Positions 1 to 63,833 of a DNA stretch of 63,833 bases are shown here, piece by piece. The notes beneath the pieces were generated by a model. The model made no database searches. It was not told the DNA's origin and saw only the letters and a program-made list of their open reading frames with translations. Each line of letters opens with the position of its first letter. Position 1 is the first letter of the stretch. Source of the DNA: Bacteroidaceae bacterium (GTDB taxonomy: Bacteria > Bacteroidota > Bacteroidia > Bacteroidales > Bacteroidaceae); the NCBI GenBank assembly GCA_017556045.1, contig JAFZFF010000069.1, positions 1 through 63,833 on the forward strand, written 5' to 3'. Both the position numbers and the translations under genes were made by a program.

Positions 1-1
1 C

Positions 2-169
2 GGTATGACCGACACCATGGGTCGTATGCACTCTGACGCTCAGTTCGCAGGTTCATCTTCAGTGCCCGCTCACGTAGAGATGATGGGCTTCCTCGGTATC
101 GGTAACAACCCGATGGTAGGTTGCACAGTAGCTTGCGCCGTAGACGTAGCTCAGGCACTCAACAAGTAA
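2..169 (+). CDS. 3' end of an unidentified protein gene (partial)
   Basis: This is the last 55 codons of a gene that begins before the window; the frame is open at the left edge. The readable tail includes MTDTMGRMHSDAQFAG and NNPMVGCTVACAVDVA, rich in small residues, and ends QALNK. I do not recognise the family and do not assign a function. Its last 164 bp recur at 13813-13976 and 25292-25455, so it is most likely the chromosomal gene whose 3' end is the integration site of the islands to its right. The stop is kept, so the product is restored after integration. Differences between copies are synonymous third-position changes (TTC/TTT, GCC/GCT). Confidence 0.7.
   Translation, partial: GMTDTMGRMHSDAQFAGSSSVPAHVEMMGFLGIGNNPMVGCTVACAVDVAQALNK
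6..169 (+). repeat. att-like direct repeat, copy 1 (left junction of island 1)
   Basis: A 164-bp block from TGACCGACACC to the stop codon. It differs from copy 2 at two positions and from copy 3 at one. Homology stops sharply at its left edge in copies 2 and 3, which have unrelated upstream sequence. This is what site-specific integration into a gene 3' end would leave. The integrase gene of island 1 starts about 390 bp downstream. Confidence 0.85.
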
Positions 170-191
170 TCTACTGATTAGATTATATGCC

Positions 192-226
192 AAATCCCTG
201 TAATCGAATAGGTTACAGGGATTTTT
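192..226 (+). terminator. Rho-independent terminator after copy 1
   Basis: AAATCCCTGTAA pairs with TTACAGGGATTT around a 9-nt loop and runs into a short T stretch. This terminator differs from the one behind copies 2 and 3, so island 1 appears to supply its own trailer for the gene it integrates into. Confidence 0.8.
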
Positions 227-425
227 GTTTGCTGTCGTTTCGATGGCAAACAAGCGGTAAGCAGGCAGCAATCTCAGATTTTCTACACGAGAAGATTCTC
301 TACAAACGAGAGTACCAAGTGTTCTGAGTTTAGTTAAAATCCTTGTAAACGGTGTTAAGAAAGTGGTGAAAACGTCTTGTCTGGAATACTCCAAAATACT
401 GAAAAAAGGGCTGTTTTTGACAATG

Positions 426-478
426 TTTTGCGACTTATATGCGACCATTTTTGTCATTTTTGCCATATGGTCGCAAAA
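426..478. repeat. probable integrase arm-type site cluster, left end of island 1
   Basis: TTTTGCGAC (426-434) and TGCGACCAT (440-448) are followed by ATGGTCGCA (467-475) and GTCGCAAAA (470-478), perfect 9-bp inverted partners. The 22-bp stretch 427-448 matches 13662-13683 at the other end of island 1 in 18 of 22 positions. The rest of 227-558 is AT-rich with no convincing gene. Confidence 0.55.
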
Positions 479-558
479 TTTGGCTTAATACACTGCATTA
501 CAGTTTAATACATATTTTTTGAGCGCTTCAAGTTGTCAAACATTAAAAACTTTGAAAG

Positions 559-1764
559 ATGACAAGAAGTTCATTTTCAGTACTCTTTGCAATTAGAGAG
601 AGTAAAGCAAGAAAGAATGGTAATGCGCCAATTGAGACCACAATTACCGTAAATGGTGAGAGAACGAGTTTTTCCACAGGTAAATTAGTACAGATTGACA
701 AGTGGGACAAGGCCAAACAACAGGTAAAAGGTAAAGATGACGAGGCCAGAAGTCTAAACCTGTTTCTACAAGCAGTAAAGAACAAACTCTACGAGAAAGA
801 AACGGAGTTGATGGAACGCGGCTTCGTGGTTACCGCAGAACTATTACGCGATGCCTACTTTGACAAGGTAGAAGCTTTGAAAGAGAAAACTCTACTCTCT
901 GTTCTGAGAGAACACAACGAGGAACGTAAGCTGATGGTTGGAAAAACTGTTGCACCTGCTACCTATTACGCGTTTGAACACACAGAATGCCTTTTGAAGA
1001 AGTTTATCAAAGAGAAGTACGAGCGTAATGATATTTATCTGAGAGAGTTGAATGTGGGTTTTATTCAGAGCTTCCATGCATATCTACTCCAAATCATGGG
1101 ACAGAACTCCACAACGAAACATTTGAAGTTTTTGAAAAAGATTGTCAACCTCGCGGTAGCTAATTGCTACATCACATATAATCCACTTAATATATATAAG
1201 GTAGAACGCGAACCTGTAGAGATTGACTTCTTGAATGAAGAGGAGCTGAGAAAGATTATAAACTTCGATACCCCCATACCACGCTTCGAGAGGGCGAAAG
1301 ATATGTTCCTGTTTGGATGTTTTACAGGTTTGAGCTACATTGATATAAAGACATTATTACCAGAACACATAGAGAGAGATAATGAAGGGAGAATATGGAT
1401 AAAGAAACGGAGAGTGAAAACAGGTGTTCTTTCAAGGATTCCTTTGCTTCCCATGGCCAAGATGATTTTGGATAAATACAAAGGCGGTGGAAGAATGCTT
1501 CCCATCCAAGACCCTGCAGATATAAACAAATACTTGAAAGATATAGCCATCCTATGCAACATCAATAAGCGGATAACCTTTCACACAAGCAGACATACAT
1601 TTGCCTCCACTGTAACTTTGGCCAATAACATATCCTTGGAAGTAGTCTCAAAAATGCTCGGTCATACAAATACACGAATGACTACCCACTATGCAAAACT
1701 TGTAGATAAATGCATAGGCGAGCAGATGGATAAACTAATGGATTCATATCAAGAAGAGGTTTAA
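559..1764 (+). CDS. tyrosine recombinase (integrase of island 1), IntDOT-like
   Basis: A 401-residue integrase expected to cut and join the att repeats flanking island 1. It has the usual order: an arm-DNA-binding N-terminus (residues 1-90), a SAM-like core-binding domain (about 110-210) and a catalytic domain (about 225-395). Visible catalytic residues are HTSRH (HxxR), LGHTNTRM (His) and HYAKL (Tyr nucleophile). The first catalytic Arg, normally in TGLRxSD, is replaced (TGLSYID). A serine at this place is known in the CTnDOT integrase. It is clearly homologous to the integrase at 23937-25157. It lies beside att copy 1, with arm-like repeats just upstream. Confidence 0.92.
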   Translation: MTRSSFSVLFAIRESKARKNGNAPIETTITVNGERTSFSTGKLVQIDKWDKAKQQVKGKDDEARSLNLFLQAVKNKLYEKETELMERGFVVTAELLRDAYFDKVEALKEKTLLSVLREHNEERKLMVGKTVAPATYYAFEHTECLLKKFIKEKYERNDIYLRELNVGFIQSFHAYLLQIMGQNSTTKHLKFLKKIVNLAVANCYITYNPLNIYKVEREPVEIDFLNEEELRKIINFDTPIPRFERAKDMFLFGCFTGLSYIDIKTLLPEHIERDNEGRIWIKKRRVKTGVLSRIPLLPMAKMILDKYKGGGRMLPIQDPADINKYLKDIAILCNINKRITFHTSRHTFASTVTLANNISLEVVSKMLGHTNTRMTTHYAKLVDKCIGEQMDKLMDSYQEEV

Positions 1765-1820
1765 TCAAAGCTTTGAACAAGTTTCGTCCCACTTATTTTT
1801 AATAGGTGGGATTTTCTTGC

Positions 1821-1828
1821 TACCTTTG
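1821..1828 (+). promoter_or_regulatory. Bacteroidota -7 promoter box TACCTTTG
   Basis: TACCTTTG matches TAnnTTTG and lies 24 bp before the ATG at 1852. Because a GTG at 1828 would overlap the box, the ATG at 1852 is the better start for the next gene. No clear -33 TTTG is seen. Confidence 0.55.
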
Positions 1829-1851
1829 TGTCAATCGAAGAACATTACGCT

Positions 1852-2844
1852 ATGAAAATAAAAGAACTTCCCGATTTCAAACGTGATTGGAATATTATGT
1901 TCAAAGACAACAATCATGACTTGTTGGAATATGTAATTGAAGTGGCCAATAAATTTCACCCTTCATTTGATGGCATAGACTTTTCTCAGTCCACAGACCC
2001 TATGACTTTTAATAATAGATACATTGAAAGTAGATTAGACTTGCGTGAAAGATATGACCGTATGCGTGCAATGGGTTTTCTCAAGGATTATTGTTGGGAG
2101 ACATATGAAAAGAATTATGCAGATAGGGGAATTCTTGATGCGTCCTTTCTGAATAAATTCCTTGATGAACAACTTCAAAATACCATCATGGCTTATGGGC
2201 TAGACGTTAGTAAGTTCTGGTACTTGCTTCTTTATGTCAACGATTATGTTAAAGACACATGTGTAAATGCATTTAAAGTAGGTGCACCATTGCTTGATGA
2301 ATTGAATGAAATGAACGAAAAACTTTCTGATACCACGGAAGTAATTTTCAAAAAGGATGGAAAGAAGAAGTTTTCTACTGACAGGAAAGAGGTAGTCAAC
2401 ATCCTTAAGATAGCAATGCGGCATTTTATACATGATTACAACAATATTGTAGAAAATCCAGATGTGAATATCCGCGAACGATTGAAAGAAATAGGACTTG
2501 ACAATGTAATATACAATAGCCGCTGTCTGAATTGGAATGAGTTCGTAACAATAGATATGTCCTATCAGCAATACAAGTTCGCTGAAATGATGCTTTATTT
2601 CTTGAAAGATAAAAAAGGAACAACTCCTCCACTTATAAAGGAGAAGATTTACAAAGAAAAGAACTTCTTTGTTTCAATGCTACTTTATGTCGTGGGACTA
2701 TATTCAGAAGATGAAGAAACCGCAAAGACAAAATGGTACGAACCATATTACAATGATAAGGATAACCGCAATCTCTCTTACCTAGTAGCAAAATACAAGA
2801 ATCGGAAGTTTCCACATTCTTCTCCGAAAATTTACTGGGAGTAA
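1852..2844 (+). CDS. hypothetical protein of island 1
   Basis: About 330 residues, not recognised. The ATG at 1852 is preferred over an upstream GTG (1828) because the -7 promoter box covers the GTG. The protein is charged, largely helical in appearance and rich in aromatic residues, with stretches such as YLLLYVNDYVKD and a basic C-terminus ending KFPHSSPKIYWE. No signal peptide or clear membrane segment is seen. It sits between the integrase and a promoter-structured-RNA unit and is probably transcribed alone. A role in control of excision or in cargo function is possible, but nothing in the sequence shows it. Low GC fits the rest of island 1. Confidence 0.7.
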   Translation: MKIKELPDFKRDWNIMFKDNNHDLLEYVIEVANKFHPSFDGIDFSQSTDPMTFNNRYIESRLDLRERYDRMRAMGFLKDYCWETYEKNYADRGILDASFLNKFLDEQLQNTIMAYGLDVSKFWYLLLYVNDYVKDTCVNAFKVGAPLLDELNEMNEKLSDTTEVIFKKDGKKKFSTDRKEVVNILKIAMRHFIHDYNNIVENPDVNIRERLKEIGLDNVIYNSRCLNWNEFVTIDMSYQQYKFAEMMLYFLKDKKGTTPPLIKEKIYKEKNFFVSMLLYVVGLYSEDEETAKTKWYEPYYNDKDNRNLSYLVAKYKNRKFPHSSPKIYWE

Positions 2845-2972
2845 ACAATATTATAATCTATAGCTAAATGCGTGCTGAAAAGGTTACACTTTTTGGTACG
2901 CTTTTTTTTTGCGTACTAAAAATTCTCCAACGCACAGTACGCATCTATATATCTGATTTACAGTCTTTTATA

Positions 2973-3004
2973 TTTGTTTATTCCAGAAATCCCCCCTACC
3001 TTTG
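2973..3004 (+). promoter_or_regulatory. Bacteroidota promoter upstream of structured leader
   Basis: TTTG (2973-2976), a 20-bp spacer, then TACCTTTG (2997-3004). This is a full match to the Bacteroidota consensus. Transcription should start near 3010 and run through the structured RNA at 3071-3188 into the gene at 3269. A 62-codon open frame across the promoter (2868-3056) is not considered real. Confidence 0.75.
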
Positions 3005-3070
3005 CAACGTCAAAACACGACAAGCGCTCATTAAAATACTTACCATACCACACTAAAGGATAAGATGGAA

Positions 3071-3188
3071 GATATATCATAAGATACCCCCAGGCAGTAG
3101 GCTAAGCGGACACAGCACCTCTCTCGCAAGGAGAGGCCCTGAAAACGGGTAAGACGCGGATAAGGAGGAGGGGAAGGTAATGAATATC
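3071..3188 (+). ncRNA. candidate structured RNA (leader or independent ncRNA)
   Basis: A 118-nt, GC-rich segment in AT-rich surroundings with a nested closing stem: GATAT (3071-3075) pairs ATATC (3184-3188), TCAT (3077-3080) pairs ATGA (3180-3183), TACC (3085-3088) pairs GGTA (3176-3179), and CCC (3089-3091) pairs GGG (3171-3173). Inside are a hairpin CCTCTC/GAGAGG (3118-3136) and a smaller CCC/GGG hairpin (3137-3149), giving a multi-branched fold. It lies about 60 nt downstream of a strong promoter and 80 nt before the next start codon. I cannot match it to a known riboswitch, ribozyme or RNA family. Confidence 0.55.
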
Positions 3189-3268
3189 ACGTTGAGGCCA
3201 TAGTGGAATACAAAAAAGAATTATTAAACTTAAAACCTAATGCTGTAGAGGTCAAGCGTAAAAACATT

Positions 3269-4288
3269 ATGAATAAGAAATATTCAACCCCCTCAGAGAA
3301 TGCTAACGAAGTTATTAACAATCAAAATTCAAATGAAATGAAAGAGCAAAGCAAAGTGGTGACGACCCCAAACGCAGTAGAGAGTAATAACGCAGTAGCA
3401 ACTGCAAGTGTAGAACAAATTAAAAATGAAACAATGGAAAAAAGTAGAACTTGGAGAGCAACTATCAATGGTGAAGTACGAGATATTATTATCGCTTTCA
3501 CCGATTACAACATGGAACTTCCAAAGAAGAAGCAAGATTTATTTAAGTTGGTAGATAAGGAGAACTTGCTTCCTGTAATGTACAACTTCGCCTCACCAGA
3601 TGTTTTCTGGAGAGAGAACTACATCCTTACCGATTGTGAGGGTTACGAGATTGAGAAAGACACACCTAATGTGTACGTGCTGTGTCCAGAACCAGAAACA
3701 AACTGTAGAATCTTCTTCGATGAAATTCTTGAAGACGTTTCTATCCACACTTTTGACTCTGTACAGGAATGGGCTAAAGCAGTTGGAACAACCAATCAGT
3801 TAAGTTTGAGCTTCAATAAGGTAAAGGAAGTAGGTGTAGCAGCAGTAGCTGTAGGAGACGAAGCAGCAAAGGAAATATTCGCTTTTGCAAAGAAGAATAA
3901 GGTTAACAACACCATTGCAGAGATTCTCCTTGATGCTCATTTGACTCCTCAAACAGTTTCCAAGATGATGCTTGGTCATAAGCCTAAGATGGAGCTAACC
4001 TTGGGTAGAACTCCCGAGATGGCACAAGAACTATACGACCAATGCTGCTTAACATTTGGTGAGGGTGAAACCAAGAAGCGTTATGTAGGTCGTGCTATAA
4101 ATTCTATTCTGAAACAAGAGAAGTACAGTTTCGATTTGGTAATGGAGGCACTAAAAACTATTCCTGCTTCCGATGTAGCCTATGCTAAGCTCATGGATTG
4201 TGGCGCAAAAGAGGCCTGCATTATGGGTACACTTATTACATGGATGATTGGGCTGCAACGTCACGATTCAGTAGGAATGGCTGCATAA
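3269..4288 (+). CDS. hypothetical protein downstream of structured RNA
   Basis: About 339 residues, unrecognised. ATG at 3269 is chosen. A GTG at 3203 would extend it into the 3' side of the structured leader, and later in-frame ATGs (3340, 3433) are also possible. The first 55 residues are low-complexity (Asn, Glu, Val, Ala) and probably disordered. The remainder is a compact acidic domain followed by a helical segment with GRAINSILKQEKYSF near the end. No membrane segments are seen. Its place before the helicase-like gene suggests a replication or maintenance role for the island, but that is inferred from position only. Confidence 0.65.
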   Translation: MNKKYSTPSENANEVINNQNSNEMKEQSKVVTTPNAVESNNAVATASVEQIKNETMEKSRTWRATINGEVRDIIIAFTDYNMELPKKKQDLFKLVDKENLLPVMYNFASPDVFWRENYILTDCEGYEIEKDTPNVYVLCPEPETNCRIFFDEILEDVSIHTFDSVQEWAKAVGTTNQLSLSFNKVKEVGVAAVAVGDEAAKEIFAFAKKNKVNNTIAEILLDAHLTPQTVSKMMLGHKPKMELTLGRTPEMAQELYDQCCLTFGEGETKKRYVGRAINSILKQEKYSFDLVMEALKTIPASDVAYAKLMDCGAKEACIMGTLITWMIGLQRHDSVGMAA

Positions 4289-4376
4289 ATCCAATCAAAG
4301 GACAGGTCTGGGTGAGAGACAGACTTGTTCTTGATTTAAGAACTTCGCAAGGTCAATGTAAGAAAATTTACAGATT

Positions 4377-4547
4377 ATGGATATATATAAATACAACCTT
4401 ACATACAACTACGAAGATTATGAAGCAATAATTGACGTAGAATCCACCTACAGCGAGCGTAAGAAAAATATTCAAGAAATAAGGCATGATAAAGTACGAA
4501 ATCAAAGAAAAGGACGGTTATCTGGATATGATAGACCTACCCCATAA
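4377..4547 (+). CDS. small overlapping ORF, 56 residues
   Basis: ATG at 4377 opens a 56-codon frame beginning MDIYKYNLTYNYEDYEA and ending in a basic tail RKGRLSGYDRPTP. It lies between the previous gene and the helicase-like gene and overlaps the start of the latter by 62 bp in another frame. The composition (acidic and tyrosine-rich first half, basic second half) looks protein-like. It may be translationally coupled to the next gene. No family is recognised. Confidence 0.4.
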   Translation: MDIYKYNLTYNYEDYEAIIDVESTYSERKKNIQEIRHDKVRNQRKGRLSGYDRPTP

Positions 4548-6231
4548 TTGCATCTTCAATAAGGTGCGAACAGGTTGTGGAGGTACAACAATAGCGTTAC
4601 GAAACGAAGAAAACTACATCATCGCTGTACCTACCACAGAGTTGGTTGTAAACAAGCTTAATTCTACCGAGAATCTATTAGGCCTATATGGTGACTTTAC
4701 GCCAACATTGAAGGATGGGTTGATTAGTTACACCCAACGAAACGGAGTAAAGAAAATCATGTGCACCTATGACAAACTGCCCAAGTTAGTTGAGCTTATC
4801 AATACGGCAGACTACCGTTTGTTGGTTGATGAATACCACAACCTGCTTAAACAATACATGTTTCGCTCTGCGGCCATAAATGGCGTGCTTGATAATTTCA
4901 GAGAGTTCAAATCATTCTGTTTCATGTCTGCGACCCCGATAGATGTAGAACTTAAACCAGATGTGTTGAGAGATGTGCCAGAGTACTATGCTGATTGGAG
5001 TGAAGAGCAAAACCTTTTTATCGCTCCGTTTCAGTCAAACAAACCTTATCAGTACGTAACCAACTTCATCAACCATTATAAAAAGGATGGTTACATCATC
5101 GTGAATGGGCACAAGTCTTACGAAGCATTCTTCTTTCTGAATAGCGTGAGGGAGATTGCCAACATAATAAAGGGAACTAACCTTACAAACGACAATTGTC
5201 GTGTGATATGTGCCAATGAAAGGGAGAATAGAGAGAAGCTTGGAGATATTACAATCTCCTCATCGGTAAGTGAGAGTAAACAGTTCAATTTCATTACCTG
5301 TAAATCCTTCGAGGGAGCAGACTTCTTTTCTGAAACAGGTTTGTGTTTTGTAGTCAGTAATGTTCATGTCAAACATACATTGGCGAGCATAGATCTAGAT
5401 ATACCACAGATTGCAGGAAGAATCAGAAACAAGGAGAATCCTTTTAGAAACATGATTATTCATATCTTCAACACCAAGCACGATGATTCATTCATGAGTT
5501 ATGAAGATTACAAAGAAGCCACCAAGAAAGAATTGGACATAGCTAAAGAAAGAGCTGCTGCATTTAATCTACTCTCACCAGAAGCTAAGAAACAACAAGC
5601 AAAGGAGGTCAAGGATTCCTTATACATAAGATATGCTAATGGTGTGTTTGAGGTTAATGATAGAATCGTGAACTATAAACTATATGAATACAAGTTGACA
5701 CACCAGATATATAGTTCATCTCACGGCCTACAACAGGCATACGATAAAAGCGGAGCTATTCACTCAAAAGTGCATTGGCAAAGATTTGAGTGCAGTGACC
5801 TCAATAGATATGGTAAAAGCCCCTCATTTATAGAGATAGCCCAACAATACTATAACTTGAAGTTTGATTTCAACAATGCAAGAGCTGAAATTGAAAAGAA
5901 ATATCCATTCATCAGCGAAGCGTTTCAGTTGTTAGGTTTCCAAGAGATACGGAGGTTGAGAACAATGAAGGCCGTAAAGGAAGCTTTGGTGCAAGCTAAA
6001 CTTGCCAATCGTCCCAACCATGATGAAGTGTTTAGGCTATTATCAGAGGATATAGAGTTAGGACGTTTCTACCAGACTTATGAACTAAATGAAATCTGTG
6101 AAAAGTACGGATTGAAGAAGATTAAGGAACTTGATGAGTGGTTCGTGATAAAAAGCGATACTCACCGAGTTGATGGAACTCCCAGATATGGATATTGGAT
6201 AAAAGCAGTAAGAGCGCCAAAAGAAGGATAA
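4486..6231 (+). CDS. superfamily 2 helicase-like protein with altered P-loop
   Basis: 581 residues. The first 320 carry SF2-helicase landmarks: a P-loop-like GCGGTT (30-35), DEYH (115-118) as motif II, MSATP (147-151) as motif III and QIAGRIRN (308-315) as motif VI. The motif I lysine is absent: the expected GxGKT reads GCGGT. Either ATP is bound differently or the protein is a non-canonical ATPase. The C-terminal 250 residues are unrecognised, Lys/Glu-rich and helical, and may bind DNA or a partner. It probably serves replication or maintenance of island 1. The start ATG follows directly on the small overlapping ORF. A hairpin terminator follows. Confidence 0.65.
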   Translation: MIKYEIKEKDGYLDMIDLPHNCIFNKVRTGCGGTTIALRNEENYIIAVPTTELVVNKLNSTENLLGLYGDFTPTLKDGLISYTQRNGVKKIMCTYDKLPKLVELINTADYRLLVDEYHNLLKQYMFRSAAINGVLDNFREFKSFCFMSATPIDVELKPDVLRDVPEYYADWSEEQNLFIAPFQSNKPYQYVTNFINHYKKDGYIIVNGHKSYEAFFFLNSVREIANIIKGTNLTNDNCRVICANERENREKLGDITISSSVSESKQFNFITCKSFEGADFFSETGLCFVVSNVHVKHTLASIDLDIPQIAGRIRNKENPFRNMIIHIFNTKHDDSFMSYEDYKEATKKELDIAKERAAAFNLLSPEAKKQQAKEVKDSLYIRYANGVFEVNDRIVNYKLYEYKLTHQIYSSSHGLQQAYDKSGAIHSKVHWQRFECSDLNRYGKSPSFIEIAQQYYNLKFDFNNARAEIEKKYPFISEAFQLLGFQEIRRLRTMKAVKEALVQAKLANRPNHDEVFRLLSEDIELGRFYQTYELNEICEKYGLKKIKELDEWFVIKSDTHRVDGTPRYGYWIKAVRAPKEG

Positions 6232-6237
6232 CACCAT

Positions 6238-6280
6238 CAAAGCGGATTCCCAACTTTTCTCGGGAATCTGCTTTTCATTT
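6238..6280 (+). terminator. Rho-independent terminator
   Basis: AAAGCGGATTCCC pairs with GGGAATCTGCTTT (one mismatch) around an 8-nt loop and is followed by a T-rich run. It ends the 3269-6231 transcription unit. Confidence 0.8.
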
Positions 6281-6662
6281 TTTATAACGATATATAGCAT
6301 CCACTCTGTAAATATACAATCCAACTGCAATCATTAAAAAGAATACTTTAGGCCAGAAATACACGTCCATAGATAAACTAAAAAGAGAGGCTAAGACAAA
6401 CAGGTAACGATACTTTATATAAATCTCCCCCTCCCCATATCTATATTCCCAACTCAATATATACAAGAGTTCTCTACAGGTGTGACCTCCACCCCAAACA
6501 CCCCTCCCTCTGGTAAATGATTAAAAAGCATGCTTTTACAAAAAAGAGTTTCATATGGTAAAATCTAAAATAGCAGATTAAAAAAGTAAAGAGCCAATGT
6601 AATAACAGCAAAATTATTATAGGTAATAAACGTAATCAATAACCATTTAATCATTTACTATT
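6281..6662. other. non-coding AT-rich interval
   Basis: Short open frames on the minus strand here show no start context or recognisable composition. It probably holds the promoter and 5' UTR of the DUF3871 gene. I see no perfect promoter consensus, only an A/T-rich leader before the ATG at 6663. Confidence 0.5.
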
Positions 6663-7598
6663 ATGAACGAACTTAATTTGACAACAGGCGTGAACTTCCT
6701 TGAAGCAAACACAAACGCAATCACACTCGAAGAACTCACAGAGCAATGCGTAGTCCCCACATGGGCAAACCAAGAGTTGACAATCTCACATCAAGACTTT
6801 ATTCGTACCGTACACGATGCAGCGTGCAATGTCTTTGCAGGAGAGACTATCAACACTCCCGAGATACGTGTCAGTCACATCGTGAGAGGTAGAATCCCTT
6901 CCGCACTTGGTAAGCGGTCAAGCGAACTCCTTGAATCTGAGAAAACCCAATTCTTCCAAAGACTTGCGTTTGCTTTCACTATCCCAAGCCTACATGAGTG
7001 CATTGATGGGCAACGTTTGGAACTCTGCATTGGAGGTGTCCGCAACTACTCGGATTTGAACCTCTATCGTGCTAATCGTGGAATGGAGAAATTCACAGTC
7101 TTCATTGGATGGCGCGTGAATGTGTGCAGTAATCAAGTGCTTACAGGTGAAGGTGTACGCTTATCCTTTGAAGTGATGTCACTGCATGACCTTTACAAAG
7201 CTGTTTTGGATTTGTTTTACAACTTTAATCTTGAAAAGGATATAGAGTTGTTGCAGTCACTAACGCAAGTAAGGTTGGATGAGAGGACGTTTGCGCAAAT
7301 CATTGGGCGAATGAGACTCTATCAAGCACTACCAAGCTATCTACAGCGCAGAATCCCCAAGTTGCTTATCACTGATAGTCAGATAAACAATGTTTGTCGT
7401 GACTACTACAACAATCCCAACTTTGGGCACAAGGGCAACACCATCTCTATGTTTGATTTCCACAATCTGCTTACGGAAGCTAACAAGAGCAGCTATGTTG
7501 ACAGCTATGTGCAGCGTGGAATCAATGCTACGGAAATAACCTTGGGAATCTGCAAGGCATTGCAAGGAGAATCTGAATACTCTTGGTTCTTGGGCTAA
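6663..7598 (+). CDS. DUF3871 family protein
   Basis: 311 residues. The central pattern LCIGGVRNYSDLNLY followed by EKFTVFIGWRVNVCSN matches what I recall of DUF3871, a Bacteroidota family common on mobile elements and of unknown biochemistry. Also visible are RIPSALGKR in the first third and a C-terminal NNPNFGHKG-NTISMFDFHNLLTEA segment typical of these proteins. It appears cytosolic, with no signal or membrane segment. It has its own terminator (7618-7656), so it is probably monocistronic. Partners in such elements are often RadC-like proteins, as seen next. Confidence 0.75.
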   Translation: MNELNLTTGVNFLEANTNAITLEELTEQCVVPTWANQELTISHQDFIRTVHDAACNVFAGETINTPEIRVSHIVRGRIPSALGKRSSELLESEKTQFFQRLAFAFTIPSLHECIDGQRLELCIGGVRNYSDLNLYRANRGMEKFTVFIGWRVNVCSNQVLTGEGVRLSFEVMSLHDLYKAVLDLFYNFNLEKDIELLQSLTQVRLDERTFAQIIGRMRLYQALPSYLQRRIPKLLITDSQINNVCRDYYNNPNFGHKGNTISMFDFHNLLTEANKSSYVDSYVQRGINATEITLGICKALQGESEYSWFLG

Positions 7599-7617
7599 TC
7601 ATCTTTGCTCATTCATT

Positions 7618-7656
7618 TGAGAGGGCATCCCATTACGGTGGGGTGTCCTCTTTTCT
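7618..7656 (+). terminator. Rho-independent terminator
   Basis: GAGAGGGCATCCC pairs with GGGGTGTCCTCT, followed by TTTTC. It sits 20 bp past the DUF3871 stop and before the ATG at 7686, which argues against using an earlier TTG-type start for the RadC-like gene. Confidence 0.8.
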
Positions 7657-7685
7657 TATTTAATAACTATACAAATACAGATTAT

Positions 7686-8135
7686 ATGACAAACAACATC
7701 GTTTCAGAGGTAGCTCTTTCATATAAGAATAGAGTACCATACAATCAAAGACAAAAGGTTATCACCTCACATAGTGCTTACGAAGTTCTCACAAACATAT
7801 TCCCTGCAGATACCATAGACTACAGAGAAACATTTATCGTGCTCTATCTGAATAAAGCAAGTCAAGTGTTAGGTTACTCAATCATTTCTGAGGGAGGGAC
7901 AGCAAGTGTGTCAGTAGATGTGAAGCTGATTATCCAAGCAGCTTTACTTGCTAATGCTTCTGCAATCATCATTGCACACAATCATCCAAGCGGTAATCTA
8001 CGTCCAAGCATAGAGGATAACAGACTAACAAAAAGAGTGGCAGAGGCTGCAAAGCTATTTGACATTGCAGTCCTTGACCATTTGATTGTCACAAGTGAGA
8101 GTTTTTATAGTTTTTCAGATAACGGAGATATTTAA
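7686..8135 (+). CDS. RadC-like JAB/MPN domain protein
   Basis: 149 residues from the ATG at 7686. A single JAB1/MPN+ domain is visible: an upstream catalytic Glu region (YSIISEGGTASVSVD), then HNHPSGN and SIEDNRLT, giving the zinc-binding HxH...D pattern. The N-terminal helix-hairpin-helix domain of long RadC proteins is absent. This short form is common on Bacteroidota mobile elements, where it is annotated as a DNA repair protein although its true substrate is unknown. Its stop overlaps the start of the next gene (TAATG), so the two are translationally coupled. Confidence 0.85.
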   Translation: MTNNIVSEVALSYKNRVPYNQRQKVITSHSAYEVLTNIFPADTIDYRETFIVLYLNKASQVLGYSIISEGGTASVSVDVKLIIQAALLANASAIIIAHNHPSGNLRPSIEDNRLTKRVAEAAKLFDIAVLDHLIVTSESFYSFSDNGDI

Positions 8136-8338
8136 TGATTATGGAATACATCATTTTACTTGATTACACAGATGGCGAGGTAATCAAAATCAGACTGAGT
8201 GAACAAGAAACAATCCTTGGAAATGAAGCAGAGGATTTTGAAGAGTTCTTGCGGACATTGGAAGACAAGTACAATTTCAAACTTGATAATTGTTGTTGGA
8301 TGAGTACAACCAATTTGAAAGAACGAAGCTATCTCTAA
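8135..8338 (+). CDS. small acidic protein coupled to RadC-like gene
   Basis: 67 residues; its ATG overlaps the preceding stop codon by one base. The sequence is acidic and compact (IILLDYTDGEVIKIRL, EDFEEFLRTLED, NFKLDNCCWMS). It has the look of the small accessory proteins found after radC on Bacteroidota elements. The function is unknown. The start could be either of two close ATGs (8135 or 8141). Confidence 0.7.
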   Translation: MIMEYIILLDYTDGEVIKIRLSEQETILGNEAEDFEEFLRTLEDKYNFKLDNCCWMSTTNLKERSYL

Positions 8339-8415
8339 TGTTCACTTTCATTATTAGTGAATGTTTCTATGACTATCAGTACATTACAATTTGATGGCCA
8401 AAAGGAACATTCACT
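8338..8415. promoter_or_regulatory. inverted-repeat operator/terminator-like site
   Basis: AGTGAATGT (8356-8364) has a perfect inverted partner ACATTCACT (8407-8415). A related arm ATGTTCACT (8338-8346) can pair with 8356-8364 using two wobble pairs to form a hairpin. The arrangement lies between the small gene and the recombinase gene (8447), so it could be a terminator plus an operator for the recombinase. Confidence 0.45.
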
Positions 8416-8446
8416 TTTATTCATTAACTAATAAAACAGAACATTT

Positions 8447-9034
8447 ATGTCACTGAAATACTCAAACACAACCGCAGATTTTCTGCAATGGGACGAGGCG
8501 ATGAATCTCATACGTAAGTTAGCTAAAGATGGTAATTACAAGATGTCCTTGCTCATAGCACTTGGATGTTTTACAGGATTACGAATATCTGACATTCTCG
8601 CATTGAGGTGGTCGCAGATTCTACACGTTTCAGAGTTTATCATTATTGAGAAAAAGACAGGAAAGAAACGTACACTACGTTTGAACCCACAACTACAGAA
8701 GCATATCTCAGAATGTTACAAGCAGATTGAACCCATAGGAACGAGTGCGCCAATCTTGGTGAGTCAGAAAAGAACAATCTTCACCATTCAAAGGATAAAC
8801 GTAATGCTCAAAGAGATTAAGCGCAGATACCATCTACGCGTGGGTAACTTTTCTTGTCACTCACTACGCAAGACCTTTGGTAGACAAGTTTACATGATGA
8901 GTGGTGATAGTGCAGAGCTTGCATTAGTTAAGTTGATGGAACTCTTCAATCATAGCAGCATAGCTATTACCAAACGCTATCTTGGTTTGAGGCAGGAGGA
9001 GATATTAGAAACTTATGATGTGCTGAGTTTCTAA
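8447..9034 (+). CDS. short tyrosine recombinase (catalytic domain only)
   Basis: 195 residues, about half the length of a normal integrase. The whole catalytic set is present: TGLRISDIL (Arg), KKTGKKR (Lys region), HSLRKTFGR (HxxR), LFNHSS (His) and KRYLGL (Tyr). The N-terminal core-binding and arm-binding domains are missing. Unlike the two island integrases it keeps the first catalytic Arg, so it belongs to another branch. Such short recombinases occur on Bacteroidota elements and may invert or resolve DNA, for instance phase-variable promoters or dimers. No inverted-repeat pair around a promoter was recognised nearby. Confidence 0.85.
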   Translation: MSLKYSNTTADFLQWDEAMNLIRKLAKDGNYKMSLLIALGCFTGLRISDILALRWSQILHVSEFIIIEKKTGKKRTLRLNPQLQKHISECYKQIEPIGTSAPILVSQKRTIFTIQRINVMLKEIKRRYHLRVGNFSCHSLRKTFGRQVYMMSGDSAELALVKLMELFNHSSIAITKRYLGLRQEEILETYDVLSF

Positions 9035-9335
9035 AGGTAAGAGAGGAGACAATTTTTGAGGAGGAATGTTTTTATAGTCCCTGTTTGAAAACTGTCTCCC
9101 TCTATTACTTACATACAAAATTGCCTCATAAATAAAGATTTTTTATGTTGACCAACACAAAAATACTGAATCTATAAAAATAAACTTGTCTTTTAAAACA
9201 TCTTTTATTACTTTTGTTGATGCTTTTCCGTAGGATTGTAGAGCAATCTGCAAGGAAGAGTACTTTTTTAGTAAAAAGGTGTTATTGAAATTATCTTCAT
9301 AGGTAAATTCTCGCAAAATTTTCCAAGACACGAAG

Positions 9336-9470
9336 ATGATAGCAGTAGCACCACATCATTGGTTTGTACAGCCCTTGTTGGCTCCTTACATAACCTTTGG
9401 TGTGGGCTATTGTTTTATCCCGTGTCTAAGGCAATGCGAGAAGCCTACCTATAGGATAAAGCAGATATAG
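9336..9470 (+). CDS. possible 44-residue ORF
   Basis: ATG at 9336 opens MIAVAPHHWFVQPLLAPYIT... ending KQI. It is rich in hydrophobic and aromatic residues. It lies alone in a 500-bp interval (9035-9532) without other genes. No ribosome-binding site is obvious and no family is known. The interval could equally be regulatory sequence. Confidence 0.2.
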   Translation: MIAVAPHHWFVQPLLAPYITFGVGYCFIPCLRQCEKPTYRIKQI

Positions 9471-9532
9471 TTCCCACACCTTATTTTTTTATCCGCTTTC
9501 ATCTGGGAATTGGAAAGGTAAATACAATCAAG

Positions 9533-10108
9533 ATGAATAATACATTATTAAGAATTCAAAGCATTCTCAAAGAAAAGAAGAATGTGATAAACCTTGGCTT
9601 AAAATTAGGTTATTTACCTAATAACCAAGTCCTAGAAATTCCCGATTTGGTAACCCAAGAAAAAGACATATCATTAGCAATAACAAGAATGATATGGGAT
9701 TATTATGAAAAAAATAATTCAACCTTGTCTGATGGAGAACAAACCAGATTGATTTTTAAGTCTTGTGCTTTTGCGGGTATGTTAGCAACATATATATATG
9801 AAGAAGATGAATATTGTGACGAAGATGATTTATTTGAAATACTTCAAAAAGGTAATATATCAGAATTAATCAGAAATGTTGAAGCTAAAATTGGAATTGA
9901 TTTCCGCGAGCATATGCTTATTATAGGTTGGCTAACACAAAGTTGTGAGGAGACTTATAATAACTTATACTATGCATATAATGGTACACCAACTGATGGA
10001 GAAACTAGATGGCAAGCATGGCAAGATACATGTAGTATTATGTTTTGCTTAGGAATGACATATGCAAGCCACAGAATCAAAGGTAACCTCACATGGTTAA
10101 ACCGTTGA
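9533..10108 (+). CDS. hypothetical acidic protein (cargo)
   Basis: 191 residues, unrecognised, very AT-rich gene. The protein is soluble-looking, helical and acidic (EEDEYCDEDDLFEIL), with aromatic stretches (MIWDYYEK, YNNLYYAYN, RWQAWQDT). No signal peptide or catalytic motif is visible. It is the first of a run of unrelated unknown genes at the right side of island 1. Small acidic orphan proteins in this setting can be immunity proteins. That is only a guess from size, charge and location. Confidence 0.65.
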   Translation: MNNTLLRIQSILKEKKNVINLGLKLGYLPNNQVLEIPDLVTQEKDISLAITRMIWDYYEKNNSTLSDGEQTRLIFKSCAFAGMLATYIYEEDEYCDEDDLFEILQKGNISELIRNVEAKIGIDFREHMLIIGWLTQSCEETYNNLYYAYNGTPTDGETRWQAWQDTCSIMFCLGMTYASHRIKGNLTWLNR

Positions 10109-10151
10109 TATTAAAAACTTTTATTGTTTTAAATTACTAATAACGAAAATT

Positions 10152-11045
10152 ATGAGAATTTGGATTTTATCAAATGTCGCTTTTTATATGGCAAATAATT
10201 TGCATGCACTATTTGGCTATAGATTTCGTATGATGATTACAAGGACTGGAAAGTCTCTTAGAATTTATTTTATGGATGTTAACGATGGAATCCCTAATGA
10301 AGTTATATCTATCCGTGCTGAAAAAGGGAATGATGGAATCAGATTATGGCTCAACCAAAAATATTTCAACTTTTTTGAATTATCACCTAATAAACAATTG
10401 GAATTTGTGCGTTTTTTGATTTCTGATTTTTGTGATTCATATTCAATAGACACAACATCTAAAAGCATAAATCTTCGTGTTGCACAAAACTCACAATTCG
10501 ATTATGAGAATATGCATTTTACATATAAAGAACTTTCAAATATCAAGGATGTTGAAACTGATTATCCCTTGCTTCATTGGATTCATTCTGAATTTGAGTT
10601 TAATATTGCCATGGAAACCGAGAAATACGCCACGGATGTCAAATGTCACGGTTTCTCGATTTTTAGTTACGAACTTTTAAACGGTACCCCACATTTGGCA
10701 TTAAATATTCAAAAGTGTGGTAATAACTATTCAGTAACAACAAAATCTGCCTTAGATTGGAGTGGATTTCAACCCGAATTTACAATAAACTATCTGTCGA
10801 AATTTATTAATTCAAGTTATAGTCTTAGACAGACAGGTAAAGAAGACAAGAATATAGAAATAGTATTCTCGTGTAGTCCCAATGATAACATAATTAGAAT
10901 TGAACGTTTCTTAAATAATGGATTGTCTAGAGAAGAACTAAAAGAGATGATTCCGCATATTCACAGTCATTTAGGTCTTACAAGTCCACTTGATATGGAT
11001 TTTTACGAGAAGAGTAAAGATGTAAATCTAATGACTTTCTGCTAA
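10152..11045 (+). CDS. hypothetical protein (cargo)
   Basis: 297 residues, unrecognised. The first 20 residues (MRIWILSNVAFYMANNLHAL) are mildly hydrophobic but lack a charged N-region typical of a signal peptide. The rest alternates beta-type hydrophobic and polar residues (GFSIFSYELLNGTPHLALNI, KNIEIVFSC) and is probably a soluble beta-rich fold. The gene is AT-rich like its neighbours, 43 bp behind the previous gene, and is followed by a terminator. The two may form one transcript. Confidence 0.6.
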   Translation: MRIWILSNVAFYMANNLHALFGYRFRMMITRTGKSLRIYFMDVNDGIPNEVISIRAEKGNDGIRLWLNQKYFNFFELSPNKQLEFVRFLISDFCDSYSIDTTSKSINLRVAQNSQFDYENMHFTYKELSNIKDVETDYPLLHWIHSEFEFNIAMETEKYATDVKCHGFSIFSYELLNGTPHLALNIQKCGNNYSVTTKSALDWSGFQPEFTINYLSKFINSSYSLRQTGKEDKNIEIVFSCSPNDNIIRIERFLNNGLSREELKEMIPHIHSHLGLTSPLDMDFYEKSKDVNLMTFC

Positions 11046-11086
11046 ATAATAATTAGGGGCACATCTCCAACCTTACTATTTCATAC

Positions 11087-11114
11087 AGCCGAGCACAAAA
11101 CGCTTGGCTGTTTG
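11087..11114 (+). terminator. Rho-independent terminator
   Basis: ACAGCCGAGC pairs with GCTTGGCTGT (one mismatch) and is followed by TTTGG. It separates the two upstream unknown genes from the membrane/secreted group that follows. GACCTTTG at about 11129 is a near match to a -7 box. Confidence 0.65.
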
Positions 11115-11218
11115 GATATTTTCAACGACCTTTGTAGAGGATTTACAAACAACAATGACAAACACACTCTTCTACATCAGCTCATTTGTCTTAAATCAAC
11201 TTAACATCAAGAAAAGTT

Positions 11219-11764
11219 ATGAAAAGGAAAACAATAATCTTAATAACTCTCCTCTGTTTGATTGCCATCTTCGTTATTGGCAACTTTATAAGCCATACTT
11301 TTGAATTTGAAAAAACAGGAGAACGAATTAACTCAGTTGAGATTCCAGATTCAATAAAAACTATAGTGTTAAAGGATATTTATTCGTTAAATCCTACATC
11401 TATATCTAGACATTGTGCAAAGGTCACATGTGATTTACTTGATTTCTCGTTCGATCAAGATGTCTTATTTGAGAAGCCTGTGTCAAAAGCACATTGTGGT
11501 AATTACGCTAAAGTATGCGCTGCATTATGTAATGTTGTTTTTGATTATCACAACATTGATGCAGAAGCAATACCTGTGGTTGGTCGTGTCACAGTTCATG
11601 GCATAGATATTCACGAAATACTAACATCTATTGTGCCCAAAGAACAAGAACATAACTTCATCAATCACGATGTGGTAGAAATTAGGAGTAAAGGTGAAAC
11701 ATTATGGTTTATTGACCCTATAGAACGTGAATTTACAGGACTTGAACGTGTTTATAGTAAATAA
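11219..11764 (+). CDS. membrane-anchored transglutaminase-like protein
   Basis: 181 residues. An N-terminal hydrophobic helix (residues 5-24, IILITLLCLIAIFVIGNF) after MKRK suggests an anchor or uncleaved signal, placing the rest outside the cytoplasm. The remainder fits a transglutaminase/cysteine-protease fold in miniature: Cys in SKAHCGNYAKVC, His in INHDVVEIR and Asp in WFIDP, spaced as in bacterial transglutaminase-like domains. The substrate is unknown. It starts a three-gene run with a membrane protein and a lipoprotein, which suggests a surface-located cargo function. The call rests on the Cys-His-Asp pattern only. Confidence 0.5.
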   Translation: MKRKTIILITLLCLIAIFVIGNFISHTFEFEKTGERINSVEIPDSIKTIVLKDIYSLNPTSISRHCAKVTCDLLDFSFDQDVLFEKPVSKAHCGNYAKVCAALCNVVFDYHNIDAEAIPVVGRVTVHGIDIHEILTSIVPKEQEHNFINHDVVEIRSKGETLWFIDPIEREFTGLERVYSK

Positions 11765-11796
11765 GGAATAATATAATGAAAAATTTATTATAAACA

Positions 11797-12360
11797 ATGA
11801 GTACGCTATTAGTCAAAGTGGCACAATGGTTGACCTTATTATTAAGTTGGTTGATGCTGTCACCTCTTTTCTTCTATTTGGCACGTAAGTGGCAATTGAT
11901 AGGGAAGAAAGTCAGAGTGTTGCTGTTACTTATGTCTCCGTTAATGCTGATTGTTTATGCTGTCATAGTTTTATTCATTCTGCAAGGTTATGGTGATTAC
12001 AAAAGGAAGCATCATTTTGCAAACGATGAAGTGATAGAGAGAATAACAGGTGTGCCTTTTCCAGAACTTAACATTATTGATTATGAAAAAGGGGAAGCGG
12101 GCTTCTTGGGAGATTATAATGATATGCTAACACTTGAAATGGAAAATGATTTGAGCGAATCAACATATCATTATTTGGATAGTGTTATCAGCGAAGGTAA
12201 CACGAATTGGAGTAAGCATAATGATGAGTACAGGTACAGTACTATGTGGGGAAATGGCCTCCCTGCGCCAAAAGGAGAGAATGAAGAAGAGGATATGACG
12301 TTCTCGCTTTCTTTCAAGGCAAGAAGTAAGATAGTTACTCTTAATTATGGCGCTTGGTAA
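11797..12360 (+). CDS. hypothetical membrane protein, two transmembrane segments
   Basis: 187 residues. Two hydrophobic helices (about 6-29 and 42-64) are separated by a basic loop RKWQLIGKKVR, which by the positive-inside rule faces the cytoplasm. The C-terminal 120 residues, acidic and rich in aromatic residues (ENEEEDMTFSLSF), then lie outside. It is 32 bp behind the transglutaminase-like gene and 47 bp before the lipoprotein gene. No family is recognised. Topology and company resemble membrane-bound immunity or accessory proteins, as an inference only. Confidence 0.6.
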   Translation: MSTLLVKVAQWLTLLLSWLMLSPLFFYLARKWQLIGKKVRVLLLLMSPLMLIVYAVIVLFILQGYGDYKRKHHFANDEVIERITGVPFPELNIIDYEKGEAGFLGDYNDMLTLEMENDLSESTYHYLDSVISEGNTNWSKHNDEYRYSTMWGNGLPAPKGENEEEDMTFSLSFKARSKIVTLNYGAW

Positions 12361-12407
12361 TTAAGGATTTTGAAACAAGGAATAACGACATCTAAAAATT
12401 CAACTAT

Positions 12408-13196
12408 ATGAAGAAACTACTATTATTATGCGCCAGCTTGGCTTCCCTCGCGTCTTGCAACTTCCAAAGAGACAAAGAACACACGGAGGATAATATATAT
12501 GTTCATGTCAACTACAAACAGAAGGTCAATGGCTATGATGTGTCAGCTAGTATCATCACAGATTCAGTACGTGAAGAATACTTTGCAGACATAGTAACGC
12601 GAGAGGCTGTGTTGACTTTTAGAAAAGACAATCAAAAATTGACAGTGCTAAATCCAAGCTATGCGCTCAAAAATTTCATAGGAGATACTGAATCATTCAG
12701 AAAAGGAATGACTATAGAGGCCGAATATGTCCCATTCAAGATGTCAGCACGTAACACTCTTGCTGGTAATCAATCTCCTTTTTTCTTCTTCGATGTAGAT
12801 TTTGATGGCGAAGATGAGCTGCTTGTTTGCTTATGGGAGGAAATGGGCTATCGCGGCTATCATGCATATCAAGCATACGAAACAAATGTTGGTAGCGGTA
12901 CTCATCAATTAACTCCAATGCAGGAAGCGCCCTTCAATGAGTTGAATGACTACACAGAGTTTGACACCATCAACAAAACCATAAACATTATTCAAGGTGT
13001 AGGGGTGAAAATGGGAGGCAAGAAAGTCTATGGGTTAGTAGATGGCTCATTTGCGCTGATAGAACGAGTGGAATATGATTGGGAACACACCCAAGGAGTG
13101 AAATATGAGCCATGCGCCCCTACTATTTATCATTACAAAATAGTAAACGGAACGGAAATATTAGATAGAATAGAGAAATGTCCCAACGATAAATAA
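12408..13196 (+). CDS. hypothetical lipoprotein
   Basis: 262 residues with a clear lipoprotein signal: MKKLLLLCASLASLASC, lipobox LASC with Cys at 17. The mature part contains FFFFDVDFDGEDELLV, an acidic DxDxDGxxE pattern like the Ca-binding loops seen in FG-GAP/dockerin-type repeats, and several beta-type segments. It probably faces the periplasm or the cell surface. It is last in the 11219-13196 run and is followed by a strong terminator. Function unknown. Orphan immunity to a secreted toxin is one possibility, without direct support. Confidence 0.65.
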   Translation: MKKLLLLCASLASLASCNFQRDKEHTEDNIYVHVNYKQKVNGYDVSASIITDSVREEYFADIVTREAVLTFRKDNQKLTVLNPSYALKNFIGDTESFRKGMTIEAEYVPFKMSARNTLAGNQSPFFFFDVDFDGEDELLVCLWEEMGYRGYHAYQAYETNVGSGTHQLTPMQEAPFNELNDYTEFDTINKTINIIQGVGVKMGGKKVYGLVDGSFALIERVEYDWEHTQGVKYEPCAPTIYHYKIVNGTEILDRIEKCPNDK

Positions 13197-13203
13197 GAAC
13201 GAT

Positions 13204-13247
13204 AAAAGCCTGCTTATCCCAATGGATAGACAGGCTTTCTTTTTTTT
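13204..13247 (+). terminator. Rho-independent terminator
   Basis: AAAGCCTG and CAGGCTTT form the base of a hairpin (13205-13238) with inner pairing TATCC/GGATA, followed by seven T. It closes the cargo block of island 1. Confidence 0.9.
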
Positions 13248-13272
13248 AGAACATAAATTCTAATCATTAACT

Positions 13273-13374
13273 TTACCGAGTTCTCTTGATGAGTTTCGGC
13301 TTCTCTACACGCTTATCCGCAAAGGATGTTGGCATGTACTTTTTCAAAATTTCTGAGGGGATTGCATACTCCAT
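13273..13374 (-). CDS. possible 33-residue ORF
   Basis: The minus strand reads MEYAIPSEILKKYM... ending KLIKRTR. The protein-like composition (acidic start, strongly basic end) and isolation in a 600-bp interval make it worth recording. There is no recognisable family or strong start signal. Confidence 0.25.
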   Translation of the reverse strand: MEYAIPSEILKKYMPTSFADKRVEKPKLIKRTR

Positions 13375-13590
13375 AGCTATATAAAGTTTTAAGGTTAATA
13401 CTATATGCTATTATATACAGGATTCTGAAATAGGCCAAACGAAAACGCTTCATCTATGGAGTCAAGACGGTTATTCTACAACATAATACTAAAAACCAAG
13501 TGTTCCCGAATAAGTAATATCTGTAAACACTGCAAGTGAAGCATTACTTAAATAACTTTGGCTAAATCTGAAAAAAACTGCATTGTTTCA

Positions 13591-13621
13591 TTTGCAGAAT
13601 GATAAATAATTGTTACTTTTG
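13591..13621 (+). promoter_or_regulatory. perfect Bacteroidota promoter near right end of island 1
   Basis: TTTG (13591-13594), 19-bp spacer, TACTTTTG (13614-13621). It reads rightward out of island 1 toward att copy 2. Only a 13-codon frame (MNKCGVCDLFTTI) follows before the displaced gene end. The rest of 13375-13812 is AT-rich non-coding DNA. The transcript could be a small RNA, or could drive genes in the excised circular form. Confidence 0.65.
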
Positions 13622-13661
13622 CATCGGTCTGAATACGTTCTTTGGATGAATAAATGTGGCG

Positions 13662-13683
13662 TTTGTGACTTATTCACGACCAT
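13662..13683. repeat. probable integrase arm-type site, right end of island 1
   Basis: The 22-bp stretch (TTTGTGACTTAT then TCACGACCAT) matches 427-448 at the left end of island 1 in 18 of 22 positions and in the same orientation. Short repeats at both ends of an integrated element are typical of integrase or excisionase arm sites. Confidence 0.5.
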
Positions 13684-13812
13684 ATGAGATAAAATTACAA
13701 TAATTATAAAAAACGCGTTCTTTAAAATTTGTAAGGATTGAACTGTAATTCTGGAGATTAGCAATAATTTCAAGAATTTTACAGGGATAAAGCTAAGGCG
13801 CAACCCATCTTA

Positions 13813-13976
13813 TGACCGACACCATGGGTCGTATGCACTCTGACGCTCAGTTTGCAGGTTCATCTTCAGTGCCCGCTCACGTAGAGATGATGGGCTTCCT
13901 CGGTATCGGTAACAACCCGATGGTAGGTTGCACAGTAGCTTGCGCTGTAGACGTAGCTCAGGCACTCAACAAGTAA
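13813..13976 (+). repeat. att-like direct repeat, copy 2 (junction between the islands)
   Basis: The second copy of the 164-bp gene end. It begins with ATG (13812-13814) and could read 54 codons, but it lacks the rest of the gene and a ribosome-binding site, so it is a displaced 3' fragment. Beyond the stop, similarity to copy 3 continues through the terminator to about 14033, whereas copy 1 has a different trailer. Confidence 0.85.
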
Positions 13977-14001
13977 TATCTACTGTTAATCAATAGATTT
14001 T

Positions 14002-14034
14002 AGAGACATCTCTTCGGAGGTGTCTCTTTTTTTT
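14002..14034 (+). terminator. Rho-independent terminator after copy 2
   Basis: AGAGACA pairs with TGTCTCT and is followed by eight T. It is nearly identical to the terminator behind copy 3, so island 2 carries a copy of the native gene trailer. Confidence 0.85.
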
Positions 14035-14108
14035 GTTTTATCACCTCCCACGAATGAGTTAAGTTACATCGAGTCATTAAAGTTAGTTCTATGGTGATTA
14101 TTTAGTTC

Positions 14109-14206
14109 GTGACGGTATATGTGATTACACTCTTGTTTTTAGCTAGAAATAGCCACAAAAAGCTCTATTTTGTGACGGTTTTGTGACGGTCTTTTGACAC
14201 CGTCAC
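14109..14206. repeat. GTGACGGT arm-type repeats, left end of island 2
   Basis: GTGACGGT occurs at 14109-14116, 14172-14179 and 14183-14190, with an inverted copy ACCGTCAC at 14199-14206. A fifth copy is at 25181-25188 by the island 2 integrase. Such a set at both ends of one element fits arm-type binding sites. Confidence 0.65.
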
Positions 14207-14238
14207 AGAAGATCTTCAACACTTTATCTAAACCATAG

Positions 14239-14463
14239 GCAAACTTCCTTTCTACTTGCAACCTCCTCTATGAAGCACAGGCATTGCAATATTTCACCTA
14301 CTGGAACCCTGGCACCGAGATCTGGGATTTCCACCAGGCCCCCGTCCGCGAAGACGGCCTGCGTAGCCGTGTATACGAGGAGGTGCGCACCAGCACCCAA
14401 GCCTCGCGCTACGATGCCGAATATTACATAGAGCCCGGCATGGTGGAGGTCTTCTATTGGTAA
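14239..14463 (+). pseudogene. 3' remnant of an unknown gene
   Basis: An open frame of 74 codons to a TAA without a usable start: it follows a TAG at 14236 and its only internal ATG is 13 codons from the end. The peptide (YFTYWNPGTEIWDFHQ, REDGLRSRVYEEVRTS, DAEYYIEPGMVEVFYW) looks like true coding sequence, is GC-richer than the AT-rich DNA to its left, and ends in a natural stop. It is best read as the truncated end of a larger gene brought in or cut by past recombination. The family is unknown. Confidence 0.45.
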
Positions 14464-14505
14464 TGATAAAGGATGTTTAAGCAAGCGCGCGGGGTAGCGC
14501 CACCT

Positions 14506-15141
14506 TTATCCATTCCATTTGTACACCCCTTTAGCAATGCCACTCTTCACGAGACGGCCTTCGGCAAGGAGTGCTGCGATATGGCGGCGCGCCGTGCTCA
14601 AGCTGCACCGGCATAGCGTAGCATAGTTGCGCACGGTAATGTACTCGTGTTGCGCAAAGTAACTGCCCAAAGCCTCATTGAGAGCATCATCGACAAGAGG
14701 CTGCTTTACCACACCGTCCCACTCGAAGGCAAGACCTGAGATTTGCTGAGTGAGCTGCTTCGAGGGACGGAAGGTGATGCCCTTGGCCACGATCTCCGTG
14801 TTGCGCAACTCCTCATCGACGCTCTTGCGTGTAGCCGTACCCACCTCGAGCGATAGTGTACCCAGGTTGCCTAGCGACACACGACGCCCTTGCATAAGCG
14901 CGTCCTTAATCTCACCCTCCAGTGCTCGCCATGCCGCTATCACATCCGTATCGGTGAGGCTCATGGCATCATTGATGTTTTCCGCCATATCCTTCACCTC
15001 CACACGCTGCGTGTTGGCCACGGTCACGCGTATGCCCCACAGTTCGCCCGTCTCTGCCCCATTGCGTATGCAACGGCGTGTGCCACGGCACTTGATGGTT
15101 CCGTAGCCCGTTCTCATCCTTGTGTTTCGTTTCTTTGCCAT
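14506..15141 (-). CDS. HU-family DNA-binding protein with C-terminal winged helix
   Basis: 211 residues. The N-terminal two thirds resemble the Bacteroidota HU-like family: a basic start, helices, then the HU-style arm region RRVSLGNLGTLSLEVG and KGITFRPSKQL. The C-terminal 50 residues (ITVRNYATLCRCSLSTARRHIAAL, then LLAEGRLVKSGI) look like a DeoR-type winged helix-turn-helix, so the protein can probably bind defined sites as well as bend DNA. Directly upstream of its start are four CGCGAT boxes in exact 22-bp steps, possible binding sites for autoregulation or origin control. The gene is GC-rich compared with neighbours. Confidence 0.75.
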   Translation of the reverse strand: MAKKRNTRMRTGYGTIKCRGTRRCIRNGAETGELWGIRVTVANTQRVEVKDMAENINDAMSLTDTDVIAAWRALEGEIKDALMQGRRVSLGNLGTLSLEVGTATRKSVDEELRNTEIVAKGITFRPSKQLTQQISGLAFEWDGVVKQPLVDDALNEALGSYFAQHEYITVRNYATLCRCSLSTARRHIAALLAEGRLVKSGIAKGVYKWNG

Positions 15142-15216
15142 AAATATCTATTTGCAAGGTTCCTTTTTCTAAAATCTACAGTTTCTTTTCGTAAAACCAA
15201 CAGCTTCATATCTTCG

Positions 15217-15304
15217 CTTCATCGCGATAACACTTGCACGCCTTCGCGATGATTCGAACGCGTCTCCGCGATGCTTTGCATGCGCCATCGCGATAGTACA
15301 GCCT
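15217..15304. repeat. four 22-bp-period CGCGAT boxes (iteron-like)
   Basis: CGCGAT lies at 15223, 15245, 15267 and 15289: three intervals of exactly 22 bp. Each is preceded by a pyrimidine-rich CnYC-type stretch; flanking bases are otherwise variable. Two helical turns per step put all boxes on one face of the helix. The array is 76-160 bp upstream of the HU-winged-helix gene start. It could be a multi-site operator, or iterons of a replication origin. Confidence 0.65.
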
Positions 15305-15390
15305 ATTGGTAATACTCTGTAAAGATAATGAAAAGTTCCAATTCGCGCAATAGCCCTGCCCATTTTCTTAAGTGGGAAGCATCCTTTCTG

Positions 15391-15533
15391 CCACAACGCC
15401 ACAACTGCCACATGTTTTCATAGAGCATGTGTGTAAATAAAAAAATAATTAATTAGGTAGCATTATATTCTGAATTATTTTTTATTTCCCTACATAAGAT
15501 CGTACATTTAAGTGGCAGTGGCGGCAGAAATGG
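15391..15533. repeat. nested inverted repeats, AT-rich core
   Basis: AAATAAAAAAATAATT (15435-15450) pairs with AATTATTTTTTATTT (15473-15487) with one bulged A, and outside this ACTGCCAC (15404-15411) has an inverted partner GTGGCAGT (15512-15519). Additional GGCG/CGCC copies lie beside the outer arms. No gene occupies 15142-15651. With the 22-bp array this interval looks like a regulatory hub or origin. Confidence 0.55.
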
Positions 15534-15542
15534 CATAAAAAC

Positions 15543-15578
15543 AGGTTGTTTTGCAATCTTAGAGATAGCAAAACAACC
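15543..15578 (-). terminator. hairpin terminator for the 15652-16329 gene
   Basis: GGTTGTTTTGC and GCAAAACAACC form a perfect 11-bp stem. Read on the minus strand it is followed by TGTTTTTA, and it lies about 75 bp downstream of the minus-strand gene ending at 15652. Confidence 0.65.
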
Positions 15579-15651
15579 CAATTCGTGATTTTTGAGAAAT
15601 ATTTTTGATAAATAATAATGATGCTTATTCACACCTACGGGATAAGATTTT

Positions 15652-16329
15652 CTAACTTCTCACCAAGAAGTCAATAGCAAGGTCTACCAATAGGGAGATG
15701 CCCGATGCTGTGCGTTTCGCTTCTTTATCTTGATGGAATGCCTTAGCGCACTCTGTGAAAATATCGTTCACGAGGTGGAGTGTCTTGTTTAAGGGTTTGT
15801 CTACAGGCTTGTGATTGATGGCAAGTTCGGTTGCTCGTATGGCTAGCAATCCTCCGTTGTATTTGTCGAAGTCGGCATCGAGATTGGCCTCCGCGAATTT
15901 CTTGGCATAGTTCAGTACTGATAGAAAGTCAGCGACTCTCAGACGTCTCTCGCTTCCGCCCGTTCCCTTCTCCTCATAGAGTATGGTGCTATGCTCCAGT
16001 GGTACAGGTGAGAAGAACACGGCCTGCACTGCATTGGGCGAGATGGGTGATGAGAAGTGGAGCCTCATGCGCTTATTGATAATGTCAATACAGAAGTGAA
16101 GGTTGATATCAAGGCTTACGTCGTTCATGTTTTCGAGTGGGCCTTTATGGACATAGTAGCCGAGTCGCTTCAACTCCTCCCATTTCATGTCCAGTTCAGC
16201 CTCCATCGCATAAACGCTCGAAACAGCATAAGTATAAGCCTGCTCTTTATCCGCTCTGGTGTTTTTACGAAGTGCATTGTAGATACGTGTCTGGCAATCT
16301 TCTAACAGCTCATAGGTGTCTTGTCTCAT
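15652..16329 (-). CDS. hypothetical protein of island 2
   Basis: 225 residues from the ATG at 16329 (MRQDTYELLEDC); an upstream extension to 16392 is less protein-like. Unrecognised. It is soluble-looking and charged, with a helical N-terminus, a beta-type middle (RMRLHFSSPIS, AVFFSPVPL) and a helical C-terminus ending LLVDLAIDFLVRS. It is co-directional with the 16463-16873 gene (133 bp apart) and points toward the possible control region at 15142-15651. These genes may regulate the island. There is no direct evidence. Confidence 0.6.
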   Translation of the reverse strand: MRQDTYELLEDCQTRIYNALRKNTRADKEQAYTYAVSSVYAMEAELDMKWEELKRLGYYVHKGPLENMNDVSLDINLHFCIDIINKRMRLHFSSPISPNAVQAVFFSPVPLEHSTILYEEKGTGGSERRLRVADFLSVLNYAKKFAEANLDADFDKYNGGLLAIRATELAINHKPVDKPLNKTLHLVNDIFTECAKAFHQDKEAKRTASGISLLVDLAIDFLVRS

Positions 16330-16462
16330 TTTTTTGTCGATTTTAAGGGGTTGTAATATCACAACAATAGTTTTCTTAAAAAGGTTTAGCAAGATTTATA
16401 AATCTTCCAATCTCTTTATATCGAGAGTTGCTCTATTCTGGATTTCCATATCAAACGTTCAT

Positions 16463-16873
16463 TCAAATTGCGACTTTCTCGTATTGTTTATCAAAGAAAT
16501 ATTTTAATCCGATAATAGCAGCTTTACCTAGACCTTCCATCAATTTGGCCATAAAGATTTCAACGGCTAGTGCCTTACCTATACTTCGTAGGTTCATGAA
16601 ATTTTCATACACACCTAATTTTTCAAGCTGCTCAACCTTTATGAGCGAAAAGCCTTTGCGCCCTAATAAGGTTCCATAATCTTTAGTTATTAAAATATTG
16701 CACCTTAATATTCTTTCCAATTCGCCTGATTGTAATGCGGCATCAAGACGTCTTAGGTGAAGTCGAATTCCTTTTACATAATCTGAGTCATTTTCAAGCA
16801 CTTCATATACTTCTTTTGCTAACTTAAGGCCCGATTTGATTTCAGCCAATGGTAGTTTTGATTCGTTTTCCAT
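16463..16873 (-). CDS. hypothetical helical protein of island 2
   Basis: 136 residues, unrecognised. It is Leu/Lys/Glu-rich with heptad-like helices (IKSGLKLAKEVYEVLEN, IRLHLRRLDAAL) and a more hydrophobic C-terminus (AAIIGLKYFF), perhaps amphipathic. No enzyme motif is seen. It is divergent from the defence block that starts at 17218. The interval 16874-17217 between them holds the promoter of the McrB-like gene. A regulatory or antitoxin-like role is conceivable from size and position only. Confidence 0.6.
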   Translation of the reverse strand: MENESKLPLAEIKSGLKLAKEVYEVLENDSDYVKGIRLHLRRLDAALQSGELERILRCNILITKDYGTLLGRKGFSLIKVEQLEKLGVYENFMNLRSIGKALAVEIFMAKLMEGLGKAAIIGLKYFFDKQYEKVAI

Positions 16874-17177
16874 GTTTTGAGACTTATTTGTTTTAACTAT
16901 ACAACACAGACGTCTTAAAAAAGTTTATCGAAAGTTGCAAACCCTTTTATTATAAGCGTAGACATAGTAGATAAACAGTCTGATAGTGTCGTGTTAAAAT
17001 GCATGATTTGGATTGAGTATATTGTACGATTTTTACAAATGCTTGAAAGACTTTGCAGAAACACAGCGCATAGGGTTTCGCGCTGTTGTTGTTTTAACAT
17101 TACACTAACACTAAGCAAGGGAGCAATCTTATTGATATAAAAAGAACTATATCTGCGCTATTCTCGAAAGAAAACGT

Positions 17178-17185
17178 TATATTTG
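17178..17185 (+). promoter_or_regulatory. -7 box TATATTTG before the McrB-like gene
   Basis: TATATTTG matches TAnnTTTG and sits 33 bp before the ATG at 17218. No exact -33 TTTG is present. The whole 17218-23701 gene run is co-directional with short gaps and could be served from here. No gene is seen in 16874-17217. Confidence 0.55.
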
Positions 17186-17217
17186 CAGAACAAATAGGTA
17201 TCTTAAATCACTACGAT

Positions 17218-19137
17218 ATGCCACAATACATTAAACTACAGATAGGAGACATGTCTGACAATGGCCAGATAACCATCGCCGATGAAGACAAACTATGTTA
17301 TATTGTGAAATCTGAGAGCCGTGGAGCAAGTGGATTGCGCACGATATCAAAGAAATTACTCAAAGAATTTGTTGCATATATGGAGATTCATCCTAATGCA
17401 AACGCTAGTGAAGCAAGAGAAGACCTCTGCGGATTGACTGATATTGACAGATTTGAATATGGTTATAACTCTACGCTAGTTGCAATGGCCAAGATGATTC
17501 TTGGCCAGACAGCAATCGTAAGAATACAAAACAGAACCAACAGAACACTCTTATTCTCTCCCTGCATAGAGAGCAAAGAAGGCATCAATGGCTTTCTTGA
17601 TAGAGCAATCCCTATTGTATTGGAAAGGGATGCAGACCTCTATAGATTGGACAAGTTCGCCAATGTAGACGGAGGCATTTACCTAACTATAGGGAAACAT
17701 AATCTTGGACGAGCTTCGGATAAAGATGCACGCCCCAATGACATCAACCCCAATATAGAGTGGACCTGCGGACTAAATGGGAAGCGATATTACCTCAACA
17801 GAGAGGTCAATTATCCCAACTTCGTGACTTTCCAAGAGGCATTTAATGAAGCCTACAAGGGAATATTCGAAATTGTCATTGATACCATTGACTATAATGG
17901 AACACAGAGAAAGCGCTATTCGTTGTACGCTGTAAGTTCAGAAGCAAAACCAACGAATATAGAAGACTCCGCTTACAGTTCCCATCTTACTGCCCTACGC
18001 ACCAAACCCTTCCTGTTGCTTGCTGGTATCTCGGGAACAGGTAAGAGCCGTATCGTAAAGGAGATGGCATTTGCTGGCTGTCCTGATGTGGCAGAACTTC
18101 GTAACGACCCTGTGTCTCCCGGTAACTATTTGCTGGTGGAGGTGAAACCAAACTGGCACGATAGTACTGAACTGTTGGGCTATGAGAGCGTCATCAAGAC
18201 GGGATATGTGTTGACTCCGTTCGTGAAGTTCCTCTACAAGGCGATGAAGCATCCTGATGTGCCGTTCTTCGTATGCCTAGATGAGATGAACCTGGCTCCT
18301 GTGGAGCAATACTTTGCCGAGTTCCTGAGCATACTGGAGAGTCGTAAGCAGCAAGCTGATGGCACCATACTCACCGAGCCGCTGATAAGAGCCGAGGTGT
18401 TCAGGAAATATCCCGAGCTATATGAAGAACTTAACGGCAAGGCTAAGGATCTGGATATAGAAAAGAGTTATCGTACAGTAGATTTTGTTGTAGAATACAC
18501 TCCATCCAACTCCAACAAAGAGTATGACATACTATGCGAGGAGGGTCTGCGCATACCGCAAAATGTGGTGGTGATAGGTACGGTAAACATGGACGAGACT
18601 ACGCACCAGTTCTCACGCAAGGTGATAGACCGCGCCATGACGATAGAGATGAATGAGGTGAAATTTGACAGTTTCTTCGAATCGAGCAGCGAACTGACCT
18701 ATGCCGACGATGTGTTGCCTAAGGAGTACTTCCTGCCCAGACACACCACGGCAGGCAAGGCTTTGGAGAGCATGCCCGATGATGCGGAACACTTGAAGGC
18801 GAATGTACCTATGCTATTGGAGCAGTTGAACGAGGCATTGGCCGATACACCATTCAAGATTGCCTATCGTGTGCAGAACGAGTTGGTGCTGTACTTCGCC
18901 GCACTGCGACAGGAAGAGGCGCACAAGGAGACTCCCACAGCAGAACTGCTTGCCACAGCGATGGACCAGATACTGATGATGAAGGTGTTGCCAAGAATAG
19001 AGGGCGATGATGAGCTGCTGGAGAAGCCATTGGAAAGGCTGGCTGCATATGCACAAGGATATCCCAAGGCAAGTGCCAAGATAAAGGAGATGCAGGAGAG
19101 ACTGGGACGCTCGCACTTCACCAGCTTCTGGCCATAA
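17218..19137 (+). CDS. McrB-like AAA+ NTPase (type IV restriction motor)
   Basis: 639 residues. The N-terminal 260 are unrecognised and probably form the target-recognition region. Then an AAA+ domain: Walker A GISGTGKSR (about 268-276), Walker B FFVCLDEMN (about 350-358), and GTVNMDETTH plus RKVIDRA, which parallel the McrB GTPase family pattern. The partner nuclease follows 17 bp later. Together they would bind modified or foreign DNA, translocate and cleave it. The first third is visibly more AT-rich than the AAA+ part, which fits exchange of the specificity domain. A GTPase rather than ATPase activity is expected from the family but not shown. Confidence 0.85.
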   Translation: MPQYIKLQIGDMSDNGQITIADEDKLCYIVKSESRGASGLRTISKKLLKEFVAYMEIHPNANASEAREDLCGLTDIDRFEYGYNSTLVAMAKMILGQTAIVRIQNRTNRTLLFSPCIESKEGINGFLDRAIPIVLERDADLYRLDKFANVDGGIYLTIGKHNLGRASDKDARPNDINPNIEWTCGLNGKRYYLNREVNYPNFVTFQEAFNEAYKGIFEIVIDTIDYNGTQRKRYSLYAVSSEAKPTNIEDSAYSSHLTALRTKPFLLLAGISGTGKSRIVKEMAFAGCPDVAELRNDPVSPGNYLLVEVKPNWHDSTELLGYESVIKTGYVLTPFVKFLYKAMKHPDVPFFVCLDEMNLAPVEQYFAEFLSILESRKQQADGTILTEPLIRAEVFRKYPELYEELNGKAKDLDIEKSYRTVDFVVEYTPSNSNKEYDILCEEGLRIPQNVVVIGTVNMDETTHQFSRKVIDRAMTIEMNEVKFDSFFESSSELTYADDVLPKEYFLPRHTTAGKALESMPDDAEHLKANVPMLLEQLNEALADTPFKIAYRVQNELVLYFAALRQEEAHKETPTAELLATAMDQILMMKVLPRIEGDDELLEKPLERLAAYAQGYPKASAKIKEMQERLGRSHFTSFWP

Positions 19138-19154
19138 CATAGAGGGAGAGCACG

Positions 19155-21434
19155 ATGGAGGTATTACGCTACAGGAGTGCCGATGGGCATGTGGAGATAA
19201 AGATCACCACAAACAATATACGCACGCCTTGGAACCGCTTCAGACATAGGATTGGGAGCGGGGCTGCTGTTTATTGCGGCTATAAGGCTACGCGTGAAGG
19301 GGCGTTGTACCTCACTGACATGAACACCTTCGGCGAGCAGCCCCAACGGATAGGCGAAGCGCAGGCTACCCGATGGGACAAGCAGGCTCCGGTGATGTAT
19401 GAGACCTGCCCTTATGGCGTGAATATACGCTTCAGCGGTATTGAGGGTGTGCCATTCGTGGTGCACAAGATGAAGGAGGTGACTGACCTGTTCAGCTACT
19501 CTGCTACGGACAAAGCCAACGGTTTTCTGATAGGTTCGCTCGACTTCCTGAACGAGCCGGGTGACTTTGCTCTCGCTTACTCGTACAAACCCATGGGAGA
19601 TGTGCAGCGCACAGACACGCTGTCGTTCACCGTGGTGTCGCCCAAGTTGGACACGAAGAGTGACTACCTCCACATCATGGAGACTATCAACAGGGAGTAC
19701 AACGAGATGGTGTTCCAATACCTGACGAAGACTTTCCAGAATCTCACGAGAGAGGGCCATTCGAAGAATGATGTGGTGTGGCTGTCGATATTCCGCGACA
19801 TCGTGAACGAGTATTTCAAGGCGGTGGAGTTTATTATCAACAAACCGCACCTGAAGACACGCCATGAGGTGAGATACAGCAAGGCCGACCGCATAAAGCG
19901 ATGGAGCCCACAGATGTGTGAGCGCTATGCCGAGAAGGAGCGGGAGGGAGCATTGGACACTGCACTGTTCCGCCACGAGATAACGGAAACGACTCTCAAC
20001 ACGCGCGAAAACAGATTCGTAAAATTCACCATAGAGCGCATAGCGAAGCGGCTGAGTGGTATATTCAAGTCGATACTTGCCAACAATGCCAAGGAGGTGA
20101 CCGATGCCGAGCAGGAGGAGTTGAAAGGGTATCTGAAGCGACTCGACAAACTGGAGCGCAGCAGCCTGTTCAGACACCTCAAGGGTGAGAGCCTGAGAAG
20201 CGAAAGTATAGTGATGCAGAAGCGCACAGGGTATGCTCAGGTGTATAGATACTGGCTGATGTTGCAGAGCGGTATAGAACTGTATGAAGGGAACAATGCC
20301 ATCGGCGTGCGTCCTGTATGGGAGTTGTACGAACTATGGTGCTTCTTGAAAATGCGCGCCATGATAGCCGAGATACTGGATATTGACATGGCTGTTGATA
20401 CGGACTTGTTTGACGAGGACAAGACGTCGATGTTTAATCCCTTCACTGATAATGCGCTGGAGCATACGGTGCACTACACCAACCGAACGAATGGCGACAA
20501 GATAGACCTGCTGTATCAGCATACATATAATAGAGACAGCGGTGAGGTGCATACGGCTACTACGGACAATAGGCCCGACATCGTGCTGAACATACGCAAA
20601 GAGGATGGCTTCGTGCTGACCTATCTGTTTGATGCCAAGTATAGGGTGATCGATGACGAGAAGTTCAACAAGGAGGACGCCACCGAGCAGATGCGCTTGG
20701 GGGCTGCCGACTATCCGCCCAGCGATGCTATCAACCAGATGCACCGATACCGTGATGCCATATACTATGGCGAGAACAAATACCTGCATACGGCAAAAGA
20801 AATCATTGGTGGATATATTCTGTTCCCCGGTCGTGGCAATGATGACAAGGTCAAGGAGAGGTATTACTACAAGAGTATAGAATCGGTAAACATCGGTGCT
20901 TTCCCTCTACTGCCAAGTACGGACAGACCTGAAGAGGAGGGTTCGCTGTTGCGAAGCCATCTGAAAAGGATATTGTTGGAAGATACGGCTTATGAGCAGA
21001 TTAAGGATAGTATCCCGCAAAAGGGACTACACTACACAGATGAAAAGCCGAAGGAGAAGATGGTGTATGTGGGCACGGTATTGGCAAGCAACCCGATGAT
21101 AGAGGAGTTCAAAGGCAACAGAGCGGAGATGTACTATACTGGTGGTAACGATACGCCACATAACTTGGACCTGCAAAGCATCAAGTACTTCATGCCCATC
21201 ATCGGTGGAAAGATACAGGGTGTATACACCGTGGTGGCTGTCAGCGCAGCCCGAAAGAGCGATAAGAACCTACACAACGACAACCCCAACGATGGCGTGA
21301 GATTCTTCCTCATGCTCGACAAATATATTCCCCTTGGCGATATCGCCGTATCGTGCAACAATAGACTGCACAATGCCGAGGTGATGACACTGGACGAAGC
21401 GAAGGAGACGTATAAGAGGTTTGCTGAGTTTTAA
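19155..21434 (+). CDS. McrC-like DUF2357/PD-(D/E)XK nuclease
   Basis: 759 residues. The architecture matches DUF2357 proteins that pair with McrB-like ATPases: a beta-rich N-terminus, a long helical middle (about 200-380), and a C-terminal nuclease. The nuclease signature is RPDIVLNI (about 472-479) then FDAKYR (about 491-496), the D...D-x-K core of a PD-(D/E)XK enzyme. It lies 17 bp behind the McrB-like gene and is probably translated from the same mRNA. It would be the cutting subunit of the complex. The opposite-strand 337-codon open frame inside it is a shadow. Confidence 0.85.
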   Translation: MEVLRYRSADGHVEIKITTNNIRTPWNRFRHRIGSGAAVYCGYKATREGALYLTDMNTFGEQPQRIGEAQATRWDKQAPVMYETCPYGVNIRFSGIEGVPFVVHKMKEVTDLFSYSATDKANGFLIGSLDFLNEPGDFALAYSYKPMGDVQRTDTLSFTVVSPKLDTKSDYLHIMETINREYNEMVFQYLTKTFQNLTREGHSKNDVVWLSIFRDIVNEYFKAVEFIINKPHLKTRHEVRYSKADRIKRWSPQMCERYAEKEREGALDTALFRHEITETTLNTRENRFVKFTIERIAKRLSGIFKSILANNAKEVTDAEQEELKGYLKRLDKLERSSLFRHLKGESLRSESIVMQKRTGYAQVYRYWLMLQSGIELYEGNNAIGVRPVWELYELWCFLKMRAMIAEILDIDMAVDTDLFDEDKTSMFNPFTDNALEHTVHYTNRTNGDKIDLLYQHTYNRDSGEVHTATTDNRPDIVLNIRKEDGFVLTYLFDAKYRVIDDEKFNKEDATEQMRLGAADYPPSDAINQMHRYRDAIYYGENKYLHTAKEIIGGYILFPGRGNDDKVKERYYYKSIESVNIGAFPLLPSTDRPEEEGSLLRSHLKRILLEDTAYEQIKDSIPQKGLHYTDEKPKEKMVYVGTVLASNPMIEEFKGNRAEMYYTGGNDTPHNLDLQSIKYFMPIIGGKIQGVYTVVAVSAARKSDKNLHNDNPNDGVRFFLMLDKYIPLGDIAVSCNNRLHNAEVMTLDEAKETYKRFAEF

Positions 21435-21455
21435 TGGAAGTATAAAACGAAGAAA

Positions 21456-22337
21456 ATGATGAATAAAGTATCCATTCGATTCTATAATGACCGCGAAGTA
21501 CGCGCTGTATGGGATGAAGAACAATGCAAGTGGTGGTTCTCTGCTACTGATATAGTACGTGCTATAAACAATGAGAATGACTATACCAAAAGTCGTAACT
21601 ATTGGAAGTACTTAAAAGGAAAAGTGGTTAAGGAAGGAATCCAACTGGTTAGTATCACTAACCACTTCAAATTTATGGCTCCTGATGGAAAAATGAGAAA
21701 AGCAGATGTTTTGGATGCGGACAGTGTACAAATATTGGCCAAACACTATCCCAACAATCGAGCAAGAGCTTTTCTTGATTGGTTTGTATATAGTGACAAC
21801 AGCCTTGATGGGCAGAGTAAGAAAAAGGCTTACACGCTCATCGAAAGTGGATTGTTGGACAGTATGGAACCTGGAACCGTAAGTTCGCTTCAGCAAATAC
21901 ATGCTTACCTCTTCGGCGGATTGTACGACTTTGCGGGACAGATACGAACCAAAACAATATGGAAAGATGGCACTCTATTCTGCAGAGCAGAATACCTCCC
22001 CGAGAATCTAAGGATGATTGAGCAAATGCCCGAAACCAACTTTGATGAAATTGTCAATAAATATGTGGAGATGAATGTAGCGCATCCATTCATGGAAGGA
22101 AATGGGCGTTCAACGCGAATTTGGCTCGACCTTATCTTCAAGAAACGACTGAAGATGTGCGTGGATTGGAGCAAGATAGATAAAAAGGACTATTTAGAAG
22201 CCATGCGTAGAAGCACGACAGATGCCCGACCTATCAAGGCATTGCTACAAGGTGTAATGACCAATCGTATTGATGACCGAGAAATCTTCATGAAAGGTAT
22301 AGATTACTCATATTATTACGAAGAACACGAGGACTAA
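21456..22337 (+). CDS. Fic domain protein with Bro-N-like N-terminus
   Basis: 293 residues. The C-terminal half contains the Fic signature HPFMEGNGRS (about 210-219), which carries the catalytic His and the nucleotide-binding loop, so AMP or other NMP transfer to a protein is expected. The N-terminal 110 residues (VRAVWDEEQCKWWFSATDIVRAI, then KYLKGKV...NHFKFMAPDGKMRKADV) look like a Bro-N antirepressor domain. I see no clear (S/T)xxxE(G/N) self-inhibition helix; the C-terminal SYYYEE is only similar. It lies 21 bp after the nuclease gene, inside the defence-like block. It may be a toxin or an abortive-infection effector. Confidence 0.8.
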   Translation: MMNKVSIRFYNDREVRAVWDEEQCKWWFSATDIVRAINNENDYTKSRNYWKYLKGKVVKEGIQLVSITNHFKFMAPDGKMRKADVLDADSVQILAKHYPNNRARAFLDWFVYSDNSLDGQSKKKAYTLIESGLLDSMEPGTVSSLQQIHAYLFGGLYDFAGQIRTKTIWKDGTLFCRAEYLPENLRMIEQMPETNFDEIVNKYVEMNVAHPFMEGNGRSTRIWLDLIFKKRLKMCVDWSKIDKKDYLEAMRRSTTDARPIKALLQGVMTNRIDDREIFMKGIDYSYYYEEHED

Positions 22338-22376
22338 TTTACAATTTCTGGAATTATTAAAGTTCAGAAAATTCCA

Positions 22377-22904
22377 ATGCCCGACAAACTGACCCGTGAG
22401 CAACGACACCGATGTATGGCGAGCATACGCGGTAAGGACACCAAGCCTGAGATGCTAGTGCGTCGATGGCTGCATGGTCGTGGCTTTCGCTATAGGGTGA
22501 ATGTAAAGGGATTGCCAGGCTCGCCCGACATCGTGCTGCGCAAGTATCGCACGGTGATATTCATACACGGATGCTTCTGGCATGGGCATGAGGAATGTCG
22601 TTACTTTGTGCTTCCCAAGAGCAACACGGAGTTTTGGACGGCAAAAATAGAACGCAATCGAGAGCGTGACCTTGAGCGACGCCAACAACTGAAGCAGATG
22701 GGGTGGCACACCATCGTGATATGGGAATGCCAGCTGAAACCCAAGGCACGCGAGGCTACATTGGCCGAGTTGGAGCATCTGCTACATCGGACCTATCTTG
22801 ACAACCTACGCCCTCGAAAAGCGGTTCTATACTCATTTGACACTGGGCCTATGCCTCGAGCAGCAGAGAATCCGATATGTTACATTCTTAAGCCGAGTGA
22901 ATAG
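22377..22904 (+). CDS. vsr: very short patch repair endonuclease (Vsr)
   Basis: 175 residues. Vsr features are clear: an N-terminal DKLTREQRHRCMASIRGKDTK-type start, catalytic GSPDIVL (about 48-54), and FIHGCFWHGH with following Cys for zinc. Vsr nicks T:G mismatches left by deamination of 5-methylcytosine and normally accompanies a cytosine-5 methyltransferase. None is present in this window, so either the methylase is elsewhere or Vsr has been recruited as a nuclease of the McrBC-like block. About 40 residues extend past the usual domain end. Confidence 0.88.
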   Translation: MPDKLTREQRHRCMASIRGKDTKPEMLVRRWLHGRGFRYRVNVKGLPGSPDIVLRKYRTVIFIHGCFWHGHEECRYFVLPKSNTEFWTAKIERNRERDLERRQQLKQMGWHTIVIWECQLKPKAREATLAELEHLLHRTYLDNLRPRKAVLYSFDTGPMPRAAENPICYILKPSE

Positions 22905-22984
22905 AGTGTCATACGCAGATATACCGAGCTGAATAACTCTTCAGCTAAGATTAGTATTAATTATAGAGTAATCCATAATATACC

Positions 22985-23701
22985 ATGCAAACTAACCCCA
23001 TACGTCAAAAGATAGTGATACTCACTGGTGCAGGCATCAGTGCTGAGAGTGGCCTGGACACATTTAGAGATAAGGGCGGTGTATGGCAAAAGCAGGATCC
23101 CATGCGCTTATCGAGCATAGAAGGCTTCGAACAAGATCCACAGGCCGTACTGGACTTCTACAATGCGAGACGTAAACAACTGCTCGATGTGGAGCCTAAT
23201 GCTGCTCATAAGATGTTGGCCGAACTGGAGCAATGGCATGATGTGACTATCATTACACAAAATGTAGATGACTTGCACGAACGGGCTGGTAGCACTCACG
23301 TTATCCATCTGCATGGTGAACTTACTAAGGTGACCTCTTCTCGCAATAGACTAGATCCGAATTGCATCAAGGAGTACCCGCTTGATATACCTATCTGCTT
23401 AGGCGACAAGGCTGATGATGGCTCACAGCTACGCCCTTTCATCGTATGGTTTGGCGAATATGTAGAGGGTATGGATGTGGCTGAAGAACTTGTAAAGGAG
23501 GCTGATATATTTGCAGTCATAGGAACCTCGCTCCAAGTATATCCTGCCGCTGGCCTTACAAGATACGCTCATGGTAGCATACCCAAATTTGTGGTAGATC
23601 CGAACTTAGCCATCATTCCTACAGGCTTTACTCATATCAAGGATAACGCTACAATTGGTGTGGAAAAGTTGGTAGAAGAGATATTAGACTTATGTCTCTA
23701 A
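22985..23701 (+). CDS. Sir2-family NAD-dependent deacylase
   Basis: 238 residues. Sirtuin motifs are complete: TGAGISAESGL and FRDKGG (NAD binding), TQNVDDLHERAGS, the catalytic His in HLHGE, and GTSLQVYPAA. YNARR matches the Tyr/Arg pair of SIRT5-like class III deacylases that prefer succinyl-type groups. The four zinc cysteines are absent, as in Bacteroidota CobB-like proteins I know. It could be a housekeeping-type deacylase carried as cargo, or an NAD-consuming defence protein. The sequence resembles the former more. It ends the co-directional block of island 2. Confidence 0.85.
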   Translation: MQTNPIRQKIVILTGAGISAESGLDTFRDKGGVWQKQDPMRLSSIEGFEQDPQAVLDFYNARRKQLLDVEPNAAHKMLAELEQWHDVTIITQNVDDLHERAGSTHVIHLHGELTKVTSSRNRLDPNCIKEYPLDIPICLGDKADDGSQLRPFIVWFGEYVEGMDVAEELVKEADIFAVIGTSLQVYPAAGLTRYAHGSIPKFVVDPNLAIIPTGFTHIKDNATIGVEKLVEEILDLCL

Positions 23702-23770
23702 TCTTTTGTTTTGTCAATTATTAAATGAGTTGACATTGTTATATAACTATGTTTAAGTCTAGTAGATATA

Positions 23771-23816
23771 TCAATAGTACTATTATACTCATTATTAATA
23801 TTAATAGTATTATTGA
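23771..23816. repeat. AT-rich inverted repeat
   Basis: A 15-bp arm (23771-23785) and its partner (23802-23816) match at 14 of 15 positions in the AT-rich gap between the Sir2 and integrase genes. It may act as a terminator or cruciform. Short open frames here have extreme A/T composition and are not counted as genes. Confidence 0.45.
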
Positions 23817-23881
23817 ATATAATACTACATATATATAACGATATGAGACAAATTGACAAAAACTGAACAAACGAAGGTAAA

Positions 23882-23918
23882 TAAAAAAAATCCCACTCAT
23901 ATTACTACAAGTGAGATT
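23882..23918 (-). terminator. terminator of the island 2 integrase
   Basis: On the minus strand AATCTCACT pairs with AGTGGGATT and is followed by a run of eight T. It lies 20-55 bp beyond the integrase stop. Confidence 0.75.
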
Positions 23919-23936
23919 CATAATTGCGATGTAAAT

Positions 23937-25157
23937 TTATTCAGCAGTCTCCCCAGAATAAGTCTTCATTAACTTATCCATTTCTTCACCGATGCAATTG
24001 TCGACAAGTTTTGCATAGTGTTCAGTCATCCTCACATTAGAATGACCTAGCATTTTAGAAACTACAATCAACGATACATTATTTGCCAATGTAACAGTAC
24101 TAGCAAAAGTGTGTCTAGCGGTATGGTAGGTTATTCGCTTATTTATCTGACACAGTATCGCTATGTCTTTCAAATAAAGGTTGACCTCCTTATCCGAATA
24201 GATAGGCATCAATGTTTCACCTCCTGCATATTTATCTAACAAGATTTTTGCAGCAGGCAATAGCGGTATACGAGAAAGCACACCTGTTTTAACTCTTTTC
24301 TTCTTTATCCACATTCTGCCTTGATTATCACGTTCCAAATGCTCAGTTTTTAATGTTTTCACATCGCTATAGGCTAAACCTGTATAGCAAGCAAACAAGA
24401 ACATATCTCTAGTACGTTCTAACCTGGGCAGAGGAGAATTGAAGTTTATGATCTTACGGAGTTCTTCTTCCGTCAGATAGTCTGGAGAAGCAATCTGTCT
24501 TTCCAATCTGTAAGTAGCAAATGGATTAAATGCCATCTTATTATTGGCTACTGCACGATTCACCACCTTCTTCAATAGTGCTAGATATTTAACAGCCCCA
24601 TTGTGTGATAACTTGTGTTCAGTTAAAAGCCAGATACGAAACTCCTCGATAAAGTCTCTATTCAATTCTCGCAAAAAAACATCATCACGGTTATAAGTAA
24701 CTTTAATGAATTTCTCCAACAAGTCTAGACCATGCCTTGAATTTGCGTAGGTTCCTTTCGAGACTCCCATGCCGATTTGTTTATACTGCAATTCATTATG
24801 CTTCCTATAAATACCAAGGATCGTTTCTTCTTTGATCAATTCCACTTTATTCATCAAAGCATCACGTAGCAATGTGGCAGTAACAGCAAAGCCATGTTTC
24901 ACCAATCTTATCTCCTCCTCATAAATCCTTACGCGCATATTCTTAATAAACTCATTTAATGCTACCGCTTCAGGATTCACCCCACGTACACATTGCTTGT
25001 CCTTATTCCACGATTCTAATGCTACAACTTTACCGGTAGAGAAAACTACACGCTCATCGCCCAATGAAATCAATACTTCAATAGGTGCTTTGTCGGCTCT
25101 ATTAACCTTACTTGCTCTTACTGTAAAAGAGAGGTTATAACAGCTTTTGTTTATCAT
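23937..25157 (-). CDS. tyrosine recombinase (integrase of island 2), IntDOT-like
   Basis: 406 residues from the ATG at 25157 (MINKSCYNLSFT). A longer reading to 25223 would run through the GTGACGGT arm site and is unlikely. Domains as in the island 1 integrase: arm-binding N-terminus, SAM-like middle, catalytic C-terminus with HTARHTF (HxxR), LGHSNVRM (His) and HYAKL (Tyr). The first catalytic Arg is replaced (TGLAYSD). It is homologous to the 559-1764 protein along its whole length, consistent with both using the same gene end. It sits at the right end of island 2 and reads inward, opposite to the other integrase. Confidence 0.92.
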   Translation of the reverse strand: MINKSCYNLSFTVRASKVNRADKAPIEVLISLGDERVVFSTGKVVALESWNKDKQCVRGVNPEAVALNEFIKNMRVRIYEEEIRLVKHGFAVTATLLRDALMNKVELIKEETILGIYRKHNELQYKQIGMGVSKGTYANSRHGLDLLEKFIKVTYNRDDVFLRELNRDFIEEFRIWLLTEHKLSHNGAVKYLALLKKVVNRAVANNKMAFNPFATYRLERQIASPDYLTEEELRKIINFNSPLPRLERTRDMFLFACYTGLAYSDVKTLKTEHLERDNQGRMWIKKKRVKTGVLSRIPLLPAAKILLDKYAGGETLMPIYSDKEVNLYLKDIAILCQINKRITYHTARHTFASTVTLANNVSLIVVSKMLGHSNVRMTEHYAKLVDNCIGEEMDKLMKTYSGETAE

Positions 25158-25180
25158 TCCAATTTTAGTGTGACATCTTA

Positions 25181-25188
25181 GTGACGGT
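25181..25188. repeat. GTGACGGT arm-type site, right end of island 2
   Basis: The fifth GTGACGGT, 24 bp upstream of the integrase start and about 100 bp from att copy 3. A partial copy (TGTGACATC) is close by at about 25170. See the cluster at 14109-14206. Confidence 0.6.
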
Positions 25189-25291
25189 TGATAATTTCTA
25201 AGACTTTTGTTAAAAACCGACAAGATTATATATCACACGTTTTCAGCACCTTACACCACCCTACCCTTTTATGACTGTCACATTCATAATC

Positions 25292-25455
25292 TGACCGACA
25301 CCATGGGTCGTATGCACTCTGACGCTCAGTTCGCAGGTTCATCTTCAGTGCCCGCTCACGTAGAGATGATGGGCTTCCTCGGTATCGGTAACAACCCGAT
25401 GGTAGGTTGCACAGTAGCTTGCGCTGTAGACGTAGCTCAGGCACTCAACAAGTAA
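25292..25455 (+). repeat. att-like direct repeat, copy 3 (right junction of island 2)
   Basis: The third copy of the 164-bp gene end, one base different from copy 1 and one from copy 2. The codon before ACC is CTG here instead of ATG, so it is a displaced 3' fragment without its own start. Chromosomal core genes begin to its right, so this is the outer right boundary of the accessory region. Confidence 0.85.
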
Positions 25456-25478
25456 TCTACTGTTAATCAATAGATTTT

Positions 25479-25510
25479 AGAGACATCTCTTCGGGGGTGT
25501 CTCTTTTTTT
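25479..25510 (+). terminator. native terminator of the target gene
   Basis: AGAGACA pairs with TGTCTCT and is followed by seven T. It probably served the intact target gene before the islands inserted. The interval 25511-25665 beyond it shows no gene. Confidence 0.85.
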
Positions 25511-25654
25511 ATGGCAATAATATAGCTGTTGTCCAAAAAAAATTGCGTGAAGAGATTTTTTGTAAAACCTATAGACTTTTTCTAAAATCTATATAGACAT
25601 CAAATGTGTCTGCCTATACCAGTATAAGACAGGCAATAACTGAATATTGTTTCT

Positions 25655-25700
25655 TTGAAAAAGAAGCCCGCCACTGAACTCGAATTTGTCAATGACGGGC
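25655..25700 (-). terminator. terminator of the ABC-F gene
   Basis: GCCCGCCACTGA (25666-25677) and TCAATGACGGGC (25689-25700) form an imperfect stem. On the minus strand it runs into CTTCTTTTTC. It follows the ABC-F stop by about 65 bp. Confidence 0.75.
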
Positions 25701-25765
25701 AACTACAAATATACAAATGATTATATCTAACTCACGTTATTTACATTTTCATCTAAGAAGTAGCA

Positions 25766-27394
<1,629 letters not shown>

Positions 27395-27480
27395 TTATTC
27401 TATTGTTTTTTTATTTTTTTAGGAGTTAATGGGAGATATCGCTTTGTTCTTGGGAAGTTAAATACCGATAGTCCTTTCGC

Positions 27481-28029
27481 TCAATAGACCAGCAGGCCCA
27501 CCAGCGCTCCTATGCCCAACACGGAGAAGGGCCCCAGCTTCTTGAGGTAGAGAGCCACGAAGGCGGTGAGGCAGATGACACCACTCTTCCAGTCGATAAA
27601 GTTATCGGGAGTGGCGAGGCTGAGGGCGGCCGTACCGATGAGACCCAACACGGCAGGACGAAGGCCTGACATCACACCACGAAAGATGGGGTGATCCTTC
27701 CAGCGGCTATAGACCTTGGCAAGGAGCAAGACGATGATAAACGAGGGCAACACCACGGCAAAGGTGGCGGTAAACGAGCCGAGCACGCTCATCAGCTCCG
27801 AAGCACCAGACTTAGCCAACACCTCATAGCCGATATAGGTGGCCGAGTTGATGCCTATGGGGCCAGGGGTCATCTGTGATATCGCTACGATATCGGTAAA
27901 GGTGGTATCGTCAATCCAGCCATGGATGGTGACCACCTGATTCTGTATGAGCGATAGCATGGCATAGCCTCCACCGATGGTGAACATGCCTATGAGGAAG
28001 AAGGTGAGAAAGAGTTCTACGTATATCAT
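27481..28029 (-). CDS. chromate transporter family protein, half 2
   Basis: 182 residues, one CHR domain with about five to six membrane helices. Typical motifs are FTIGGGYAML near the start and SQMTPGPIGINSATYIG. Members export chromate or sulfate-like anions, but many have unknown natural substrates. Its start overlaps the stop of the upstream half by 4 bp, so the two short CHR proteins should form a heterodimer equivalent to one long ChrA. Confidence 0.85.
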   Translation of the reverse strand: MIYVELFLTFFLIGMFTIGGGYAMLSLIQNQVVTIHGWIDDTTFTDIVAISQMTPGPIGINSATYIGYEVLAKSGASELMSVLGSFTATFAVVLPSFIIVLLLAKVYSRWKDHPIFRGVMSGLRPAVLGLIGTAALSLATPDNFIDWKSGVICLTAFVALYLKKLGPFSVLGIGALVGLLVY

Positions 28030-28568
28030 AGGGCTTTGCGATTATTGTACCAACTAATGAAGGCGGCAACTACGATGACACAGATGAGGATATATATGGG
28101 CGACACGCTGAGGACACATACGAGGACCATCGTAGATATCCATATCACCAATGACCACCAACGCATCTTGGTAGCCTTGAACATATCCATCATGGGGACA
28201 CCTATCAGCGCTACCACGACAGGGCGTATGCCCTTGAAGGCCTTGATGACATAGGGGTTATCCTTGAAGCTGGTGAAGAAGATAGCCACCAACAGAATGA
28301 TGAGGAACGGGGGCAGGCAACTGGCAATGGTGGCCACCACACTACCCTTAGTGCCACGCAACCTATGGCCAGTGAGTATGGAGATATTGACGGCAAAGAG
28401 CCCGGGAGCCGTCTGTGCCAGTGTGATGATGTCGACAAAGTCCTCATCGTTCAACCACTTGCGCTGGACGAGCTCGCTCTTTATCGCGGCAATCATAGGG
28501 ATGCCTCCACCAATGGTGAAGGCACCAATCTTTGCGAACACAAGAAATATCTGCCAGAGACTAATCAT
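28026..28568 (-). CDS. chromate transporter family protein, half 1
   Basis: 180 residues, single CHR domain with FTIGGGIPMI and AQTAPGLFAVNISILTG, and several membrane helices. It pairs with the downstream gene in a split-ChrA arrangement. It is transcribed away from the divergent SprT-like gene. The 185-bp gap between them holds the promoters of both. Confidence 0.85.
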   Translation of the reverse strand: MISLWQIFLVFAKIGAFTIGGGIPMIAAIKSELVQRKWLNDEDFVDIITLAQTAPGLFAVNISILTGHRLRGTKGSVVATIASCLPPFLIILLVAIFFTSFKDNPYVIKAFKGIRPVVVALIGVPMMDMFKATKMRWWSLVIWISTMVLVCVLSVSPIYILICVIVVAAFISWYNNRKAL

Positions 28569-28701
28569 AGGTGATTTCTATATCATGCAATGGTAGTGCA
28601 AAGATAGTGCAAATGCCAACGCAAAACAAGCGTTGTTAAGAATCAGAGAGGGGAGAATGACAAAAATCTCTGCGAACTCACATTGTTTTACTAAGTTTTG
28701 A

Positions 28702-28709
28702 TAACTTTG
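28702..28709 (+). promoter_or_regulatory. -7 box TAACTTTG before the SprT-like gene
   Basis: TAACTTTG matches TAnnTTTG, 43 bp upstream of the ATG at 28753. A -33 element with correct spacing is not clear. Confidence 0.5.
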
Positions 28710-28752
28710 CACCTCAGCTAATAAGAACAGGAGCAGTGCTTCGCTAAAGATA

Positions 28753-29454
28753 ATGAAGGCCACCATACCCTACATAGAGAAGAAGTTTGAGGAGTTTAAC
28801 CAACTGATATTCGAAGGTAAGCTCCCCAAGCTGCCTATTGAGCTAAGTGATGCAAAGACGTTCCTCGGCATGTGTGTATATAAGAAGAGAAGGACACTGT
28901 GGGGGAAAATGGAGTGCTATGACTTCAAGCTGCGCATCAACACGCGTATTGACCTTGCCGAAGCGGAGGTGGAGGACATCATCATCCATGAGATGATACA
29001 CTACTACATCGGATACAACAAGATAGTGGACACCTCGGCCCACGGAAAAGTATTCAGGCAACTGATGCAGAAGATAAACGAGCAGTTTGGCAGACACATC
29101 AGAATATCGCACAAGCCCACACAGGAGCAGAAGGAGCAGATGTATGGCACGAAACGGCAGTGGCGGGTGGTGGCATTCGTCGTCTTCAAGGATGGACGCA
29201 CGGGTATCAAGGTACTACCAAGGATCGTACCCAAAATACGTAACTACTACGACCTGGTAGGCAGAGAGAGTAGCGTTGAGAGCATCGAGATGTATATGAC
29301 CAACGACACCTTCTTCAACCGATACCCGAGCTCATCGGCTCTGCGAGTGCACTACATCGATAGGGCTGACGCCGAGAAGCATCTCGAGGGAGCCAATCGG
29401 CTGGCATGGGATGGAGATAGACTAATCAGACAAAAAGCCTCGAGCCCGAAATGA
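28753..29454 (+). CDS. SprT-like zinc metalloprotease domain protein
   Basis: 233 residues. The zinc site is visible as HEMIHYYIGY (HExxH) with a third His in SAHGKVFRQL, as in SprT/SPRTN domains. The N-terminus, IEKKFEEFNQLIFEGKLP, matches the usual helix before the active site. The eukaryotic relative SPRTN degrades DNA-protein crosslinks. The bacterial role is not established. It is soluble and stands alone between the chromate pair and the phosphatase gene. Confidence 0.85.
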   Translation: MKATIPYIEKKFEEFNQLIFEGKLPKLPIELSDAKTFLGMCVYKKRRTLWGKMECYDFKLRINTRIDLAEAEVEDIIIHEMIHYYIGYNKIVDTSAHGKVFRQLMQKINEQFGRHIRISHKPTQEQKEQMYGTKRQWRVVAFVVFKDGRTGIKVLPRIVPKIRNYYDLVGRESSVESIEMYMTNDTFFNRYPSSSALRVHYIDRADAEKHLEGANRLAWDGDRLIRQKASSPK

Positions 29455-29607
29455 CCAAGAGAAGGGGGATAAAGTCGGGAGTAACGAAAATAAATGGATA
29501 TAATTTTTACCAAATCGTTTTTTTACACTACTTTTACGGAATGAAGACAAGGTGAAGGCCTTGAGCTTTGGAGATAACACAACGACAACATATAAAATGA
29601 CAATCCT

Positions 29608-30957
29608 ATGAAACGTAGAGACTTCATCAAGAGCTCAGCAATACTGGCAGCTGCAGTAGAACTACCCGCTATCGCTGGCGCATCAGAGAGAATGGCTACT
29701 GCCGACCCTATGCCCAAGCAAGCAAAAGCTGGGAACCAAAAACTTATCGATACCCCTCCCGCACTGCAAAACTATGCAGAGACTAGCATGGGCATCACCT
29801 TCGGCGTGACAGACATGGCCAATGGCTTTGTCACCTATGGCTTGAAGCCCGACCTGAGCGATGGCATCACCGTAAAGTGTGGCGGATACCGCGTGACAAG
29901 GATAGATGACAAGGTAATGCAGGTGCGCCTCACAGGTCTGCAGCCCAACACTACCTACTACTACCGCATCGGCGCCGACCACATCTCATACCAGGGCGGA
30001 TATAAGATGAAGATATTGGGCACTGAGGTGGACGAGAAGATATACTCATTCACTACAGCGGGTAAGAAGGCCAAGAGCCACTTCTGCGTGATGAACGACA
30101 CGCACGTTAACTGGGGATCTTTCGGTCCTACGATTGATAAGATTGTGGAGCTTAACCCCTCATGTGCTATCTGGAATGGTGATGCGCTCAACAATGATGA
30201 GTCGATGGATGTATTGAAGAGCGTCTTCTTGGCACCCAAGATTGCGAAGTCCGACTATGCCAGCGCCCTACCCTTGCTCTTGGCTCCTGGTAACCATGAG
30301 GAACGCGGAATTGAGAGTCGTAACTTAGAGAATATTTGGATGTTCCGCCAACCCGAGGAGCGCTCTTCGCGCGACTGGGACCTTGGCCGCAACTTTGCCG
30401 TGCGCATGGGCGACATTGCCCTCATCGGCCTCGACACTGCAGAGGACAAGCTTGACACGAATGTGAAGCTGGCAGGATTGTTTACCAGCGAGCCCTACCG
30501 CGTAGCACAGACCGCATGGCTCGAAGATGCGCTGCGCCAGCCTGAGATAGCCTCGGCGCCCTACCTGGTGGCATTCTGTCACATCCCACTCTTCGACCCC
30601 AACCCCAAGAGCAACCCTGGTGACCTGTATCCTAACGATACACACCCCGACTACCACTCTGACTATGCGGCATGGCAGCGCACCTGCGCCAAGATGTGGT
30701 CGCCCCTGCTCAATAAGGCCAAGTGTCAGCTCCTCATCACTGCTCACGAACACATATACCGCTACGATGCCCCCAATGCCGACCGCAACTGGGCACAGAT
30801 CGTGGGTGGTGGCCCCAGCATGAAGGGCGAGCACGGCGTATTCCCCACCGTAGTAGAGGGTAAGGTAGAAGAGGGCCAACTGCTCATCCGCGTACACAAC
30901 ATTTACTCTGGTAAGATTGAGGCAGAACATACCTTCAAGCCTCGCAAGAGAAGATAA
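29608..30957 (+). CDS. purple-acid-phosphatase-like metallophosphoesterase, exported
   Basis: 449 residues. The N-terminus MKRRDFIKSSAILAAAV has a Tat-type RR and hydrophobic stretch, so export folded is likely. A fibronectin-III-like domain (about 55-150, GLQPNTTYYYRIG) precedes a calcineurin-like phosphoesterase domain: NDTHVN, WNGDALNND, APGNHEERG, FCHIP and TAHEHIYRYD supply the metal ligands. This order is typical of purple acid phosphatases. The substrate is an extracytoplasmic phosphoester or nucleotide, not determined. aroE follows 8 bp later and may be co-transcribed. Confidence 0.85.
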   Translation: MKRRDFIKSSAILAAAVELPAIAGASERMATADPMPKQAKAGNQKLIDTPPALQNYAETSMGITFGVTDMANGFVTYGLKPDLSDGITVKCGGYRVTRIDDKVMQVRLTGLQPNTTYYYRIGADHISYQGGYKMKILGTEVDEKIYSFTTAGKKAKSHFCVMNDTHVNWGSFGPTIDKIVELNPSCAIWNGDALNNDESMDVLKSVFLAPKIAKSDYASALPLLLAPGNHEERGIESRNLENIWMFRQPEERSSRDWDLGRNFAVRMGDIALIGLDTAEDKLDTNVKLAGLFTSEPYRVAQTAWLEDALRQPEIASAPYLVAFCHIPLFDPNPKSNPGDLYPNDTHPDYHSDYAAWQRTCAKMWSPLLNKAKCQLLITAHEHIYRYDAPNADRNWAQIVGGGPSMKGEHGVFPTVVEGKVEEGQLLIRVHNIYSGKIEAEHTFKPRKRR

Positions 30958-30965
30958 TCACACCT

Positions 30966-31709
30966 ATGGACACATACGGACTCATAGGATATCCGCTCGG
31001 TCACTCCTTCTCGAAGGGCTACTTTACCCGCTTCTTCGAGGAGGAGCAAATCGGTGCCGAATACAAGAATTTCGAACTACCCGAGATCAGTGAGCTCACC
31101 CAAGTGCTGAGTGAGGAGACTACTCTGCGAGGATTCAACGTCACTATCCCTTATAAGCAACAGGTGATGACATTCCTCGACGAGGTGGACCCCGCAGCTA
31201 TAGCCATAGGAGCGGTAAACGTGGTGAAGGTAACTCGCCACGAGGGCAAGCTGCATCTCAAGGGGTATAACACTGACGCGATAGGCTTTGCCGACTCGAT
31301 ACGCCCACTGCTGAAGCCTCACCACACCCATGCCTTGATATTAGGCACGGGCGGTGCTTCAAAGGCTGTAGACTATGCCTTGCGACAGATGGGAATAGAG
31401 ACACGCTTCGTATCGCGCACCCCATCGGCCGACACCTTCAGCTATGCCGATCTCACTCCCGAGGTACTGCGGCACTACACGGTAATCGTAAACACCACAC
31501 CGCTGGGTATGCATCCCAAAGTAGACGCATGTCCCCCACTCGACTATAGCCAGCTCAGTGAGAGACACTTTCTCTTTGACGCCGTATACAACCCCGCCAA
31601 AACAAAGTTCTTACAGCAGGGAGAGCAAGCAGGCGCTACCATCTGCAACGGCATGGAGATGCTCATCGGACAAGCCAAAGCAGCTTGGCGCATCTGGAAT
31701 GAGAGGTAG
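30966..31709 (+). CDS. aroE: shikimate dehydrogenase
   Basis: 247 residues. It reduces 3-dehydroshikimate to shikimate with NADPH in aromatic amino acid synthesis. The substrate site is seen in GYPLGHSFSKGYF and FNVTIPYKQQV (catalytic Lys). GAVNVV and the dinucleotide loop LGTGGASKAV follow, with NTTPLGMHP later. The length is typical for Bacteroidota AroE. It starts 8 bp after the phosphatase stop and is followed by a strong terminator. Confidence 0.93.
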   Translation: MDTYGLIGYPLGHSFSKGYFTRFFEEEQIGAEYKNFELPEISELTQVLSEETTLRGFNVTIPYKQQVMTFLDEVDPAAIAIGAVNVVKVTRHEGKLHLKGYNTDAIGFADSIRPLLKPHHTHALILGTGGASKAVDYALRQMGIETRFVSRTPSADTFSYADLTPEVLRHYTVIVNTTPLGMHPKVDACPPLDYSQLSERHFLFDAVYNPAKTKFLQQGEQAGATICNGMEMLIGQAKAAWRIWNER

Positions 31710-31733
31710 ACATCGCTCATCGTATAGAAAAGA

Positions 31734-31770
31734 AAGAAGAGGCTCCACACAGAGTCTCTTCTTTTTCTTT
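31734..31770 (+). terminator. terminator after aroE
   Basis: AAGAAGAGGCTC pairs with GAGTCTCTTCTT (one mismatch) and is followed by TTTCTTT. It is also placed between convergent aroE and the YigZ-family gene and may serve both. Confidence 0.8.
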
Positions 31771-31788
31771 ATGACAAGTACTATTCAC

Positions 31789-32400
31789 TTACTCCTTATC
31801 CCCTAACCTGATACGGCCAGTCTCTAAAGCCAATTGCTCATAGCGTTCGCGCAGTCGGGGCATGCGTGAGGCACGTATCGAGAGGCGCAAACGACAATCC
31901 ATCTGGAAGTCCTGCTCTATCACGGCAGGCTCCTCCTCCTTGACGATGCGCATCACCTCATTCATCATGGGATATTCGAAGTATACATCAAGTGTGAGAT
32001 CTACCGTCTTCTCCACCACCTCAGCCACATCGAGAGCTTCGGCCGCTGCTGCCTTATAAGCTACGATAAGTCCACCCGTACCGAGCTTGATACCTCCAAA
32101 GTAACGCACTACCACGACGAGAACATCAGTGAGCTCACGACTATTGATAGCACCCAATATAGGGCGACCCGCCGTGCCTGAAGGCTCTCCATTATCATTG
32201 GCGCGAAAGTTGGTGCGCTCGTGTCCCAACATATATGCATAACACACATGACGAGCATCGAAGTATTTCTTCTGACACTCCGTCAAGTGCTCTTTGATCT
32301 CCTCAAGCGTAGTCACAGGGAATGCCATAGCAATAAACTTGCTACGCTTCTCAGTAAATATACCTTCGCACGGAGCGACTATGGTCTTATAAGTATCCAA
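31789..32400 (-). CDS. YigZ/IMPACT family protein
   Basis: 203 residues with a TTG start (no in-frame ATG upstream; the first codons read MDTYKTIVAPCEGIFTEKRSKF). The UPF0029/IMPACT domain is seen in KKYFDARHVCYAYMLG, ANDNGEPSGTAGRPIL and VVVVRYFGGIKLGTGGL, followed by a ferredoxin-like C-terminal domain. The eukaryotic relative IMPACT regulates translation; the bacterial role is unclear. A perfect Bacteroidota promoter is 32-63 bp upstream, so the TTG start leaves a short leader, consistent with the choice. Confidence 0.88.
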   Translation of the reverse strand: MDTYKTIVAPCEGIFTEKRSKFIAMAFPVTTLEEIKEHLTECQKKYFDARHVCYAYMLGHERTNFRANDNGEPSGTAGRPILGAINSRELTDVLVVVVRYFGGIKLGTGGLIVAYKAAAAEALDVAEVVEKTVDLTLDVYFEYPMMNEVMRIVKEEEPAVIEQDFQMDCRLRLSIRASRMPRLRERYEQLALETGRIRLGDKE

Positions 32401-32431
32401 TGAAAATCTAAAGTTTATAAGTTTCGGTACG

Positions 32432-32463
32432 CAAAATTAGTGTAAGACGAGCGAAAAAACAAA
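32432..32463 (-). promoter_or_regulatory. promoter of the YigZ-family gene
   Basis: On the minus strand: TTTG (32463-32460), a 20-bp spacer, TAATTTTG (32439-32432). A full consensus match directed at the TTG start at 32400. Confidence 0.75.
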
Positions 32464-32521
32464 AGTTGTTGTGAATTTTTGAGAACTGCGACAAATATTA
32501 AAGTCATACAGCGCAGATATT

Positions 32522-32556
32522 AAATTAGCGGCAACACCCTTTGGGGTATTGCCGCT
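32522..32556 (-). terminator. terminator of the V-ATPase operon
   Basis: AGCGGCAA (32527-32534) pairs with TTGCCGCT (32549-32556), with inner ACCC/GGGT. On the minus strand an AATTTAAT stretch follows. It lies just past the subunit K stop. Confidence 0.75.
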
Positions 32557-32583
32557 TTGATAACATGCAATATCTATGAGCTA

Positions 32584-33063
<480 letters not shown>

Positions 33064-33083
33064 TTATTAATTTTTGTTTTGTT

Positions 33084-34871
33084 TTATTTCTTAAAAGGTT
33101 TATACTCCTGTCCACCACCTTCGTAACCTGAGTTCTTGAAGAACTCCACGAATGTCAGACGCATAGGGTGTACCATAGAGCCAAGGATATTCATGAAGAT
33201 GTTCAAGCCATGACCGATAAGGAAGATAAGTGCCGTCACGAGGAATCCTACTACGGGGATGTCAGGGCTCATACCTACGGCCAAACTATTGAACACACTT
33301 GCCAAGATACCTCCCGAGAGACCGAGAGCGAAGAGACGTACGTAAGAGAGCACGTCGCCAAGCAAACCGGTAACCATGTTGTAGGCATCCCAAAGGCCAA
33401 GGCCGATGTTGAGGAAGATGTTCTTACCAGGACTATTGTAGAGCATGATCATGCAACCTGCTACAATCATCAGCACCATAAACCAAGTAGCGCCCATAGA
33501 ACCGGTGAGAACGCCTACGGCTACGCCCACGAGGAGCATAATCCAACCGATAGTGCTCACAGCATATTTGAAGCCGAGCTGGATGGTGAGGTTCACGGCC
33601 TTGAGCACCATACCAAAGAGTATCTGCACGCAACCGATGATGAGTGAGAGGTAGAACATGGCCTGATTATCTTGATAGAGCATATCCTTCATCTTTTGGA
33701 AGAAGGGGATATCAAAATCGTACAGGCTGAAACCGAAGGCGGTACCTGTGAGCGAACCAGCCAATACAGTAGACAAGCCGAAGAGGAACACCAAGGGGCT
33801 CTTGAACTCGGGATTGATGAGCTGGAAGAGCTTGGTGAACACGGGCAAGGCCAACATGATGAGCATACCATATCCCATATCACCCAAACAGAGGCCGAAG
33901 AACAGCATGAAGAAGGGCGCAAAGAACATAGTGAGGTCGAGCTCGCCATACTTGGGCAACATATACAACTTCGTAAGCGGCTCGAAGAGTCGGAAGAACT
34001 TGTTGTTGCTAAGCTGGATGGGGATATCGTCCTCTGCGGTAGGATCATCGACCTGGTAGTAGTGACCTGTCTTGTCGAGGTACTCGCGCACGGTGTCGAG
34101 TGACTTCTCGGGTGCCCAGCCCTGGAGGAGCATGAGCTTATTGTCGGCCACGCTATCGGCGCTGAGTGCTACCTTAGCAAAGTTGATATCGCTCTGCAAT
34201 GCCTCGTGAGCAGCCTTGAAGCCAGCAAGGTGGGCATCGGCAAAGGCAGTGATCTGCTTGTCGAGGTCAGCACACTTGGCCTTGAGCTCTTCGATCTCGT
34301 GAGTAAGAGCCTCAAGTGAGGTCTGAGGCAAGCGACAGAGCTCTGCTTCGATACTAATCTCGGTACCGGGAGCTGTGACGGTGATGAAGTATACCTTAGA
34401 CTTATCGGCACGGATTGTGATAGCGTGGTACTCGCTCTCCCACTCCTCCTTGTAGAGGCGTGTGGCGCAAGCGAAGAAGTTGATATCATATCCTGCCTTG
34501 ATGAGACGCTCTACTGATGCAGGCTCAAAGTTGCCCCATGGTGCCAACATCTGCTCATCCTTAGCAAGCAACTGGATGCGTGCTTCAGCAGCAGCCTTGT
34601 CGGCGAGGAGTTGATCGTACTTCACCAACAACTCTGCAGGCTCAGAAGCCTCGGCATTTTCAGAGGGGTTAGAGGATACTTTTGATAATGCCTCGATAGC
34701 AGCGGCATAGCGTGAGAGCAAGCGCATCTGCTCTTGCACCTCAGCATTGTCGAGAGCGCCCTGTTGCTTCTGCACCACGTGCAGTACGCCCAGTTCGCCC
34801 ATGCGGTCGAGGAACTCCTGGTACTCCTTATAGAAGACCAAGAAGGTTAATTTTTTCATTCTTGTTATCAT
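33084..34871 (-). CDS. ntpI: V-type ATP synthase subunit I (stator, a-subunit)
   Basis: 595 residues. The N-terminal 280 form the soluble arm that binds the peripheral stalk. The rest carries about seven or eight transmembrane helices (from MFFAPFFMLFFGLCLGDMGYG onward), including the region LSYVRLFALGLSGG with the conserved Arg facing the K ring. Ion transfer happens at the I/K interface. Its start overlaps the subunit D stop by 4 bp (ATGA type), so the two are coupled. Confidence 0.93.
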   Translation of the reverse strand: MITRMKKLTFLVFYKEYQEFLDRMGELGVLHVVQKQQGALDNAEVQEQMRLLSRYAAAIEALSKVSSNPSENAEASEPAELLVKYDQLLADKAAAEARIQLLAKDEQMLAPWGNFEPASVERLIKAGYDINFFACATRLYKEEWESEYHAITIRADKSKVYFITVTAPGTEISIEAELCRLPQTSLEALTHEIEELKAKCADLDKQITAFADAHLAGFKAAHEALQSDINFAKVALSADSVADNKLMLLQGWAPEKSLDTVREYLDKTGHYYQVDDPTAEDDIPIQLSNNKFFRLFEPLTKLYMLPKYGELDLTMFFAPFFMLFFGLCLGDMGYGMLIMLALPVFTKLFQLINPEFKSPLVFLFGLSTVLAGSLTGTAFGFSLYDFDIPFFQKMKDMLYQDNQAMFYLSLIIGCVQILFGMVLKAVNLTIQLGFKYAVSTIGWIMLLVGVAVGVLTGSMGATWFMVLMIVAGCMIMLYNSPGKNIFLNIGLGLWDAYNMVTGLLGDVLSYVRLFALGLSGGILASVFNSLAVGMSPDIPVVGFLVTALIFLIGHGLNIFMNILGSMVHPMRLTFVEFFKNSGYEGGGQEYKPFKK

Positions 34872-35512
34872 AGCGTCTCCTCCATCTCGTTAAGTGCCTC
34901 TACGGGGTCGCCCACCGGCTCGGCACGTTTTTCCAACAGCGTCTTCAGGATCTTCTGTGATGACTTAGAGAGGTTCTCCTCATCCTCCATGAAGCGCTTA
35001 ATCTTACGTACAGCATCTTGATAGCCAGGTATCTGTACCTTCTCGAAGAGGTTCACCTTCTGGGTGGTCTTCTTACGGGCATGTTCGAGCAAGTCGAGCT
35101 TAGCCTCCATAAACTCGCACTTCAAAGCGGTCTTGGCCAACCCCTGGAGGAGGTTGATACCATCGTAGTACCACTTGGGAGCACCGAAGAGGCTGAAGGG
35201 CTTGACATCGAAGTCGACATCGCCCAACACGGGAACTCGCACGCCGGCAATCTTCTTTACATCAAGATGCACGTCCTTGACAGCGATGAGCGAAGCATCA
35301 AACTCGTTCCAAAGGGCAAACATGTACTCATAGGCCTGAATCTGCTCTTCGAGCTGAGTCTCAAGCCGACGCACATCCTCCTTGCACTTCTTCACCTCCA
35401 TACGCAAGGCACTCTCCTTATTTTTGATAATAGGGAGCGTACGCTGGCGCACCTTGAGCTGCTTCTCAATCTGCTGCAGTGACGTCTTGTTATATTGAAA
35501 TTTTATAGCCAC
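34868..35512 (-). CDS. ntpD: V-type ATP synthase subunit D (central stalk)
   Basis: 214 residues, mostly long helices that form the central rotor shaft inside A3B3. It starts IKFQYNKTSLQQIEKQLKVR, typical for subunit D, and keeps a coiled-coil pattern at both ends. Directly coupled to subunit I by overlap. A 96-bp gap with an AT-rich repeat separates it from subunit B upstream. No separate F, G or C gene is present, as usual for the Bacteroidota operon. Confidence 0.9.
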   Translation of the reverse strand: MAIKFQYNKTSLQQIEKQLKVRQRTLPIIKNKESALRMEVKKCKEDVRRLETQLEEQIQAYEYMFALWNEFDASLIAVKDVHLDVKKIAGVRVPVLGDVDFDVKPFSLFGAPKWYYDGINLLQGLAKTALKCEFMEAKLDLLEHARKKTTQKVNLFEKVQIPGYQDAVRKIKRFMEDEENLSKSSQKILKTLLEKRAEPVGDPVEALNEMEETL

Positions 35513-35527
35513 GTTGTTATTATCTAA

Positions 35528-35617
35528 ATGGATAATTGAAAATGGAGAATGGATAATGAGCTACAAAGCCAATCCATAAATTCTCAATTATCAATTGTCA
35601 ATTATCAATTAATCATT
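35528..35617. repeat. intergenic AT-rich inverted repeat within the V-ATPase operon
   Basis: Repeats of ATGGATAATTGA-type on the left and TCAATTATCAATTGTCAATT on the right can pair. The stretch separates the subunit B and D genes. Similar TCAATT repeats are frequent in Bacteroidales intergenic DNA. It may shape mRNA stability between the B and D cistrons. Confidence 0.55.
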
Positions 35618-36934
35618 CTTGGGCCAGAACTGATCTACCAACTCACGCTTGATGTTAACCTCCTCGGGCTGGAAGTACTTGCCAAACAAGCCCCAAGTAA
35701 CGTCGAGCATCTCGGTGGTGTTGAGGTTCACGTCGATAGCCAAGAGCTGGTTTGAGTAGTCCTTAGCAAAGTCGAGTGTACGCTCATCGTAGTCGGTAAG
35801 GTCGAAACCGTTCTCCATCTTAGTCTTCGCATTGGCTGCATCGGCGTAAAGACGCACGGCAGCGTTCATCACCTGCGGGTGGTCCTTACGGGTCTTCTTA
35901 CCAGATACGAGCTGCTTCAGACGTGAGAGTGAGCGGAAGGGGTCAACGATAACCTTACCGATATCACTATCGCGACGGAGGAAGAGCTGACCCTCAGTGA
36001 TGTAACCAGTGTTATCGGGTACTGCGTGTGTAATATCGCCACCAGAAAGTGTGGTCACTGCGATGATGGTGATTGAACCACCTGAGGGGAACTGTACGGC
36101 CTTCTCATAAATCTTAGCCAAGTCTGAGTAGAGCGAACCGGGCATAGAGTCCTTAGAAGGAATCTGGTCCATACGGTTTGATACGATAGCCAAGGCATCA
36201 GCATATGAGGTCATATCAGAGAGGAGCACGAGCACCTTCTCATTCTTCTCTACAGCGAAGTACTCAGCTGCGGTCAATGCCATATCAGGGATCAACAGAC
36301 GCTCTACAGGAGGATTCTCTGTAGTGTTGATGAAGCTGATGATACGATCGAGTGCACCAGCGTTAGAGAACACATTCTTAAAGTAGAGGTAGTCGTCATT
36401 GGTCATACCCATAGCACCGAGGATGATCTTGTCGGTCTCAGCACGGAGAGCCACGTTAGCCATCACCTGGTTGAAGGGCTGGTCGGGGTCAGCGAAGAAG
36501 GGGATCTTCTGACCAGACACGAGGGTATTGTTCAAGTCGATACCAGCAATACCAGTAGCGATGAGCTCAGAGGGCTGCTTACGACGTACGGGGTTCACTG
36601 AAGGACCACCAATCTCAACCTCCTTACCCTCGATCTGAGGACCGCCATCGATAGCGTTACCATAAGCGTCGAAGAAACGGCCAGCCAACTGGTCGCTCAC
36701 CTTGAGCGAAGGAGCCTTGCCGAGGAATACCACTTCGGCATTAGTGGGGATACCGCCTGTACCCTCAAACACCTGGAGGGTAACTTCGTCGCCGGCAATC
36801 TTTACCACCTGAGCCAACTTGCCATCGATAGTAGCAAGCTCGTCGTAACCAACGCCTGTTGCCTTCAATGAGCAAGTAGCCTTGGTAATCTGACTAATCT
36901 TTGTATATATCTTTTGAAATGCTTTTGTTGCCAT
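35609..36934 (-). CDS. ntpB: V-type ATP synthase subunit B
   Basis: 441 residues, the non-catalytic nucleotide-site subunit of the A3B3 head. It has the beta-barrel start, then the RecA-like fold without a true P-loop lysine (SGQKIPFFADPDQPFN), and SDMTSYADALAIVSNRMDQIPSKDSMPG, highly conserved in B subunits. It follows subunit A by 5 bp. Together with A it forms alternating interfaces; the Arg finger SRLKQLVSG region is present. Confidence 0.95.
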   Translation of the reverse strand: MATKAFQKIYTKISQITKATCSLKATGVGYDELATIDGKLAQVVKIAGDEVTLQVFEGTGGIPTNAEVVFLGKAPSLKVSDQLAGRFFDAYGNAIDGGPQIEGKEVEIGGPSVNPVRRKQPSELIATGIAGIDLNNTLVSGQKIPFFADPDQPFNQVMANVALRAETDKIILGAMGMTNDDYLYFKNVFSNAGALDRIISFINTTENPPVERLLIPDMALTAAEYFAVEKNEKVLVLLSDMTSYADALAIVSNRMDQIPSKDSMPGSLYSDLAKIYEKAVQFPSGGSITIIAVTTLSGGDITHAVPDNTGYITEGQLFLRRDSDIGKVIVDPFRSLSRLKQLVSGKKTRKDHPQVMNAAVRLYADAANAKTKMENGFDLTDYDERTLDFAKDYSNQLLAIDVNLNTTEMLDVTWGLFGKYFQPEEVNIKRELVDQFWPKND

Positions 36935-36939
36935 AGTCG

Positions 36940-38694
36940 TTATGCTTTCTTAGTTGCTACCAACTCATCGAGTTGCTTCATATATTCATTATACTTGTCA
37001 GACTTGAACTCGCAGTAGTTGATCTGCTTGCAGAGGTTAATGACACGCTTGAAGAAGGTCATTACATCGAGGAAGGTATCGAACTCAAACTCGGTGTGAC
37101 AGATGCCCATCACCATGTTTACAATCTCCTCCTGGCGCTCGAGTGAGCTTACTGCATCGATATCATCGAACGCATCCTGCTGGAGGATAACGAAGTCGAT
37201 GAGCTCTGACTTCCAGAATACTACGTGATACTCTACAGGTACACCATCGTCACCGAGAATGTTGATCTGCTCAGCAATCTCCTTACCACGGAGCAAGCGG
37301 GTCTTGATCTCATTAACCTTTGAGGTCCACTCGTCGTTGATAAGCTTAGAGATGTATGCCTCAAACTCGGGATACTCCAAATACTTAGAGTATGAGTCGA
37401 TGGGGTTCACCGCGGGGTAACGCTTCTTATCGGCACGCTCCTGTTCGAGGGCGTAGAAGCAACGAGCAACCTTCTTAGTGTTCTCAGTCACAGGCTCCTT
37501 GAGGTTACCACCGGCAGGTGATACGGTACCGATGAAGGTAATAGAACCTACCTCACCGTTGTTCAAGGTTACGTAACCAGCACGACCATAGAAGTTAGAG
37601 ATGATAGAAGAGATATCCATGGGGAACGCATCGGGACCAGGGAGCTCCTCCATACGGTTTGACATCTCACGCAGTGCCTGTGCCCAACGTGAAGTAGAGT
37701 CGGCCATGAGCAATACACGGAGACCCATTGAGCGGTAATACTCAGCCATAGTCATGGCGGTATATACTGATGCCTCACGAGCAGCTACGGGCATGTTTGA
37801 TGTGTTAGCGATGATGATGGTACGCTCCATCAACTTGCGACCAGTGTGGGGGTCAACGAGCTCGGGGAACTCGGTAAAGATTTCTACTACCTCATTAGCA
37901 CGCTCACCACAAGCTGCGATGATTACGATGTCGGCCTCAGCCTGCTTAGAGATAGCGTGCTGGAGCACGGTCTTACCAGTACCGAAGGGACCAGGGATGA
38001 AGCCTGTACCACCCTCTACGATGGGGTTAACGGTATCGATTACACGTACGCCAGTCTCGAGGAGCTTGAAGGGACGGGGCTTGTTTACATAGTTGGTCAT
38101 AGCCACCTTCACGGGCCAACGCTGAATCATGTTGACCTTGATATCGTTGCCCTCCTCGTCGGTAAGCACTGCGATAGTATCCTGGATAGTATATTCGCCT
38201 TCAGCCACGATAGACTTCACGGTGCAAACACCCTTCTGCTGGAAGGGAACCATGATCTTCAGGGGCTGAGAGTTCTCTTCTACAGCACCGAGCCAATCAG
38301 AAGCCTTCACCTTGTCGCCTACCTTTGCGAGGGGCTTGAAGAGCCATTTGCGCTCGTCGTCAAGAGCATAGGTGTACTGTCCACGTTTGAGGAACACACC
38401 GTCCATCTTGTCGAGGTCGTTCTGCAGACCGTCGTAGTTCTTTGAGAGCATACCGGGACCGAGAGTTACCTCGAGCATGTGGCCGGTAAATTCGGCAGGA
38501 GCACCCACCTTGAGTCCGCGTGTGCTCTCAAACACCTGCACATATACGTCGTTACCCACTACCTTGAGCACCTCGGCCATGAGCTTATCGCCGCCGGTGG
38601 TGATGTAGCAGATTTCGTTCTGTGCCACGGGACCGTCTACTGTCAGCGTCACCAAGTTCTGAACAACGCCTTTAACTTTTCCTGTTGTAGCCAT
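36940..38694 (-). CDS. ntpA: V-type ATP synthase catalytic subunit A
   Basis: 584 residues. The P-loop GPFGTGKTV (with catalytic Lys) is followed by ACGERANEVVE, the catalytic Glu region. The non-homologous insertion of A subunits lies around residues 110-200 (VPFQQKGVCTVKSI). MADSTSRWAQALREMSNRMEELPG is present as expected. It makes or hydrolyses ATP in the soluble head. It is preceded 9 bp upstream by the DUF2764 gene and followed by subunit B. Long open frames on the opposite strand are shadows. Confidence 0.96.
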   Translation of the reverse strand: MATTGKVKGVVQNLVTLTVDGPVAQNEICYITTGGDKLMAEVLKVVGNDVYVQVFESTRGLKVGAPAEFTGHMLEVTLGPGMLSKNYDGLQNDLDKMDGVFLKRGQYTYALDDERKWLFKPLAKVGDKVKASDWLGAVEENSQPLKIMVPFQQKGVCTVKSIVAEGEYTIQDTIAVLTDEEGNDIKVNMIQRWPVKVAMTNYVNKPRPFKLLETGVRVIDTVNPIVEGGTGFIPGPFGTGKTVLQHAISKQAEADIVIIAACGERANEVVEIFTEFPELVDPHTGRKLMERTIIIANTSNMPVAAREASVYTAMTMAEYYRSMGLRVLLMADSTSRWAQALREMSNRMEELPGPDAFPMDISSIISNFYGRAGYVTLNNGEVGSITFIGTVSPAGGNLKEPVTENTKKVARCFYALEQERADKKRYPAVNPIDSYSKYLEYPEFEAYISKLINDEWTSKVNEIKTRLLRGKEIAEQINILGDDGVPVEYHVVFWKSELIDFVILQQDAFDDIDAVSSLERQEEIVNMVMGICHTEFEFDTFLDVMTFFKRVINLCKQINYCEFKSDKYNEYMKQLDELVATKKA

Positions 38695-38703
38695 ATATCT
38701 GTA

Positions 38704-39561
38704 TTATTTCTTATTATTTATAGTAAACTCTTGAGGTACCTTTACCTCTTCCTTCAGTTGACGTATCATACCACGCAACATCTCGCCACCAGCCTCGGCG
38801 TCGAGTGTGATCCAGCGTTCGATGATCTGTATCTTCACGAGGAAGGCAAAGAGCTTCTCTACGGTGAAGTAGTCGAAGAAAGAGTTCTCCTCCATCCACT
38901 CCCACTTGAGCACGTCGAGCTTGCGCTCACGCTCCACGAGGTTGTCTATTTCGCTGATGCGCATCACCTCCTCGAAGCCATCCATCACACCTGTCAAGCC
39001 GAAATCGCGACTATTCGATGTACGCAATGCCTTGGCAACCTCGTTGTCGCCCACGATGAGGGGTTTCACATCAAGGTTGTAGCGGCGAGCGGTAATCGCT
39101 GTAAGGAAATTGTTGAGATCGAGGTTAAAAGCAAACCAACGCTCTACAAACACATTACCCTGACCCATGGCATGTGCGTAGTAAAGCTGTGCCAAGCGAT
39201 CCTCAGGGAAGATACCCTCAGCAGCACTCTCCTCGCTCTCCATCTGTGCCACGAAGTCGTACATATAGCGCGGATAGCGGCGGTCGGGAGTCTCCTCGGC
39301 ACGAGCAGCCTCGATGATACCCAGCAACTCCTCGCTCGTATAGAGTCCACCCTCGGCAATAGCAGCCTCCTTATCTTTTAATAAGGTAAGAAGGTTAGCA
39401 TTGTCGTAGCTCAGGTAGATGAGGTCGAGCAGAGCGCGGTCGTCATCGGCCAACTCGGGATAGTACAGCTCGCGGAACTCACGTACGGTGATTCCCAACT
39501 TGCTGTCATCGAGCGACAATTCCGGCAGTCCGGCAATGAGATAATAATAGTTTTTCTTCAT
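38704..39561 (-). CDS. DUF2764 family protein, V-ATPase operon (C-like subunit)
   Basis: 285 residues. It begins MKKNYYYLIAGLPELSLDD, typical of DUF2764 proteins that always sit between the E and A genes in Bacteroidota V-ATPase operons. It is helical and acidic, with YYAHAMGQGNVFVERWFAFNLDLNNFLTAI as a conserved-looking centre. By position and fold-like features it probably replaces subunit C (the socket between stalk and ring); this is inference. 155 bp of repeat sequence separates it from subunit E upstream. Confidence 0.85.
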   Translation of the reverse strand: MKKNYYYLIAGLPELSLDDSKLGITVREFRELYYPELADDDRALLDLIYLSYDNANLLTLLKDKEAAIAEGGLYTSEELLGIIEAARAEETPDRRYPRYMYDFVAQMESEESAAEGIFPEDRLAQLYYAHAMGQGNVFVERWFAFNLDLNNFLTAITARRYNLDVKPLIVGDNEVAKALRTSNSRDFGLTGVMDGFEEVMRISEIDNLVERERKLDVLKWEWMEENSFFDYFTVEKLFAFLVKIQIIERWITLDAEAGGEMLRGMIRQLKEEVKVPQEFTINNKK

Positions 39562-39574
39562 AATTATAAATAAG

Positions 39575-39716
39575 TACCCCTAAATACTCCTCGGAGGAGC
39601 TAAAGCTCCTTTCGTCGCAATCGACGCTTATCTCGCGTCGACCCTCTAAGGGGAGAAGGCTTCGCGATGTCTGCAAAGCCCCTTCATAGAGGGAGGGGTT
39701 GGGGTGGGTCCCCTTT
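39575..39716. repeat. interspersed GC-rich repeat between V-ATPase E and DUF2764 genes
   Basis: The stretch holds palindromic pieces: GGAGCTAAAGCTCC, a GTCG-AT-CGAC hairpin region, and an A/G-rich end like GGGAGGGGTTGGGGTGGGTC. Such units are known as common intergenic repeats in Prevotella/Bacteroides genomes. It splits an otherwise tight operon and could act as an mRNA-processing or partial termination site. Confidence 0.55.
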
Positions 39717-40307
39717 TTAAAACAACATCTCTACCAACTCAGGACGGAGGAATGACTGGAAGAAGTTTACAAACTCCTCCTCGCCGAAGTTCACCTTGTA
39801 TGAGCCATCAGCAGGCTGTATGGTGAAGAGCGCCTTCTGTCCGTTTACCTCTTCGATGGTCACACCCTTATCGAGCAATGCCTTTGCCTTAGCAGCAAAG
39901 TACTTCTTGAGTGTCTCGCCATCAGCAGCAGAGATTACGATAGGCTCGTCAGCCACCCACTTCTCTGCGAGTGTCACTACAAACTTACCCATCACCTCCT
40001 TATCAGCAGTGAGCTCCTTCACAGCGCCGCTCACCACCTTGTCAGATACCAATGTAGCGACCTCGCTCTTGAGCGCGTTCACCGCCTGGCCAGCAAAGAG
40101 GCGGAGCTCCGACTTAGTGTTTTCCATCAACTCAGCAGCTGACTTCTGAGCAGCAGCAACCATAGTCTCAGCTTCCTTGCGTGCAGCCTCTACAATCTCA
40201 GCAGCCTGGGCATTGGCAGCAGACACGATGCGTGCAGCCTCTTCGTTGCCCTTCTCTACTCCATCCCGAAACATTTTTTCGGTCAGTTCTTGTATGTTCT
40301 TTTCCAT
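39717..40307 (-). CDS. ntpE: V-type ATP synthase subunit E (peripheral stalk)
   Basis: 196 residues. The N-terminal 90 are an Ala/Glu/Lys-rich long helix (EEAARIVSAANAQAAEIVEAA) forming the peripheral-stalk coiled coil; the rest is the globular domain that caps the A3B3 head. No separate subunit G is seen, so its partner helix is unknown. It is the first gene of the operon. A -7-type box (TAAATTTG on the minus strand, 40355-40348) lies about 40 bp upstream. Confidence 0.9.
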   Translation of the reverse strand: MEKNIQELTEKMFRDGVEKGNEEAARIVSAANAQAAEIVEAARKEAETMVAAAQKSAAELMENTKSELRLFAGQAVNALKSEVATLVSDKVVSGAVKELTADKEVMGKFVVTLAEKWVADEPIVISAADGETLKKYFAAKAKALLDKGVTIEEVNGQKALFTIQPADGSYKVNFGEEEFVNFFQSFLRPELVEMLF

Positions 40308-40347
40308 GTTTATAAGTGGATAATTAAAATTTTATGAATAATGGCGG

Positions 40348-40355
40348 CAAATTTA
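40348..40355 (-). promoter_or_regulatory. possible -7 box of the V-ATPase operon
   Basis: Minus strand reads TAAATTTG, a match to TAnnTTTG. The nearest TTTG upstream is 26 bp away, longer than usual, so this is tentative. Confidence 0.4.
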
Positions 40356-40464
40356 CGAAATAAATCTCAATAATACTTTAACAAAAGAGAATTGTTTTTG
40401 ATATGATTTACATATTTTTTTATGTTTTTTTGCTCATACACTCAAAACTTTTCCATAAAAGTCC

Positions 40465-40472
40465 TACTTTTG
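40465..40472 (+). promoter_or_regulatory. -7 box TACTTTTG before the Fur-family gene
   Basis: TACTTTTG lies 46 bp upstream of the ATG at 40518 in the divergent gap with the V-ATPase operon. No clear -33 element. Confidence 0.5.
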
Positions 40473-40517
40473 CGGTGTTAACGACTTGAAGTCTTCCAAA
40501 GTAATACCACATCACCT

Positions 40518-40961
40518 ATGGCAGAGATCACCGCACAACAGCTCACCGAGCGCCTCGCTTCGCACCAGATAAAACCTACCGCCATGCGTCTGCTCGTACT
40601 GCGGCAACTCATGGAAGCAGAGCAAACACTGACGCTGAGACAGATAGAGGAGGCGCTCGCCCCTGCTGATCGCTCCACGATATTTCGCACCCTCAACCTT
40701 TTCGTACAGCACCATGTAGTGCATGTCGTCGATGATGGCAGTGGAGCCACACGCTACGAGATATGCCACTCACACCACGCCGAAGGAGATGACGACCGTC
40801 ACCCCCATTTCCGTTGCACCCAGTGTGGACGCACCATCTGCCTTACCGAGCAACGTATGCCTCCCATCACTCTCCCCGAAGGCTTCGTAAGCCATCACGC
40901 CAACTACATCATCACAGGTCTCTGTGCGGAGTGCACAAGACAATTTGGTCAAGACAACTAA
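40518..40961 (+). CDS. Fur-family transcriptional regulator
   Basis: 147 residues. The N-terminal winged helix (ASHQIKPTAMRLLVLRQL, then DRSTIFRTLNLF) is followed by the dimer/metal domain with HHAEGDDDRHPHFRC, CTQCGRTICL and CAEC: two CxxC pairs for structural zinc and a His-rich regulatory site. The metal sensed (Fe, Zn or Mn) cannot be decided. It lies divergent from the V-ATPase operon and upstream of purM. Confidence 0.88.
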   Translation: MAEITAQQLTERLASHQIKPTAMRLLVLRQLMEAEQTLTLRQIEEALAPADRSTIFRTLNLFVQHHVVHVVDDGSGATRYEICHSHHAEGDDDRHPHFRCTQCGRTICLTEQRMPPITLPEGFVSHHANYIITGLCAECTRQFGQDN

Positions 40962-41023
40962 AATTCTCACCTCCTTTTATAGAAATAAATAAGCTTTGGC
41001 TTCGCTTAATCGAAAATTTGCAC

Positions 41024-41031
41024 TAATTTTG
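41024..41031 (+). promoter_or_regulatory. -7 box TAATTTTG before purM
   Basis: TAATTTTG lies 30 bp upstream of the purM ATG, so purM has its own promoter separate from the Fur gene. Confidence 0.55.
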
Positions 41032-41060
41032 CACTCATTATAGCAAATAACGATTAAGAA

Positions 41061-42230
41061 ATGAGCAACCAACGTTACATGATGCGCGGTGTATCAGCTT
41101 CGAAAGAGGACGTGCACAACGCTATCAAGAACATCGACAAGGGTATATTCCCCAAAGCTTTCTGTAAGATCATCCCTGACCTCTTGGGCGGTGATGAGGA
41201 GTATTGCAACATCATGCATGCCGACGGTGCAGGCACCAAGTCATCTTTGGCCTACCTCTATTGGAAGGAGACTGGCGACCTAGGTGTTTGGAAGGGCATT
41301 GCGCAAGATGCGCTTATCATGAACATTGACGACCTGCTGTGTGTGGGCGCTACTGATAACATCCTCGTATCATCTACCATCGGCCGCAACAAGCTACTCA
41401 TTCCTGGCGAGGTAATCTCTGCCATTATCAATGGTACAGATGAGCTCTTGGCCGAGTTGCGCGAGATGGGCGTAGGTGTATACGCTACAGGTGGTGAGAC
41501 TGCTGACGTGGGCGACCTCGTGCGCACTATCATTGTAGATAGCACGGTGACTTGCCGCATGAAGCGCAGTGATGTCATCGACAATGGCAACATCCAAGCT
41601 GGCGACGTAATCGTAGGTCTTGCTTCGTACGGACAAGCTACCTATGAAAAGGAGTACAATGGTGGTATGGGTAGCAATGGACTTACCAGCGCTCGCCACG
41701 ATGTATTTGCAAAATACTTGGCAGAGAAGTATCCCGAGAGTTACGATCAGGCTGTACCCAGCGAACTTGTATACTCAGGCACCAAGCACTTGACCGATGA
41801 GGTAGAGGGCAGTCCGCTCGATGCTGGTAAATTGGTACTCTCTCCCACCCGCACCTATGCTCCTGTCATCAAGCAGATCCTCAATGAGATGCGCAGCGAC
41901 ATCCATGGTATGGTACACTGCTCAGGTGGTGCGCAGACCAAGATCTTGCACTTCATCGATAAGTTGCATATCATCAAGGATAATATGTTCCCCGTACCTC
42001 CCTTGTTTAAGACCATCCACGAGGAGAGCCACACCGACTGGGCAGAGATGTACAAGGTGTTCAACATGGGTCACCGTATGGAAATTTACCTCCCCGCAGA
42101 CAAGGCACAGCGCATCATCGAAATCAGCCAAAGCTTTGGCATCGATGCTCAGATTGTGGGTCGCGTAGAGGCAAGCGACAAGAAGCAGCTCGACATCCAT
42201 AGCGAGTTTGGCGACTTCCACTACGAATAA
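41061..42230 (+). CDS. purM: phosphoribosylformylglycinamidine cyclo-ligase (AIR synthase)
   Basis: 389 residues, longer than E. coli PurM (345) but usual for Bacteroidota. It closes FGAM to AIR with ATP in purine synthesis. Family marks: HADGAGTKSSLAY (substrate/ATP loop), AQDALIMNIDDLLCVGA, ATGGETADVGD, and HCSGGAQTKIL in the C-terminal half. Soluble. It stands alone with its own promoter and terminator. Confidence 0.88.
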   Translation: MSNQRYMMRGVSASKEDVHNAIKNIDKGIFPKAFCKIIPDLLGGDEEYCNIMHADGAGTKSSLAYLYWKETGDLGVWKGIAQDALIMNIDDLLCVGATDNILVSSTIGRNKLLIPGEVISAIINGTDELLAELREMGVGVYATGGETADVGDLVRTIIVDSTVTCRMKRSDVIDNGNIQAGDVIVGLASYGQATYEKEYNGGMGSNGLTSARHDVFAKYLAEKYPESYDQAVPSELVYSGTKHLTDEVEGSPLDAGKLVLSPTRTYAPVIKQILNEMRSDIHGMVHCSGGAQTKILHFIDKLHIIKDNMFPVPPLFKTIHEESHTDWAEMYKVFNMGHRMEIYLPADKAQRIIEISQSFGIDAQIVGRVEASDKKQLDIHSEFGDFHYE

Positions 42231-42257
42231 TTGAGAACGATATAAGAGTTTATTGGT

Positions 42258-42293
42258 AAAGAGTTCGGTATTTCACCGAGCTCTTTCTTTTTT
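42258..42293 (+). terminator. terminator after purM
   Basis: AAAGAGTTCGGT pairs with ACCGAGCTCTTT (one mismatch) around a 5-nt loop and is followed by TCTTTTTT. Confidence 0.9.
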
Positions 42294-42297
42294 ACCT

Positions 42298-42720
42298 ACA
42301 TAAAAGTTTCGGCAATGATTCGGCAAAAGTTTCGGAAAAAGTTGCACACGTAATTATTTGATACACTGCACACAACGATACACTTTCGGCAAAAAGAGGG
42401 ATTACCTCATATTTCTTTGCCAATCCATATCACATAGTAGTGTGTTCTACGATGTTTGCCTCAGCCTATGGGCGTTGGTGTGTAATTTTTGCGAGTAAGT
42501 AGTAAAGGATATTTATCGCAGATGTGACTTTTGATAAATCATTGCGAGGCTATTAAAACTGAAACGGCATGAAAGTGTCGATGTGAGACAAAAAAGATAC
42601 GTTAAGCAACACTTTTGCCGAAAGTATGGTGTTTTATGCAGTATATCTGCCAGTTACACACACAAGTTTTTCCGAAACTTTTGCCGAACTTTTGCCGAAA
42701 CACTGCCGAAGTTATTATGT
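42298..42720. mobile_element. MITE-like palindromic element with about 100-bp inverted ends
   Basis: The left arm (42298-42396) and the right arm (42610-42720) are imperfect inverted copies. They include a perfect 22-bp match (42319-42340 with 42667-42688) and several TTCGGCAAAAGT-type units in each. The outer ends read ACATAA and TTATGT. The 213-bp middle has no gene. There is no transposase, so if mobile it depends on one elsewhere. It fills the gap between purM and the convergent rhodanese gene. A large structured RNA is an alternative. Confidence 0.6.
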
Positions 42721-42750
42721 CTGATTTCTATCGAGCAGCTCAGATAGAGT

Positions 42751-43143
42751 TTACTCGGCCTCTTTTCGCTCCTGCACCCATCCATTATAACCTGTAGCAA
42801 GCTCTATCACGCGATACCCTTTGGATGCCAGAGATGAAGCAGCACGCTTGCTACGATTGCCACTGCGACAGTAGAGTGCTACAGTGCTTCCCTCCTTGAT
42901 GCGAGCCACCGCGAGACTATCAAAGTCAGGGCGCAACACATCGAGATGCAATGTAGTGCCAGCTATATGCCCTGCGTTATGCTCCTCGAGTGTACGCACG
43001 TCAAGAACCACCACATTGGTATCTGCCATTACTTTGGCAAATTCCTCCACAGATACACTACGAAACTGCTCGGTTTTCTGTTTCTGACCTTGACAAGAGA
43101 GACTCATAAAGCAAGCCACGAGGGAGTAAAATATTTTTTTCAT
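42751..43143 (-). CDS. rhodanese-like lipoprotein
   Basis: 130 residues. The lipoprotein signal is MKKIFYSLVACFMSLSC (Cys at 17). The mature part is a single rhodanese domain: VVVLDVRTLEEHNAGHI and active-site loop CRSGNRS with the catalytic Cys. It would act in the periplasm on sulfane sulfur or as a persulfide carrier; the partner is unknown. It lies 29 bp after holA on the same strand, but the export signal makes a functional link unlikely. Confidence 0.9.
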   Translation of the reverse strand: MKKIFYSLVACFMSLSCQGQKQKTEQFRSVSVEEFAKVMADTNVVVLDVRTLEEHNAGHIAGTTLHLDVLRPDFDSLAVARIKEGSTVALYCRSGNRSKRAASSLASKGYRVIELATGYNGWVQERKEAE

Positions 43144-43172
43144 CTGGATATCATTTGAAGTGTAATACTCTA

Positions 43173-44189
43173 TTAATGAAGGATGTGGTATATAAGTTCA
43201 CGCAACAGACCTTTGTCCGTAGCATTAGCACCACAACCCTTGGAGAGGGCATCATATTTGCGGATGTCGCTGATGATATACATCACCTTACGGGCGGTAT
43301 AGTAAGGCATTGCCATCTGATACTCCTTAGCCTGCCAAGGAGAACGCAAATCAAGATAAGCAGCAATGCCCGTATCAGACTTCTCAGGAGCATAATAGGC
43401 CATCATGAGATTGGCATAGAAGTTATACAGCATGGCAAGCACCATAGGCATAGCAAAACTCTTCTTATTGTCCTCCATATACTTAGCGATAGTATTTGCC
43501 TTCACCACATCTTTTACTATTAGAGCGTTCTTAAGCTCAAATACATTGTAGTCTTTGCTAATGCCCACACACTCCTCCACAAGCTCGGGAGTGATGGGTT
43601 CATCGTTCTTAGGCTTTGCTATGATGAGCTTATCGAGTTCGCTGGCCAATCTGCTAAGGTCGGCGCCAATGCTCTCGACCATCATATTAGCAGCTTTCAC
43701 ATCGATAGCAGTACCCTTAGCACGAACATAGTTGCTGATAAAGGTCGGAAGCATAGAATCTTTCAGTTTCTTCGACTCAAATAGTCGACCCACCTTCTCT
43801 ATCTCTACGGCAGCCTTCTTGCGGCGATCGATCGTGCCATACTTATGACAAAATACGAGCACTGTCGTGGGTTGTGGCTTCTGCAAATAGTATGCAAGCT
43901 CATCCATACCGCGAAGCGCTTGTGCCTCCTTTACAATAATCACCTGGTGCTCGGCCATCATAGGATAACGCTTGGCAGAGGCAATGATGCTACCCATGTC
44001 TGTATCCTGACCATACACCACCATCTGATTGAATCCACGCTCCTCTTCCGTCAGTACATTCTCAGCTATATAGTCAGACAAGCGATCTATGTAATAAGGC
44101 TCCTCGCCCATCAGGTAATACACCGGGGCGAACTGCCGAGAGTTAATCTCCTTAATTATACTATCATACGTTACTTCTTGCTTTGCCAT
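43173..44189 (-). CDS. holA: DNA polymerase III delta subunit
   Basis: 338 residues. The clamp-loader delta subunit opens the beta sliding clamp. It has the family layout: an N-terminal AAA-like domain starting FAPVYYLMGEEPYYIDRLSDYI, a lid domain with SIGADLSRLASELDKL, and a C-terminal collar domain with NAKL-like helices. As usual for delta it lacks a working P-loop. It is divergent from the HsdR_N gene and about 220 bp from its promoter. Confidence 0.9.
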   Translation of the reverse strand: MAKQEVTYDSIIKEINSRQFAPVYYLMGEEPYYIDRLSDYIAENVLTEEERGFNQMVVYGQDTDMGSIIASAKRYPMMAEHQVIIVKEAQALRGMDELAYYLQKPQPTTVLVFCHKYGTIDRRKKAAVEIEKVGRLFESKKLKDSMLPTFISNYVRAKGTAIDVKAANMMVESIGADLSRLASELDKLIIAKPKNDEPITPELVEECVGISKDYNVFELKNALIVKDVVKANTIAKYMEDNKKSFAMPMVLAMLYNFYANLMMAYYAPEKSDTGIAAYLDLRSPWQAKEYQMAMPYYTARKVMYIISDIRKYDALSKGCGANATDKGLLRELIYHILH

Positions 44190-44532
44190 TCTATTCTATA
44201 CGCTATTAATGCACGTTTCATTATCGAAGCACAAAGATACTACAAATCTCGTTTATCCCCATTGCTTTCTGATTCTTTTTTGCTACAAAGCAAGTTGAAC
44301 ACTCTTACGCGATTTGTAAAATTGCACATTTATCCATGTATTTACATACAATACCACATATGTAACATCTTAATTTAATGCAGGTTTAATAAACATTTAT
44401 CACACGTGCATAATTCCCGAAAAGCACTTGTAAAAAAGTTCCAAAGTCCTTCAATAAAAAACGAAAGCTATCTTTTCGCGCAACGCAAGAGTCAATTCGC
44501 CACGTTTTCTTGCTTCTTCCTTATATTTGTTC

Positions 44533-44540
44533 TAACTTTG
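44533..44540 (+). promoter_or_regulatory. -7 box TAACTTTG before the HsdR_N gene
   Basis: TAACTTTG lies 25 bp upstream of the ATG at 44565 and supports that start rather than longer readings from 44406. The holA-HsdR_N gap 44190-44564 holds no other gene. Confidence 0.6.
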
Positions 44541-44564
44541 CACTCATTAAATCAAAGAATCCTA

Positions 44565-45017
44565 ATGCAAGAACTGAACCTCCCCCCTTTTGAAAGAAGG
44601 ATTACAACAAAGGATGACAAGCCGTTTATCCTCGATGTCATACGCCGCCAGTATGTGGCGCTGACACCGGAGGAGTGGGTGCGACAGCACTTTGTACACC
44701 TTCTCATCGGACACAAAGGGTATCCTCAAGCGCTGATGGCCAATGAGGTACAGCTCAAGCTAAATGGCATGAGCCGCCGATGCGATACGGTAGTGTATGA
44801 CCGCACGCTGAGACCGCGCATCATCGTAGAGTACAAGGCACCTTCGGTGAATATCACGCAGCAGGTATTTGACCAAATATGTCGATACAATATGGTCTTG
44901 CAGGTAGACTATCTCATCGTAACCAATGGACTGGCTCATTACTGCTGCCACCTAGACTATGCTGCCCGCAGCTACACTTTCCTCCAGGAAATACCGCACT
45001 ACGACCAAATAAAGTAG
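44565..45017 (+). CDS. HsdR_N-type nuclease domain protein (orphan)
   Basis: 150 residues from the ATG at 44565 (MQELNLPPFERRI). It has the type I restriction R-protein N-terminal fold: RCDTVVYD then RPRIIVEYKAP, the D...E-x-K core of a PD-(D/E)XK nuclease, plus a Q motif-like QQVFDQICRYN. No helicase domain and no HsdM/HsdS genes are near. This short protein beside holA is common in Bacteroidota and is probably a housekeeping DNA-processing factor rather than a restriction enzyme. Confidence 0.8.
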   Translation: MQELNLPPFERRITTKDDKPFILDVIRRQYVALTPEEWVRQHFVHLLIGHKGYPQALMANEVQLKLNGMSRRCDTVVYDRTLRPRIIVEYKAPSVNITQQVFDQICRYNMVLQVDYLIVTNGLAHYCCHLDYAARSYTFLQEIPHYDQIK

Positions 45018-45084
45018 AGAGGAGCACTTGAATTCGAAAAAAAATGCGTAACTTCGTACCCTATATTTAATATTATATAGTGAG

Positions 45085-47838
45085 ATGATGAAGAAGACGT
45101 TTCTCTACGGCATAGGTCTGCTGTGTGGCGCACTGACTGCACAGGCACAGAATAGTACAGTAGCATCAGCCAACGACTATCTGCAAGCAAATAAAAGGAC
45201 CGATGCCACGGTACTCTTTAGCACCCAGGCTGAGGGGGTGAAGACTCCCGTAGTATGGGGACTCGACACGGCATGGCCCAGCGAAGATAATATGCGCCGA
45301 GGTGTGGCATTCATCGGAAAAGGACAATTGGCCGTAGCACGAGTATCATTTCAGCCAAGCGACCTCGTCGATGCCAATGGCGAGCTGAGTGCTGAGCAGA
45401 AGAAAGACCTTAATGAGAGACTTAACCTTGTAGCCCTTTCGGGAGTAAAAGACATCGCTCTCAATAGTGACCATGAGGTATTGTGCGATGGAGAGAACCC
45501 CACCGACGCATGGAAGAAGGAGGCAGCACAACATCGCAAAAACTACGTAGGGAAACCCGCAGAATGGATACGCCTCTTCAAGGCCACAGTAACCTATTGC
45601 CGCAACAAGGGATACAACGTAGTGAGCATCGCCCCCTTCAACGAAGCTGACTTCACAGACTGGAACCAGGGCACAATGGCCAACTTCAAGGAGATATGCC
45701 GATTGATGCAAGAGGATGAGTTCTTCGACGGTATACGCATCAGTGGTGGCAACACACTCAATAGCGACAAGGCCCTGGAATGGTATAATGGCCTTAGCCC
45801 CTACCTCACCGAAGGCAACACACATCAGCTGGCAGGCTCGTTTGATAACTATGCCCAGTTCTTTGAGACCGTGAGAGCCAATGGCCACTACGCCACTGCC
45901 GATGAACTACACAATGTGATGGAGGCCATGGTGGGTGTAGAGTACGGCATGCAGACTGGTATTTGGTGGGGATTTGACGGACGTGCCCGAGGCGAATACT
46001 GCAAAGCGACCTTTGGCGAGCGCCTCGGCTATGGCGAGGACCGCACACACTGGACCTCAGCATCGGTATACCGTATGCCTGACGGCCGTGTACAACTCTT
46101 CGGTGGCACCTCAGAGCGCCAAGCAAACAACTCATCATATCGCATCGTGTCACAAGACAAGGTAGCATATTTCGAGGGACACGGCCCCATGCACGAGTAC
46201 ATCATGGACCTGCCAGGAGGACCAGCCGGAAGTTATCAGAACGGACAAACCAATGCCGAGCGCGTGCTTGAGATACACACTGGCGAAGATGTCCCCCTCG
46301 CTCCTACTGAGGGAACATTCATCTTGATGAATAAGAAGAGCCGCAAGCTGCTCATGCCGCAAGGCGGAACCACCTCAAACGGCACCAACATCTGTCAAGG
46401 AGCCAACAAGAGACAAAGCTATCAGCAATGGGACATCACCCCTGTAGATAGTCGTGTAGGCGGAGACTTCAGCTACTTCTATATCTCAAATGCCAAGAAT
46501 GGCGCACAGCTCGACATCTCAAACTGGTCACTCAGCAATGGAGGCAATATCATCCTCTACAATGGAGGCAAGGGAACCAACGAACAGTGGTTCTTCCAGT
46601 ACGCTGGCGACGGATACTACTATATACTTAGCCGCCATAGCAACAAGTGTCTCGAGGTGGCAAATGGTAGCACCATAGACAACGCCAACATTCAGCAGAG
46701 CGAACTCACTGGCAGTGACCAGCAGATGTGGCGCTTGCTCCCCGTGAACGCGACATGCGAGCAGAATGCCCCTGATGCACCCACAGGATTGAAGGCTACA
46801 GCTACAACAGCCACCATCAACCTCATGTGGAATGCCGTGAACGAGGCTGACGTGACAGGTTATGCTATACTGCGCGCAGAGACTGAGTCGGGCCTACCCT
46901 ATCAATGGAACACCATCGCCCGCAACATCGCCGATACCACCTTCGTGGACAACACGGCTTCAGAAGGCCACACCTATATCTACAAGATTAAGGCAATAGA
47001 CCGCGCGATGAACCGCTCGGAATCGTCAGACTCTGTCACATCGACACTCACCGATGAGCGCGCACTCATCGCTTCATACCAATTCGAAGACACCATATGC
47101 GACATCTCGGGCAATCTACTCCACGCGTCACACTATGGTGAGCCCACCTACCTGACAGCCAAGAAGGGAGAACTCAAAGATAGAGTATTGGCATTGGATG
47201 GCAACTCTGAGTACCTACAACTACCTACAACTATCGCAAACAGAAGAGAGATGACCATCTCCCTCTGGGTACGCTGGAAGGGCAACGGCAACGGACAGAG
47301 AATATTCGACTTTGGCAATGGAGAGAACCAGTATATGTACCTCACCGCCAATGCCAGCAGCGGAAAGATGAGATTTGCCATCAAAGACAACGGCGATGAG
47401 CAATATATGGATATCAGCAAGCTGGGCACCTATTCATGGAAACATATCATACTCAGCATCAGTAATGATAGCATCACAGCATACATCAATGGCGAGCTCA
47501 AAGCATCTGCGAGCGACATCACACTGCGCCCATCAGACTTCTGCCCCATATTCAACTATGTAGGCCGTAGCCAGTCAAAGAGCGATGCGCTATTTAAGGG
47601 AGACATCGATGACTTGCGCATATTTAATTATGCCCTTTCAGCTGACGAAGCCATTGCTCTATACAACAATGCTGCTGATATAGAAAACATCTCTACCCCA
47701 CAGACCATCGTAAGCATAAGCTATTACACCCTTGATGGTATAGCTCACGACACACCCCAGAAGGGTATGAACATCGCCCGCATACTATATAGTGATGGTA
47801 GCACGAAGGCTGAGAAGGTATGGAATATGGAAAATTAA
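45085..47838 (+). CDS. secreted multidomain glycoside hydrolase-like protein
   Basis: 917 residues. The signal peptide (to about residue 22, ALTAQAQ) is followed by a TIM-barrel glycosidase-like domain (about 30-400). SIAPFNEADF has the Asn-Glu of clan GH-A acid/base sites and DELHNVMEAMVG may hold the nucleophile; a GH30-type relation is plausible but not firm. Then a ricin-B lectin domain (about 410-555, QQW motifs), fibronectin III (about 562-650), a LamG/concanavalin-like domain (about 658-850) and a C-terminal tail ISYYTLDG...ILYSDGSTKAEKV resembling a type IX secretion sorting domain. It likely acts on complex glycans at or outside the cell surface. Confidence 0.7.
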   Translation: MMKKTFLYGIGLLCGALTAQAQNSTVASANDYLQANKRTDATVLFSTQAEGVKTPVVWGLDTAWPSEDNMRRGVAFIGKGQLAVARVSFQPSDLVDANGELSAEQKKDLNERLNLVALSGVKDIALNSDHEVLCDGENPTDAWKKEAAQHRKNYVGKPAEWIRLFKATVTYCRNKGYNVVSIAPFNEADFTDWNQGTMANFKEICRLMQEDEFFDGIRISGGNTLNSDKALEWYNGLSPYLTEGNTHQLAGSFDNYAQFFETVRANGHYATADELHNVMEAMVGVEYGMQTGIWWGFDGRARGEYCKATFGERLGYGEDRTHWTSASVYRMPDGRVQLFGGTSERQANNSSYRIVSQDKVAYFEGHGPMHEYIMDLPGGPAGSYQNGQTNAERVLEIHTGEDVPLAPTEGTFILMNKKSRKLLMPQGGTTSNGTNICQGANKRQSYQQWDITPVDSRVGGDFSYFYISNAKNGAQLDISNWSLSNGGNIILYNGGKGTNEQWFFQYAGDGYYYILSRHSNKCLEVANGSTIDNANIQQSELTGSDQQMWRLLPVNATCEQNAPDAPTGLKATATTATINLMWNAVNEADVTGYAILRAETESGLPYQWNTIARNIADTTFVDNTASEGHTYIYKIKAIDRAMNRSESSDSVTSTLTDERALIASYQFEDTICDISGNLLHASHYGEPTYLTAKKGELKDRVLALDGNSEYLQLPTTIANRREMTISLWVRWKGNGNGQRIFDFGNGENQYMYLTANASSGKMRFAIKDNGDEQYMDISKLGTYSWKHIILSISNDSITAYINGELKASASDITLRPSDFCPIFNYVGRSQSKSDALFKGDIDDLRIFNYALSADEAIALYNNAADIENISTPQTIVSISYYTLDGIAHDTPQKGMNIARILYSDGSTKAEKVWNMEN

Positions 47839-47858
47839 TAGAACAACCCCATTAACCA

Positions 47859-48560
47859 ATGTCACAGATAAATTATCATAACGTAGAGATTCGCCAACAA
47901 GAGATGATTGTACTTGAGGAGGTGAACCTAAAAATACAAAGCGGAGAGTTTGTCTACCTCATCGGTAAAGTAGGCTCAGGAAAATCAAGCTTGCTAAAGA
48001 CCATGTATGGCGAACTCGACATCCACAAAGGCGAAGCCGAGGTGTTGGGCTACGACATGAGTCATATACGCCGCAAACAGATACCTGCCCTGCGCAAACG
48101 CATCGGCATCGTATTCCAAGACTTCCAATTGCTCATTGACCGCAACATCAATGAAAATCTCGACTTTGTACTCAAAGCTACAGGATGGAATGATAAGAAC
48201 AAGCGTATGCGCCGTATCGAAGAGGTACTGGAGCAGGTAGGCATGAGCACCAAGGGCTACAAGATGCCCCACGAATTATCTGGTGGCGAGCAGCAACGTA
48301 TTGTCATCGCTCGTGCTATACTGAACACGCCGGATATAATCCTTGCCGATGAGCCTACCGGCAATCTCGACCCCGAGACAGGACGTCAGATTGTAGAGCT
48401 TCTGCGCAACATTTGCACCCAAGGTTCTACGGTCATTATGACTACACACAACCTACAACTTCTCGAAGAATTCCCCGGCAAGGTATTCCGCTGCGAAAAT
48501 CATAGAGTCGTAGAGAATATCTCAGAGAATCTCGAGACAACCGAGAACGAAAACAATTAA
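47859..48560 (+). CDS. ftsE: FtsE-like ABC ATPase
   Basis: 233 residues. ABC motifs: Walker [11 protein letters not shown]-loop VFQDFQLL, signature LSGGEQQR, Walker [12 protein letters not shown], and the switch His in TTHNL. The length and [12 protein letters not shown] fit FtsE, the ATPase of the FtsEX divisome complex that activates cell-wall hydrolases. FtsX is not adjacent, so it must be elsewhere. A short tail after residue 215 is charged. It is 30 bp upstream of lysC. Confidence 0.8.
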
Positions 48561-48590
48561 GATTATAAAACTACAAAAAGCATATAAAAG

Positions 48591-49907
48591 ATGAAAGTAA
48601 TGAAATTTGGCGGCACCTCAGTTGGTTCCGCAGAGCGTATGAAGGGTGTAGCCTCACTCATCAACGATGGCGAAGACAAGATTGTAGTACTCTCAGCTAT
48701 GTCAGGTACTACCAACTCATTGGTAGAGATTTGTGGTTACCTTGCTAACAATAATCCCGAGGGAGCTAACGAGGTAATCAATAAGCTCGAAGGACTCTAT
48801 AAGAGACACATCAGCGAGCTCTATAGCACTGACGAGTATAAGCAGCAGACTACAGTCCTCGTTAAAGAGGTTTTCGACTACTTACGATCATTTACTAAGC
48901 AGGTATTTACCTCTATTGAAGAGCGCATCATCTTGGCGCAGGGAGAAATCATCTCAACCAATATGGTGACCAACTACCTCAAGGAGCAAGGCATCAGCGC
49001 TCACCTCATCGCAGCGCTCGACTATATGCGTACCGACAAGAACGGCGAGCCCGACTCAGCATATATCAAAGAAAAGATAACAGACGTACTTGCCAATAGC
49101 CCCAAGGCACAGATCTACATCACCCAGGGCTTCATCTGCCGCAACATCAATGGAGAGATTGACAACCTCCAGCGTGGTGGTAGCGACTACACCGCATCAC
49201 TCGTAGGTGCAGCTATAGGTGCCAGCGAGATTCAAATCTGGACCGACATCGACGGTATGCACAACAATGACCCCCGCATCGTAGAAGGCACCACAGCTGT
49301 GCGTCACCTTCACTTCGAAGAAGCAGCTGAGTTGGGTTACTTCGGAGCTAAGATCCTCCACCCCACCTGCGTGCAGCCTGCCAAATTTGCAAATATTCCC
49401 GTAAAGCTCCTCAACACCATGGAGCCACAAGCACCTGGAACCACCATCAACAATGATGCAGACCCAGGTACAATCAAGGCAGTTGCAGCTAAGGAGAACA
49501 TTACTGCCATCAAAATCAAGTCAAGCCGTATGCTTCTCGCGCACGGTTTCTTGCGCAAGGTATTCGAGATCTTCGAGAGCTATCAGACCCCTATTGACAT
49601 GATTTGTACCTCAGAGGTAGGTGTTTCTATGAGTATTGACAACACTAAACACCTCAATGAGATCGTACACGACCTCAAGAAATATGGTACCGTAAGCATT
49701 GACCACAATATGTGTATCATCTGCGTGGTTGGTGATATGGACTGGGAGAACATTGGTTTCGAGGCACGTGCTATGGATGCTATGCGCGACATTCCCGTAC
49801 GTATGATTTCATTTGGAGGTAGCAACTATAACATCTCGTTCCTCATTAAGGAGAGCGACAAGAAACGTGCTTTGCAAGCATTGCAAGACAAACTTTTCAA
49901 TAAGTAA
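48591..49907 (+). CDS. lysC: aspartate kinase
   Basis: 438 residues. It phosphorylates L-aspartate in the first step toward Lys, Thr, Met and diaminopimelate. The start MKVMKFGGTSVGS is the kinase nucleotide site. QRGGSDYTASLVGAAI and TDIDGMHNNDPRIV follow. Two ACT domains at the C-terminus (about 300-438) probably give feedback control. No homoserine dehydrogenase fusion. It is 2 bp upstream of lysA, so both serve lysine and peptidoglycan synthesis. Confidence 0.92.
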   Translation: MKVMKFGGTSVGSAERMKGVASLINDGEDKIVVLSAMSGTTNSLVEICGYLANNNPEGANEVINKLEGLYKRHISELYSTDEYKQQTTVLVKEVFDYLRSFTKQVFTSIEERIILAQGEIISTNMVTNYLKEQGISAHLIAALDYMRTDKNGEPDSAYIKEKITDVLANSPKAQIYITQGFICRNINGEIDNLQRGGSDYTASLVGAAIGASEIQIWTDIDGMHNNDPRIVEGTTAVRHLHFEEAAELGYFGAKILHPTCVQPAKFANIPVKLLNTMEPQAPGTTINNDADPGTIKAVAAKENITAIKIKSSRMLLAHGFLRKVFEIFESYQTPIDMICTSEVGVSMSIDNTKHLNEIVHDLKKYGTVSIDHNMCIICVVGDMDWENIGFEARAMDAMRDIPVRMISFGGSNYNISFLIKESDKKRALQALQDKLFNK

Positions 49908-49909
49908 GA

Positions 49910-51070
49910 ATGATTAAAGGAAGTTTTCCCGTAGAGCGTTTCAAGGATATTGACACGCCCTTCTACTACTACGATACTAAGGTATTGCGCGAGACCCTTG
50001 ACACTATCCGTGAAGAGCTACGCCGCAATCCTGAATATGAGGTACACTATGCCATCAAGGCCAATGCCAATCCTAAAGTGCTGCGCATCATCAGCGCAGC
50101 TGGCTTCGGCGCCGATTGCGTGAGTGGTGGCGAGGTACGTGCAGCCATCGAAGCAGGCTTCCCTGCTAACAAAGTTGTATATGCAGGTGTAGGCAAGAGT
50201 GACCGAGAGATCAATCTTGCCCTCGACTACAACATCCATTGTTTTAATGTAGAATCAGAAGCCGAGCTACTCATCATCAATGAACTTGCTGAAAAGAAAG
50301 GTAAAGTAGCACGTATTGCTCTGCGCATCAATCCTAACGTAGGTGCACACACCCATAGCAATATCACTACTGGCCTAGCAGAAAACAAGTTTGGCATCAA
50401 TCTCGAACAGATCGAAGGAGTTATCGAGCAGGCAATCGCCCTACCCCACATCGAGTTTGTGGGCATACACTTCCACATCGGTTCGCAGATACTCGACATG
50501 ATTGATTTCGTGGCACTCTGCAATCGCGTAAACGAACTCACCGAAGTATTTGAGCGCCGCAAATACCCCATCCTAAGCATCAACGTTGGTGGTGGCTTAG
50601 GTGTAGACTATGGTCACCCTAACCATAAGTACATCCCTGCATTCCACGAATACTTTGAGGTATTCCGTAAGCATCTACACCTACGTCCTGGCCAAACACT
50701 CCACTTCGAGCTTGGCCGCAGCATCGTAGCACAGTGCGGTAGCCTTATCACACGCGTACTATATATCAAGGAGGGTACCTGCAAACGCTTTGCCATCGTC
50801 GATGCCGGTATGACCGACCTCATCCGTCCTGCTCTCTACCAAGCATATCACCGCATCGAAAACATCTCATCTGATGAGCCTGAGCTCACCTACGACGTAG
50901 TAGGCCCTGTATGTGAGAGTTCTGATGTATTTGGTAAGGCTGTAGATCTCAACACCACTCATCGTGGCGACTTCATCGCTATCCGCTCTGCCGGAGCCTA
51001 TGGTGAAATAATGGCATCACAATACAACTGCCGCGAACTTCCCAAAGGATACTTGAGCGAAGAGCTCTAA
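49910..51070 (+). CDS. lysA: diaminopimelate decarboxylase
   Basis: 386 residues. A PLP enzyme of the alanine-racemase fold that converts meso-diaminopimelate to L-lysine. The PLP lysine is in VHYAIKANANP. HIGSQI, GGGLGVDY and ELGRSIVA mark the barrel. CESSDVFGKAVDL carries the conserved Cys and substrate residues of the second subunit interface. It starts 2 bp after lysC and ends with a terminator. Confidence 0.94.
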   Translation: MIKGSFPVERFKDIDTPFYYYDTKVLRETLDTIREELRRNPEYEVHYAIKANANPKVLRIISAAGFGADCVSGGEVRAAIEAGFPANKVVYAGVGKSDREINLALDYNIHCFNVESEAELLIINELAEKKGKVARIALRINPNVGAHTHSNITTGLAENKFGINLEQIEGVIEQAIALPHIEFVGIHFHIGSQILDMIDFVALCNRVNELTEVFERRKYPILSINVGGGLGVDYGHPNHKYIPAFHEYFEVFRKHLHLRPGQTLHFELGRSIVAQCGSLITRVLYIKEGTCKRFAIVDAGMTDLIRPALYQAYHRIENISSDEPELTYDVVGPVCESSDVFGKAVDLNTTHRGDFIAIRSAGAYGEIMASQYNCRELPKGYLSEEL

Positions 51071-51097
51071 AAGTGATACAAATAAATTCTTATGAAC

Positions 51098-51129
51098 GGG
51101 AATGCTATAACAGTATTCCCTTTCTTTTT
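51098..51129 (+). terminator. terminator after lysA
   Basis: GGGAATGCT pairs with AGTATTCCC (one mismatch) and runs into TTTCTTTTTG. Confidence 0.8.
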
Positions 51130-51154
51130 GCTCTTCAATTATCTATTGGAATAT

Positions 51155-51193
51155 ATAAAAACAATAGCCGGGCCCTGTAGAGAGTCGGCTATT
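51155..51193 (-). terminator. terminator after carB
   Basis: AATAGCCG (51163-51170) pairs perfectly with CGGCTATT (51186-51193). On the minus strand it is followed by GTTTTTATAT. Confidence 0.85.
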
Positions 51194-51219
51194 ATTTATA
51201 TAGGATATATTAGCTCAAA

Positions 51220-54200
51220 TTACTTGAATTCATCCCAGCTCTTGATGGGGATATCGCTTGCGGTGAGACCACAGAAGGCATTGATGAACGCTTCAGCCAA
51301 GCGAGCATTGGTGAGCAAGGGAATATTGAGGTCTACAGCAGCACGGCGGATCTTGTAGCCATTAGAGAGCTCACCAGTGGTGAGGTTCTTGGGCAAGTTT
51401 ACTACCATGTCGATCTCCTTACGGTGGAGCATATCGAGTGCCTGAGGCTGCATACCTTCTTCGCTGGGCCAGTATACGAGTGTGTTCTCTACGCCATTCT
51501 CGGTAAGGTAGCGTGAGGTGCCACCTGTAGCGAAGAGCTTGTAACCCTTACTCTGGAGCAACTTAGCAGCATCGAGCATAGCAGCTTTCTGCTTAGCTGA
51601 GCCAGTAGAGAGAAGGATATTCTTCTCGGGGATACGCTGACCTACTGAGAGCATTGACTCGAGTACAGCTACTGAGGTATCGTCACCAATACAGCCTACC
51701 TCACCAGTTGAAGCCATGTCTACACCGAGTACGGGGTCTGCCTTCTGCAAGCGGTTGAATGAGAACTGTGAAGCCTTGATACCTACGTAGTCTAGGTCGA
51801 AGAGGTTCTTCGCAGGCTTCTCCACGGGCAAGCCAAGCATGATCTTGGTAGCAAGCTCGATGAAGTTGATCTTGAGTACCTTGCTCACGAAGGGGAATGA
51901 ACGTGAAGCACGGAGGTTACACTCGATTACCTTAATATCGTTGTCGCGAGCGAGGAACTGGATATTGAAAGGACCTGAGATATTGAGTTCCTTAGCAATC
52001 TTGCGGCTGATGCGCTTGATGCGACGCATGGTCTCTACATAGAGCTTCTGCGGGGGGAACTGGATGGTAGCGTCACCAGAGTGTACACCAGCAAACTCGA
52101 TGTGTTCACTGATAGCGTAGGCGATGATCTCACCGTCCTTAGCTACAGCATCCATCTCTACCTCCTTAGCATTCTCGATAAAGCGGCTTACCACTACAGG
52201 GTGCTTCTTCGATACGTTAGCAGCGAGATTGAGGAAGCGCTCGAGCTCTTCCTGGTTAGAACATACGTTCATTGCAGCACCTGAGAGCACATATGAGGGA
52301 CGCACGAGTACGGGGAAGCCTACCTTGTCGATGAACGCATTGATGTCGTCCATTGAGGTAAGGGCGCTCCACTCGGGCTGGTCAACACCGATGCGGTCGA
52401 GCATAGCAGAGAACTTATCGCGATCCTCTGCATTGTCGATATACTTAGCCTGTGTACCAAGGAGGCGTACGCCCATGCGGTCGAGGCTCATAGCGAGGTT
52501 GTTAGGAATCTGTCCACCAGTAGATACGATAACACCCATGGGGCACTCGAGCTCGATGACATCCATCACACGCTCGAAGGTAAGCTCGTCGAAGAACAAG
52601 CGGTCACACATATCATAGTCGGTAGATACGGTCTCGGGGTTGTAGTTGATCATCACGCTGCGGTAGCCCTCCTTGCGGATGGTGTTGAGTGCCTGCACAC
52701 CACACCAGTCGAACTCTACTGACGAACCGATACGGTAAGCACCTGAGCCGAGTACGATGATTGACTTGTCGTCACGAGCGAACTCGATATCATGCTCTGT
52801 ACCTGCATAGGTGAGGTAGAGGTAGTTGGTCTGTGCGGGATACTCACCAGCGAGAGTGTCGATCTGCTTCACTACGGGAGTGATGCCGAGTTCTTTACGA
52901 CGGTTGCGAACAGCCATCAAGCCCTCGTCAACACCGAGTTGCTCTTCGAGACCTACGGCACGAGACACCTGGAAGTCTGTGAAGCCCTGTACCTTTGCCT
53001 TGCGGAGGAGTTCTGCGGGAACCTCAGCCACGCCCTTGCATGCGTGAAGTTCCTTAGAGGTATTCATGATATTCTGCAACTTCTGGAGGAACCAGCGGTC
53101 AATCTTAGTGAGCTCGTGGATCTGGTCGATGGTGTATCCAGCGCGCATAGCCTTAGAGATCACGAAGATACGCTTATCAGTGGGCTCGCGCAATGCCTTG
53201 TCAATGTCGGCAATCTCGAGCTCCTTGTTCTCTACGAAGCCGTGCATGCCCTGACCAATCATGCGGAGACCCTTCTGGATAACCTCCTCGAAGGTGCGGC
53301 CAATTGACATCACCTCACCCACAGACTTCATGGCTGAGCCAATCTCGCGGTCAACGCCACGGAACTTACCGAGGTCCCAACGAGGAATCTTACATACGAT
53401 ATAGTCGATAGCAGGTTCAAAGAAGGCTGCTGTATCCTTAGTTACTGAATTCTTGAGTTCGAAGAGACCATAACCGCAACCAATCTTAGCAGCTACAAAA
53501 GCCAAGGGGAAACCGGTAGCCTTAGAAGCAAGAGCTGATGAGCGGCTCAAGCGAGCGTTCACCTCAATGACGCGGTAGTCCTCAGACTCAGTGTCGAAGG
53601 CAAACTGTACGTTACACTCACCCACGATGCCCACGTGGCGCACGATGCGGATAGCGAGCTCGCGAAGCTTGTTACACTCGCTTGCGGTCAATGTCTGTGT
53701 AGGAGCTACTACGATACTCTCACCGGTATGGATGCCGAGGGGGTCGAAGTTCTCCATATTACATACGGTAATGCAGTTGTCATAAGCGTCGCGCACTACC
53801 TCATACTCGATTTCCTTCCAGCCCTTGAGGCTCTTCTCTACGAGCACCTGGGGTGAGAATGAGAATGCCTTCTCAGCGAGCTTGTTGAGCTCCTCCTCGT
53901 TGTCACAGAAGCCAGAGCCGAGACCACCGAGTGCATAAGCTGCACGGATGATGACGGGGTAGCCCAAGCGCTCAGCAGCAGCACGAGCATCCTCGATGTT
54001 CTCTACAGCCTCACTCTTGATGATCTTCACATCGATCTCCTCGAGCTTGCGGTTGAAGAGTTCGCGGTCTTCAGTATCGATGATAGCCTGTACGGGAGTA
54101 CCGAGTACCTGTACGTTATATTTCTCGAGCACACCGCTCTCATAGAGCTTCACACCACAGTTGAGAGCAGTCTGTCCACCGAATGCGAGGAGGATGCCAT

Positions 54201-54444
54201 CGGGACGCTCCTTCTCGATAACCTTCTCTACGAAGAAGGGGGTCACGGGCAAGAAGTAGATCTTGTCTGCTACACCTTCACTGGTCTGTACGGTAGCAAT
54301 ATTGGGGTTGATGAGCACCGTGCTGATGCCCTCTTCGCGCAATGCCTTGAGCGCCTGTGAGCCAGAGTAGTCAAACTCACCAGCCTCACCGATCTTCAAT
54401 GCACCCGAACCCAAGAGCAATACTTTATTGAATTTCTTTTCCAT
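51220..54444 (-). CDS. carB: carbamoyl-phosphate synthase large subunit
   Basis: 1074 residues. It makes carbamoyl phosphate for pyrimidine and arginine synthesis from bicarbonate, two ATP and ammonia. Two homologous ATP-grasp halves are followed by an MGS-like allosteric domain (about 935-1074). The text is close to the eukaryotic CAD/CPS1 type: GEAGEFDYSGSQALKALREE, GGLGSGF, SLKGWKEIEYEVVRDA and ASTGEVGCIG. It starts 26 bp after carA. Because CarA has lost catalytic residues, CarB here may depend on free ammonia or on another glutaminase. Confidence 0.95.
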   Translation of the reverse strand: MEKKFNKVLLLGSGALKIGEAGEFDYSGSQALKALREEGISTVLINPNIATVQTSEGVADKIYFLPVTPFFVEKVIEKERPDGILLAFGGQTALNCGVKLYESGVLEKYNVQVLGTPVQAIIDTEDRELFNRKLEEIDVKIIKSEAVENIEDARAAAERLGYPVIIRAAYALGGLGSGFCDNEEELNKLAEKAFSFSPQVLVEKSLKGWKEIEYEVVRDAYDNCITVCNMENFDPLGIHTGESIVVAPTQTLTASECNKLRELAIRIVRHVGIVGECNVQFAFDTESEDYRVIEVNARLSRSSALASKATGFPLAFVAAKIGCGYGLFELKNSVTKDTAAFFEPAIDYIVCKIPRWDLGKFRGVDREIGSAMKSVGEVMSIGRTFEEVIQKGLRMIGQGMHGFVENKELEIADIDKALREPTDKRIFVISKAMRAGYTIDQIHELTKIDRWFLQKLQNIMNTSKELHACKGVAEVPAELLRKAKVQGFTDFQVSRAVGLEEQLGVDEGLMAVRNRRKELGITPVVKQIDTLAGEYPAQTNYLYLTYAGTEHDIEFARDDKSIIVLGSGAYRIGSSVEFDWCGVQALNTIRKEGYRSVMINYNPETVSTDYDMCDRLFFDELTFERVMDVIELECPMGVIVSTGGQIPNNLAMSLDRMGVRLLGTQAKYIDNAEDRDKFSAMLDRIGVDQPEWSALTSMDDINAFIDKVGFPVLVRPSYVLSGAAMNVCSNQEELERFLNLAANVSKKHPVVVSRFIENAKEVEMDAVAKDGEIIAYAISEHIEFAGVHSGDATIQFPPQKLYVETMRRIKRISRKIAKELNISGPFNIQFLARDNDIKVIECNLRASRSFPFVSKVLKINFIELATKIMLGLPVEKPAKNLFDLDYVGIKASQFSFNRLQKADPVLGVDMASTGEVGCIGDDTSVAVLESMLSVGQRIPEKNILLSTGSAKQKAAMLDAAKLLQSKGYKLFATGGTSRYLTENGVENTLVYWPSEEGMQPQALDMLHRKEIDMVVNLPKNLTTGELSNGYKIRRAAVDLNIPLLTNARLAEAFINAFCGLTASDIPIKSWDEFK

Positions 54445-54470
54445 ATTCTATATATAGTGTAAGAAGGTTC

Positions 54471-55538
54471 TTAAATCAAATTAACAAAATCGTCCATCAA
54501 GTTATCCTTGCGGAAGCCACGGCTGCAAGCCTCGGGGGCAAACTGTGTGCCGAGCCAGGGCTTCTCCTCATGACGGATACCATCTACGGCGCCATCGTTG
54601 AGGTTGGTGAACAACACCTTCCAACCTGCGGGCAGTGTGCTTGCCATTACAGCGTAGCCAATGTTCTGGTTGGTGATGTAGCAGCTGTTGGTATCAGCGA
54701 GACGAGTGGGCTGGTTAGCACCGCGGTGACCGAACTTGAGCTTCTCTACCTGAGCACCTGCTGCCAAGCCGAGCAACTGGTTGCCAAGGCCGATACCGAG
54801 GATGGGCTTACCTGTCTCCATAGCCTTGCGGATGTTAGCCACGGTGTCACCATAGAGAGCGGGGTTACCGGGACCTGTGGTCACCACCACTGCATCGTAA
54901 GCCATTGCCGAGAAATCATAGTTATAAGGAACGCGTACCACTTCTAGGCCGCGAGCCACGAGGTTGCGGATAAGACTATACTTCACACCGCAATCCACTA
55001 CTACCACTTTCTTCGCACCCTCACCATATGTGATAGGCTCAGTGCAAGTAACATTAGCTACCTGGTCAATGGCATCATAAGGTTGAGCGTTTAGGGTTGA
55101 GGGTTGAGCGTCGCCAATGATGATTTGTCCACCCATCACGCCATTGTCGCGTATAGCCTTGGTGATAGCACGGGTGTCTACGCCAGTGATGCCAGGCACG
55201 CCCTCACGCTTCATCCACGCATCGAGTGTCTCAGCAGCATTCCAGTGGCTATATTCCACACTATAATCAGTTACGATGAGTCCGCTCACCTGCATCTTGT
55301 TGCTCTCGAAGAACTTCTCCAAGCCCAGTTCCTTCACTTCGTGTGAGGGCACACCATAGTTGCCCACCAACGGGTAAGTCAGCACCAAGAGCTGACCAGC
55401 ATATGCGGCGTCCGTCAAGCTCTCGGGATAACCAGTCATAGCTGTACAGAACACCACCTCGCCTACTGCAGGCTTCTCTGAGCCGAAAGCAGTACCTTCG
55501 AAGCGCATTCCATTGTCCAATACTAATGTAGCTTTCAT
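54471..55538 (-). CDS. carA: carbamoyl-phosphate synthase small subunit, catalytic residues lost
   Basis: 355 residues. The N-terminal domain (MKATLVLDNGMRFEG, GYPESLTD) and the class I glutamine amidotransferase domain are both recognisable and full length. The nucleophile motif, normally GICLGxQ, reads GIGLGNQ (Cys to Gly, codon GGC). The catalytic His motif QFHPEA reads QFAPEA (His to Ala). QNHG reads QNIG. The Glu of the triad remains. Glutaminase activity is therefore not expected, like the ammonia-dependent mitochondrial CPS1. An in-frame interspersed repeat (55081-55110) encodes AQPSTLNAQP. The frame is intact, so the gene is probably still expressed. Confidence 0.88.
   Translation of the reverse strand: MKATLVLDNGMRFEGTAFGSEKPAVGEVVFCTAMTGYPESLTDAAYAGQLLVLTYPLVGNYGVPSHEVKELGLEKFFESNKMQVSGLIVTDYSVEYSHWNAAETLDAWMKREGVPGITGVDTRAITKAIRDNGVMGGQIIIGDAQPSTLNAQPYDAIDQVANVTCTEPITYGEGAKKVVVVDCGVKYSLIRNLVARGLEVVRVPYNYDFSAMAYDAVVVTTGPGNPALYGDTVANIRKAMETGKPILGIGLGNQLLGLAAGAQVEKLKFGHRGANQPTRLADTNSCYITNQNIGYAVMASTLPAGWKVLFTNLNDGAVDGIRHEEKPWLGTQFAPEACSRGFRKDNLMDDFVNLI
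55081..55110 (-). repeat. interspersed repeat within carA
   Basis: The minus strand reads tandem GCTCAACCCTCAACCCT-type units, like the CTCAACC repeats that occur between genes in Bacteroidales. Here it lies inside carA, in frame, and adds about ten residues (AQPSTLNAQP) between the two CarA domains. Confidence 0.6.
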
Positions 55539-55584
55539 GTTATACTTTTATATCGTTTAATATATTAATATTTTTCTCTCTCAA

Positions 55585-55631
55585 TTATAAAAAACATCCC
55601 CTTACAGCGGCAACGACGCTTGCAAAGGGAT
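55585..55631 (-). terminator. terminator/attenuator upstream of carA
   Basis: ATCCCCTT (55597-55604) pairs with AAAGGGAT (55624-55631, one wobble), with inner AGCG/CGCT. On the minus strand it runs into GTTTTTTAT. The stop codon of the 56-codon ORF (55602-55604) lies inside the 3' arm of the stem, so translation would clash with hairpin formation. Confidence 0.7.
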
Positions 55632-55772
55632 AACACTCAACAACAAAAAAAGCAAAGAATTCAAAGTTACCGACTGTTTATCGTCGATAGCATCACACCA
55701 CTGAGGATACTGCTTCGTGGCCTCCATAGGAGCCCACTTTGATAGCCAATAACCTAAGATGTGCGACTTCAT
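55602..55772 (-). CDS. small protein or leader peptide upstream of carAB
   Basis: 56 residues, MKSHILGYWLSKWAPMEATK... with a C-terminal hydrophobic segment (LNSLLFLLLSVIPLQASL). A purine-rich AAGGAAAG lies about 8 bases upstream of the ATG, unusual in this genome, and a perfect promoter (55797-55828) precedes it. The stop is inside a terminator hairpin and carA follows 64 bp later without its own clear promoter. It may be a small membrane protein, or a leader ORF whose translation controls read-through into carAB. Confidence 0.6.
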   Translation of the reverse strand: MKSHILGYWLSKWAPMEATKQYPQWCDAIDDKQSVTLNSLLFLLLSVIPLQASLPL

Positions 55773-55796
55773 AACTCTACTTTCCTTAATTTCTTG

Positions 55797-55828
55797 CAAA
55801 AATAGTGCAAATCGAATGAAAAACCAAA
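55797..55828 (-). promoter_or_regulatory. promoter of the small ORF and possibly carAB
   Basis: Minus strand: TTTG (55828-55825), 20-bp spacer, TATTTTTG (55804-55797). Full consensus match, start expected near 55790, about 18 bp before the small ORF. Confidence 0.75.
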
Positions 55829-55973
55829 TTTATTTAAGCATTTCTGAGGTTATTCCAATTTTCAAGCTGCAAAGTAGAGTTAAGTCTGTGTTTACCGAGA
55901 GAAAATAACGCCAACAATTTTCATTATTTCTCTCAAATCTACCATTATTACGCAAGTTCTCCGTATCTTTGCA

Positions 55974-55981
55974 AATTATAT
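55974..55981 (+). promoter_or_regulatory. -7 box TATCTTTG before the S9 peptidase gene
   Basis: TATCTTTG lies 28 bp upstream of the ATG at 56009. The stretch 55829-56008 otherwise shows no gene. Confidence 0.6.
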
Positions 55982-56008
55982 GTATTACAAATATAAAGTT
56001 ATATAAGT

Positions 56009-58108
56009 ATGAACTGGACAAAACAAGCGCTACTTATGGCAACAACAGTCGTAGCAGGGGCTATGTGCTCTTGCTCAGACAAAGTAGAAGCCGGATTTAT
56101 CGGTAAGAATGAGATCAAGATTGAGAACGGACGTATGACACCTGAGGCTCTGTGGGCTATGGGTCGCATCGGCGGGATGAGCGTATCACCCGACAACAAG
56201 ACCATCGCCTATGGCGTATCGTACTACAGCGTACCCGAGAACAAGAGCCACCGCGTCATCTACACCATGGACGCCAAGGGCAAGCACCAACGTATGCTCA
56301 CCACGACAACCGCCAACGAAGGCGATGCTGTGTGGATCAAGGGCGGCAAAAAACTGGTCTTCCTGAGCAACGCAAGCGGTAGCAACCAGCTTTGGGAGAT
56401 GAACCCCGACGGCTCAGATCGTCGCCAGCTGACCAACACCGAGAAGGGACTCGAAGGATTTAGCTTCTCGCCCGACGAGACAAAGGTGATACTCGTGATG
56501 ACCGTACAGAATGGTCCCTCGACCGCTGACAAGCACCCCGACCTGCCTCTCTCTACAGGCCGCGTCATCAATGACCTCATGTATAAGCATTGGGACGAGT
56601 GGGTAGACGAGATCCCCCACCCCTACCTCGCTGACTTTGATGGCAACCAGGTGACCAATCCTCGCGACCTCCTCGAGGGTGAGCTCTATGAGTCGCCCTT
56701 GCGCCCCTTCGGCGGCATGGAGCAGTTTGCATGGAGCCCCGATAGCAAGGTGATCGCCTACACTTGTCGCAAGAAGACTGGTGCGGAGTACTCTAAGAGC
56801 ACCGATAGCGACATCTATCTGTACGACATCGAGACTGGACAGACTACTAACATCTGCAAGCAGTCTAATACAGACAAGAACATGGGCTATGACACCAACC
56901 CTCAGTTCTCACCCGATGGCTCGATGATCGCTTGGCAGAGCATGGAGCGCGACGGATATGAGAGCGACTGGAACCGCCTCTACGTGATGGACCTCGCTAC
57001 AGGCGAGAAGCGATTTGTGAGCCGTGCCTTCGATAGCAATGTGGACGAGTTTGTATGGAAGCCCGATGGCCGTGGATTCTACTTCACCGGCGTATGGTTT
57101 GGTACCACGATGATCTATAACCTCGAGCTCGATGGACACTATCAGGCACTCACCGCTGGCCAGTATGACTTTGGTGGCATCACCCTCATGGGCGACCAGA
57201 TACTCTGTAAGCGCCACTCTATGGAGGAGGCAGATGAGATCTATGCCTTCTACCCCAATAAGGGCGACAAGCTCACTCAGCTCACCACAGAGAACAAGCA
57301 CATCTATGACCAGATAGAGCGCGGCAAGGTAGAGCCTCGCTGGGTAAAAACCACAGATGGTAAGGATATGCTCGTATGGGTAATCTATCCGCCCCACTTC
57401 GACAAAAACAAGAAGTACCCCACCCTGCTCTTCTGCGAGGGCGGTCCTCAGAGCCCCGTCAGCCAGTTCTGGAGCTATCGCTGGAACTTCCAGATCATGG
57501 CCGCCAACGACTATATCATCGTAGCACCCAACCGCCGCGGTCTCCCCGGATTCGGTCTTGAGTGGAACGAAGCTATCAGCGGCGACTATGGTGGTCAGTG
57601 CATGAAGGACTACCTCACTGCTATCGACGACATGGCACAGGAGCCCTACGTAGATGCCGACCGACTCGGCTGTGTAGGCGCCTCATTCGGTGGATACTCT
57701 GTATACTGGTTGGCAGGTCACCACGACAAGCGCTTCAAGGCCTTCATCTCACACTCAGGTATCTTCAACCTCGAGCAACAGTATCTCGAGACCGAGGAGC
57801 TATGGTTTGCTAACTGGGACCTCGGTGGCCCCTACTGGGAGAACAACAAGATGACCGAGCACTCATATAGCAACTCTCCCCACCGCTTCGTAGACAAGTG
57901 GGACACTCCCATCCTCTGCATCCACGGTGAGAAGGACTTCCGCATCCTCGCTTCACAGGGCATGGCAGCCTTCAACGCCGCCAAACTTCGTGGTGTGCCT
58001 GCTCAGCTCCTCGTGTACCCCGATGAGAACCACTGGATCTTGCGTCCGCAGAATGGTATACTCTGGCAACGCACCTACTTCGAGTGGTTGGACAAGTGGC
58101 TGAAGTAA
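56009..58108 (+). CDS. S9 family prolyl oligopeptidase-type lipoprotein
   Basis: 699 residues. A lipoprotein signal ends near GAMCSC (Cys about 21 or 23). A beta-propeller follows (repeats such as SVSPDNKTIAYGV, FSFSPDETKVI, FSPDGSMIAWQS), then an alpha/beta hydrolase domain with nucleophile GASFGGYS, Asp in HGEKDFRI and His in DENHWI. This is the DPP/acylaminoacyl-peptidase type of S9, degrading peptides in the periplasm. It has its own promoter and is followed 1 bp later by the outer-membrane protein gene. Confidence 0.9.
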   Translation: MNWTKQALLMATTVVAGAMCSCSDKVEAGFIGKNEIKIENGRMTPEALWAMGRIGGMSVSPDNKTIAYGVSYYSVPENKSHRVIYTMDAKGKHQRMLTTTTANEGDAVWIKGGKKLVFLSNASGSNQLWEMNPDGSDRRQLTNTEKGLEGFSFSPDETKVILVMTVQNGPSTADKHPDLPLSTGRVINDLMYKHWDEWVDEIPHPYLADFDGNQVTNPRDLLEGELYESPLRPFGGMEQFAWSPDSKVIAYTCRKKTGAEYSKSTDSDIYLYDIETGQTTNICKQSNTDKNMGYDTNPQFSPDGSMIAWQSMERDGYESDWNRLYVMDLATGEKRFVSRAFDSNVDEFVWKPDGRGFYFTGVWFGTTMIYNLELDGHYQALTAGQYDFGGITLMGDQILCKRHSMEEADEIYAFYPNKGDKLTQLTTENKHIYDQIERGKVEPRWVKTTDGKDMLVWVIYPPHFDKNKKYPTLLFCEGGPQSPVSQFWSYRWNFQIMAANDYIIVAPNRRGLPGFGLEWNEAISGDYGGQCMKDYLTAIDDMAQEPYVDADRLGCVGASFGGYSVYWLAGHHDKRFKAFISHSGIFNLEQQYLETEELWFANWDLGGPYWENNKMTEHSYSNSPHRFVDKWDTPILCIHGEKDFRILASQGMAAFNAAKLRGVPAQLLVYPDENHWILRPQNGILWQRTYFEWLDKWLK

Positions 58109-58109
58109 T

Positions 58110-58991
58110 ATGAAATATCGGCATAGACATAGAATAGGATTACTCAGCGTATTGATATCAGCGTGTTTGCCCATCTGGGCAAATACGCCTATCATACAAC
58201 CCAATCTGTCTATGAAGACCAAGGTGGCACCAGCATACTTTGGCCCAAATGCCTTCCCAGTCCCCGACATGCTCGATGGCAGGACATCGGCCCACATGCA
58301 GATGAATGTATCGGCCGACTACTACTCAGGTACGCTGACCCACGTGGGCGGTGATGTCACGGCAAGCATGTCTGCCAAGTGTATCATCCCCCTGTTTTCG
58401 TCAAGAGTCAACTTCGTACTATGGATGCCGGTAGCCGAATACTACTACACAAATAGCGAGGTCAATGAGATTAGACGAGTGCCCTATGCATACGACATCG
58501 AGGGGTGGGTATCGGGTGATCTATACATCAGTACAGATATCCAACTCTTTACTCAGAAGCTACATGGAGCAGATATCGCCATACGCTCGGCACTAAAGAC
58601 AGCCTCGGGAAATGCCTACTACATCGCGAGATACTACGATGCACCAGGATACTTCTTCGATGCGGCCATAGGACGCGACTTCGCGCTTAGCAAAAACGAT
58701 GTACTGCGCATTGCCGCAAGTGGAGGTTTCCTCTGCTGGCAAACCGATATAGGCAGACAGAACGATGCCGTGATGTACGGCCTGCAAGCATCGTGGACAC
58801 ACGACAAGTGGAAGTATGAGACCACCTTATCGGGATATTCGGGATGGGAGCGAGACGGAGATTGTCCGATGATCATCAAGACGATGCTATCATACCAATG
58901 GGACCATCTCGCGCTCAACGCCTACTATAAGGCGGGCATCGTCGACTGGCCATTCCATCAGACGAGCATAGGCATCACCTACCGATATTAA
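58110..58991 (+). CDS. hypothetical outer-membrane beta-barrel protein
   Basis: 293 residues. A signal peptide (about 1-24, LLSVLISACLPIWA) is followed by many amphipathic beta strands with aromatic ends (RVNFVLWMPVAEYYYT, DLYISTDIQLFTQ, LALNAYYKAGIV), and the chain ends in YRY, a typical barrel-insertion terminus. The exact family is unknown. It starts directly after the S9 peptidase stop, so co-expression is likely, perhaps in peptide or envelope handling. Confidence 0.7.
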   Translation: MKYRHRHRIGLLSVLISACLPIWANTPIIQPNLSMKTKVAPAYFGPNAFPVPDMLDGRTSAHMQMNVSADYYSGTLTHVGGDVTASMSAKCIIPLFSSRVNFVLWMPVAEYYYTNSEVNEIRRVPYAYDIEGWVSGDLYISTDIQLFTQKLHGADIAIRSALKTASGNAYYIARYYDAPGYFFDAAIGRDFALSKNDVLRIAASGGFLCWQTDIGRQNDAVMYGLQASWTHDKWKYETTLSGYSGWERDGDCPMIIKTMLSYQWDHLALNAYYKAGIVDWPFHQTSIGITYRY

Positions 58992-59051
58992 CTATGTCTA
59001 TATTAAAGCATAAAACAACTATTTACATTAATAAAAACAATTAACAAAACA

Positions 59052-60431
59052 ATGACAAAACAATTGCAACAAACACTGCGCGACTCAAAGGCTGCTCGCT
59101 GGACGGCCCTGATTATCGTCTCGTTCACAATGATGTGGGGATACTTCCTCACCGACGCTATGTCGCCCCTGATGACCATGCTCGAGGTAGAGATGAATTG
59201 GTCAAGTTCGGACTTCGGAATCTTTAACTGGGCCTACTGCTGGTTCAACGTGTTCCTCTTCATGCTCATCTTTGGCGGAATGATCCTCGACAAGCTGGGC
59301 GTACGTATCACCGGTATCGCTACCTGCGCTCTCATGGTAGTGGGTGCCTTCATCAAGTACTATGCCGTAGAGTACATCTCTCCGGGTCCTGACGCAGGCT
59401 ACATCTTCGGCATCCGCACTCAGGTAATGATCGCCAGCCTCGGATATGCAATCTTTGCCGTAGGTACCGAGAACTGTGGTATCACCGTGACAAAGGTTAT
59501 CGCTAAGTGGTTCAAGGGCAAGGAGATCGCACTCGCCATGGGTATACAGGTGGCCGTAGCTCGCTTGGGTACCGCATTGGCTATGATCGTGAGCCCGCTC
59601 ATCGTGAAGAGATTCACCATGTCTACTCCCCTACTCTTTGCGCTTGTGCTCATCGGCATCGGTCTCGTAGCATACTGCGTATTCTGCCTGATGGACGCGA
59701 AGCTCGACAAGCAGCTCGTGGCAGAGGCTGAGGCAGGTGGCGAGGAGGATGAGGTATTCCACATCTCTGACCTCAAGGAGATCATCACCAACAAGGGTTT
59801 CTGGATCATCGCTCTGCTCTGCTTGATGTTCTACTCAGCAGTATTCCCCTTCATGAAGTATGCTACCTCATTGATGGAAAACAAGTATGGCATGGCCAAC
59901 ACCGTAGCAGGCTGGATCCCCGCCCTCATCCCCATGGGTAACCTCCTCATGACTCCTCTCTTCGGCGGACTCTATGACCGCAAGGGTAAGGGTGCAACAA
60001 TCATGATTATCGGCTCGGCAATGCTCATCGGCGTACACATCTTGTTTGCTCTCCCCGTGCTCAACTACTGGTGGTTTGCGGCCTTCATCGCTATCGTGCT
60101 CGGCGTAGCCTTCTCACTCGTGCCTTCAGCTATGTGGCCCAGCGTACCCAAGATCATCCCTGAGAAGTTGCTCGGCTCAGCTTACGCACTTATCTTCTGG
60201 GTACAGAACATCGGTCTTGGCTTCGTACCCCTGCTCATCGGTTGGATGCTCAATGAGTACTGCATCGTGGGCGAGCGTGTTGTAGACGGACAGGTATTCA
60301 AGCAGTACGACTACACCATCCCGATGATTGTCTTCGCTTGCTTCGGCATTATCGCTCTGTTGCTTGCCTTCGCCCTCAAGAAGGAGGACAAGCGCAAAGG
60401 CTATGGCCTGGAGCTCCCCAACATCAAGTAA
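59052..60431 (+). CDS. major facilitator superfamily transporter
   Basis: 459 residues with about 12 membrane helices and a central cytosolic loop (about 220-245, EAEAGGEEDEVFHISDLKE). Conserved parts: GGMILDKLGVRITG between helices 2 and 3 (MFS motif A) and GGLYDRKGKGATI between helices 8 and 9, the duplicated motif. The substrate cannot be read; it resembles the organic-anion/sugar-acid type of MFS found in Bacteroides. It has a terminator after the stop and is convergent with the superoxide dismutase gene. Confidence 0.85.
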   Translation: MTKQLQQTLRDSKAARWTALIIVSFTMMWGYFLTDAMSPLMTMLEVEMNWSSSDFGIFNWAYCWFNVFLFMLIFGGMILDKLGVRITGIATCALMVVGAFIKYYAVEYISPGPDAGYIFGIRTQVMIASLGYAIFAVGTENCGITVTKVIAKWFKGKEIALAMGIQVAVARLGTALAMIVSPLIVKRFTMSTPLLFALVLIGIGLVAYCVFCLMDAKLDKQLVAEAEAGGEEDEVFHISDLKEIITNKGFWIIALLCLMFYSAVFPFMKYATSLMENKYGMANTVAGWIPALIPMGNLLMTPLFGGLYDRKGKGATIMIIGSAMLIGVHILFALPVLNYWWFAAFIAIVLGVAFSLVPSAMWPSVPKIIPEKLLGSAYALIFWVQNIGLGFVPLLIGWMLNEYCIVGERVVDGQVFKQYDYTIPMIVFACFGIIALLLAFALKKEDKRKGYGLELPNIK

Positions 60432-60456
60432 GAGACAACGCTTACATAATGTAATT

Positions 60457-60499
60457 ATCGGCGGTCCCCCACAATGAGGGATCGCCGATTCTCTTTTTC
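60457..60499 (+). terminator. terminator after the MFS gene
   Basis: ATCGGCG (60457-60463) pairs with CGCCGAT (60483-60489), continued by GTCCC/GGGAT, and is followed by TCTCTTTTTCC. It may serve the convergent sod gene as well. Confidence 0.9.
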
Positions 60500-60514
60500 C
60501 TACGAAAGATTTCG

Positions 60515-61120
60515 TCACAAGGGCAGACGGCTCTCGATAACCTCCCAATTGATGATATTCCACAACTCATCGAAATGGGCTATCTTGTCAAAGGCATAGT
60601 CGAGATACCAACTATGCTCCCAGCAATCGATTCCCAAGAGTGGGATGAGCCCTCGACGCCAAGGATTGCCTCCACCAGCCTCTTTGACGATCTGCAGACG
60701 ACCCTCTGTATCTACGGCCAGCCATACCCATCCACTACCGAAGACCGACATGGCAGCCTCGGTCATCTGCCGCTTAAAGGCATCCATACTACTAAAGTGA
60801 TAATTGATGGCATTGACCAGACGCTTGCCGGGTGCCTTATATTGAGATACAGGCACGAACTGCTCGAAATAGAGTCGATGATTAAGCACCTGCCCTGCAT
60901 TGTTATAGATGGGTCCATCGGCCGCTTGTTGCACGATCTCCTCCACGAGTAGTCCCTCATACTCACTACCAGGGACCAGCCTATTGAGGTTATTCACGTA
61001 GGCCGCAAAGTGCTTGCCATGGTGGTTTCTTAGAGTCGCTTCACTGATGAATGGCTCAAGAGCCGTCAACGGATAAGGCAATATGGGCAAGGTGTAAGAT
61101 GTGATTTTTGTTGTTGTCAT
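60515..61120 (-). CDS. sodB: Fe/Mn superoxide dismutase
   Basis: 201 residues from the ATG at 61120 (MTTTKITSYTLPIL). It removes superoxide. Metal ligands are seen: His in LRNHHGKHF, His in LNHRLYF (usually WNHTF-type), and Asp and His in GIDCWEHSWYLDY. GSGWVWL is the conserved helix. The Trp before the second ligand is Leu here, a mild deviation. Whether it uses Fe or Mn cannot be decided. A longer reading from 61150 gives a hydrophobic start (MYTLILSIILMT) that could be an export signal, but the ATG at 61120 matches the family better. Confidence 0.88.
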   Translation of the reverse strand: MTTTKITSYTLPILPYPLTALEPFISEATLRNHHGKHFAAYVNNLNRLVPGSEYEGLLVEEIVQQAADGPIYNNAGQVLNHRLYFEQFVPVSQYKAPGKRLVNAINYHFSSMDAFKRQMTEAAMSVFGSGWVWLAVDTEGRLQIVKEAGGGNPWRRGLIPLLGIDCWEHSWYLDYAFDKIAHFDELWNIINWEVIESRLPL

Positions 61121-61216
61121 AAGGATGATAGATAATATGAGTGTATACATAAGGTATTACGATGATATTGTATCAACCCACGACAAGCAGATTTGTTCAC
61201 ATACGCATAAGACAAA

Positions 61217-61246
61217 TTAGGGCGCATCCTATTGGACGCGCCCTAA
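61217..61246 (-). terminator. terminator after glgP
   Basis: TTAGGGCGC (61217-61225) pairs perfectly with GCGCCCTAA (61238-61246) around a 12-nt loop. It lies about 30 bp past the glgP stop; the T-run is weak on either strand. Confidence 0.7.
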
Positions 61247-61276
61247 CGACTTTATACTCGTAATGTGAGTTTCCGA

Positions 61277-63829
61277 TTAGAACCAACGAACGTAGCAGAA
61301 GTCCTGACGGTGAGGCAGGTCTGCGTTCTTAGGATACATACGGTATGCAACCTTGAAGAAGCCAGCGTTGTTAACAGTACGTGTGCACTCGAAGGTGTGT
61401 ACGTTGTTCTCCTTCTTCACGAGCTCCAAGGTATCGATGCAGTGGATGTGCTCCTTACCCTCAGAGTCAGTTGAGATAGTTACGCACTCTACGCCTACTG
61501 CATCGTCGAGACCCTTCTCGTCGAGTACTACAGTGAGCTTAACCTCGCTACCGCTGGTTACATCGAGCTCAGCTACGTTAGTAGCAGAGAGTACTTCGAT
61601 AGCATCCCAACGCTCAGCTACAGTCTCCTTCCAAGCTGCGATCTCCTTAGCCTTAGCGTTATCGTTAGCTGAGAGAGTTGCGAAACGGCTACCGAGCTTG
61701 TTGTAGAACTTGGTGTAGTAGTCATCGAGCTGACGCTTCATGGTGTAGTGAGGAGCGATCTGTGCGATTGAGTTCTTAACAACCTGGATCCAACCCTCAG
61801 AGTAGCCCTTAGCATTCTTGTTGTAGTAGAGAGGCACGATCTCGTTCTCGAGGATGCTGTAGATAGTAGCAGCATCGAGCTGGTCTTGGTAATCCTGGTT
61901 CTGATAGGTGCGCTTCTCAGTGAGTGCCCAACCTGCACCGGGACGATAGCCCTCGAGCCACCAACCATCGAGTACAGAGAAGTTTACAACACCGTTCATC
62001 AACGCCTTCTCACCTGATGTACCAGATGCCTCGAGAGGACGTGTGGGAGTGTTCAACCAGATATCTACACCTGATACCAAGCGACGTGCGAGCTGCATGT
62101 CGTAGTTCTCAAGGAAGATGATCTTGCCGAGGAACTCAGGACGACGTGAGATCTCGATGATCTTCTTGATAAGACCCTGACCTGCACCATCGTGGGGGTG
62201 AGCCTTACCGGTGAAGAGGAACTGTACGGGGTAGTCGGGGTTGTTTACGATCTTAGCCAAACGCTCGAGGTCGGTGAAGAGGAGGTGTGCACGCTTGTAA
62301 GTAGCGAAACGACGACCGAAACCGATAAGAAGTGCGTTGGGGTTGATCTTCTGCATGAGTGATACTACACGTGAAGGATCACCCTGGTTCTTCAACCAGC
62401 TCTGACGGAACTCCTCGCGGATGTAAGCGATGAGCTTATTCTTCAAGCCCTGACGTGTCTCCCAGATGGTCTCGTCAGATACGTTGTAGATAGCCTCCCA
62501 GATGCTCTGGTTTGACTGGTCGCCAAGGAAGGTCTTGTCGAACTTCTTGGTGTAGAGGTTCTTCCACTCTGAAGCTACCCATGTGGGGAAGTGAACACCG
62601 TTGGTAACGTAACCTACGTGGTTCTCCTCGGGATAGTAACCCTTCCAGATGCCAGAGAACATATCCTGTGACACCTTACCGTGGAGCCAGCTCACACCGT
62701 TAACCTCCTGACAGGTGTTACATGCGAAGGTTGACATGCAGAAACGCTCGTTCTTGTCACCGGGGTTGATACGACCGAGGTCCATGAGCTCATCCCAAGA
62801 GATACCGAGCTGCTGAGCATAGCCGCTCATGTACTTGCCGAAGAGACCCTCATCGAAGTAGTCGTGACCAGCGGGTACGGGAGTGTGTACGGTGTAAAGA
62901 CCTGATGCACGCACGAGCTCCATTGCCTGGTTGAAGGTGAGGCCCTGCTTGATGTAGTCGGTCAAACGATAGAGGTTGCAGAGTGCTGCGTGACCCTCGT
63001 TACAGTGGTAAACGTCCTTGGTGATGCCCATAGCCTTGAGTGTGAGCATACCACCGATACCGAGGAGGATCTCCTGCTTGAGGCGGTTCTCCCAATCACC
63101 ACCATAGAGCTGGAAGGTGATGGGGCGGTCAAACTCAGAGTTGAGCTCATTGTCAGTGTCGAGCAAGTACAAGGGCACACGACCTACCTGTACCTTCCAT
63201 ACGTAAGCGTAAACCTGATAGTTGATATAGGGCACAGCTACTACGAGGGGCTTGCCGTTCTCGTCCATCACGCGCTCCAAGGGGAGGTTGGGGAAGTTTG
63301 AAGCCTCATAGTTAGCGATCTGCTGACCGTCCATAGAGAGGCTCTGTGTGAAGTAACCGTAACGATAGAGGAAACCTACAGCACACATATCTACGTTAGA
63401 GTCAGAAGCCTCCTTCAAGTAGTCACCAGCTAGTACGCCAAGACCACCAGAGTAGATACGAAGTACGTGTGTCAAGCCATACTCCATGCAGAAGTAAGCT
63501 ACTGAGGGACGCTCAGCGTTGGGCTTAACATCCATATACTCACGGAACATCTTGTACACGCCGTTGATACGAGCGAGTACTGCCTCGTCCTTAGAGAGCT
63601 CTACCAAGGCCTCAAAGCTGAGACGCTCGAGCATGAGCACAGGGTTGTGGCCACACTCTTTCCAAAGAGCGGGATTAAGGCTCTTGAACATGTCGCGAGC
63701 CTCAGGGGTCCATGACCACCAAATGTTGCGCGCCATCTCGCTCAAGCATGCAAGCTCAGCGGGAATGTGCGACTTAACGTTCACCTCTTTCCAAGCAGGT
63801 GCGTTTGAATTACTAACTTTAATTTTCAT
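61277..63829 (-). CDS. glgP: alpha-glucan (glycogen) phosphorylase
   Basis: 850 residues, complete with the start codon 4 bases inside the window end. It releases glucose-1-phosphate from alpha-1,4-glucans. It belongs to the shorter GT35 branch (thermophile/bacterial type): start [39 protein letters not shown], and PLP-binding [14 protein letters not shown] with the Lys. A C-terminal beta-rich addition (about 740-850, [16 protein letters not shown]) resembles the domain found in Bacteroidota members. It is the only glycogen gene in view. It probably uses stored glycogen or imported maltodextrins. Confidence 0.93.
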
Positions 63830-63833
63830 ATCA

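Follow-up and report, generated by a model that had tools for sequence, protein, structure and literature searches.

A probable ammonia-dependent carbamoyl phosphate synthetase with a non-catalytic CarA in uncultured gut Bacteroidales

A 2018 review names glutamine as the nitrogen donor that matters physiologically for the carbamoyl phosphate synthetase (CPS) of E. coli, and extends this statement to every bacterial CPS (PMC6245113). Most glutamine amidotransferases can use external ammonia (PMC10526850), and CTP synthase is among the enzymes that can do so (PMC9138612). In human CPS1, the glutamine amidotransferase (GATase)-like domain has lost its catalytic cysteine and has Ser294 there; with this domain dead, a different route has been proposed for the entry of ammonia (PMC4655335). 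The CPS III of Alcolapia represents an evolutionary shift of CPS toward ammonia, as we propose for the enzyme described here, but it comes from a fish and has kept the ability to use glutamine (PMC7657897).

Here we describe a CPS from an uncultured member of the Bacteroidaceae whose small subunit, CarA, has lost the catalytic residues of its glutaminase domain. We refer to the whole stretch of DNA that we analyzed (63,833 nucleotides) as the window. We consider it highly likely that the window enzyme is an ammonia-dependent bacterial CPS that keeps CarA as a non-catalytic subunit. Like animal CPS1, which is mitochondrial and uses ammonia, it combines a GATase-like domain that lacks the catalytic cysteine with an intact synthetase, and animal CPS1 is the best PDB match for both of its subunits. 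On the other hand, CPS1 is one chain and needs N-acetylglutamate, while the window enzyme has two subunits, with glycine in place of the cysteine and with both histidines lost. (A CPS1-style fusion is found in a sister lineage of the window's clade.) We rejected the idea that the similarity reflects kinship with animal CPS1. An intact CarA from the Bacteroidales (L009) also matches human CPS1 best, at 396 bits, while the best E. coli chain reaches 268 bits, so the functional resemblance of the window enzyme to CPS1 looks convergent. We call the window enzyme a new form of CPS, which appears to work like CPS1 but is no member of it. The lineage with this dead CarA would be a bacterial parallel to animal CPS1, and by its sequence it speaks against glutamine as the donor for all bacterial CPS.

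The catalytic positions that are lost in the window's CarA are also changed in the E. coli small-subunit chains 1c30_B and 1a9x_B, which have serine at 269 and asparagine at 353. (Residues are numbered as in E. coli CarA.) We take those to be engineered single changes, whereas in the window's clade several losses have been fixed in nature. Unlike the window enzyme, the small CPS of Methanobrevibacter smithii, which has reportedly been assayed with ammonia, is a 41 kDa dimer without CarA. It resembles the window enzyme in coming from a gut microbe and in having no glutaminase part (PMC6022934).

The window's CarA has 355 amino acids and no internal stop. It belongs to the CarA family: its score against TIGR01368 (CPS small subunit) is 372 bits, above the curated cut-off of 307 bits; both domains of the family (PF00988 and PF00117) are present; and carB adjoins it. 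The preliminary description had reported the motifs GIGLGNQ, QNIG, and QFAPEA in an intact frame, and this was borne out by the translation and by the alignment to E. coli CarA (Table 1). Gly241, Gly243, Gln273, Asn311, and Glu355 (Glu336 in the window's own numbering) are kept. The Cys-His-Glu triad is incomplete, as in the CPS I type, and the pair that marks CPS II, Cys269 and His353, is missing. We also found two losses beyond those described earlier, at Ser47 and Asn240. Across the 131 distinct CarA sequences that we compared (which outside the two genera discussed below are a sample of the distribution), Ser47, Asn240, Cys269, Asn311, His312, His353, and Glu355 are retained in all 107 distinct intact CarA. 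Because the intact proteins keep all five of the residues that the window's CarA has replaced, its changes are far beyond chance.

Table 1. Coordinates of the features discussed in the text. Plain positions refer to the window; those with an L number refer to other loci.
Feature	Position	Strand	Basis or remark
carA, CPS small subunit, dead class I glutaminase domain	54471..55538	-	frame, family profile, Pfam
Gly250, codon GGC, replaces catalytic Cys269	54789..54791	-	alignment to E. coli CarA
Ile293, codon ATT, replaces His312	54660..54662	-	alignment to E. coli CarA
Ala334, codon GCC, replaces catalytic His353	54537..54539	-	alignment to E. coli CarA
Ala45, codon GCA, replaces Ser47	55404..55406	-	comparison across CarA set
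Thr221, codon ACA, replaces Asn240	54876..54878	-	comparison across CarA set
carB, intact CPS large subunit, both ATP-grasp halves	51220..54444	-	family profile, Pfam, alignment
Stretch upstream of carA without PurF-like gene	55539..56008	.	PurF-like gene adjoins carA in 5/8 clade genomes
GMP synthase of the window genome, no working GATase domain	L348:3336-4640		also L357, L363 and others
CTP synthases of the window clade	L381-L386		G134, G053, G072, G207, G105, G203

CarA of the window's type was found in 8 of the 19 genomes of its genus, which we call the window clade. The other seven copies are 81-98% identical to the window's, and each adjoins carB. Scanning named genomes turned up relatives in seven metagenome assemblies; five are from hindgut (two from sheep and one each from water buffalo, water deer, and roe deer), and no host is stated for the other two. 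Whether relatives share the changes had been proposed as a check, and all eight genomes share all five losses: they have glycine at 269; alanine, isoleucine, or valine at 312; alanine at 353; alanine at 47; and threonine or alanine at 240. The glycine at 269 is encoded by GGC in the window and by GGT, GGG, or GGA in the other seven members, so it is not a sequencing error. (This excludes, for Gly269, the misread TGC codon that had been raised.) In 6 of the 8 members the motif is GIGLGCQ, and we considered if the catalytic cysteine had shifted by three residues. We rejected this because the window and G105 have asparagine there and because His353 is absent from all eight. Among the other 11 genomes of the genus, five have a fused dead CarA along with a normal CarA, two have a normal CarA only, and four (62-78% complete) have no CarA match.

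The species might also have a second, intact carA that is missing from the assemblies. The evidence for the clade comes from incomplete metagenome assemblies (76-92% complete, and 78% for the window genome), and a second, intact CarA-CarB does occur in sister species of the genus. But the search for a second carA that the preliminary description had called for turned up no intact copy in any of the 8 clade genomes. If incompleteness alone were the cause, the chance of missing a universal second carA in all 8 would be near 6e-7 (the product of the missing fractions, assuming independence). In seven of the genomes, including the window genome, there is a single CarA match. The eighth, G134, has one full CarA and two halves at contig ends, and the half that spans the active site is also dead. 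Similarly, CarB is single in the clade except for a near-identical duplicate in G134 and two complementary contig-end pieces in G105, and every CarB seen in the clade is of one type. In a second genus, genomes that have only a dead CarA are 90-100% complete. Overall, a missing intact carA seems most unlikely.

Dead CarA proteins occur in two other lineages. In five sister species of the genus (G148, G089, G120, G176, and G206), which also have a normal CarA-CarB pair, a dead CarA is fused to CarB. The fused chain has 1439 amino acids in the four complete copies (the copy in G120 is cut by a contig end). Its motifs are GLGLGSQ, GLGLGCQ, or GIGLGCQ; QNHG; and QFNPE (four sequences, which have asparagine at 353) or QFCPE (one sequence). 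In the second genus (g25), which belongs to the same family, all 11 sampled genomes have GIGMGCL, GVGMGCL, or GIEMGCL together with QNHN and MFHSE. Five of them have the dead CarA only (G024, G050, G070, G088, and G119, which are the 90-100% complete genomes mentioned above), and the remaining six have an additional normal CarA with GICLGNQ, QNHG, and QFHPEA. Glycine at 269 is common to all three dead lineages, except for two g25 sequences with glutamate. In a tree of CarB alone (the first 500 residues, 99 rows), the three dead lineages group together with a support of 87/96, with the bootstrap below the 95 mark; they also group together in a tree of full-length CarB (78 rows, quick search), with an SH-aLRT of 99. 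Because the CarB trees join the three lineages, the loss of the glutaminase looks old. The simplest reading would be one old loss followed by erosion, and the alternative is independent losses.

Fusion was considered as a sign of ammonia use and was rejected, since fused CarA-CarB proteins with Cys269 and His353 exist in the order (frames of 1448-1471 amino acids; L099, L113, and L120-L123). As a separate observation, several genera have a CarA joined to an N-terminal portion of CarB (L149 and L151; frames of 938-1006 amino acids; Pfam results for two). A stand-alone second type of CarB (L171, L175, L176, L411, L412, and others) forms its own clade in the CarB tree. We found one stand-alone CarB in each of 17 chosen genomes from the family that had no CarA match (12 genomes) or weak ones (5 genomes, 1e-6 to 1e-8).

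Could carA be a decaying pseudogene, with CarB working alone? CarA does evolve faster than in relatives, and other genera of the family have CarB without a detectable CarA. Compared to 63 intact pairs with the same type of CarB, the CarA proteins of the window clade are 54% identical on average, vs. 87% for CarB (residues 7-400). The ratio of CarA divergence to CarB divergence (the median ratio of -ln identity) is 2.7 in the 63 intact pairs; for the 7 sequences of the window clade it is 11, for the 5 of the fused lineage it is 10, and for the 11 of g25 it is 4. But carA is open in all 8 clade genomes, each time beside carB and at 81-98% identity to the window's, and its dN/dS is around 0.1. 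Specifically, dN/dS in the window clade is 0.096 for CarA and 0.022 for CarB (21 pairs of 7 sequences), while in close intact pairs it is 0.036 for CarA and 0.028 for CarB. Across the three dead lineages, the values are 0.096, 0.066, and 0.074 for CarA and 0.015-0.038 for CarB. CarA thus seems to be under relaxed but still purifying selection: it evolves faster, yet it is kept. The replacements are also unevenly spread. We considered the 98 CarA positions at which 98% or more of the intact proteins agree; 15 of them are replaced in the clade, 12 of which are in the GATase domain. This amounts to 12/54 conserved positions in the GATase domain and 3/43 in the N-terminal domain (P = 0.049, Fisher exact test, computed ignoring relatedness). 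In other words, 40 of the 43 conserved N-terminal positions are not replaced, and two of the three exceptions are positions 46 and 47. We consider decay of carA to be very unlikely.

We return to carA as a gene for a retained, non-catalytic subunit, and to its partner. In the window, carB lies 26 bases downstream of carA, and throughout the clade the two are separate frames instead of the single fused chain of the CPS I type. The window's CarB scores 1547 bits against TIGR01369, above the cut-off of 1027 bits. Identical residues are aligned at Cys232, Ala251, and Ala314, which we take to be the E. coli numbers of the ammonia-tunnel gate. (The gate of CPS1 is named in PMC4655335.) CarB would use free ammonia, along with bicarbonate and two ATP, to make carbamoyl phosphate. 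CarA would no longer be able to hydrolyze glutamine; it presumably stabilizes CarB and shapes the entry of ammonia, as the dead domain of CPS1 may do. We infer the loss of glutaminase activity, the use of ammonia in vivo, and the structural role of CarA from the sequences. High ammonia in the hindgut would be a reasonable cause for the loss of the glutaminase.

GMP synthase and CTP synthase have lost glutaminase residues in the same lineage, which favors the direct use of ammonia. In a tree of GMP synthases, there are two deep lineages (support 100/100): full-length proteins, and proteins with no GATase domain (327 amino acids) or a shrunken one (435 amino acids, the window's type). (L320, with a frame of 532 amino acids, groups with the full-length proteins and was counted as full. 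L346, from G207, was too short and was excluded from the tree.) In the window clade, CTP synthase has QYYPQY instead of QFHPEY in 6 of the 6 genomes where it was found, and GIGLGMQ instead of GICLGMQ in 5 of the 6. In G050 and G088, CTP synthase has GIQLGMQ, with glutamine in place of the cysteine, and the histidine and glutamate are kept. As different residues were lost in these two groups, there were likely at least two losses. No CTP synthase turned up in the window genome, G162, G070, or G119.

We then counted these losses per genome, so that shared ancestry enters into all of the counts. Among the 13 sampled genomes that have only a dead CarA, a full-length GMP synthase was not found in 12, and the catalytic residues of CTP synthase were lost in 8 of the 9 where the enzyme was found. 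In the same two genera, 13 genomes have an intact CarA (11 of them alongside a dead one), and in every one of these CTP synthase is intact and GMP synthase is full, with its motifs present. The genomes that we searched for GMP and CTP synthase, and also for stand-alone CarB, the PurF-like protein, carbamoyltransferases, and PF00117, were chosen by hand and are not a random sample. In G207, the sole GMP synthase that was found runs into a contig end and is cut short of its GATase part. The start of this sequence (L354) has residues that we take to resemble a translated sequencing adapter, so the contig end is probably an assembly artefact.

There are some exceptions. G024, which is 100% complete and has only a dead CarA, is an exception for both enzymes: its GMP synthase is full, and the residues are intact in a fragment of its CTP synthase. 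Among genomes where only CarB was found, G009 and G002 have an intact CTP synthase and a full GMP synthase, while in G020 the GMP synthase is truncated but the cysteine, histidine, and glutamate of CTP synthase are kept. In G012, which is 99% complete and has an intact CarA, there was no match for GMP synthase. Given these five genomes, the losses in CarA, GMP synthase, and CTP synthase are not always coupled. Nor is the loss general to all glutaminases, as the residues are kept in PurL of the clade member G053 and in HisH of the window genome. The best reading would be that the ammonia-dependent CPS belongs to a concerted shift away from glutamine and toward ammonia. These uncultured gut bacteria, which were mostly sampled from the hindgut of ruminants, probably build nucleotides with free ammonia and not with glutamine.

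The preliminary description had left two options, free ammonia or another glutaminase. The intact CarB, the fact that no second intact carA was found in the clade genomes, and the losses in CTP and GMP synthase strengthen the case for ammonia. As for the other option, the glutaminase that feeds CarB would most likely be a PurF-like class II amidotransferase of 628 amino acids (L201:10423-12306 and equivalents), which is encoded upstream of carA in many Bacteroidales and is a frequent neighbor of carA in the family. Its gene lies directly before carA in the window clade (L201, L202, and L036), the fused lineage (L199), and the second genus (G050, G088, G070, and G119), and it directly precedes the stand-alone CarB in G020 and G200. 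The protein has a cysteine near its N terminus, after a short leader, and a PRPP-type motif. But it is below the curated cut-off for purF (124 vs. 350 bits), and its gene also adjoins an intact CarA (L157). More importantly, although it had matches in 26 of the 30 genomes searched, it was not found in the window genome (G000), G105, G203, or G024 (which is 100% complete), all of which have a dead CarA. We also examined the four matches in the window genome to PF00117, the class I GATase family, which does not cover PurL-type or class II GATases. These are CarA, a HisH-like protein, a fusion that resembles a C26 peptidase and a dipeptidase, and the shrunken GATase of GMP synthase (the HisH-like and fusion proteins were named by us from their sequences and neighbors). 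None of the four is an orphan glutaminase that resembles a replacement. As the PurF-like protein was not found either, we saw no obvious replacement in the window species, and we consider supply by another glutaminase to be unlikely.

Carbamoyl phosphate appears to be in demand. Two carbamoyltransferases were found in each of the 16 genomes tested, and we assigned their types in the window genome: one scores above the cut-off as an aspartate carbamoyltransferase, while for the other the best match is N-acetylornithine carbamoyltransferase (286 bits, vs. a cut-off of 288).

In these genera, the intact CarA-CarB genes have GOGAT, dapF, dapL, and guaA-pyrG beside them (L200), or else a purF of 463 amino acids (L194 and L198), and in G205 they adjoin asnB, pyrG, and glutamine synthetase. 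(Pfam identified a glutamine synthetase III in G144 and asnB in G205; the other names are our assignments from the sequences.) G200, from a third genus, has an intact purF-carA-carB-guaA-pyrG row along with a CarB that lacks CarA and a GMP synthase that is truncated. Of its two copies of CTP synthase, one is broken, with GIGLGMQ and IYEPQY, and the other is intact. The dual genes of G200 and the neighborhoods of intact CarA suggest that there is a glutamine set and an ammonia set, and that the window clade has only the latter. More broadly, some gut Bacteroidales might run nucleotide synthesis on free ammonia via the ammonia set (a CPS with a dead CarA or none, a GMP synthase whose glutaminase domain is missing or not working, and a CTP synthase that has lost catalytic residues). 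Some relatives would also keep the glutamine set (carAB, often joined by guaA, pyrG, or purF) near genes for nitrogen assimilation, namely GOGAT or glutamine synthetase III. In this scheme, the window species would have lost the glutamine set and would depend on ammonia for carbamoyl phosphate, GMP, and CTP. We see this broader scheme as evenly poised between right and wrong.

In our searches of the open-licence literature in PMC, we recognized no description of a dead bacterial CarA or of a GMP synthase without GATase in the Bacteroidales. Because the NCBIfam models call these proteins glutamine-hydrolyzing, with scores above their cut-offs, the nitrogen source may be wrong in annotations and metabolic models of gut bacteria. 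These lineages would also make the costs and benefits of giving up ammonia channeling comparable across three enzymes. Separately, elsewhere in the window (45085-47838) is a gene for a protein of 917 amino acids with ricin-type beta-trefoil lectin and laminin-G-like domains, which is probably involved in glycan binding.
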